A stretch of 27,527 nt of DNA from a virus: IMG/VR virus record IMGVR_UViG_3300008451_000405, positions 1-27,527 of that record; one strand, given 5' to 3'. The notes under the pieces were generated by a model that was given only the letters and a program-made list of their open reading frames with translations, was not told the DNA's origin and did not search any database. The position numbers were made by a program, and so were the translations under genes. This document shows positions 1 to 27,527 of this stretch, piece by piece. The stretch's first letter is position 1, and every line of letters starts with the position of its first letter.

Positions 1-288
1 GATGCTGACGGCTGGCGAGGAGTTCGTTTGCAAAAGGTTAATCTTGCCGGTGGATTGAGTTATACATTTGCACAGGCAACCACTAAGCCAATTAATAGCA
101 GTGGCGGTTCAGCAATTGAAGATACAATCAATTGTACAGGTATTGTTTACCTAAATGCTGGCCATGATATTACGGACCAGTGGACCGGTGTTCGTGTTCA
201 AATTTATCAGAATAGTGGAGCCACAATGACATTTAGTCCGGCCAATTATTACGATTGTGTTGTGCAAATGACGAGGTGCGGAGCATGA
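1..288 (+). CDS. Tail-tip / receptor-binding protein, C-terminal part (joins 26163-27527)
   Basis: The frame is open from base 1 (DADGWRGVRLQKV...) and stops at 286-288, giving 95 residues with no start of its own. It is the C-terminal end of the gene that leaves the right edge at 27527: the right-hand gene ends on a complete codon and this piece begins on one, and the joined text ...SVSVTFPA+DADGWRGVRL reads naturally. The stretch resembles the last strands of a C1q/TNF-like jelly roll seen in phage tail-tip proteins (GIVYLNAGHDITDQWTGVRVQIYQ). The probable role is receptor binding at the tail tip. Function is inferred from fold-like pattern and position only. A separate gene starting at TTG 28 is unlikely because the frame is open upstream of it. 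Confidence 0.75.
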   Translation, partial: DADGWRGVRLQKVNLAGGLSYTFAQATTKPINSSGGSAIEDTINCTGIVYLNAGHDITDQWTGVRVQIYQNSGATMTFSPANYYDCVVQMTRCGA

Positions 289-473
289 CACGTAATCAAT
301 CTGACGAAATTATCAAGCGACTCGACCGTATCGAGCAGGACCTTGCTGATGTTAAGACTGAACTAGCCGAGACGAGGGGCGCGTACCGGCTAGGTAAGTT
401 CATCTTGGGGTTCTTATCGGTCGGTGGTGTCGGAGCAATCCTCATGTGGCTCACCGGCCAAGGTAGTAAATAA
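285..473 (+). CDS. XhlA-like membrane protein, holin candidate
   Basis: This is a 62-residue protein. Residues 1-38 are charged and heptad-like (IIKRLDRIEQDLADVKTELA), predicting a coiled coil. One hydrophobic segment (about 46-58, FILGFLSVGGVGAILMWL) follows, with a short polar tail. Coiled coil plus single membrane span is the layout of the Bacillus XhlA hemolysin/holin family. ATG 285 overlaps the preceding TGA (ATGA) and has GAGG about 9 bases upstream, so I prefer it over the in-frame start at 255. It opens the cassette that leads to the endolysin, which supports a lysis role, but sequence identity to XhlA was not tested. It could equally be a membrane anchor of unknown purpose. Confidence 0.7.
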   Translation: MTRNQSDEIIKRLDRIEQDLADVKTELAETRGAYRLGKFILGFLSVGGVGAILMWLTGQGSK

Positions 474-492
474 GGGGACGGAATGGAGCGCT

Positions 493-1626
493 ATGCGCCT
501 TAACCGCAACCTCATTATCTCTGCTTCGCTTATCTGGCTTATTGTGGCGGTGACGGCATGTGCCGTTATCGTCAAGCCAGTATCTGCGTCCGAGCCTGGA
601 CTGCAGATGACCGTCTACAACGGATTCTCAGACCCGAACTATCAGCCATGGGTTGATGCTCCAACCGAAGAGCCATGCTTTTCCGGCATCGTGAGCGACA
701 TCAATGCTGATTGGGGTGGCGGTCCGGCCGTAGAGTCATGCGACGCAGACTTCTTCCTAGTTCATTATTCTGGGTTCATCACTGTGCCAGAAACTGCAGC
801 CTATGAGTTTCTTGCACTCGTAGACGACGGATGGCACATGACTATCAACGGCCAACTCATCAATGACAACTGGGTCATGAAGGGATGTGGCGGTTGGTGG
901 AGTGGACCAAACGAAGGGTTCATCCAACTCGAAGCCGGTGTCTCTTATCCTCTCGACGCATGGATGTACGAGTGGGGCGGTGGAGCCTGTGCAATTCTAT
1001 GGTACGGCTCTCCAACAAATTATGGTGTGGTTCCGGCTGAATGGCTGACGACTACGCCGATTGAGCAGCCTGAGCCTTCGCCATCGGTTGAGCCTTCAGT
1101 TGAACCATCTGTCGAGCCAAGCGTGGAGCCAAGTATTGAACCAAGCCCAACGTTGGAGCCATCTCCAACACCAAGCGAGGAGCCAAGCCTTGAACCTTCC
1201 CCAACACCTTCACCAAGTCCTAGCCCGACTCCGGAGCCAACGCCAACAGCGCCACCTCCTCCGTCGCAAACACCTGACCCGACTCCCACACCCCAGCCGA
1301 CGCCCGAGCCGACGCTGGAACCAAGTCCTTCGCTGGAACCTTCCCCTACTCCTAATCCCAGCCCTGTACCTACTGACACACCTGAAGTAATCGTTATTGA
1401 CCCAGGTGCTGCTGCAGAGGCAGTGGCAGAGGCTGTTGGTGAGGCCGTAGCGGCAGTTGGTGAGGCGATTAGTGGTGCGGTTTCAAGGGTAGCGAACCTT
1501 GGAAAGGATTTATCACCTGAGGAAAAGAAGGCAGCCCAGCCCGTTGCTGTGGCAGTCATCATCTCACAAGTAGCGTCAGCCGCAGTTGCTGCCGCGACAC
1601 CTAAGTCTGGAGCCAACAAGAAATGA
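493..1626 (+). CDS. Secreted PA14-domain surface protein with Pro/Ser/Glu stalk
   Basis: A 377-residue protein begins with a basic N-region and a hydrophobic core (residues 7-22) followed by VTAC at 20-23, which fits a lipobox. Cleavage near VSA-SEP (about 31-34) by ordinary signal peptidase is the alternative. Residues about 37-175 look like a PA14 domain (YSGFITVPETAAYEF, LVDDGWHMTINGQ), a beta-barrel usually binding carbohydrate. A stalk of PSVEP / PSPTP repeats spans about 190-300. The C-terminus is Ala-rich and helical (AEAVAEAVGEAVAAVGEAI). The ATG at 493 has GGAG 5 bases upstream; the longer frame from 424 has no comparable site. The export signal inside a phage lysis cassette is odd. 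It may coat the infected cell or sit on virions. Confidence 0.75.
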   Translation: MRLNRNLIISASLIWLIVAVTACAVIVKPVSASEPGLQMTVYNGFSDPNYQPWVDAPTEEPCFSGIVSDINADWGGGPAVESCDADFFLVHYSGFITVPETAAYEFLALVDDGWHMTINGQLINDNWVMKGCGGWWSGPNEGFIQLEAGVSYPLDAWMYEWGGGACAILWYGSPTNYGVVPAEWLTTTPIEQPEPSPSVEPSVEPSVEPSVEPSIEPSPTLEPSPTPSEEPSLEPSPTPSPSPSPTPEPTPTAPPPPSQTPDPTPTPQPTPEPTLEPSPSLEPSPTPNPSPVPTDTPEVIVIDPGAAAEAVAEAVGEAVAAVGEAISGAVSRVANLGKDLSPEEKKAAQPVAVAVIISQVASAAVAAATPKSGANKK

Positions 1627-1796
1627 TTTCACGCATTATCAATGACCTAGTTTCCGGAGCGTGGACGGTTCTCGGACTTCTATTCGCTGTTGTCGTATTG
1701 CCGGAAGGCGAGACGCAATCAACCATGACCGCAATCTTCTGTGGTCTCATTATTGTCTGGCTCATTACTGGGCCACTTCGCTGGAGGGAAGAATGA
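1623..1796 (+). CDS. Two-TM small membrane protein, holin candidate
   Basis: This 57-residue protein has two hydrophobic spans (about 12-27, GAWTVLGLLFAVVVLP, and 35-51, TAIFCGLIIVWLITGPL) separated by a short polar turn (EGETQ), and a charged C-terminus (RWREE). Small size, two spans and position directly before the endolysin are typical of phage holins, which open the inner membrane for endolysin release or depolarise it. The ATG overlaps the upstream TGA (ATGA), and its own TGA overlaps the ATG of the endolysin, so translation is probably coupled. No family was recognised by sequence, so the holin assignment rests on topology and context. Confidence 0.65.
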   Translation: MISRIINDLVSGAWTVLGLLFAVVVLPEGETQSTMTAIFCGLIIVWLITGPLRWREE

Positions 1797-2986
1797 AATA
1801 TAAGGTCAAGTCACAACTTTACGCCGACGCAGAGGCGCAACTAAAAGGCTCTAAGCAGATTCTCGACGACTGCACTTGGTCATCTTGTGCAGCCGCAGTT
1901 TCATGGGCTTCTGGCTACGCCGTAGACTATACGGCAGCCGAAGGCGTGGCTGCATTTGAGGCTGCTACTGGCCGTAAGGATAAGCAAGGCGTCAGCGATG
2001 CTGGTGGCTCTTTGGCTGAGGCAGTCAAGGTCATCGCTAAACTCGGCGGTAAGGCTCGCTATGCCAAGTCATGGGACGACGCTGTTACTGCTGCAAAGCA
2101 GGGCGCTGCGCTTATGGTCTGGGTACAGCAGCCAATTGGCTATCCTGCCGATGTGAAGGTTAGTGCCTGGCACGACCGCTGGAAGAAGTGGTGGACCAAG
2201 ACTGACCCTGCGCATCTGAAGGCTGGCTACGGTCACATGACCAGCGCTGGCTACGACGATGTTGACGGATGGCAGTGGGCTTGCCCAACGCGAGACGAAA
2301 AGGTCGCTGCGGAGAAATACGGAGTTCCGGTGACAGAGGCGCAATTGCGCCAGATTGCCAACTCCAAGGTGCTTGCCAAGAAGGTCGCTGCAGACTACAA
2401 GTGCCTGCTTATCGTTACTTACCCAACAAGGGGGCGCGTAGACGCTCCGGAAACTCCTGTGAGGGTTCCGGAGGTACGTGAGGTGCAACCCCTCACCGCC
2501 TCCACCACTCCTGCTCCAGAGGCTCCTAAAACGCCCGTAGAGGCACCTAGGAAGCCCGTAGAGACGCGAAAAGATGATTCTGGTACCAAGACACCAGGCA
2601 TCACCGTAGACCTTTCTGCCTTTGAGGACGTCAACTGGGAGAAGGTCGGTAAGGACGCAATCAACACCCTTGGCCAAGCGGCTGAGGCATCAAAGAAAGA
2701 AAAGGGTATGTGGAACAAGTTTAAAACGTCCGTTCTCTGGCTTATTGCCAACACCGGCATTGACGAGATGGTGCTGGAGGCCGCACGTGCCTTCGTTGCT
2801 ACGTCTATCGCCGTCGCTCTCGGTCTCGGCATTCCGCTGCTGGATATCTCCGGCGGTGACTTCCGAACCGTTGTTTCGGCAGGCCTTGCTGCCTGTCTCC
2901 AAGTGATTGTTCGCGCCCTCAACCCTGAAGACGGCAAGTTTGGCGTCGGTAAGGCGAAGAAGGCTCGCGCAAACGAGGATAAGTAA
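1793..2986 (+). CDS. Endolysin: C39-like cysteine peptidase fused to r1t-type holin-like segment
   Basis: The protein has 397 residues in three parts. Residues about 1-215 resemble a papain/C39-like cysteine peptidase: Gln22, Cys27 (DDCTWSSCAAAVSW; Cys32 is the alternative nucleophile), His148 (GYGHMTSAGYDD) and Asp155/156, as in actinophage lysins that cut peptidoglycan stem peptides. Residues about 225-275 are a Pro/Ala/Glu linker. Residues about 325-397 contain two hydrophobic spans around LLDISGGDFRT and end in NPEDGKFGVGK, the pattern of r1t/phiLC3-type holins. ATG 1793 has a strong GGAGG 6 bases upstream and overlaps the preceding stop; the longer frame from 1661 is rejected. Substrate and cleavage site are unknown. 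The C-terminal part could simply anchor the enzyme. Confidence 0.75.
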   Translation: MKYKVKSQLYADAEAQLKGSKQILDDCTWSSCAAAVSWASGYAVDYTAAEGVAAFEAATGRKDKQGVSDAGGSLAEAVKVIAKLGGKARYAKSWDDAVTAAKQGAALMVWVQQPIGYPADVKVSAWHDRWKKWWTKTDPAHLKAGYGHMTSAGYDDVDGWQWACPTRDEKVAAEKYGVPVTEAQLRQIANSKVLAKKVAADYKCLLIVTYPTRGRVDAPETPVRVPEVREVQPLTASTTPAPEAPKTPVEAPRKPVETRKDDSGTKTPGITVDLSAFEDVNWEKVGKDAINTLGQAAEASKKEKGMWNKFKTSVLWLIANTGIDEMVLEAARAFVATSIAVALGLGIPLLDISGGDFRTVVSAGLAACLQVIVRALNPEDGKFGVGKAKKARANEDK

Positions 2987-2998
2987 TCAGGAGGGCTT

Positions 2999-3178
2999 AT
3001 GGCCCAAGAGATTGTCGCTCACTTTCCGGCAGCCGAAGGGCGCATGTCGCCACTCGACTGCCCGGTCTGTGGGTGTCCACAAGAGGACTGGGAACCTGAG
3101 GATATCGGAATGCTGCTCTGCCCACTATGCGTGAATACGCTCATGGTGCGTGCCGAGAAAGCGCCAGAGGACAATTAA
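2999..3178 (+). CDS. Small zinc-ribbon protein, function unknown
   Basis: A 59-residue protein has two paired cysteine knuckles: CPVCGC (about 21-26) and CPLC (about 42-45). The spacing fits a single zinc ribbon. The rest is acidic and has no membrane span. ATG 2999 follows AGGAGG with 5 bases between, an excellent ribosome site, and lies 12 bases after the endolysin stop, so it belongs to the same transcript. A hairpin-plus-T-run terminator follows at 3205-3226, making this the last gene of the late operon. Zinc binding is inferred from the cysteines; no biochemical role can be named. The frame is too short for many automated callers but is well supported here. Confidence 0.75.
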   Translation: MAQEIVAHFPAAEGRMSPLDCPVCGCPQEDWEPEDIGMLLCPLCVNTLMVRAEKAPEDN

Positions 3179-3204
3179 CATGGTCTGGGTCGTCTTCCTC
3201 CTGT

Positions 3205-3226
3205 GGCGGCCCGGACCGCCCTTTTT
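3205..3226 (+). terminator. Rho-independent terminator after the lysis cassette
   Basis: A GC-only stem GGCGG (3205-3209) pairs with CCGCC (3216-3220) across a 6-base loop, followed by CTTTTT. It lies after the last lysis-cassette gene and before the thioredoxin gene, where the late transcript would end. The stem is only 5 bp, so efficiency is uncertain. Confidence 0.55.
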
Positions 3227-3254
3227 GTCTCCATAGCAATGAAAGGCCACAGCA

Positions 3255-3515
3255 ATGGGTATGCCAACGATTACAGAATTCTACGCAACATGGTGTATCC
3301 CATGCAAGGCTCAGGACGCTGAACTAAAGCGCCTAGAGGCATTCCGCCCAGGCATCAAGATTGTCAAACTCGACATTGAGCAGCACCCAGATTTGGTCGC
3401 CAAGTATGAGATTCGGACGGTCCCATTCGTCATGTGCGAGAAGCCCGGAGAGGCACCCCTTGGACTGCCCGGACTGTCCACTGCGGAGCAAATTATTATG
3501 AAATTTGGCATTTAG
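3255..3515 (+). CDS. Thioredoxin-like protein
   Basis: An 86-residue thioredoxin/glutaredoxin-fold protein with the redox motif WCIPCK (Cys14, Cys17) after a beta strand (PTITEFYAT), and the cis-proline motif TVP at 55-57. It is shorter than bacterial thioredoxin (about 105), which is common for phage versions. It would reduce disulfides, for example recycling ribonucleotide reductase or acting as a cofactor, but no phage reductase is present to pair with. ATG 3255 has AAAGG about 9 bases upstream; ATG 3261 is a less well spaced alternative. A weak TGGC/GCCA hairpin followed by T5 (3506-3528) sits over its stop codon and may end transcription. Confidence 0.9.
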   Translation: MGMPTITEFYATWCIPCKAQDAELKRLEAFRPGIKIVKLDIEQHPDLVAKYEIRTVPFVMCEKPGEAPLGLPGLSTAEQIIMKFGI

Positions 3516-3543
3516 GGCCACTATTTTTCGGCATAACGCACAA

Positions 3544-3558
3544 TAACGGTTACGTTAC
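3544..3558. promoter_or_regulatory. Operator-like TAACG/CGTTA dyad
   Basis: TAACG (3544-3548) and CGTTA (3553-3557) form an inverted repeat across GTTA, and CGTTAC matches the half-site of the dyads at 3894 and 5008. It lies between the thioredoxin gene and the next small gene. A TATAAC at 3564-3569 could be a -10 box but has no convincing -35. Confidence 0.35.
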
Positions 3559-3582
3559 GTGCTTATAACTGAGGCCAATCTT

Positions 3583-3780
3583 ATGCAACCTGCACAATTG
3601 AGCACGAAATCGGACGATGACAAAAGTGCAAATCCGGTGGTATATAGTAGGAGGATAATTACATCAGACCCTGAATTGATGGTCAGAATTTGCCTCAACT
3701 GTGGGGCTGAAATGGACGACCGGAAATGCAAGTTGGTCTGCCCTTGTGGCTACTTTGCCTCCTGCTCTGACTACTATTAA
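3583..3780 (+). CDS. Small CxxC/CxC zinc-binding protein
   Basis: A 65-residue protein whose second half carries CLNCGAEMDDRKC and CPCGYFASC, a compact zinc-ribbon pattern often seen in small phage proteins; its role is unknown. ATG 3583 has GAGG 9 bases upstream and is my choice. GTG 3559 would add eight residues and would lie inside a possible operator. A third option is ATG 3679 (33 residues, only the zinc part): a perfect AGGAGG sits 24 bases before it, too far for normal initiation. The N-terminal half (STKSDDDKSANPVV) is low in conserved features, so the start is the uncertain point, not the gene itself. Confidence 0.65.
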   Translation: MQPAQLSTKSDDDKSANPVVYSRRIITSDPELMVRICLNCGAEMDDRKCKLVCPCGYFASCSDYY

Positions 3781-3802
3781 GGAAACTTAATCTGCAGAAA
3801 GT

Positions 3803-3827
3803 TGCAGAAATGGCCCATTTTCCTGCA
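3803..3827. promoter_or_regulatory. TGCAG...CTGCA inverted repeat in early intergenic region
   Basis: TGCAGAAATGG is followed directly by CCCATTTTCCTGCA, an imperfect inverted repeat of about 25 bases. TGCAGAAA is also directly repeated just upstream (3793-3800), and AATCTGCAG occurs at 3789-3797 and again at 3886-3894 overlapping the promoter start site. It could be a regulator-binding site or a weak hairpin ending the preceding gene; no T-run follows. Confidence 0.35.
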
Positions 3828-3855
3828 TATAGAGTAGGTGCAGATTCTGGGAACC

Positions 3856-3883
3856 TTGACGGTAGTCATAGCGTTGATATGAT
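3856..3883 (+). promoter_or_regulatory. Sigma-70 early promoter for the recombination/replication operon
   Basis: TTGACG (3856-3861) and TATGAT (3878-3883) are separated by 16 bases, with predicted transcription start near 3890. The exonuclease ATG is about 50 bases downstream. TACAAT at 3883-3888 is an alternative -10 but too far from the -35. A dyad follows immediately at 3894. Confidence 0.6.
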
Positions 3884-3893
3884 ACAATCTGCA

Positions 3894-3914
3894 GTAACGG
3901 CAAACGACCGTTAC
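3894..3914. promoter_or_regulatory. Operator candidate GTAACGG-N7-CCGTTAC
   Basis: A perfect 7-bp inverted repeat (3894-3900 and 3908-3914) lies at about +4 to +24 of the early promoter, where a bound repressor would block transcription. A nearly identical dyad with an 8-base spacer between the same half-sites lies at 5008-5029. No regulator protein could be matched to it. Confidence 0.5.
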
Positions 3915-3940
3915 GCATTGTAGAGAGACAGGAGAACCAG

Positions 3941-4879
3941 ATGGCAAAGCAATACGAGTTCATCAAAGCCGAGCAGGGAAGCCCAGAGTGGCTGGAACTG
4001 CGCAAGCATGGCATCGGCGCCTCAGACATTCCGGTCATCCTTGGCATGTCCAAGTACAAGACCCCGTATGAACTGTGGGCTGAGAAGACCGGCAAGGTCG
4101 AGCCAGAGCCAGCAGGAGAAGCCGCAGAGCGCGGTCATATCCTTGAAGACGCTGTAGCGACCTTCTACGAGAAGCGCACCAGCGCCAAGACACGTCGCTC
4201 AAATGGCATCTGCCGACTCAAAGAGCATCCATGGGCATTCTGCTCATTGGACCGCACCATTGAGGGCGAAGAAGGCCTTGTTGAGATTAAGACCTCAACC
4301 TCACGAGCATGGGAGTTGGACCCAGTTCCTGACTTCGTTCAGGCACAGGTTCAATACCAGATGCTGGTGACCGGCGCACCATGGGTAGATGTCGCAGCCC
4401 TTCTGGGCAGCCTCAACTTCCGCATTGAGCGCGTCTATGCCAACCAGATGGAGCAGGCAGTGATTTTCAATGCCGCGCAGAAGTTCTGGGAAGCGGTAGA
4501 GACGGATACGCCGCCAGCAATCCTTGGTCGAGATTCTGATGTCTTCGCCAAGGTTGTGCCACAGCAGCGTGGAGACATTCTGCAGGCGACGCCGGAGATT
4601 GAGATGGTGGCACAGGCCTATGCCGATGCTACCTATGAGGAAGACCTCAGCACCGAGCATCTGCGCAATCTCGCCATTGAGATGAAGCAGGCAATCGGCG
4701 ACGCCGAGGGAATCCGTGGCAATGGGTGGTCCGCCACCTGGAAGCAAAACAAGGACAGGGTGTCCGTTGACTGGAAGGCTGTATCCATGGCGCTTGGCGT
4801 TACGGATGCGCTTATTCAGCAGCACACCACAACTGAGCCTGGGGCGCGAGTCTTCAGGTTTAAGAAGCAGGAGAACTAA
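3941..4879 (+). CDS. YqaJ-family viral recombinase / lambda-type exonuclease
   Basis: A 312-residue protein of the YqaJ (lambda exonuclease) family. Visible motifs: EWLELRKHGIGASD (16-29), GHILED (65-70, Glu69), CSLD (Asp104) and LVEIKTS with Glu115 and Lys117, which together make the PD-(D/E)XK metal site. Family members chew 5' ends of double-stranded DNA to give 3' single strands for annealing recombination, helping make concatemers and repair breaks. ATG 3941 has AGGAG 8 bases upstream and is first in the operon after the early promoter. No RecT/Beta-type annealing protein is recognisable next to it; the zinc-finger protein that follows by 1 base is the only immediate partner. Confidence 0.9.
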   Translation: MAKQYEFIKAEQGSPEWLELRKHGIGASDIPVILGMSKYKTPYELWAEKTGKVEPEPAGEAAERGHILEDAVATFYEKRTSAKTRRSNGICRLKEHPWAFCSLDRTIEGEEGLVEIKTSTSRAWELDPVPDFVQAQVQYQMLVTGAPWVDVAALLGSLNFRIERVYANQMEQAVIFNAAQKFWEAVETDTPPAILGRDSDVFAKVVPQQRGDILQATPEIEMVAQAYADATYEEDLSTEHLRNLAIEMKQAIGDAEGIRGNGWSATWKQNKDRVSVDWKAVSMALGVTDALIQQHTTTEPGARVFRFKKQEN

Positions 4880-4880
4880 G

Positions 4881-5255
4881 ATGGCAAACGACTTTGAACT
4901 ACTGGTAAAGCGCATTGAGACCCTGGAAAGCCAGGTCATGAAACTCACCATGCAGATTGGTGAACCCTTGACGCCCACAACTGGGCATGCCAAGATTGAC
5001 CAGTCGAGTAACGGTTATGGTACCGTTACGGACACTGACACCTTTGCTGTGGAGGCAATGAAGTTCGCCAAGGAGCAGCAGGATGGCAGCGGAACCTGCC
5101 CGACTCACCGATACGAGTGGAAGTACCGCGAAGGCGGTATCTCTGCCAAGACCGGTAAGGAGTACAGCGGGTTCTGGAGTTGTGGCGGTAAGAATCCGGA
5201 CGGTTCTTATTGCAAGAATAAGCCCAGCATCGGCTGGGTCAATAGCCAGCGATAG
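4881..5255 (+). CDS. Coiled-coil / zinc-finger protein in recombination operon
   Basis: A 124-residue protein. The N-terminus (about 5-28, FELLVKRIETLESQVMKLTM) is a coiled coil; the middle is Thr/Gly-rich and disordered-looking; the C-terminus (about 73-115) holds a Cys/His set (CPTH, WSCGG, SYCKN) consistent with a zinc finger. Such proteins are common beside YqaJ exonucleases, and a role in DNA binding or annealing is plausible but not shown. ATG 4881 starts 1 base after the exonuclease stop, with AGGAG 8 bases upstream; the longer frame from 4716 is a shadow. A GTAACGGT...ACCGTTAC dyad lies within the coding sequence at 5008-5029. Confidence 0.7.
   Translation: MANDFELLVKRIETLESQVMKLTMQIGEPLTPTTGHAKIDQSSNGYGTVTDTDTFAVEAMKFAKEQQDGSGTCPTHRYEWKYREGGISAKTGKEYSGFWSCGGKNPDGSYCKNKPSIGWVNSQR
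5008..5029. promoter_or_regulatory. Second operator-like dyad GTAACGGT-N6-ACCGTTAC
   Basis: An 8-bp perfect inverted repeat inside a coding sequence, with the same half-site as the dyad at the early promoter (3894-3914). Recurrence of one long half-site in two dyads suggests binding by one protein; the intragenic copy could act as an auxiliary operator. Confidence 0.4.
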
Positions 5256-5277
5256 GCTGGAGAAATAGAGGGCTAAC

Positions 5278-6069
5278 ATGAGCGCAACATCGTGGATTCG
5301 AGTGTCAGTGGATATGGCCGTTGACGCTAAGATTTTGGAACTGACCTACGCAGCGCGCTGGTCGTACATTGAAGTTCTTATTGCTGCAAAGCGCTACTAC
5401 AACGGTGGTCGCTTTGAGAGCCGCAAGGTCATGGCGACCTGCGTTGACCCTAATGCCATGCGGCATGTGGACTCACTGCTGAAGGTTGGCCTGCTTGCCC
5501 AGGACGACGACGGAGCAATCCTCGTCCTAAACTGGGACAAGTACCAGACTGACCCAACTGGCAAGGAGCGCCAGAAGCGTCACCGTGACAAGGTCAAGGC
5601 GGAGAAGGTCAATCGGGACATGTATGTCATCGGTTCACCTGAGAATGAGGCGGCTATTGCTGCTGGTATTTTGCCTCCGGATTTCAACGAACCGGCAACG
5701 AAGTTCCAACGAACTTCAGACGAAGTTGCAACGGAGTTGGAACGGAATCGGAACGAAACCGTTGTGACTTCGTATGAACCTCGTAATGAGTCGAGCGTAA
5801 AAACACCAGAAGTAACGGTGACGTCACGCCAAGAGACTAAGACAGAGACTAAGACAGAGACAAAGACAAATAATCTCTCTCTTACTCTCTCTTTGGAAGA
5901 ACGGCTTAACCAGAGCCAGTACTACCAAGCACTCAACGACGATGAGAAGCGAACCTTCAAGGAGCGAATGCTGGACGTAGAGCGTCGCAAGGAAGAGGTG
6001 TTTGCTCGTAGGGAGCGCTCTGGTCTCCGACCAATCTCCCTCCAGGACATCGTCAAGGGAGCCAAGTGA
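5278..6069 (+). CDS. Phage replication initiator (DnaD/replisome-organiser-like)
   Basis: A 263-residue protein. Residues about 1-90 look like the winged-helix N-terminus of phage replisome organisers (SWIRVSVDMAVDAKILEL, VDSLLKVGLL, ILVLNWDKYQ), followed by a basic stretch (KERQKRHRDKVKAEK), a disordered middle (ETKTETKTETKT) and a charged helical C-terminus (DDEKRTFKERMLDVERRKEE). It would bind the origin and recruit host helicase; no phage helicase or polymerase is present. The gene contains seven tandem 11-bp repeats (5685-5761) and an asymmetric purine/pyrimidine tract, like lambda O with its internal origin. ATG 5278 follows a short gap after the zinc-finger gene. Fold assignment is by pattern, not search. 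Confidence 0.7.
   Translation: MSATSWIRVSVDMAVDAKILELTYAARWSYIEVLIAAKRYYNGGRFESRKVMATCVDPNAMRHVDSLLKVGLLAQDDDGAILVLNWDKYQTDPTGKERQKRHRDKVKAEKVNRDMYVIGSPENEAAIAAGILPPDFNEPATKFQRTSDEVATELERNRNETVVTSYEPRNESSVKTPEVTVTSRQETKTETKTETKTNNLSLTLSLEERLNQSQYYQALNDDEKRTFKERMLDVERRKEEVFARRERSGLRPISLQDIVKGAK
5685..5761. repeat. Seven tandem 11-bp iterons, probable replication origin
   Basis: Consecutive 11-base units in exact register: CAACGAACCGG, CAACGAAGTTC, CAACGAACTTC, AGACGAAGTTG, CAACGGAGTTG, GAACGGAATCG, GAACGAAACCG. Consensus CAACGAA(G/C)TT(C/G), with ACGRA nearly invariant. Eleven is not a multiple of three, so the encoded protein shows no repeat; the pattern exists at DNA level, one unit per helical turn, as expected for initiator-binding iterons. 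Confidence 0.6.
5833..5894. repeat. GAGACTAAGACA x3 and pyrimidine tract beside the iterons
   Basis: Three 12-base repeats (GAGACTAAGACA at 5833 and 5845, GAGACAAAGACA at 5857) form a purine-rich strand, followed by AAATAAT and a CT-rich run to 5894. Purine tract next to pyrimidine tract is a plausible DNA-unwinding element. The 12-base unit also encodes ETKT repeats, so protein-level slippage is an alternative cause. Confidence 0.45.
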
Positions 6070-6230
6070 TGAGCGACAACGTTGCAGATTCGCAAAGTGT
6101 TGCGGAAGACTTGACAGTGGTGGATATTAGTGAGGACATGGTGCCGTTGGTGTTTGAGATTGACGGTGTACTGCATGTCGTGAGCATTGAAGCCGACCTT
6201 CTGGTCGGAGAAGCAGGAGAAGACGAATGA
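6069..6230 (+). CDS. Small acidic protein, function unknown
   Basis: A 53-residue, strongly acidic protein (MSDNVADSQSVAEDL..., ending VGEAGEDE) with one hydrophobic beta-like middle (VPLVFEIDGVLHVVSIEADLL). No membrane span, cysteine or known motif. ATG 6069 overlaps the replication initiator stop (TGATG) and its own TGA overlaps the next ATG (ATGA), so it is coupled to both neighbours and is very likely translated. Acidic mini-proteins beside replication genes can be DNA mimics or inhibitors of host enzymes, but nothing in the sequence proves this. I do not recognise the family. Confidence 0.6.
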   Translation: MSDNVADSQSVAEDLTVVDISEDMVPLVFEIDGVLHVVSIEADLLVGEAGEDE

Positions 6231-6694
6231 GCGACCTGAGCAAATGGGACATTGACCTTCGGTTTGGTCAGAAGGGTGAGAACTGGCTAAGCAGCACCCT
6301 TGGAGCCAATGCCGTTGAGGTGAAGACCGAACGAGACTACGGCAAGCCAAGCCAGTGGACGAAGACTGGCAACATCGCCATAGAGTATGGCCGTGATGAC
6401 AGCACGGACACCGGTATCCGCGTCACTGAGGCATCGCACTGGGTGCATATCCTCAGCCGTGAGATTGCTGGTCAGACCGTCTACTGCGGCGCCTACATTT
6501 GGTCGGTGCAGGACTTGGAGAACTTCATCTACGACAACTGGGAGAAGTACCGTCACGTCAAGGGTGGCGATGGCAACCGAACCAGCATGGTTCTGGTGCC
6601 TATCAAGGACCTCTGGCAGATTCACGGCTACGCAGCCCTAAAGGGCGAGCGTGCAGATGTGAAATCGGTTGACTCGACCGGTGATTGGCTCTAA
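6227..6694 (+). CDS. PD-(D/E)XK-like nuclease
   Basis: A 155-residue protein with the arrangement of a small restriction-endonuclease-fold nuclease: GQKGENWL (Glu18 region), then VEVKTERDYG (the E-x-K signature at about 31-33), then TGNIAIEYG, and HWVHIL in the following strand. Phage proteins with the pattern VEVKtE...w..TGNIaIE usually act in recombination or repair, possibly as single-strand or junction nucleases; the substrate cannot be told here. The start ATG overlaps the upstream TGA. The promoter driving the next operon has its -35 box inside the last codons of this gene (6669-6674). Confidence 0.6.
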   Translation: MSDLSKWDIDLRFGQKGENWLSSTLGANAVEVKTERDYGKPSQWTKTGNIAIEYGRDDSTDTGIRVTEASHWVHILSREIAGQTVYCGAYIWSVQDLENFIYDNWEKYRHVKGGDGNRTSMVLVPIKDLWQIHGYAALKGERADVKSVDSTGDWL

Positions 6695-6697
6695 ATT
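6669..6697 (+). promoter_or_regulatory. Sigma-70 promoter upstream of the SOS box
   Basis: TTGACT (6669-6674) and TAAATT (6692-6697) are separated by 17 bases, giving a start near 6704. The -10 matches 4 of 6 consensus bases. The LexA-type box begins about 6 bases downstream of that start, a repressing position, and the operon of small genes from 6748 follows. Confidence 0.5.
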
Positions 6698-6709
6698 TTA
6701 TCTTGAAAA

Positions 6710-6725
6710 CCGAACAGATGTTCGG
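6710..6725. promoter_or_regulatory. LexA/DinR SOS box (CCGAAC-AGAT-GTTCGG)
   Basis: A perfect 6-bp dyad around AGAT. It matches the Gram-positive/actinobacterial LexA consensus CGAAC-RNRY-GTTCG at every defined base. It lies in the only gap of this operon, between the nuclease gene and the small genes starting at 6748, just downstream of a promoter. It implies control of the downstream genes by the host SOS repressor. Confidence 0.65.
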
Positions 6726-6747
6726 AGAAGCAGACAGGAGTAATACA

Positions 6748-6864
6748 ATGGCAAAGATTACAGGAACAACGTTTAAGGTCCTAGTCATCGCTGGCTGGGC
6801 ATTCTGGGGCTGGTGCGCTGGCATTGGCTTTATCCACCTGATGGAAGGAGCGCTGTGCCGATGA
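6748..6864 (+). CDS. 38-aa single-span membrane peptide
   Basis: A 38-residue peptide with a basic N-terminus (MAKITGTTFK) and one hydrophobic, Trp-rich span (about 11-31, VLVIAGWAFWGWCAGIGFIHL). AGGAG lies 8 bases before ATG 6748, a clear ribosome site, and the stop overlaps the next ATG (ATGA). It is the first gene after the SOS box. A tiny damage-inducible membrane peptide is reminiscent of SOS-induced cell-division inhibitors and TisB-like toxins, but there is no sequence match and the idea is speculative. Confidence 0.6.
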   Translation: MAKITGTTFKVLVIAGWAFWGWCAGIGFIHLMEGALCR

Positions 6865-7136
6865 AGCACCGACGAATCACTTGTAGGATGACCTGGAAGG
6901 GGTCTAGGAAGCCCCAGGAGCTACGAAAGGGTCAAAAGGGTGCCAAGACACATACTTGGGTATTTGACGCCCCTAAACCCCGAAAGTCTGATATAGTTGA
7001 TGATGCAACTATCGTAGACATCGTGGACTACAACAGCACGTACTGGGAAGACCTGGATAAGGAGCAGTTCAACCGCTGGTTGAAAGAACTCCGTAAGTGG
7101 GGCGACCTAGACGAGAAGGAGAAAGACTGTGAATGA
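6861..7136 (+). CDS. Unknown charged protein
   Basis: A 91-residue protein with a very basic N-terminus (MKHRRITCRMTWKGSRKPQELRKGQKGAK), a strand HTWVFDAP, and an acidic helical C-terminus (YWEDLDKEQFNRWLKELRKWGDLDEKEKDCE). The opposite charges of the halves and the lack of hydrophobic core suggest a nucleic-acid- or partner-binding role. ATG 6861 overlaps the upstream TGA; the longer frame from 6813 lacks a ribosome site. I do not recognise the family. It sits second in the operon controlled by the SOS box. Confidence 0.6.
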   Translation: MKHRRITCRMTWKGSRKPQELRKGQKGAKTHTWVFDAPKPRKSDIVDDATIVDIVDYNSTYWEDLDKEQFNRWLKELRKWGDLDEKEKDCE

Positions 7137-7284
7137 CGCTTTGATTATCGCACTGGCGATGTACAACGGTGCATTTGCCGGTATCAACATTGTCGCTGGC
7201 TTGCAGCAGGGGAAGGTGCTTGGCATCTTCTTCGGCCTGCTTGGCATGGCAACGAGCATTACGCTCTGGAAGATGGTGGGCTAA
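7129..7284 (+). CDS. 51-aa two-span membrane protein
   Basis: A 51-residue protein with two hydrophobic stretches (about 4-21, ALIIALAMYNGAFAGINI, and 30-48, VLGIFFGLLGMATSITLW) linked by GLQQGK. It starts at GTG 7129, inside the preceding gene, with AAGGAG about 10 bases upstream; the ATG-like sequence at 7133 is out of frame. Its TAA shares a base with the next ATG (TAATG). Two-span small proteins in early operons may alter the host membrane, for example in superinfection exclusion, but no family is recognised. Confidence 0.6.
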   Translation: MNDALIIALAMYNGAFAGINIVAGLQQGKVLGIFFGLLGMATSITLWKMVG

Positions 7285-7472
7285 TGGTATGCACAATTTG
7301 CACCCTGGAAATTACTGCAGAGCAGAAACTACACACATCGTATAACCGAGACGAGCAAGGAAGGAAGATTGGCACCGAACCTCTGTTGATGCATATGGCC
7401 TGCTATATCGCACGAGAAGTTGCCGCCTTTAAGGCACGACAGCCAGTAGTATCGGAGACGCCAAATGAGTGA
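7284..7472 (+). CDS. CxxC...HxxC mini zinc protein 1
   Basis: A 62-residue protein with CTIC near the start (about 3-6) and HMAC (about 37-40), the metal-ligand order CxxC...HxxC, with a helical tail (YIAREVAAFKARQP). It is the first of three consecutive genes of the same size and ligand order; the sequences outside the ligands differ. The ATG overlaps the previous TAA, and the end overlaps the next start by 8 bases. A small treble-clef or PARP-type zinc finger is the likely fold. Function is unknown; candidates are host-protein modulators or nucleic-acid binders. Confidence 0.65.
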   Translation: MVCTICTLEITAEQKLHTSYNRDEQGRKIGTEPLLMHMACYIAREVAAFKARQPVVSETPNE

Positions 7473-7650
7473 CCAGAAATACGTACTGATTAACACTGAT
7501 AAGCATGGCGTATGCTGGAAATGCGAGACTGCTTTTGTTAGCGGTGATGAGGTTCGTCAGGTGACTATCCCAATGCCGGATTCTACCTGTGAGCATAAGA
7601 CACTGATTCGCAACATCCATAAAGATTGCCTGGAGAAGTCCAATGGCTAA
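7465..7650 (+). CDS. CxxC...HxxC mini zinc protein 2
   Basis: A 61-residue protein with CWKC (about 17-20) and HKDC (about 52-55). Between them are beta-strand-like segments (FVSGDEVRQVTIPM, HKTLIRNI). The layout is that of a compact zinc finger like its two neighbours, with the second pair at the C-terminus in all three. ATG 7465 lies within the end of the preceding gene and its stop overlaps the next gene by 8 bases, so all three are probably made together. No function can be assigned from sequence. Confidence 0.65.
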   Translation: MSDQKYVLINTDKHGVCWKCETAFVSGDEVRQVTIPMPDSTCEHKTLIRNIHKDCLEKSNG

Positions 7651-7831
7651 ACCAGGTAAGCCGTCAGCACGTTCCGGACCGCAGAGCAAGTGGCCTCTTA
7701 ACAAGGTCTGCCAGTTCTGCGGAAAGGTCGTGGCTGCCGCCAAGGACTATTCGAGCGTTCTTATCTTCACGTTCAATGGCTTTAAGAAGACCAAGGAACG
7801 CAAGACCGGACACAAGGGGTGCATCAAGTAA
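7643..7831 (+). CDS. CxxC...HxxC mini zinc protein 3
   Basis: A 62-residue basic protein with CQFC (about 23-26) and HKGC (about 57-60), preceded by a flexible basic arm (MAKPGKPSARSGPQSKWPLNK). The middle (SSVLIFTFNGFKKTKERK) is a strand followed by a lysine-rich turn. Same ligand order as the two genes before it. ATG 7643 has GGAG about 9 bases upstream and overlaps the preceding gene; its TAA shares a base with the nuclease ATG (TAATG). The basic character suggests nucleic-acid binding, which is inference. Confidence 0.65.
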   Translation: MAKPGKPSARSGPQSKWPLNKVCQFCGKVVAAAKDYSSVLIFTFNGFKKTKERKTGHKGCIK

Positions 7832-8199
7832 TGGGAAAGATGAAGGACCTAGCCATTGACGAAGCCAATCGTCGCCGTGGACGGAACAACAATAACCGTG
7901 GCAAGGCGTATGAGCGAGCCGTCGCCAAGACTCTTGGTGGCATTCGTACCGGCATGTTCGGTGGCAAGGACGATGTTCAGCACGCCCTGCTTGCCGTCCA
8001 GGCAAAGAACGGGAAGGCCTATCCAGAACGGATAGACCGCTGGCTTCGCTGCATCCCAACCAAGGATGGACAGATTCAGGCGCTCGTTATCGGCGACGCA
8101 CCCGGAGCGGGTAACCGTCGTCGAGAGATTATCGTCATGGACCTGACCGACTTCATCGCTACCTTCATTTCTGAGGAGGAGCAAGATGACACTGAATGA
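7831..8199 (+). CDS. Holliday-junction-resolvase/RecB-like nuclease
   Basis: A 122-residue protein. After a basic arm (NRRRGRNNNNRGKAYERAVAK, with Glu in the first helix) come GGKDDVQHALLAVQAKN, giving Asp and the Q-x-K variant of the PD-(D/E)XK site used by RecB-type and some resolvase-type nucleases. The size fits a phage junction resolvase that trims recombination intermediates before packaging. The ATG at 7831 shares a base with the previous TAA; ATG 7840 is a possible alternative. With the YqaJ exonuclease and the nuclease at 6227 it forms a recombination set. Assignment is by motif only. Confidence 0.6.
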   Translation: MGKMKDLAIDEANRRRGRNNNNRGKAYERAVAKTLGGIRTGMFGGKDDVQHALLAVQAKNGKAYPERIDRWLRCIPTKDGQIQALVIGDAPGAGNRRREIIVMDLTDFIATFISEEEQDDTE

Positions 8200-8677
8200 A
8201 CTCCGCAACGAGTACTTCCATGAGATGCCGCTGCAGATTGTCTACTCCGAGAAGAACAACGATGCTGGTCAGCCACAGTGGACCGCTCAGTTTGAGCGCT
8301 GGCTCACGAACCCTGGCCATGTCATCAAGTTCAACGAGAAGGCCCCCTGCCGCCATGAGGGCCAAGACGCTGAGAAGTGTCACCTCTGTGGCACCTATGA
8401 CGAGAACGGAAACGTCATTGCCTCTACCGGATACCGAGTTGAGGGTCGAGCGCAGTACGAGTTCCCAGTCAAGCGTGTCCTAGCCATCATGTCTCGCGGC
8501 AAGTATGGCAAGGTAGACTTCGGTGCGCTTCTACGCCACTGGTTTAACACCCAGTCGCTGGAATCGCTCTGCGTTAAGTTCGGCTATGCCACACAGCAGG
8601 ATGCCCAAGAAGCCCTTGCCAAGGCGCTGGACAAGTTTAATAAATATTACCTGAGGGAACCAAAGAGAATAAAGTAG
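8186..8677 (+). CDS. Unknown protein with zinc knuckle and HTH-like C-terminus; possible late regulator
   Basis: A 163-residue protein. Residues about 50-70 contain CRHEGQDAEKCHLC, a zinc-knuckle arrangement. The C-terminal third (FGALLRHWFNTQSLESLCVKFGYATQQDAQEALAKALDKF) has the helix-turn-helix rhythm of sigma region 4 or small phage activators. It is the last early gene and lies directly before the strong late promoter, the usual place of a late-gene regulator. That role is inferred from position and pattern, not family membership. ATG 8186 has GGAGG 6 bases upstream and overlaps the preceding nuclease gene. Confidence 0.6.
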   Translation: MTLNELRNEYFHEMPLQIVYSEKNNDAGQPQWTAQFERWLTNPGHVIKFNEKAPCRHEGQDAEKCHLCGTYDENGNVIASTGYRVEGRAQYEFPVKRVLAIMSRGKYGKVDFGALLRHWFNTQSLESLCVKFGYATQQDAQEALAKALDKFNKYYLREPKRIK

Positions 8678-8697
8678 CGTTGTAGATGTGTTAGGCC

Positions 8698-8726
8698 TTG
8701 TAACAAAGGCTCTGGCATGGTATAAT
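8698..8726 (+). promoter_or_regulatory. Strong sigma-70 promoter for the late operon
   Basis: TTGTAA (8698-8703) and a perfect TATAAT (8721-8726) with an optimal 17-base spacer. Predicted start is near 8733. It is the best consensus promoter in the window and the only one ahead of the packaging, head, tail and lysis genes. The -35 box deviates at positions 4 and 5, leaving room for an activator. Confidence 0.75.
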
Positions 8727-8732
8727 ACGCAC

Positions 8733-8995
8733 CTATGACCGGCTAAGGCACCTAGACGCCACCGGTGGAAGAGTAAGTCTATGTCCCCTCAGCCGCTGCA
8801 TGTCTGCAGCCGTTTTCTTCCGAGCCGCTTTCTCCTGGCGGCTCGACCCCTGGCCCAGGGGGCGTCGTCCTCCGCTTCCTGGGCCGCCTACTTCTACATG
8901 AGCCGCGCCGACCATTGGACCTAAATGGTGCCACGTCGGGATGGTGTTATCACCCACGGCTCGTCAACCTATGAGGATTCAGCAACGGAGGACCT
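8733..8995 (+). promoter_or_regulatory. Structured leader RNA of the late operon with mutually exclusive helices
   Basis: No supportable gene lies between 8678 and 8995; after the promoter the stretch is packed with helices. ACCGG/CCGGT with inner GGC/GCC (8738-8766); GCTGCA/TGCAGC (8795-8810); CGAGCCGC/GCGGCTCG (8821-8845); CCCCTG/CAGGGG (8847-8861); ACCATT/AATGGT (8911-8929); GGTG/CACC (8943-8954). An alternative nested fold pairs GGCCCAGG (8852-8859) with CCTGGGCC (8878-8885) and GCGGCTC (8838-8844) with a second GAGCCGC (8900-8906), destroying two of the local hairpins. This looks like a switchable leader (attenuator, antiterminator of the HK022 put type, or riboswitch-like). No known RNA family was recognised. 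The metalloprotease ribosome site (GGAGG) ends it. Confidence 0.5.
8795..8816 (+). terminator. Possible attenuator hairpin in the late leader
   Basis: GCTGCA-TGTC-TGCAGC (8795-8810) is followed by CGTTTTCTT. A 6-bp stem with a T4 run about 80 bases after the predicted start could end a short transcript. The T-run is short and interrupted, so it may need a factor or be only partly effective. Confidence 0.35.
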
Positions 8996-9400
8996 ATGGC
9001 GCGAAAGAAGTCTCAAACACCAACCCTTGCTCTGGCCAAGTACATGCTAAATATGCAGCAGGTTATGCGCCTAGACCACTGGACCGTAGAACTCTCACAA
9101 GCGCCATCCTCCGAAGATGCGTGGGCTGATATCGCCCCACACTCGCAAGCCTTCCGGGCAACGCTCCGTATCTCCCCAGACTTCTGGACACAGACACCGG
9201 AGAAGAAGCGCCAGATTCTGGTTCACGAATTACTCCACCTCATCACCTGCCGGATGGACCAAGTGGTTGACACGGTAGAGGATAGCCTTGGTACTGCGGC
9301 CTTCGAGCCATGGTCCAAATGCTTTGACGATGAGCATGAACGAGCGGTAGACAAACTTGCCGAGATTATCTCTGAGCAGTTTGACCTGCCTAATTTCTGA
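8996..9400 (+). CDS. HExxH zincin-like metalloprotease
   Basis: A 134-residue protein with the zinc-metalloprotease motif HELLH at 77-81 (VHELLHLITCRMDQ), and a downstream acidic helix (DEHERAVDKLAEIISEQF) that may supply the third ligand. The fold resembles short phage HExxH proteins (SprT/ImmA-like size class). A target cannot be told: a phage repressor is absent, so a host regulator or structural precursor is possible. ATG 8996 follows GGAGG by 5 bases and is the first gene after the structured leader. It is unusual as the first late gene, ahead of the packaging module. Confidence 0.75.
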   Translation: MARKKSQTPTLALAKYMLNMQQVMRLDHWTVELSQAPSSEDAWADIAPHSQAFRATLRISPDFWTQTPEKKRQILVHELLHLITCRMDQVVDTVEDSLGTAAFEPWSKCFDDEHERAVDKLAEIISEQFDLPNF

Positions 9401-9555
9401 GTGCGGCGACCTATTGTCGGCGTCGTATTTGCGTACCTATTCCGCGCTTAGGGTAGGAGCGAGTGGCTACTGCTGATTGCCACCGGCGACCAGGCTCCGT
9501 TAGGGACTCGTCTGACAGTGGCGAGATACTGCCTGGCTATATCTATGGAGGACTT
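9401..9555. other. Non-coding gap with stem-loops before the HNH gene
   Basis: No gene is convincing here; the HNH frame is open back to GTG 9463 but without a ribosome site. Helices visible: GTGGC (9463-9467)/GCCAC (9479-9483), and a nested stem CCAGGC (9490-9495)/GCCTGG (9531-9536) enclosing CTCG (9507-9510)/CGAG (9522-9525), which ends just before the HNH ribosome site. TGGCTA at its end also ends the twin motif further downstream. Confidence 0.4.
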
Positions 9556-9867
9556 ATGCCATTCAACCGACCGTGCCTAACCTGTGGGCAACTACAGACA
9601 AACGGCAACCGCTGCGCCCCATGCTCCTCAAAGGAGGCCACGAAGTGGAAGGCAGCAGCCGGACCATCGCCCTATCGAGACCCCGAGTGGAGGAAACTCT
9701 CTGCTCGGATGAGGAAGAAGTATCCCTGGTGTTCCCTCTGTGGAACGACCAAGAACTTGACAGTAGACCACTTGATTCCACTAAAGGATGGTGGTGCATT
9801 GATTGTTCCTGAGCATCTGCTCCGAGTTCTTTGCTGGACTTGTCACGGGAAGATTACGAAACATTAA
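9556..9867 (+). CDS. HNH endonuclease, packaging-associated
   Basis: A 103-residue protein with two cysteine pairs at the N-terminus (CLTC, CAPC), then YRDPEWRKLSARM and the beta-beta-alpha HNH core: CSLCG, VDHLIPL (catalytic His), EHLLRVLCWTCHGKIT. The usual middle Asn (NL) is replaced by His (EHLL), a variant worth noting. HNH proteins next to terminase genes are required for cohesive-end cleavage in HK97-type phages, and this one lies just upstream of terS. ATG 9556 follows GGAGGA by 5 bases; the longer GTG start at 9463 is not supported. Confidence 0.85.
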   Translation: MPFNRPCLTCGQLQTNGNRCAPCSSKEATKWKAAAGPSPYRDPEWRKLSARMRKKYPWCSLCGTTKNLTVDHLIPLKDGGALIVPEHLLRVLCWTCHGKITKH

Positions 9868-9880
9868 TTCAATCTGAAGG

Positions 9881-9932
9881 TTCCCCAGCGCCGAGTACTA
9901 GACACATAGTGTCAGTTGGCTAGGTTGGGGAA
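9881..9932. repeat. Hairpin motif copy 1 upstream of terS
   Basis: TTCCCCA (9881-9887) pairs with TGGGGAA (9926-9932). Inside are the conserved blocks CCCAGCGCCGAGT (9884-9896) and GTTGGCTA (9915-9922), flanking the hairpin GACAC-ATA-GTGTC (9901-9913). GCC (9890-9892) can pair with GGC (9918-9920). The two blocks recur around a different hairpin at 10031-10062. Confidence 0.5.
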
Positions 9933-10030
9933 TGCAACCAAACTGCAACCAGTTTGTGTTCAGCATTGTTACATGTATGCAGCCATACCCTAGGGGGGTC
10001 TGAATTCTGCGTAATAACAGGGCTAGACTA
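9933..10030. other. Non-coding spacer with hairpin and repeats between motif copies
   Basis: It contains TGCAACCA twice, 11 bases apart (9933, 9944), the hairpin CAAACT-GCAACC-AGTTTG (9939-9956), and TACCCTAGG (9986-9994), which recurs at 10068-10076 next to the terS ribosome site. The direct repeats may be binding sites for the small terminase. No gene is seen. Confidence 0.4.
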
Positions 10031-10062
10031 CCCAGCGCCGAGTGGCACTGCCAGGTTGGCTA
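10031..10062. repeat. Hairpin motif copy 2 upstream of terS
   Basis: The same blocks, CCCAGCGCCGAGT (10031-10043) and GTTGGCTA (10055-10062), surround the hairpin TGGC-ACT-GCCA (10043-10053). Loop and stem sequence differ from copy 1, but base pairing is kept, so the fold rather than the sequence appears conserved. It ends 24 bases before the terS start. Confidence 0.5.
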
Positions 10063-10086
10063 ATCCCTACCCTAGGAGTTTCAACT

Positions 10087-10575
10087 ATGCCAGCACGAAA
10101 AGTACCGAACGAAATCAAGGCTCGCCGTGGCACGCTCCGAAAGGACCGCCTACCGGCTACGCCCCTCAATACTACGATTGCCCCACTGACCACCATCACG
10201 GTTCCGGCTGAACTCACTCCGGTCGGAGCCGAGGTGTGGTCCAAAGTTCTTGACCACGCTGGTGCTTGGATTGGGACGTCAGACCAGCACGCGCTCTTCA
10301 TGCTGTGCAAGGCCTACGAGTCCTACCTGGAACTAGACGCTCGCGTCAAAGCAGAGGGTCCAGTTCTTTATACCGACAAAGGCTACGCCTACGCCCACCC
10401 CGCCGTGGGTATGAAAAATAGCGCGGAGGACAATGTACGAAAATGGATGAATCATCTAGGGCTGACACCAGCCGACCGAACAAAACTCGGAGTCGTCATG
10501 GTCGAGACAGCAAACAAAATCGACCAGTTCCGAGCAAGGCTGCAGAGCCGCAAGGATTCCCACCAAAATGGCTGA
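10087..10575 (+). CDS. terS: Terminase small subunit, P27 family
   Basis: A 162-residue protein of the P27-type small terminase family. The typical C-terminal signature LGLTPADRTKLGV is at about 124-136, with VGAEVWSKVLDHA and the long helix of the core before it; the basic N-terminus (ARKVPNEIKARRGTLRKDR) is also usual. It recognises the packaging site on phage DNA and presents it to the large subunit. ATG 10087 has TAGGAG 8 bases upstream; the frame from 10042 would run through the twin hairpin motif. The 3' end overlaps the large subunit frame by 133 bases. Confidence 0.9.
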   Translation: MPARKVPNEIKARRGTLRKDRLPATPLNTTIAPLTTITVPAELTPVGAEVWSKVLDHAGAWIGTSDQHALFMLCKAYESYLELDARVKAEGPVLYTDKGYAYAHPAVGMKNSAEDNVRKWMNHLGLTPADRTKLGVVMVETANKIDQFRARLQSRKDSHQNG

Positions 10576-12068
10576 CGCCACTACGCCCTGAGTTCCTAGC
10601 CAACACGCTAGGTGACGAGGTGGCGGACTTCGCAGAGGCAATTATCCCAATCGCTAAGGACAGCATCGCTGGGCTATCCGGGGAACCGCTTATCCTTCGC
10701 CCTTGGCAGCGGGAACTCCTGCGCCACATGCTTGCTCGTAAGGAAGACAACACCTTCATCCATAGGACCTACCTTGCTGGCATTGCCCGTAAGAATGGCA
10801 AGACTGCGCTTATCTCTACACTGGCCATTTACTTCGGCCTCTTCGGAGACAGGGGTGGAGAAATTTATTCTGCGGCAGCGGACCGGGACCAGGCAAAACT
10901 GGTCATGGCTCACGCCAAGTTGGCAGTCGAGATGACGCCAGACTTGAAGGACCGCGTCAAGGTATACCGCGACGTCATGGAGTTCACGGATACCGGGACT
11001 ATCTACAAGGCGCTTTCGTCAGAGGCGTTTACCAAGGAAGGCCTCAGTGCCACACTGGTAATCGCAGACGAGTTGGCTGCCTGGCCAAACCGAGACCTCT
11101 TTGACGTGCTATCGCTCTCTATGGGAGCAAGGCGCTCGCCAATGCTGGTCGGCATTACGACTGCTGGACCGAAGACGGATAACACCGGCGCGGACAGCAT
11201 TGCCTACACACTGTACCAACTTGCTCGTCGCCGCATCGCTGGCGAGAATGACGACGAGACCCTTGGTATGGCTTGGTGGGAAGCGGACGAACATGTCTAC
11301 AAAGATGAGACGCTCTGGTATCAGGCCAATCCTGGCTTGCTCTCAGTGCCACCATTGCTGGACTTTGATGACCTAATTTCAGCCAAGGCACGAACGCCTG
11401 AGGCTGAGTTTAGGACAAAGAGGCTCAACGAATGGGTATCATCTGCGACGGCATTTCTTCCAGCCGGAACCTGGGAAGCCTGTACTGAATCTAACCTGCT
11501 TTTGAGCAGCGAGGATGAGGTAGTCATTGGCTTTGACGGTTCGTTCTCTAATGACTCAACTGCCATCGTGGCATGTCGAGTTTCAGATAAATCGCTTTTT
11601 GTTCTGGGCCATTGGGAGCGTCCTATTGACGCAGACATTCACTGGCGCGTGCCGGTTGAAGAAGTCGAGGCTCGCATGGAGCAGATTTGCCGAGAATACC
11701 AGGTCAAGGAGATTGTCTGCGACCCATTTAGGTGGCAGCGGTCAATGGAGATGTGGGTCCAGTCTGGCTTGCCAGTCGTGGAGTTTCCGCAATCGCCAGC
11801 GCGCATGGTACCGGCAACAGCAGCGTTCTATGACGCAGTTGTGAATAAGCGATTGAAGCACACAGGGGACGGCAGGCTTGCACGACATGCAGCCAACGCC
11901 ACGCCATATACGACCCGTAATGGGACGATGGTGAAGAAGGCGAGCCGTGAGAGCAACAAGAAAATCGACCTCTTGGTCGCTGGAATTATGGCTCATAGCC
12001 GCGCTTCAACATTGTCGTCTTCGGTGGTGCCGAAGGCCCAACCGAAAGTGGAGTACATTGAACTATGA
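10443..12068 (+). CDS. terL: Terminase large subunit
   Basis: A 541-residue protein from ATG 10443. ATPase part: ARKNGKTAL (Lys120 of the Walker A-like loop), LVIADE (Asp209, Glu210; Walker B). Nuclease part: GFDGSFSND (Asp365), VCDPFRW (Asp427) and KIDLLVAG (Asp509), the acidic cluster of the RNase-H fold. It pumps DNA into the prohead and cuts concatemers. Homology-like sequence begins only at PKWLTP (about 42), and no ATG, GTG or TTG lies between residue 1 and there, so the start is either ATG 10443 inside terS (GGAGG 13 bases upstream) or something unusual. Confidence 0.9.
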   Translation: MDESSRADTSRPNKTRSRHGRDSKQNRPVPSKAAEPQGFPPKWLTPLRPEFLANTLGDEVADFAEAIIPIAKDSIAGLSGEPLILRPWQRELLRHMLARKEDNTFIHRTYLAGIARKNGKTALISTLAIYFGLFGDRGGEIYSAAADRDQAKLVMAHAKLAVEMTPDLKDRVKVYRDVMEFTDTGTIYKALSSEAFTKEGLSATLVIADELAAWPNRDLFDVLSLSMGARRSPMLVGITTAGPKTDNTGADSIAYTLYQLARRRIAGENDDETLGMAWWEADEHVYKDETLWYQANPGLLSVPPLLDFDDLISAKARTPEAEFRTKRLNEWVSSATAFLPAGTWEACTESNLLLSSEDEVVIGFDGSFSNDSTAIVACRVSDKSLFVLGHWERPIDADIHWRVPVEEVEARMEQICREYQVKEIVCDPFRWQRSMEMWVQSGLPVVEFPQSPARMVPATAAFYDAVVNKRLKHTGDGRLARHAANATPYTTRNGTMVKKASRESNKKIDLLVAGIMAHSRASTLSSSVVPKAQPKVEYIEL

Positions 12069-12208
12069 AATATCTCTCAAATGGTCTTGAAATTGTCGGC
12101 GCTCTTTTGGTAGTCGTCGGCGTAAGCCTGTTCAGCATTCCGGTTGCAGTCGTCCTTGCTGGCGTCTCCTGCCTGATTGCTGGCTATGCAATGGGGGTTA
12201 GCAAGTGA
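12065..12208 (+). CDS. 47-aa two-span membrane protein between terL and portal
   Basis: A 47-residue hydrophobic protein with two spans (about 8-24, LEIVGALLVVVGVSLFS, and 26-43, PVAVVLAGVSCLIAGYA). ATG 12065 overlaps the large terminase TGA (ATGA), and its own TGA overlaps the portal GTG (GTGA), so it is locked into the operon. Tiny membrane proteins at this position are frequent in actinophages, with unknown role. The tight coupling to two essential genes argues that it is real despite its size. Confidence 0.7.
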   Translation: MKYLSNGLEIVGALLVVVGVSLFSIPVAVVLAGVSCLIAGYAMGVSK

Positions 12209-13410
12209 GCATCCTACGAAAATTGGCCTCACAGGCTGAACTCCGAGATGTGCCGCGCAATTGGTTTGCTGCTGGATACGAGCCGGGAAACCGTGCTGCC
12301 GGTGTTGCTGTAAACCAGGATAACGCGACGAGCATCGGGGCAGTCTATGCGTCGGTCAAACTCTACGCAGACACGATTGCGGCCCTACCGATGGGCGCAT
12401 ATATCCGAGACCGAGGCGTTCGCCGACCGGTAACTCGACCGCGCTGGATGGACCATCCAATCCCAAATAATCCAAACTACACACCATTCGAGTTCCGACA
12501 CCGCATTACGTCCAGCCTTTTGCTCGACGGCAATGCCTTTATCCTCATCCTTCGAGATGACAATGATGAGATTGTAGAGACCAGGCCACTAGACCCACGC
12601 AAGGTAGAAATCAAGCGTGGCGAATTTGGTGAGCCGCTCTACCGAATTAACGGAACCGACGGACAGCACGTAACCGTTACTGCCGAGCAGATGGTTCACA
12701 TTCCGCTCTTCGCCTATGGCGAGAATGACCGTGGCCTTAGCCCGGTTGAGCATCACCGTGTGACCATGGGCCTTGCAACCGCAACACAACTCTACGGCGC
12801 CAAGTTCTACGAGCAGGGTGCGTCGCCTTCCGGAATCATCAAGGTTCCTGGCGAACTCAATGCAGAGCAGGCATCGCAGTTGCGTGAATCCTTCGGGCGA
12901 AAGCACGAGGGCATTGACAAGATGCACAAGGTTGCCGTCCTTACCGGTGGCGCAGATTTCCAGATGATGTCTATGAAGATTGCCGACATGGAACTTGTTG
13001 AGACGCTCCATTGGGGTGTTGAGTCCATCGCTCGCATCTACGGCGTACCGCTGCACCTGCTTCAGTACCCTGGCGGAAACTCGTCCTATGCCTCTGTTGA
13101 GGCGGTTGGAATTGAGTGGCTGCGCCTTGGTCTTGGGCCACTTGTTGCACGCATTGAATCCGGACTTCAGCGTCTCATCGTTGGCGACACCACGTTCGTC
13201 AAGTTCAATCTTGACAGCCTGCTTCGTCCTACGACAAGGGAGCGCTATGACTCTTATGCAATTGCGCTTAACAACGGCTGGCTCAGCCTCAACGAAATTC
13301 GAGCGTTGGAAGACCGCTCGCCAATTACCGACCCAGAAGGTAGCGATTTCCGCAAGCCTTTGAATATCGGATATATCGGCGAAGTTGTTGAAACGCCGAC
13401 GGAGGGCTAA
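12205..13410 (+). CDS. Portal protein, HK97 family
   Basis: A 401-residue HK97-type portal. Recognisable parts: VYASVKLYADTIAALPMGAY (about 49-68), FEFRHRITSSLLLDGNAFILILRD (about 95-118), GLSPVEHHRVTMGLA, GASPSGIIKVPG, and the helix/tunnel part YGVPLHLLQYPGGNSSYASVE. The length is normal for the family. It forms the dodecameric ring at the capsid vertex, through which DNA passes and to which the tail connector binds. Start GTG 12205 overlaps the upstream stop; no better ATG exists nearby. The next gene begins at the base right after its stop. Confidence 0.95.
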   Translation: MSILRKLASQAELRDVPRNWFAAGYEPGNRAAGVAVNQDNATSIGAVYASVKLYADTIAALPMGAYIRDRGVRRPVTRPRWMDHPIPNNPNYTPFEFRHRITSSLLLDGNAFILILRDDNDEIVETRPLDPRKVEIKRGEFGEPLYRINGTDGQHVTVTAEQMVHIPLFAYGENDRGLSPVEHHRVTMGLATATQLYGAKFYEQGASPSGIIKVPGELNAEQASQLRESFGRKHEGIDKMHKVAVLTGGADFQMMSMKIADMELVETLHWGVESIARIYGVPLHLLQYPGGNSSYASVEAVGIEWLRLGLGPLVARIESGLQRLIVGDTTFVKFNLDSLLRPTTRERYDSYAIALNNGWLSLNEIRALEDRSPITDPEGSDFRKPLNIGYIGEVVETPTEG

Positions 13411-14889
13411 ATGGCTATCGAGATTTATGACATTGACGGCACACTAGAACTTGACGGTGGCGTACCTAATCAGCCCCTGGTTGATTACATTCGCCATGAC
13501 GTAGAAGACGAAAGTGTGCGCATCTTTATCGTCAGCGCACGCTCTATTGAGCGTCTCGCAGAGACAGAGAAGTGGTTGAAAGACAACGAGATTCCTTACT
13601 CGGAAATCTTCCTCAACGACTTTGGCTCTACTGGTCCGAACGTTAACGAAGCCTTTAAGGCATACAAGTACTCAAAACTTATTGAGCAATACGGACTAGA
13701 CGAGATTGCGTATCTTGTGGATGACGACCCTGAGGCCCGTGAGGCCGCAGAGGGAATGGGCATCAAGGCATACTCACCGCGTGAACTTCTCGACGAGGAG
13801 GAAGACGAGGAGGAGCGTGCGATTGTTGATGTTCCTGACTATATCCAGACTGCCGCGACAATTGGCATTCAATACTACGAAGACGGTCTTGCCGGTGACG
13901 GACTTGTTCCTGAAACTGTGAGCGAGGCACGAGACCTAGCATCCGGTCGAGTAGACGACGAAAAGGTTGTCCGCATGGCCGCATGGATTCGCCGACATCG
14001 TGGTGATTGGGAATCCGTTGACCGAAATAATAATCCAGACCACGAAGACTTCCCAGGGCCGGGAGCAGTTGCTGCCTACCTCTGGGGTGTAAACCCAACA
14101 GCGCCTGATGGTGCCGACCGAGTTCTGCTATGGGCAGACCGGATTACTACTGCATCAAGGGCAATGGAGTTTGACGTGAAAGAAATTGAAACGCGAAGTA
14201 CGCCGATTGGCGTGTTCTCGATTGAGGAATCAGACGGACAGAAGACATTCTCCGGATATGCTGCCATCTTTGGTTCGCAGTCCGCAGGTCTTGGCTTCAA
14301 TGAGGTCATTGCCCCAGGCGCCTTCAAGCGAACTCTTTCACGCGCTGAGCGTGGTGAGCGAACAGTGAAGTTCCTGCATGGCCATGACGAGAGCCGCATG
14401 CTTGCATCTACTGCGAGCGGACGACTCACGTTGAAGGAAGATGAGATTGGACTTCGCGTCGAGGCAAAACTTGACCCAGCAGACCCAGACGCCGCAGCCG
14501 TTATTAGCAAGTTGTCCAACGAGGCCGCTGCTATGGGCATGTCGTTTGGCTTTACGGTTCCAAAGAATGGCGACTCTTGGAACGGAGAGACACGAACACT
14601 GAAGGAGATTAATCTCTTTGAGGTGAGCATTCTCTCTGGACACACGCCAGCATACCCAGCAACCCTGGGTTTGACCGCCGTTCGGAAGGTCGCCGAGCCG
14701 AAACTCGGTATTGACGCCGAACGTCTCATTTCAACCCTTGAAGCCGTCAAGGCAGGTAAAGACCTGACCGATGACGAGGCCGAGGTAATTGAGCAGGTTC
14801 GCACCAAGTTGGGACCTAAGCGTGGCATTGACCCTTCGGTCGCTGCTGCGACGGTTCTTCTGGAGCGCCTGCGCAATGAAGAGTTTTAA
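13411..14889 (+). CDS. HAD-like phosphatase domain fused to prohead protease (S78 family)
   Basis: A 492-residue three-part protein. Residues 1-130 have all HAD motifs: YDIDGTL (Asp7, Asp9), FIVSARS (Ser42), Lys86/Lys89 and YLVDDD (Asp104-106). Residues about 140-250 match a helical module common in phage proteases (VVRMAAWIRRHRGDWES, PGPGAVAAYLWG). Residues about 265-425 are an HK97 gp4-like protease: FSGYAAIFGSQ, His323/His325 (FLHGHD), Ser378 (MGMSFGF) and Glu404 (LFEVS) for the catalytic set. The protease matures the capsid shell. The role of the phosphatase is unknown; possibly nucleotide or nucleic-acid 3'-end dephosphorylation. No separate scaffold gene is visible. Confidence 0.85.
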   Translation: MAIEIYDIDGTLELDGGVPNQPLVDYIRHDVEDESVRIFIVSARSIERLAETEKWLKDNEIPYSEIFLNDFGSTGPNVNEAFKAYKYSKLIEQYGLDEIAYLVDDDPEAREAAEGMGIKAYSPRELLDEEEDEEERAIVDVPDYIQTAATIGIQYYEDGLAGDGLVPETVSEARDLASGRVDDEKVVRMAAWIRRHRGDWESVDRNNNPDHEDFPGPGAVAAYLWGVNPTAPDGADRVLLWADRITTASRAMEFDVKEIETRSTPIGVFSIEESDGQKTFSGYAAIFGSQSAGLGFNEVIAPGAFKRTLSRAERGERTVKFLHGHDESRMLASTASGRLTLKEDEIGLRVEAKLDPADPDAAAVISKLSNEAAAMGMSFGFTVPKNGDSWNGETRTLKEINLFEVSILSGHTPAYPATLGLTAVRKVAEPKLGIDAERLISTLEAVKAGKDLTDDEAEVIEQVRTKLGPKRGIDPSVAAATVLLERLRNEEF

Positions 14890-15010
14890 GCCACGAACGC
14901 ACTGTTCCGCTGCCCTGTGTAGGCAAGCCCACAGTTGACGTATCTCGCTTGGACTATATCAACCAACAATCTGTCCTAAGAGACAGGCATATAGATAGGA
15001 GTCATTAAAA
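14890..15010. promoter_or_regulatory. Capsid-gene leader with two hairpins
   Basis: This 121-base gap before the capsid gene holds CTGTG (14915-14919)/CACAG (14930-14934) with GGC/GCC inside, and CTGTC (14971-14975)/GACAG (14982-14986). TTGACG (14935-14940) could be a -35 box, but no good -10 lies 17 bases away. It probably tunes capsid mRNA stability or processing rather than acting as a clear promoter. Confidence 0.35.
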
Positions 15011-16162
15011 ATGGCTGACATTAAGAAGATGCACGAGAAGCGTGCGTCGCTCCTTACTGAGGCTTCGGCGCTTGTTGCCGAGACCGCAGAGAAGGGCGAG
15101 GCCCTTGCTGGCGAGTCCCAGGCTCGCTTCGAGGCGCTTACCAATGAGGCTGCTGCTCTTGCGGCTGCCATCCACTCGGAGAAGAATGCAGTTGAGGCAC
15201 GCGATGCCGCTGCTGCTGCTCGCGCCGAGTTCACGACCGTTCTTGCTCCAGTGGCTGCTGCTGCTGATAAGGACGAGGCTGCGGAACTCCGCCGCCTTGG
15301 CCGCGAGGGTGGTTCAATCGAGTCCGCTTACAGCAAGCGCGACGTCACGAAGTCAACCGGCCTGGGCAACCCAGTGTCCGTTGCTGACCGCGTGTGGGTC
15401 GTTGCTGGCCAGGTGAACCCGTTCATCAACCCAGGTGTTGTTGACGTCATGAACATGACGACCGGCAACCAGATTCTTCTCCCACGAGTTACTGCGCTTG
15501 GTACGGCTGCTGCCGTTTCCGAGGGTGCGCAGATTAACGAGTCGGACGGAACTCTCTCGAACCTTGCTCTGACCCCAGCAAAGTACGCGACGCTTCTCCA
15601 GGTTTCTCAGGAACTTGTGAACGACGCTGCCTTTGACATTACGGCGTTCGTCGCCGATAAGGCTGGTCAGGAAGTCGCAATTGCGCACGGCGCTGTTGCG
15701 GGTCCTGCGGTTGCCGCTGCTGCCACGGTTGGCAAGCAGGGTGCCGCTGTTGCACCTGTTTATGCGGACCTTGTTGACCTCATCTATTCGGTGAAGCAGC
15801 AGGCCCGTCGCGCTCCTAAGCGCGGCTTCATCATGAACGACGCCACGATGGGCGGAGTCATGAAGTTGCTCGATGACCAGAACCGCCCAATCTTCGTGCC
15901 TGGCGACCTTAGCCGCCCTGACACGATTCTTGGCTTCCCGGTCTATTCTGGCGCTCTCGCCGACACCGGCGACGAGGCCCTGAGCATTGTCTTTGGTGAC
16001 CTTGGTGCCATCAAGACCGTGCTTGTTGGTGGCGTGGACATTGCTTCGAGCGCGGACTTCGCGTTCAACTATGGCCTCATCACCTATCGCATCCAGGTTC
16101 GTGGCGTAACCGGCCTCATTGATGCCGCTGCCGTCAAGTCCTTCAAGGGCGCGAACGTCTAA
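15011..16162 (+). CDS. Major capsid protein, HK97 fold
   Basis: A 383-residue HK97-fold capsid protein. Residues 1-95 are an Ala/Glu-rich coiled coil (the delta domain acting as internal scaffold and probably removed by the upstream protease; exact cut unknown). The shell part includes NPFINPGVVDVMNMTTGNQI, LTPAKYATLLQVSQELVNDA (E-loop/spine region), PKRGFIMNDATMGGVMKL and GFPVYSG. ATG 15011 has a TAGGAG about 9 bases upstream. Codons favour GCT/GTT/CTT more than in other genes, as expected for very high expression, and the gene is bracketed by a structured leader and a strong 3' hairpin. Confidence 0.95.
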   Translation: MADIKKMHEKRASLLTEASALVAETAEKGEALAGESQARFEALTNEAAALAAAIHSEKNAVEARDAAAAARAEFTTVLAPVAAAADKDEAAELRRLGREGGSIESAYSKRDVTKSTGLGNPVSVADRVWVVAGQVNPFINPGVVDVMNMTTGNQILLPRVTALGTAAAVSEGAQINESDGTLSNLALTPAKYATLLQVSQELVNDAAFDITAFVADKAGQEVAIAHGAVAGPAVAAAATVGKQGAAVAPVYADLVDLIYSVKQQARRAPKRGFIMNDATMGGVMKLLDDQNRPIFVPGDLSRPDTILGFPVYSGALADTGDEALSIVFGDLGAIKTVLVGGVDIASSADFAFNYGLITYRIQVRGVTGLIDAAAVKSFKGANV

Positions 16163-16185
16163 TTTTAATTAGGCGCTAATGGGAA

Positions 16186-16211
16186 CGGGGAGGGGCTTCG
16201 GCCTCTCCCCG
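16186..16211 (+). terminator. Strong UUCG-capped hairpin after the capsid gene
   Basis: An 11-bp stem CGGGGAGGGGC / GCCTCTCCCCG (one G-U pair) closed by a C(TTCG)G tetraloop. No T-run follows, so it is a poor intrinsic terminator; it more likely protects the 3' end of capsid mRNA or causes partial termination. Confidence 0.55.
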
Positions 16212-16235
16212 CTACCTCACAGACAGGAGAATATT

Positions 16236-16475
16236 ATGCGTGTACGAATGCTTGAACACATCCTAGGAACCAGGAACGGAAAGCAATGGCCACTGCGTGG
16301 CGGATACATTGACCTTCCACAAGGAGAAGCAGAAAATCTTATGGCTCACGGTTATGCAGTTGCTGCTCCAGAGGAGCATCACGAGCAACCAGTCGAGCGC
16401 GCTATCGTTGAGGAGACAATCCAGGTAGCGACCATTAAGCCAAAGCCGACTAAAGGCCGAAAGAAAGGCTCATAA
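16236..16475 (+). CDS. Small conserved head protein after the capsid gene
   Basis: A 79-residue protein: MRVRMLEHILGTRNG (strand), LRGGYIDLPQGEAENLMAHGYAV (compact beta-alpha unit) and a charged tail (KPKPTKGRKKGS). Short proteins of this pattern often follow the capsid gene in actinophages and may be head-associated, but their function is undefined. The 74-residue product at 20383 shares the unit (LHADDAERLVSLGYVE), so the two may be paralogues. ATG 16236 has AGGAG 7 bases upstream; the frame back to 16179 crosses the terminator-like hairpin. Confidence 0.7.
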   Translation: MRVRMLEHILGTRNGKQWPLRGGYIDLPQGEAENLMAHGYAVAAPEEHHEQPVERAIVEETIQVATIKPKPTKGRKKGS

Positions 16476-16477
16476 CC

Positions 16478-16747
16478 ATGCCAAACTTTTCAAGTTCACA
16501 AGTCACCGTTACGACAACCGCAGCCCTTGTTCTGACCGCAGACACTGACGGATGCCGTGTCATCTTCCATGTTGATACTAACGGAAGCCACATTGTCTAC
16601 CTTGGAGCGGAGGGGCTTACTACCAGCACGGGCTTCTCGCTTCACCCTGGAGATAACATCCAGGTAGCCCTTGCGCCAAACTCTAAAGTCTATGCAGTTA
16701 CTGGCACTGGAACGGAATCGTTGCAGATGCTGATTGTGGGGAACTAA
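16478..16747 (+). CDS. Putative head decoration / structural protein
   Basis: An 89-residue all-beta-looking protein rich in Thr, Val and Ser (SQVTVTTTAALVLTADTDGC, IVYLGAEGLTTSTGFSLHPG, VYAVTGTGTESLQMLIVG). Phage proteins of this kind, with a strand pattern like a small barrel or jelly roll, occur as head decoration or fibre-associated proteins. It starts 2 bases after the preceding stop in the head region. No catalytic or metal residues are present. The name head decoration protein is inferred from position and beta content. Confidence 0.6.
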   Translation: MPNFSSSQVTVTTTAALVLTADTDGCRVIFHVDTNGSHIVYLGAEGLTTSTGFSLHPGDNIQVALAPNSKVYAVTGTGTESLQMLIVGN

Positions 16748-16748
16748 T

Positions 16749-17345
16749 ATGTCCTATGCAACACTGGCCGAATTTAAGGCCGCAATCGGAATCCAGGACA
16801 ACTCTGATGACCAGGCGCTGCAGGCAGTTCTTGATGCCACCGATGACCTCATTAACAACTATTGCGACCTACCAACCGGCTTTGATGTCACAGCATCCCA
16901 GACGCGATACTACACCACAGAAGACCCGTTCTATGTCATCACCGATGATATCGTCAGCATCACAACGCTGCAGACGGACAACGATGGCGATGGCACGTAT
17001 GAGACGACGTGGACTGGAACTGATTATCTTCTTGCCCCTAGGAATGCCGCCCTTGACGGTAAGCCATACACCGAGATTGACACAGCAATCCTTGTCACCA
17101 AGACATTCCCGCTGACCTATCTCGCCGTGAAGGTCGTCGGTACCTTTGGGTATCCGAGCGTACCAAGCGCAGTCAAGCAGGCAGCACTCATTCAGGCTGG
17201 TGCCGTGTGGAGCAGCCGTACAGCGCCATTTGGCGTTATCGGCTCACAGGACCTTGGTGGGATTATGCGAATGAGCCGCGCTCTCCATCCTGAGGCGCAG
17301 GTACTTCTTGAACCATATCGCCGACGTATCGGCCTTGCCTACTAG
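16749..17345 (+). CDS. Head-tail connector (neck adaptor) protein
   Basis: A 198-residue protein. N-terminal helices YATLAEFKAAIGI and DDQALQAVLDATDDLINNYC match the start of gp6/gp15-like adaptors that dock under the portal, followed by beta strands (RYYTTED, ISITTLQTDNDGDG) and a helical C-terminus (AVKQAALIQAGAVWSSR, LLEPYRRRIGLA). The adaptor ring lengthens the portal channel after packaging. The start ATG 16749 lies 1 base after the preceding stop; the upstream in-frame TTG 16734 lies inside the previous gene and is less likely. Confidence 0.75.
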   Translation: MSYATLAEFKAAIGIQDNSDDQALQAVLDATDDLINNYCDLPTGFDVTASQTRYYTTEDPFYVITDDIVSITTLQTDNDGDGTYETTWTGTDYLLAPRNAALDGKPYTEIDTAILVTKTFPLTYLAVKVVGTFGYPSVPSAVKQAALIQAGAVWSSRTAPFGVIGSQDLGGIMRMSRALHPEAQVLLEPYRRRIGLAY

Positions 17346-17353
17346 GAGGCGCT

Positions 17354-17706
17354 ATGACATTGAAGAATCGCTACGACCTACTCATTGACCAAGGTGCGAC
17401 ACTCTCGCTCGTTGCAACGTGGAAGGATTCGTCTGGTACTGCCGTAAATCTTACCGGCTACACAGCGCGAATGTCTGTCCGGGCAACGTTCTCTAGCAGC
17501 ACCAGCGTCCTTGACCTAAATACATCTAACAGCGGTATCGCTCTTGGCGGCGCTGCTGGGACGATTACGATTACAGCAAGCGCTACTACGACTGCAGCAA
17601 TGACCGCTCCATTCAGTGGCGTATACGACCTAGAACTTGTTTCTTCAGGCGGTGTCGTCACTCGACTCCTTGAAGGAACTGCAACGGTAAGTCCGGAGGT
17701 AACGCG

Positions 17707-17710
<4 letters not shown>
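17354..17710 (+). CDS. Beta-sandwich structural protein
   Basis: A 118-residue protein with a recurring phage pattern: [37 protein letters not shown], then alternating strands to the C-terminus ([19 protein letters not shown]). This type is widespread in phage structural regions, often just before a fibre gene, and is thought to be an Ig-like adaptor. GGAGG is 6 bases upstream of ATG 17354, and the gene overlaps the collagen-like fibre start (ATGA). It may anchor that fibre to the neck. Neither location nor partner is proven. Confidence 0.65.
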
Positions 17711-19953
<2,243 letters not shown>

Positions 19954-19961
19954 GGTAAAGC

Positions 19962-20396
19962 ATGAATGATTTAACTATCCATCAGGCTATTGCCGACAGG
20001 CTTAATGCAATTAATGCACCTGCTGGCTACAATCTTCGAGGTGTATACGCAACTCCACCGGACAACCTTGCGGCTGTTCCGGCAGTTGTTCTTATCCCTG
20101 ATTCCGACACAATCTCCTACGGTTCCAGCAACCGCACGACGGTTCTTACTGTTCGTGCGGTGCTGTACCTGAATGAGGTTGCGGATATGGGCAGGAAGTA
20201 CGCAGACCTGCTCACGTGGAGGGCATGGCTCCGAGATGCGGTTCTTGGAGACACATCGCTAGGTGACGGTCTCGTCGCCCAAGCGAGCGTAACATCAACG
20301 TCGCTAGACACTGACGTCTGGGCCGACACAACATACCTCACCGTTACCGCAAACATTGAGGTCTCAGTGCTGGAGGTTATTAATGTCCAGTCTTAA
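19962..20396 (+). CDS. Tail terminator / tail completion protein
   Basis: A 144-residue protein with the outline of tail terminator proteins: an N-terminal helix (IHQAIADRLNAI), strand GVYATPPDNLAAVPAVVLIPDS, then VLTVRAVLYLNEV, a helix (YADLLTWRAWLRDAV) and terminal strands (TTYLTVTANIEVSVLEV). It would cap the tail tube and join it to the neck. It lies directly before the tube gene, the normal place. ATG 19962 has GAGG about 7 bases upstream. Assignment is by size, order and secondary-structure pattern. Confidence 0.65.
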   Translation: MNDLTIHQAIADRLNAINAPAGYNLRGVYATPPDNLAAVPAVVLIPDSDTISYGSSNRTTVLTVRAVLYLNEVADMGRKYADLLTWRAWLRDAVLGDTSLGDGLVAQASVTSTSLDTDVWADTTYLTVTANIEVSVLEVINVQS

Positions 20397-20607
20397 GAAA
20401 GTCCGCAGCACGGATAAGCCGCGAGACGTTTTCATGCCTGGTCTAGGTAAACCTGGCGCTATCCTAGAGTTGCATGCAGATGATGCAGAGCGGCTCGTAT
20501 CATTGGGCTACGTCGAGTATGTCGGCGAGCAAAAGAAGAAAAAGGCTGCCGAGGTTATCGGTGAGCCTACAATCGAGACGGCCTCTGAGCCGACCATCGA
20601 GGAGTAA
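20383..20607 (+). CDS. Small conserved protein, paralogue of the 16236 product
   Basis: A 74-residue protein with the unit FMPGLGKPGAILELHADDAERLVSLGYVEYV followed by a Lys-rich and Glu-rich tail (KKKKAAEVIGEPTIE). The unit matches the post-capsid gene product (LPQGEAENLMAHGYAV) in hydrophobic pattern and length, suggesting duplication or a shared interaction module. The ATG at 20383 lies 14 bases inside the tail terminator gene with GGAGG 7 bases upstream. The longer frame from 20356 is not supported. Function unknown; position suggests a virion or assembly factor between neck and tube. Confidence 0.65.
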   Translation: MSSLKKVRSTDKPRDVFMPGLGKPGAILELHADDAERLVSLGYVEYVGEQKKKKAAEVIGEPTIETASEPTIEE

Positions 20608-20612
20608 CATAA

Positions 20613-21632
20613 ATGGCAATCTCACTTGGTGCTAAGCAGTTCACGAAGGTCGCCGTTAAGTCCGAGGCCTCTTATGGCACGGCTGCCGACATGACCAGCG
20701 GAACTCCGCAAATCCTTTACACAGACGTCGTTGGCGTTCTTGACCCAGGTGTGGTCCTTGAACTTAATGACGACAAAACGGCTGGCGTTCGCGCTTCGCG
20801 CATCGGCGGCCTTCAGACCGTTACCGAGAAGAATCCAACGGTAACACTTGGCGCACAGAACATGTCACTCGCTGACCTGCCTCTGTTCTTTGACTCGCTG
20901 TCAACGATTACGCCAAGCGGTGCAAGCGCTCCATACACCTGGGCTTATGACCCTGCTCAGACGGACGTTGATACGATTACTTCGTACACGCTGTTTGCAA
21001 CTGACGGTGTGCAGAAGTTCATTGCGGACGGCTGCGTACCTACGGAAATCACCCTGTCGAGCGAGGCCAGCGGCCTGCTTCAGGCTGGCGTGACGTTCTC
21101 GGCTCGCAACATTGCTGCAACCACGGACACCCTGAGCGCAACGGCTGCTGCCGGTACCGCAAAGTTCGTTCCTGGTCGCTATGCAAAGGTGTATACCGAC
21201 ACTAACTTCCCGACCAATCCTGCCTCTGGCGAGACGGCGTATTCGCAGTATGTCACCGCATTTGACTTCACCCTGATGCCTGGCGCAGCCCCACTTGTGG
21301 TTCTGTCCGGCTCGGTGAACTATGGCGGCATTGCCTATACCGGTGCGCTTGATGCAAGCCTTACCTTGACCATCGCGTCCAACAGCGCCGCGACTTCCAC
21401 GTTCCCTCTGTCGAGCATCGGCGCGACGAAGTACGTGCGAGTCGAGTGCAAGGATGCCGACGGCTACGGTATGGAAATTCGTGGACGCTACGTTGTTGAG
21501 AACGTGCAGGTTATCGGCTCTGAGTCCGATGGCTTGATTATCAACGAAGTAACCCTTCAGGCTACGTATGATGCAACTGCTGGCGAGAACGTCGAGATTG
21601 ACGTTTACTCACCAGTTGGCGCTCGTCCGTAA
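20613..21632 (+). CDS. Major tail tube protein
   Basis: A 339-residue protein. N-terminal FTKVAVKSEASYGTAADMTSG and VLELNDDKTAGVRASRIGG are typical of actinophage tail tube proteins; the remainder is mostly beta (GLLQAGVTFSARNIAATTD, YVTAFDFTLMPGAAPLVVL, GAKYVRVEC-like strands) and ends in the YVVENVQVIGS...LIINEVTLQATYD pair. It polymerises into the tube through which DNA leaves. It directly precedes the gpG-type chaperone, the standard order. GAGGAG lies 8 bases before ATG 20613. Confidence 0.8.
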   Translation: MAISLGAKQFTKVAVKSEASYGTAADMTSGTPQILYTDVVGVLDPGVVLELNDDKTAGVRASRIGGLQTVTEKNPTVTLGAQNMSLADLPLFFDSLSTITPSGASAPYTWAYDPAQTDVDTITSYTLFATDGVQKFIADGCVPTEITLSSEASGLLQAGVTFSARNIAATTDTLSATAAAGTAKFVPGRYAKVYTDTNFPTNPASGETAYSQYVTAFDFTLMPGAAPLVVLSGSVNYGGIAYTGALDASLTLTIASNSAATSTFPLSSIGATKYVRVECKDADGYGMEIRGRYVVENVQVIGSESDGLIINEVTLQATYDATAGENVEIDVYSPVGARP

Positions 21633-21665
21633 TCAACCAATATATAGAACCACAGGAGGTTCACA

Positions 21666-21941
21666 ATGTCAGACGTACTTATCGTAAACCTTAAGGGCGA
21701 CTACGAAGGTTGGACCGCCACCTTCCGTCGCTCAATCAGCGCGAAGGTTCTTATTGACCTTCAGAGCGGGGATTCAGAGCGGCAGTTTTATGCACTGCAG
21801 CGCATGGTCCTTACGCACAACTTCAAGGACGTTGATGGCAATCCCAGCAGCGATATCCTTGAAGCGCCAATCGAGGCGCTGACGGAACTCATGTCCGAGT
21901 GGGGTAAGGCTATGGCCGAACTCCCAAAAGCACAAGGCTGA
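21666..21941 (+). CDS. Tail assembly chaperone, short form (gpG-like)
   Basis: A 91-residue soluble protein between the tube and tape-measure genes: WTATFRRSISAKVLIDLQSG then helices (ERQFYALQRMVLTHNF, APIEALTELMSEWGKAMAELPKAQG). Position and helical C-terminus fit the gpG-type chaperone that coats the tape measure until the tube forms. AGGAGG lies 5 bases before ATG 21666. The slippery heptamer CCCAAAA (21923-21929) lies four codons before the stop, so most ribosomes make this product and a fraction shift to the long form. Confidence 0.85.
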   Translation: MSDVLIVNLKGDYEGWTATFRRSISAKVLIDLQSGDSERQFYALQRMVLTHNFKDVDGNPSSDILEAPIEALTELMSEWGKAMAELPKAQG

Positions 21942-22123
21942 GCGCACGGCTAATCTCGATGGGGAAGAGTACAACTCCTACCCCTGAAATTATGTTCCAC
22001 CTTCTTGGCCGGGAGTTTGGTGTATTGCCTTCGGTAATCGCTGAACTTCCGGTCTATGAAGTGATGCAAATGTGGTCATTGTCCGCAGAACTACAGCCAA
22101 AGGATATGGGAAATGGCAAATAA
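21666..22123 (+). CDS. Tail assembly chaperone, frameshifted long form (gpGT-like)
   Basis: A -1 shift at C-CCA-AAA (21923-21929) moves ribosomes into a frame that stays open for 64 codons to TAA 22121-22123, giving about 152 residues. The added part (STRLSARLISMGKSTTPTPE, then IMFHLLGREFG, LPVYEVMQMWSLSAELQ) has the helical pattern of the T domain that binds tube subunits. The extension has no start codon with a ribosome site of its own and would otherwise leave 170 bases unexplained. The heptamer is of the classic X-XXY-YYZ type and stands in the correct phase. Confidence 0.8.
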
Positions 22124-22607
22124 CCCACTTAAACTAGAAGTGAAAGTCAGCAAGGGTTTTGATGACCTTCGCCTTGGCTTTCTAGAAGCATCTAATCCAA
22201 GGGTCTACCGCCGGGCTGAGTCTATTGCGACGTTGAACGCAGCACGAACGCTTCAGCCAAAGATTAAATCTGAAGCCCCAAAGGGCAAGACTGGCAACCT
22301 TAAAAGGAATGTCAGGGCGCGTGGTGTTCGTTGGGGTAAGCCCGGAGCCGTTGTCGGCGTTAAGGGCGGTAAGCAAGGAGCATTCTACAACTGGTTCGTA
22401 GTAGCCGGTCGAGATGATACTCGACAGACGAAGAACGGCATTGTCCGTGTCGAGCCGGTGAGGCCAAACCGATTCGTTGATAGGGTTGTTGAGAAGGCAA
22501 ATAACCTACAAGACGCAATCAACGCCTACTCAAAAACCATTACTAAATTTCTCAATGATGGCGTATTCCGAGGAACCGCTGTCAACTTCAAGAAAGGCCG
22601 ACGCTGA
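22113..22607 (+). CDS. HK97 gp10-like neck / tail completion protein
   Basis: A 164-residue basic protein with the hallmark segment ARTLQPKIKSEAPKGKTGNLKRNVRARG (about 44-71) of the HK97-gp10-like family, followed by AVVGVKGGKQGAFYNWFV and RVEPVRPNRFVDRVVEKA. Members form part of the head-tail joint. Its usual place is before the tail terminator; here it sits between the frameshift chaperone and the tape measure, a rearranged order. ATG 22113 lies inside the frameshift frame (11-base overlap), and the stop overlaps the next ATG. Confidence 0.75.
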   Translation: MANNPLKLEVKVSKGFDDLRLGFLEASNPRVYRRAESIATLNAARTLQPKIKSEAPKGKTGNLKRNVRARGVRWGKPGAVVGVKGGKQGAFYNWFVVAGRDDTRQTKNGIVRVEPVRPNRFVDRVVEKANNLQDAINAYSKTITKFLNDGVFRGTAVNFKKGRR

Positions 22608-24079
22608 TGGCTACTGCTAACCAGAATGCTAACTTCGTAATCACGGCAAAGAATGCCGCGTCGTCCGTATTCCGAACAATCGGAAAGGACATGGGTGGTC
22701 TCGGTAGCGTTGCAAAGCGCATTACCGGAATCTTGGCCGGTCTTGGTGTAAGTGTTGCAGGTATCGGCTTCCTTCTGCGCAATGTATTTGTTGATGCAGT
22801 AAAGGGTGCGATTGAGGAGCAGCGACAGATTCGCGTTCTCAATGGGTTGCTTGAAACTCGCTTCCCAAAAGCCGCACAAAAGTTTATTGATGCGGTAAAC
22901 GAGCAGATTACTGCTCTTCAGGAACTTGGCTTTGCCGACTCAGAAGTGCGCGATTCATTTGAAATTGCAACACGCTTCACTACAAAAGCAGCAGAGGCAG
23001 CAAATATTCAGGCTGCGGCAGCAGACCTTGCGCGAGCAAAGGGAATCAGCCTTGCAGACGCCACCTTGCTCATTGGCAAGGCGATGCGTGGACAGACCAA
23101 GGGTCTTAAGGACCTTGGTATTAACCTGAAGAAGGGCGCAAAACTTACCGACATTCTTAGGGCTATTAGCGTTAAGTATGGCAGCGCTGCAGAAGATTTC
23201 ACTGACACTATTGAGGGCCGTGCACTTGTCGCACAAATCAAGTTCAATGATGCTATGGAGAGCGCAGGCAATGCCCTGCTTCCGGCTGTCAGCAGCGTTC
23301 TTGAATCACTCACCCCATACCTGGAAAGGTTCTCTGGCTGGGTGGAGAGGAATAGCCCAGAGATTGAGGCGTTCTTTAAGAACCTTGTAACCGTCATGAC
23401 CGAGGAAGTTCTGCCCCGCGTCAAGACATTTGCCAGTACTGTTATTATTGCTTTCGAGGAGAACTATCCCAAACTTGAAGAGTTCTTCAAGGATAAGGGT
23501 GCGCTCCTTGCCGTAGCGCTCGTTACTGCCTTTACCGGGAAACTGAGTTTTGGTCTTAGTGCCGGACTTATCTCACTGGGAGTTGACCCTATTGTCGCCA
23601 GCGCAGCCGGGCTCCTCGGCGCCGCTCTTGGTGGAACAATCATTACGGCAATCGGTGCAAAACTCGGTGGAGCGCTCATTGCTAGGATTGGTGCAGTATT
23701 TGCTTCCTCTGCTGCGGCGGTTGCCGCTGGTGGTCTTGGGGCCGGTGCGGCTGTGCTTGGTAGCGCAATCGCAACCGCTCTTGCTGTAGCGATTGGCGGT
23801 ATTCTCTTCGTCAAAATTATGGACGAGGTTATCAAAGAGGCAATGAAGCCAATCCACACGATTCCACTTGCGCCTAACTTTGACCAGCCAAACATCTTTG
23901 ACATTATCGAGTCATTGATTAACCCGCGTCCACCGCAGCCAAACGTTACTGGCGGTTCCAATCCGCTGTCATCTGTCTATGTTGACGTAACACTCGACGG
24001 TGACAAGATTGCCGACAAGATTGATATTCGCCTGGGGAATGATTACCGTGGCGGAACAGGTGAAAGGACAGTGAAGTAA
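22607..24079 (+). CDS. Tape measure protein (short)
   Basis: A 490-residue protein: N-terminus with SSVFRTIGKDMGGLGSVAKR and a hydrophobic helix (ITGILAGLGVSVAGIGFLL), a long helical middle (AAEAANIQAAAADLARAKGI, LADATLLIGKAMRGQTKGL), and a large hydrophobic Gly/Ala region (about 300-410). These are typical of tape measures, which set tail length and enter the host membrane. At the usual ~0.15 nm per residue, the tail would be near 70 nm, short for a siphovirus. It is coupled to its neighbours by one-base overlaps of stop and start (TGATG, TAATG). Confidence 0.8.
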   Translation: MATANQNANFVITAKNAASSVFRTIGKDMGGLGSVAKRITGILAGLGVSVAGIGFLLRNVFVDAVKGAIEEQRQIRVLNGLLETRFPKAAQKFIDAVNEQITALQELGFADSEVRDSFEIATRFTTKAAEAANIQAAAADLARAKGISLADATLLIGKAMRGQTKGLKDLGINLKKGAKLTDILRAISVKYGSAAEDFTDTIEGRALVAQIKFNDAMESAGNALLPAVSSVLESLTPYLERFSGWVERNSPEIEAFFKNLVTVMTEEVLPRVKTFASTVIIAFEENYPKLEEFFKDKGALLAVALVTAFTGKLSFGLSAGLISLGVDPIVASAAGLLGAALGGTIITAIGAKLGGALIARIGAVFASSAAAVAAGGLGAGAAVLGSAIATALAVAIGGILFVKIMDEVIKEAMKPIHTIPLAPNFDQPNIFDIIESLINPRPPQPNVTGGSNPLSSVYVDVTLDGDKIADKIDIRLGNDYRGGTGERTVK

Positions 24080-26163
24080 TGCCTACGCCAACTGCAATCA
24101 ATCATCCATTTGGACTTGCTGTCGGTGGCGTATGGTTCGGCGGAATGAATCTACTCGACCCACTGGGTGCAGAGTATGCTAACAGTTCCTCAACGGTAGC
24201 CAACGGCTACAGCAATCGGCCTCTTGTAGAAACTAACACCTTGCGTCTATCCTTTACATCCGACGGTAGTGGCGGCAGTGCACGATTTTCTATTCGCCAG
24301 GTTGCACTTCCAGATGCCAGTGATGTCAGCGGTGCTAAGGCGCCGTTTGCAGACCTGCCATGGTATATGCCATCAGGCTCGTATGTTGGCCTTGAAGATG
24401 CCGCTCTCGTCATCTATGGCGAAATTAACCGAAGCAGCCCTGGATATCTGCTGTCGGATGCGTACTTGTCTGGCTTGAATAATATTACTCAGGTAAGTAC
24501 TGGTCAGCGCTCTGTTATTCGCTATTACTTTTCCAGCGCAGGGTCGTTTACAACTAACGACTGGGTCATGGTTCGGCTAACGGAATATGTTACGTCTGGA
24601 CCGACATATAACCCTGCTCTTGCTGCTCGATGTAGCGTTATTGGAAAAGTCTCTGCAGTCTATGACTCAGAAGGCGCTGGCGGAAGTTACATTGAGGTAA
24701 CTGTTCCCGGCTACAATCCTGGCGCTACAGGGATTGCCAGGAAGGTCGAGGGATACATCTACAAGTTTACGCCACAATTCCGTGGATTCGTCTCTAATAT
24801 CTCTATTGACTCATTGGATAATGGACTTGGCACATCAGTCACTGTTGCCGTTCTCCCTGCGGTCAAGGCGCTAGATAATATCGTCTTCTTCAAGGGCAAG
24901 AGCGGAACCAATACCAAGCAGGCTACCGGACCATATTTCTATGGCCGTAAGAAGACTGCAACAGTCACCAACGGGACTTGGGCATCAAGCCTGATTACCT
25001 ATACAACATCAGCCGCCCATCAATTTACTGTTGGCGATAGCGTAACGGTGACCGGCCTTGCTCCGTCTGGATACAATGTTGTGCAGCAGACAATCACTGC
25101 GGTAACGACAACGACCTTTAAGGTGGCAGCAAGCAATCCTGGTACCATCACTGATACCAGCGGCACTGCAACATCAGGAACAAAGTTCTCTAATCACCTA
25201 TCATCCATTCGCCAGAAGGCGCTGGAAAAGAACCCGGACTCGTATCTGAGTGAGATTGTTGACCTGAACAAGGCTATTGTCAACAACACTGGTCAAGACC
25301 CATATTTGGACAAGACAGAATACAAGCCTAGCAGCCTGAAGCAGGCACTCACAGATGCGCTTGATGCGTTCTCTGGTGACCTGAGTATTGTTGCGTACTT
25401 TGACGTGGATGCAGCAACTGGTGGTATTGTCGTCAGGAGTCCTGACTATTTCCCAACAGTTTCTGCTCCGTTTAATATCTCGACAATCCCTTCAGACGTG
25501 AACATCAATGCGATGACAAGCGCTGGAACAAATGCCAACGCAAGCGTTATTATTCCAAGGAACTTGGAGTATGAGTTTGACCATGCGAATATCGTCAAGA
25601 AGATTCGTGTTATCTCTGCAGAAGATGTTGCGAACATGGACACCAATACGACCGAGCCATTTGTGCGAACGTATAACTTGTCAGGCACAGAAGGTCCTGG
25701 GCTTACCACTCGCTACGGCCCACTCTTTGGCCAGGTTGTTCAGGCTTCAACACTTCGAGCGAAGACTGCCACGGCTACCGGAGCAAAGATTGATGCAGTA
25801 GAGTTGCGCTACTTCGGCAATGCTGATGCAACTGCCAGGCGTGCGCCTCTGCCACGGCTTCAGTTCACCATTCGTGGTGGCTCTGGCAATGATGCTGACT
25901 ATAACTGCTGGGGCTATTGCTTTGGCAATAACGGGGCTTCATCTCCTTACGCATTCCAGCAGGGTTGGAATCCAGGAGAGACGGTCAACGTTCGTGCGCC
26001 ACATCTTGGCATCGCCACGACAAGCACATATCAATCGTTCCAGATTGTTTCTGTCTCCTGGTCATTCGAGCGAAATTCCTACATTAGGAAGTTTGACATT
26101 GAATGCCAGCGACGACGACCGAACTCGCTTGGACGACAACTGAAAGTTGAGGGTAACTACTAA
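24079..26163 (+). CDS. Tail hub / minor tail protein with inserted beta domain
   Basis: A 694-residue protein after the tape measure, where distal-tail and tail-associated proteins lie. The N-terminal region (about 1-285) is beta-rich; residues about 292-370 form an inserted module (ATVTNGTW, HQFTVGDSVTVTGLAPSGYN, TTFKVAASN) of a type often found in phage structural proteins; the rest (FNISTIPSDVNINAM, ANIVKKIRVISAED, VELRYFGNADA) resembles the hub strands of baseplate proteins. It likely forms the tail tip ring together with a Dit-like part. No lytic or peptidase motif was seen. The stop overlaps the next ATG (TAATG). Confidence 0.65.
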   Translation: MPTPTAINHPFGLAVGGVWFGGMNLLDPLGAEYANSSSTVANGYSNRPLVETNTLRLSFTSDGSGGSARFSIRQVALPDASDVSGAKAPFADLPWYMPSGSYVGLEDAALVIYGEINRSSPGYLLSDAYLSGLNNITQVSTGQRSVIRYYFSSAGSFTTNDWVMVRLTEYVTSGPTYNPALAARCSVIGKVSAVYDSEGAGGSYIEVTVPGYNPGATGIARKVEGYIYKFTPQFRGFVSNISIDSLDNGLGTSVTVAVLPAVKALDNIVFFKGKSGTNTKQATGPYFYGRKKTATVTNGTWASSLITYTTSAAHQFTVGDSVTVTGLAPSGYNVVQQTITAVTTTTFKVAASNPGTITDTSGTATSGTKFSNHLSSIRQKALEKNPDSYLSEIVDLNKAIVNNTGQDPYLDKTEYKPSSLKQALTDALDAFSGDLSIVAYFDVDAATGGIVVRSPDYFPTVSAPFNISTIPSDVNINAMTSAGTNANASVIIPRNLEYEFDHANIVKKIRVISAEDVANMDTNTTEPFVRTYNLSGTEGPGLTTRYGPLFGQVVQASTLRAKTATATGAKIDAVELRYFGNADATARRAPLPRLQFTIRGGSGNDADYNCWGYCFGNNGASSPYAFQQGWNPGETVNVRAPHLGIATTSTYQSFQIVSVSWSFERNSYIRKFDIECQRRRPNSLGRQLKVEGNY

Positions 26164-27527
26164 TGTCATTTGAGAAATTTGGTAGTGATGCAACACAGGT
26201 AAATACGATTACCGGCGGACTTACGTCTGCCGACGGTGCTCCGCTTCTTGATACCAACTCTGAGGGCGGCAAGTCCACAATGTTTGGGCCTGCCGCAATC
26301 AGGGAGATTCAGAACGGTATTGCCAATGGAGACTTTGGTCTTCCGCCGACAGACCCTTCTGAGGCTCTCGACTCAATCAGCAACACATTGCCATATTGGG
26401 ACTTCTCTGACGCCTCTGGCGGCAATGTTACGTTGCAGTTGGTCGCAGATAGCGTTAGCGGGTACACAACGTCATCCGGCTATGTACTGCGTGCAATCTA
26501 TAAGAACGCAGCGGCAAGCCCAGACTATGCTCGCCTGGAGCGCTGGATTCCAATCCTTGGTGGCTCCAATAGGCCTTCTGCCTATAACCCAGAGTTCACC
26601 GCACTCTTTGCTACGAACACCAGCACTGTAGAGGTGCAGATTTATTGCCAGTTCTACAAGGAAGACAAGTCAACCACTGTTGGTACTGCATATAGCCGTA
26701 CAGTAACTGGTGCGCAACTTTATGCCGCCGGGGCCACTGGTTCCGCTGGCTCTGTCGCAACTATCTCGACGCTGCTCTACGTGCAGCCAGACCAAGTCTC
26801 TTCGTCTTCGGCAAACTGGCTTCGCTCTGTAGCGCCTGCGGATGCAGCGTATCTACGAGTTCTTTTGGATTTCCAGGTCCCGTCAACCGGCCCAACTGCA
26901 GATGTTCGTGTTGACATTGCTGAGGTTCGCCTACCGTTTACTCAGACTGACATCATTCTTTCTGATAAGGAGGCTCCTGCCACCTACGGACCATCGCATA
27001 TCTGGCAGCAGGACGGAGCGCTATGGATTGCCGGAGCGCAAGGGTTTACAAATGGCGATTTCCCAACCACAGCCGGAATTCTTCCAGATGCTGGCGGGGC
27101 AGGAATTATTGGGCCTGTGGTTCTATACTCAGGAAATGGCGGTACTGGACTCTTTAATGAGATGGCATTCATCTCAATCGGAACCGATTACTGGCTCGGC
27201 TTTGATTACGACATCGTAATCGTTGGAGAAATGTACATTCCATATAGCAGTATGTATTTTATGAACGGCGGGATTGCTGTTGATGAAGGTGGAATTCGCA
27301 ACCAGGGTCCAACATCGGACTGGGGTGGATATGGAAAGTATTCAACAACCTTTACTGTTGCGAACAATGTCTGGACAACAATGCCGCTTAATACGGACTA
27401 TTGGGATAATTCACTCGGTGAGTGGACATTTGTTGATGCGACGGATGATGCTATCTATCCTCTCGGCGGTTCAGATATTAATGGAATGGGCTGGTGGGTA
27501 GTTTCTGTATCAGTTACATTCCCAGCA
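26163..27527 (+). CDS. Tail-tip / receptor-binding protein, N-terminal part (continues at 1-288)
   Basis: 455 codons, open to the last base, start ATG overlapping the upstream TAA. Joined to 1-288 the protein is 550 residues. The N-terminus (SFEKFGSDATQVNTIT) looks like an attachment segment; the middle is a beta-sandwich (WDFSDASGGNVTLQLVAD, WIPILGGSNRPSAYNPEF, VRVDIAEVRLPF) resembling carbohydrate-binding folds; the C-terminus, from about 380 on, with WWVVSVSVTFPA+DADGWRGVRL and GIVYLNAGHDITDQW across the join, fits a C1q-like jelly roll. This suggests a host-receptor-binding role. It is followed by the lysis cassette on the circular map. Confidence 0.75.
   Translation, partial: MSFEKFGSDATQVNTITGGLTSADGAPLLDTNSEGGKSTMFGPAAIREIQNGIANGDFGLPPTDPSEALDSISNTLPYWDFSDASGGNVTLQLVADSVSGYTTSSGYVLRAIYKNAAASPDYARLERWIPILGGSNRPSAYNPEFTALFATNTSTVEVQIYCQFYKEDKSTTVGTAYSRTVTGAQLYAAGATGSAGSVATISTLLYVQPDQVSSSSANWLRSVAPADAAYLRVLLDFQVPSTGPTADVRVDIAEVRLPFTQTDIILSDKEAPATYGPSHIWQQDGALWIAGAQGFTNGDFPTTAGILPDAGGAGIIGPVVLYSGNGGTGLFNEMAFISIGTDYWLGFDYDIVIVGEMYIPYSSMYFMNGGIAVDEGGIRNQGPTSDWGGYGKYSTTFTVANNVWTTMPLNTDYWDNSLGEWTFVDATDDAIYPLGGSDINGMGWWVVSVSVTFPA

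Follow-up and report, generated by a model that had tools for sequence, protein, structure and literature searches.

What is encoded in the 263 nt that lie between the early and the late genes of an uncultivated phage, packed with helices? The window, that is, the whole stretch of 27,527 nt that was analysed, is a 27.5-kb IMG/VR phage fragment, and its terminase has as nearest relatives Pontimonas phage phiPsal1 and Streptomyces phages of the phiC31 type, so that an actinobacterial host is likely. Upstream of the leader, the early region encodes a RecE-like exonuclease and a replication-initiation-like protein, followed by gene 8186-8677. An earlier note on this DNA had proposed a structured leader RNA of no known class with two competing folds; it was right that the leader is structured and unmatched, but it took the wrong folds for the important ones. 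The element is real, an apparently undescribed, covariation-supported phage leader RNA. Positions 8733-8995 would be the leader of the late transcript, with one hairpin, C, as the conserved core (Table 1).

Table 1. Features of the late promoter, the leader and the first late genes, in window coordinates.
Feature	Position	Strand	Description
Inverted repeat GCCTTGTAACAAAGGC	8695..8710	+	Perfect arms, overlaps -35; sole exact GCCTTN6AAGGC match in window; conserved in L002/L003
Late promoter	8698..8726	+	TTGTAA, 17 nt, TATAAT, extended -10 TG; conserved in relatives
Leader	8733-8995	+	Between gene 8186-8677 and HExxH gene
Hairpin B0 (ACCGG...CCGGT)	8738..8766	+	5'-proximal; window lineage only; P 0.88 in full leader; same helix in L002
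Hairpin A (GCTGCA/TGCAGC)	8795..8810	+	Followed by short T run; window lineage only; P 0.95
Hairpin B, CGAGCCGC/GCGGCTCG	8821..8845	+	P 0.99
Hairpin C	8852..8885	+	13-bp stem 8852-8864/8873-8885, loop UCGUCCUC; conserved core of element
Loop word GUCCUCC	8867..8873	+	Complementary to GGAGGAC; UCCUCC invariant in alignment A6
Hairpin D	8900..8962	+	Outer helix GAGCCG/CGGCTC; P 0.99; lineage-specific insertion between C and Shine-Dalgarno (SD) sequence
Second loop-complementary site GAGGAT (GAGGAU)	8973..8978	+	Upstream of SD; GAGGAC in most G-type relatives
SD GGAGGAC of HExxH gene	8987..8993	+	Full complement of C loop
First late gene, zincin-like HExxH protein, 134 aa	8996..9400	+	Weak SprT/IrrE-like matches across relatives; orthologues found
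HNH endonuclease gene	9556..9867	+	Followed by small and large terminase genes

That the leader contains no supportable gene was confirmed by comparison of the window with the close relative L002, which revealed several single-base indels and substitutions without codon periodicity; on these grounds a hidden gene was rejected for the window lineage. Conservation of the leader between these two sequences equals that of coding DNA, and the close relatives L002-L004, whose HExxH protein is 87% identical, were found to keep the entire leader, with single-base indels. The minimum free energy (MFE) of the leader, -108.9 kcal/mol (z -3.0), was better than that of 200 shuffles. None of 4227 Rfam models gave a gathering-score match for the window or six relatives, in agreement with the earlier failure to assign the RNA to a known class, and neither Rfam nor the literature searched yielded an RNA of this shape.

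What distinguishes hairpin C from the other helices? Distant loci were collected via their HExxH, HNH or terminase proteins, never via RNA structure, and hairpin C was found in them at the 5' border of the HExxH gene. All HExxH loci examined that have an adjoining HNH gene and sufficient upstream sequence were observed to have this hairpin, and it was missing at the examined HExxH loci without an HNH neighbour. The earlier proposal of a structured leader RNA at the head of an HExxH/HNH/terS operon is supported. Across relatives, hairpin C has a GC stem of 12-14 bp, for which more than 20 different sequences were seen, with compensatory changes, and a loop of 7-9 nt; its 5' arms, each with a matching 3' arm, include GGCCCAGGGGGCG (window), CTCCCCGGCGCTG, CCGCCCGCACGTG, GCCTGCCGGTGG, CTCCCACTGGTGG and GCTCCCGCCGCG. 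The base before UCCUC(C) in the loop is G, A or U according to lineage. In the A/U-type set, 13 of 13 stem pairs were always paired, a completeness that is partly built in because alignment rows were chosen as hairpins, and 6 were double-changed (covariation score 0.58, as against 0.18 when shuffled). Double changes affected 9 of 12 pairs in the G-type set (0.61 against 0.26) and 9 of 20 pairs in the joint set of hairpins B and C (0.44; shuffles gave 0.12 and slid structures no more than 0.09). These double changes, the fixed place of the hairpin and the gene-based sampling are not built in by the choice of rows. The compensating changes looked for in homologues are strong for hairpins B and C, whereas the mutually exclusive fold sets for which they had been sought gained no support.

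The loop behaves differently from the stem. UCCUCC was invariant over 17 aligned stem versions, UCCUC was present in all further C hairpins, and an invariant anti-SD word in an unpaired loop was found in hairpin C only. A UCCUC-loop hairpin of at least 9 bp was present in 13 of 13 tested loci (12-13 bp), compared with 2 of 780 shuffles of the upstream regions. In 3.0 Mb of phage loci searched on both strands, such hairpins occurred only at this site, apart from two weak, chance-like ones. A candidate second copy in the early region (3181-3218), which would have resembled the putL/putR arrangement, was rejected as a chance match: it overlaps a plain terminator (3205-3220), contains mismatches and has no relatives outside the same species. 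The region 3181-3220 contains a hairpin with a UCCUCCUG loop, seen in this species only; it lies downstream of a small ORF and overlaps GGCGGCCCGGACCGCC-CTTTTT, a strong intrinsic terminator.

A hairpin at the place of B precedes C in most lineages, and B stems covary in relatives, but B is missing in five lineages (L349, L357, L361, L363 and L365), which have C alone. In these B-less lineages C itself lies 7-9 nt past the -10 box, the usual distance of the first hairpin, indicating that C is essential and B dispensable. Insertions comparable to hairpin D were found in L087 and L342 and are absent in most relatives.

Which folds, then, does the leader adopt? All helices named in the earlier note are present as complementary segments. 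However, the supposed nested long-range fold 8852-8859/8878-8885, GGCCCAGG/CCTGGGCC, is the lower part of one 13-bp hairpin, C (8852-8864/8873-8885), and this helix and CGAGCCGC/GCGGCTCG of hairpin B, which had been assigned to mutually exclusive sets, coexist in the predicted fold. The long-range helix 8838-8844/8900-8906 has a P of about 0.000, and hairpin D, which supplies its partner strand, is missing from most relatives; the local hairpin CCCCTG/CAGGGG has a P of 0.035. A hairpin with a T run at 8795-8816, suggested to end early transcripts, is present, but terminator-like hairpins occur at chance number (2 found, 1.4 expected). An attenuator or riboswitch in which 8838-8844/8900-8906 and CCCCTG/CAGGGG would oppose the local hairpins is accordingly very improbable, even though the sequences are complementary and the helices can still pair in L002, with G-U pairs. 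An attenuator architecture would depend on an antiterminator partner helix that is not conserved and on a terminator-like hairpin, A, confined to the window lineage, and the alternative fold lacks a terminator. As to a riboswitch, neither a ligand-like conserved core nor an Rfam match was found.

Where does the transcript begin? The claim that the best promoter lies upstream of the leader held, in that TTGTAA-17-TATAAT (10/12 plus TG) is among the best of the window. The GCCTTGTAACAAAGGC inverted repeat over its -35 element may be an operator for a late regulator. A TAnnnT hexamer (TACAAT, TAGACT, TAAGAT, TAGAAT, TATCCT, TACACT, TAGTAT and others) was found 7-9 nt upstream of the first hairpin in nearly all lineages; it often incorporates the stop codon of an unrelated gene upstream, and no conserved -35 was seen outside the window lineage among the relatives compared. 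From the distance between this -10 box and the first hairpin it follows that the transcript should begin with the hairpin or hairpins, and the predicted starts accordingly place them at the head of the late transcript in nearly all lineages; the exceptions, L011 and the window lineage, have longer leaders. An ATG-x-TAy start was observed to overlap the -10 box and to open a short ORF across the hairpins in several A- and G-type relatives (L083, 2868-; L084, 2656-; L145, 2942-), and in most A-type genomes that ORF is fused to the HExxH gene, so that protein and RNA constraints overlap there. B and C of most A-type relatives lie inside the HExxH frame, where pairing-preserving changes in B can also be synonymous.

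What could the invariant loop recognize? UCCUCC is the complement of the SD core GGAGGA, and we infer that the loop acts by base pairing with SD sequences. In the MFE structure of the complete leader, 8867-8874 is paired with the SD (8986-8993) at the cost of C (P 0.60); hairpin C has a P of 1.0 in 8733-8890 and of 0.6 in the whole 263 nt. A competition between hairpin C and loop-SD pairing, other than that between the folds of the earlier note, is thus predicted by the folding model. Many G-type relatives have, from C to the start codon, a linker, GAGGAC, the SD GGAGGAC and the start, the upstream GAGGAC-type copy being kept although it is unneeded as an SD. Of 41 distinct leaders, 32 have such a second site (GAGGAC, GGGGAC or GAGGAU) upstream of the SD; the script identified 30 of these, and L086 and L087, where it had scored the site as SD, were added. 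Among 191 control genes from these genomes, 5 have one. The test was devised after the sequences had been seen, and relatives within each class are not independent. As the loop is invariant, no covariation is possible for the loop-site helix. Compact G-type leaders fit an H-type pseudoknot (S1 of 12 bp, S2 of 6 bp and a linker of 9-13 nt) and could form one from the C stem and GUCCUC:GAGGAC. By analogy, the nearest phage leader pseudoknot would be that of T4 gene 32, likewise a structure in a phage mRNA leader upstream of the SD, which involves cooperative gp32 binding and an A+U-rich region (PMC3014915). Unlike in T4 gene 32, stem 2 of the putative pseudoknot comprises the anti-SD loop and a second SD-like copy.

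The cis site is not universal. In A-/U-type loop lineages (L032, L025, L145 and L170 groups), C is not followed by a GGAGG SD at the HExxH gene, and the location of B and C within the reading frame of most A-type lineages likewise speaks against a cis role there. The second site is missing in L083/084, L157-162, L160 and L385. The SD of the B-less lineages, GGAGGUU, pairs with only 5 nt of the loop. GGAGGAC SDs are common in most G-type genomes and nearly absent from most A/U-type genomes, and GGAGGAA SDs are not favoured in U-type genomes. This last observation, together with the lack of covariation between the replication-gene SD and the loop within the A clade, led to rejection of a strict anti-SD specificity. 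Two of the loop classes lack the cis site.

The best single mechanism, held tentatively and at somewhat less than even probability, is an anti-SD leader RNA controlling translation, which would tune it at the early-to-late switch. The long GC stem of C would display the UCCUCC loop near the transcription start, a small hairpin usually shielding its 5' side. In the window and in most relatives with a noncoding leader, the loop GUCCUCC may pair with the SD GGAGGAC of the first late gene, turning translation off, or else with the upstream copy GAGGAC/GAGGAU, leaving the SD free; by these alternatives the leader would set the timing or amount of translation of the HExxH and coupled genes. This reading is supported by stems that vary freely while UCCUCC stays fixed, by the enrichment of the second site ahead of the SD, by the loop-SD pairing in the MFE fold, by the prevalence of GGAGGAC SDs in G-type genomes and by the resemblance to the alpha-r14/cuckoo anti-SD sRNAs described below. 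A protein-binding or mRNA-stabilising 5' element, in which a host or phage RNA-binding protein reads the UCCUCC loop, a 5' hairpin blocks decay, or both, is rather unlikely. Its 5'-terminal place, with B or C at a constant 7-9 nt past the -10 box, would suit such an element, an invariant loop on a free stem would equally suit a protein site, and the strict linkage with the HExxH-HNH operon would permit autoregulation; however, a protein site has no need of an exact complement of the SD core, and the tandem complementary sites are left unexplained. A processive antiterminator of the put type, suggested in the earlier note, stays a rival that has lost ground and is now judged unlikely. Its hairpins would bind the RNA polymerase that made them and promote readthrough of late-operon terminators or pauses, as with HK022 put, whose readthrough is factor-independent and involves the zinc-binding domain of the polymerase beta-prime subunit. 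HK022 putL consists of two stem-loops with the first pair at nt 3, and putL and putR are elements of about 60-70 nt with two stem-loops directly behind a phage promoter (PMC9378689). Here too the hairpins would begin about +2/+3 past the promoter and two of them directly follow it in most lineages (C alone in L349, L357, L361, L363 and L365; the window leader is longer), their position tracks the promoter and not the start codon, so that they may even sit in coding sequence, and the early window genes that were searched yielded no antiterminator protein family. Unlike in HK022, one of the two hairpins, B, is dispensable, the anti-SD loop word is the sole conserved sequence, the operon is late and not early, and each genome has a single copy; as far as the comparison by description goes, no sequence similarity to put is visible. 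Nor are intrinsic terminators clearly in excess in the late region, where 18 were counted on the two strands and 16.4 would be expected. The LoaP/dfn system also places a hairpin within the leader of a long operon, dfn being a UNCG-type hairpin that requires LoaP (PMC12691694), whereas no conserved UNCG loop was found in the phage leader, although some B loops are UUCG.

Lineages without a cis site would, on the anti-SD reading, have to use the same loop in trans, for example on the early replication gene. Trans action of the leader is possible, but a reading in which the leader or a processed fragment acts mainly as a trans-acting anti-SD RNA, repressing early phage or host mRNAs at the early/late switch, is quite improbable. 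The best shared candidate target is the early replication gene. In 20 of 24 genomes its SD includes GGAGGA, while A/U genomes otherwise mostly use GGAGGT/C/G, and its mean loop duplex is the best among ortholog groups found in at least 20 genomes; it had been noticed as a target before the ranking. The frequency of GGAGGAC by G versus A/U type fits complementarity, at the clade level only. On the other side, changes at the R position of the loop are not matched in the replication-gene SD within the A clade, the replication gene of the window itself has a weaker site, AGAGGGC, and the leader has no known terminator or processing site. The alpha-r14/cuckoo RNAs (CcsR, NfeR1) act in trans in this way, with an ultraconserved CCUCC-type loop word on highly variable stems (PMC10746234), and hairpin C likewise has an invariant anti-SD loop word on variable stems. 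Those RNAs, however, are free-standing sRNAs of proteobacteria, each of whose several hairpins has a CCUCCUCCC motif, whereas the phage element is an mRNA leader ahead of an operon with a single UCCUCC loop. The best sub-threshold Rfam match of the leader was CcsR1 (RF02791; 19.7 bits, E 0.014), far below the gathering cut-off of 65.3. Doubtful to much the same degree is the fullest version of the anti-SD reading, in which an undescribed leader family would form an early-to-late translational switch, toggling between a decoy SD in cis and the first late gene's own SD and in addition silencing the replication gene in trans.

How widely is the element distributed? No similar DNA was found among 50,697 phage records of known isolates, and phiPsal1, the nearest terminase relative, is without hairpin C. 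The HExxH protein had no relative in the bacterial genomes searched, and thus no prophage or host was identified. HExxH homologues without hairpin C (L088-L091, L095-L097, L108-L119, L124, L130-L141 and L150-L152) lie in another context, most without an adjoining HNH gene. The large terminase behind the HExxH-HNH module of L103, L116, L125 and L127 is a different one, with about 35% identity, indicating that the module is exchanged independently of the terminase; L103, L125 and L127 keep the same leader ahead of it.

Covariation-supported structured RNAs heading phage late operons appear to be rare in the literature searched. If the loop truly pairs with SDs, phages of mostly uncultured hosts would control the early/late switch by RNA, and the invariant hexamer on a free stem offers a clean, directly testable prediction. 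In many phage contigs that lack annotation, a covariance model of the element would mark the late promoter and the point where the packaging operon starts.

Some neighbouring sites were also observed. The gap between the HExxH and HNH genes (9401-9555) looks structured in the window lineage, with CTCGTC/GGCGAG changed to CTCGCC/GGCGAG in L002, and ends in another GGAGGAC SD. Further downstream, the segment 9868-10086 ahead of terS is near-invariant among relatives and contains repeated CCCAGCGCCGAG segments. A start about 395-415 nt ahead of terL is common to many related contigs, three of which have identical first bases, and a cos site probably lies near 10030-10046.
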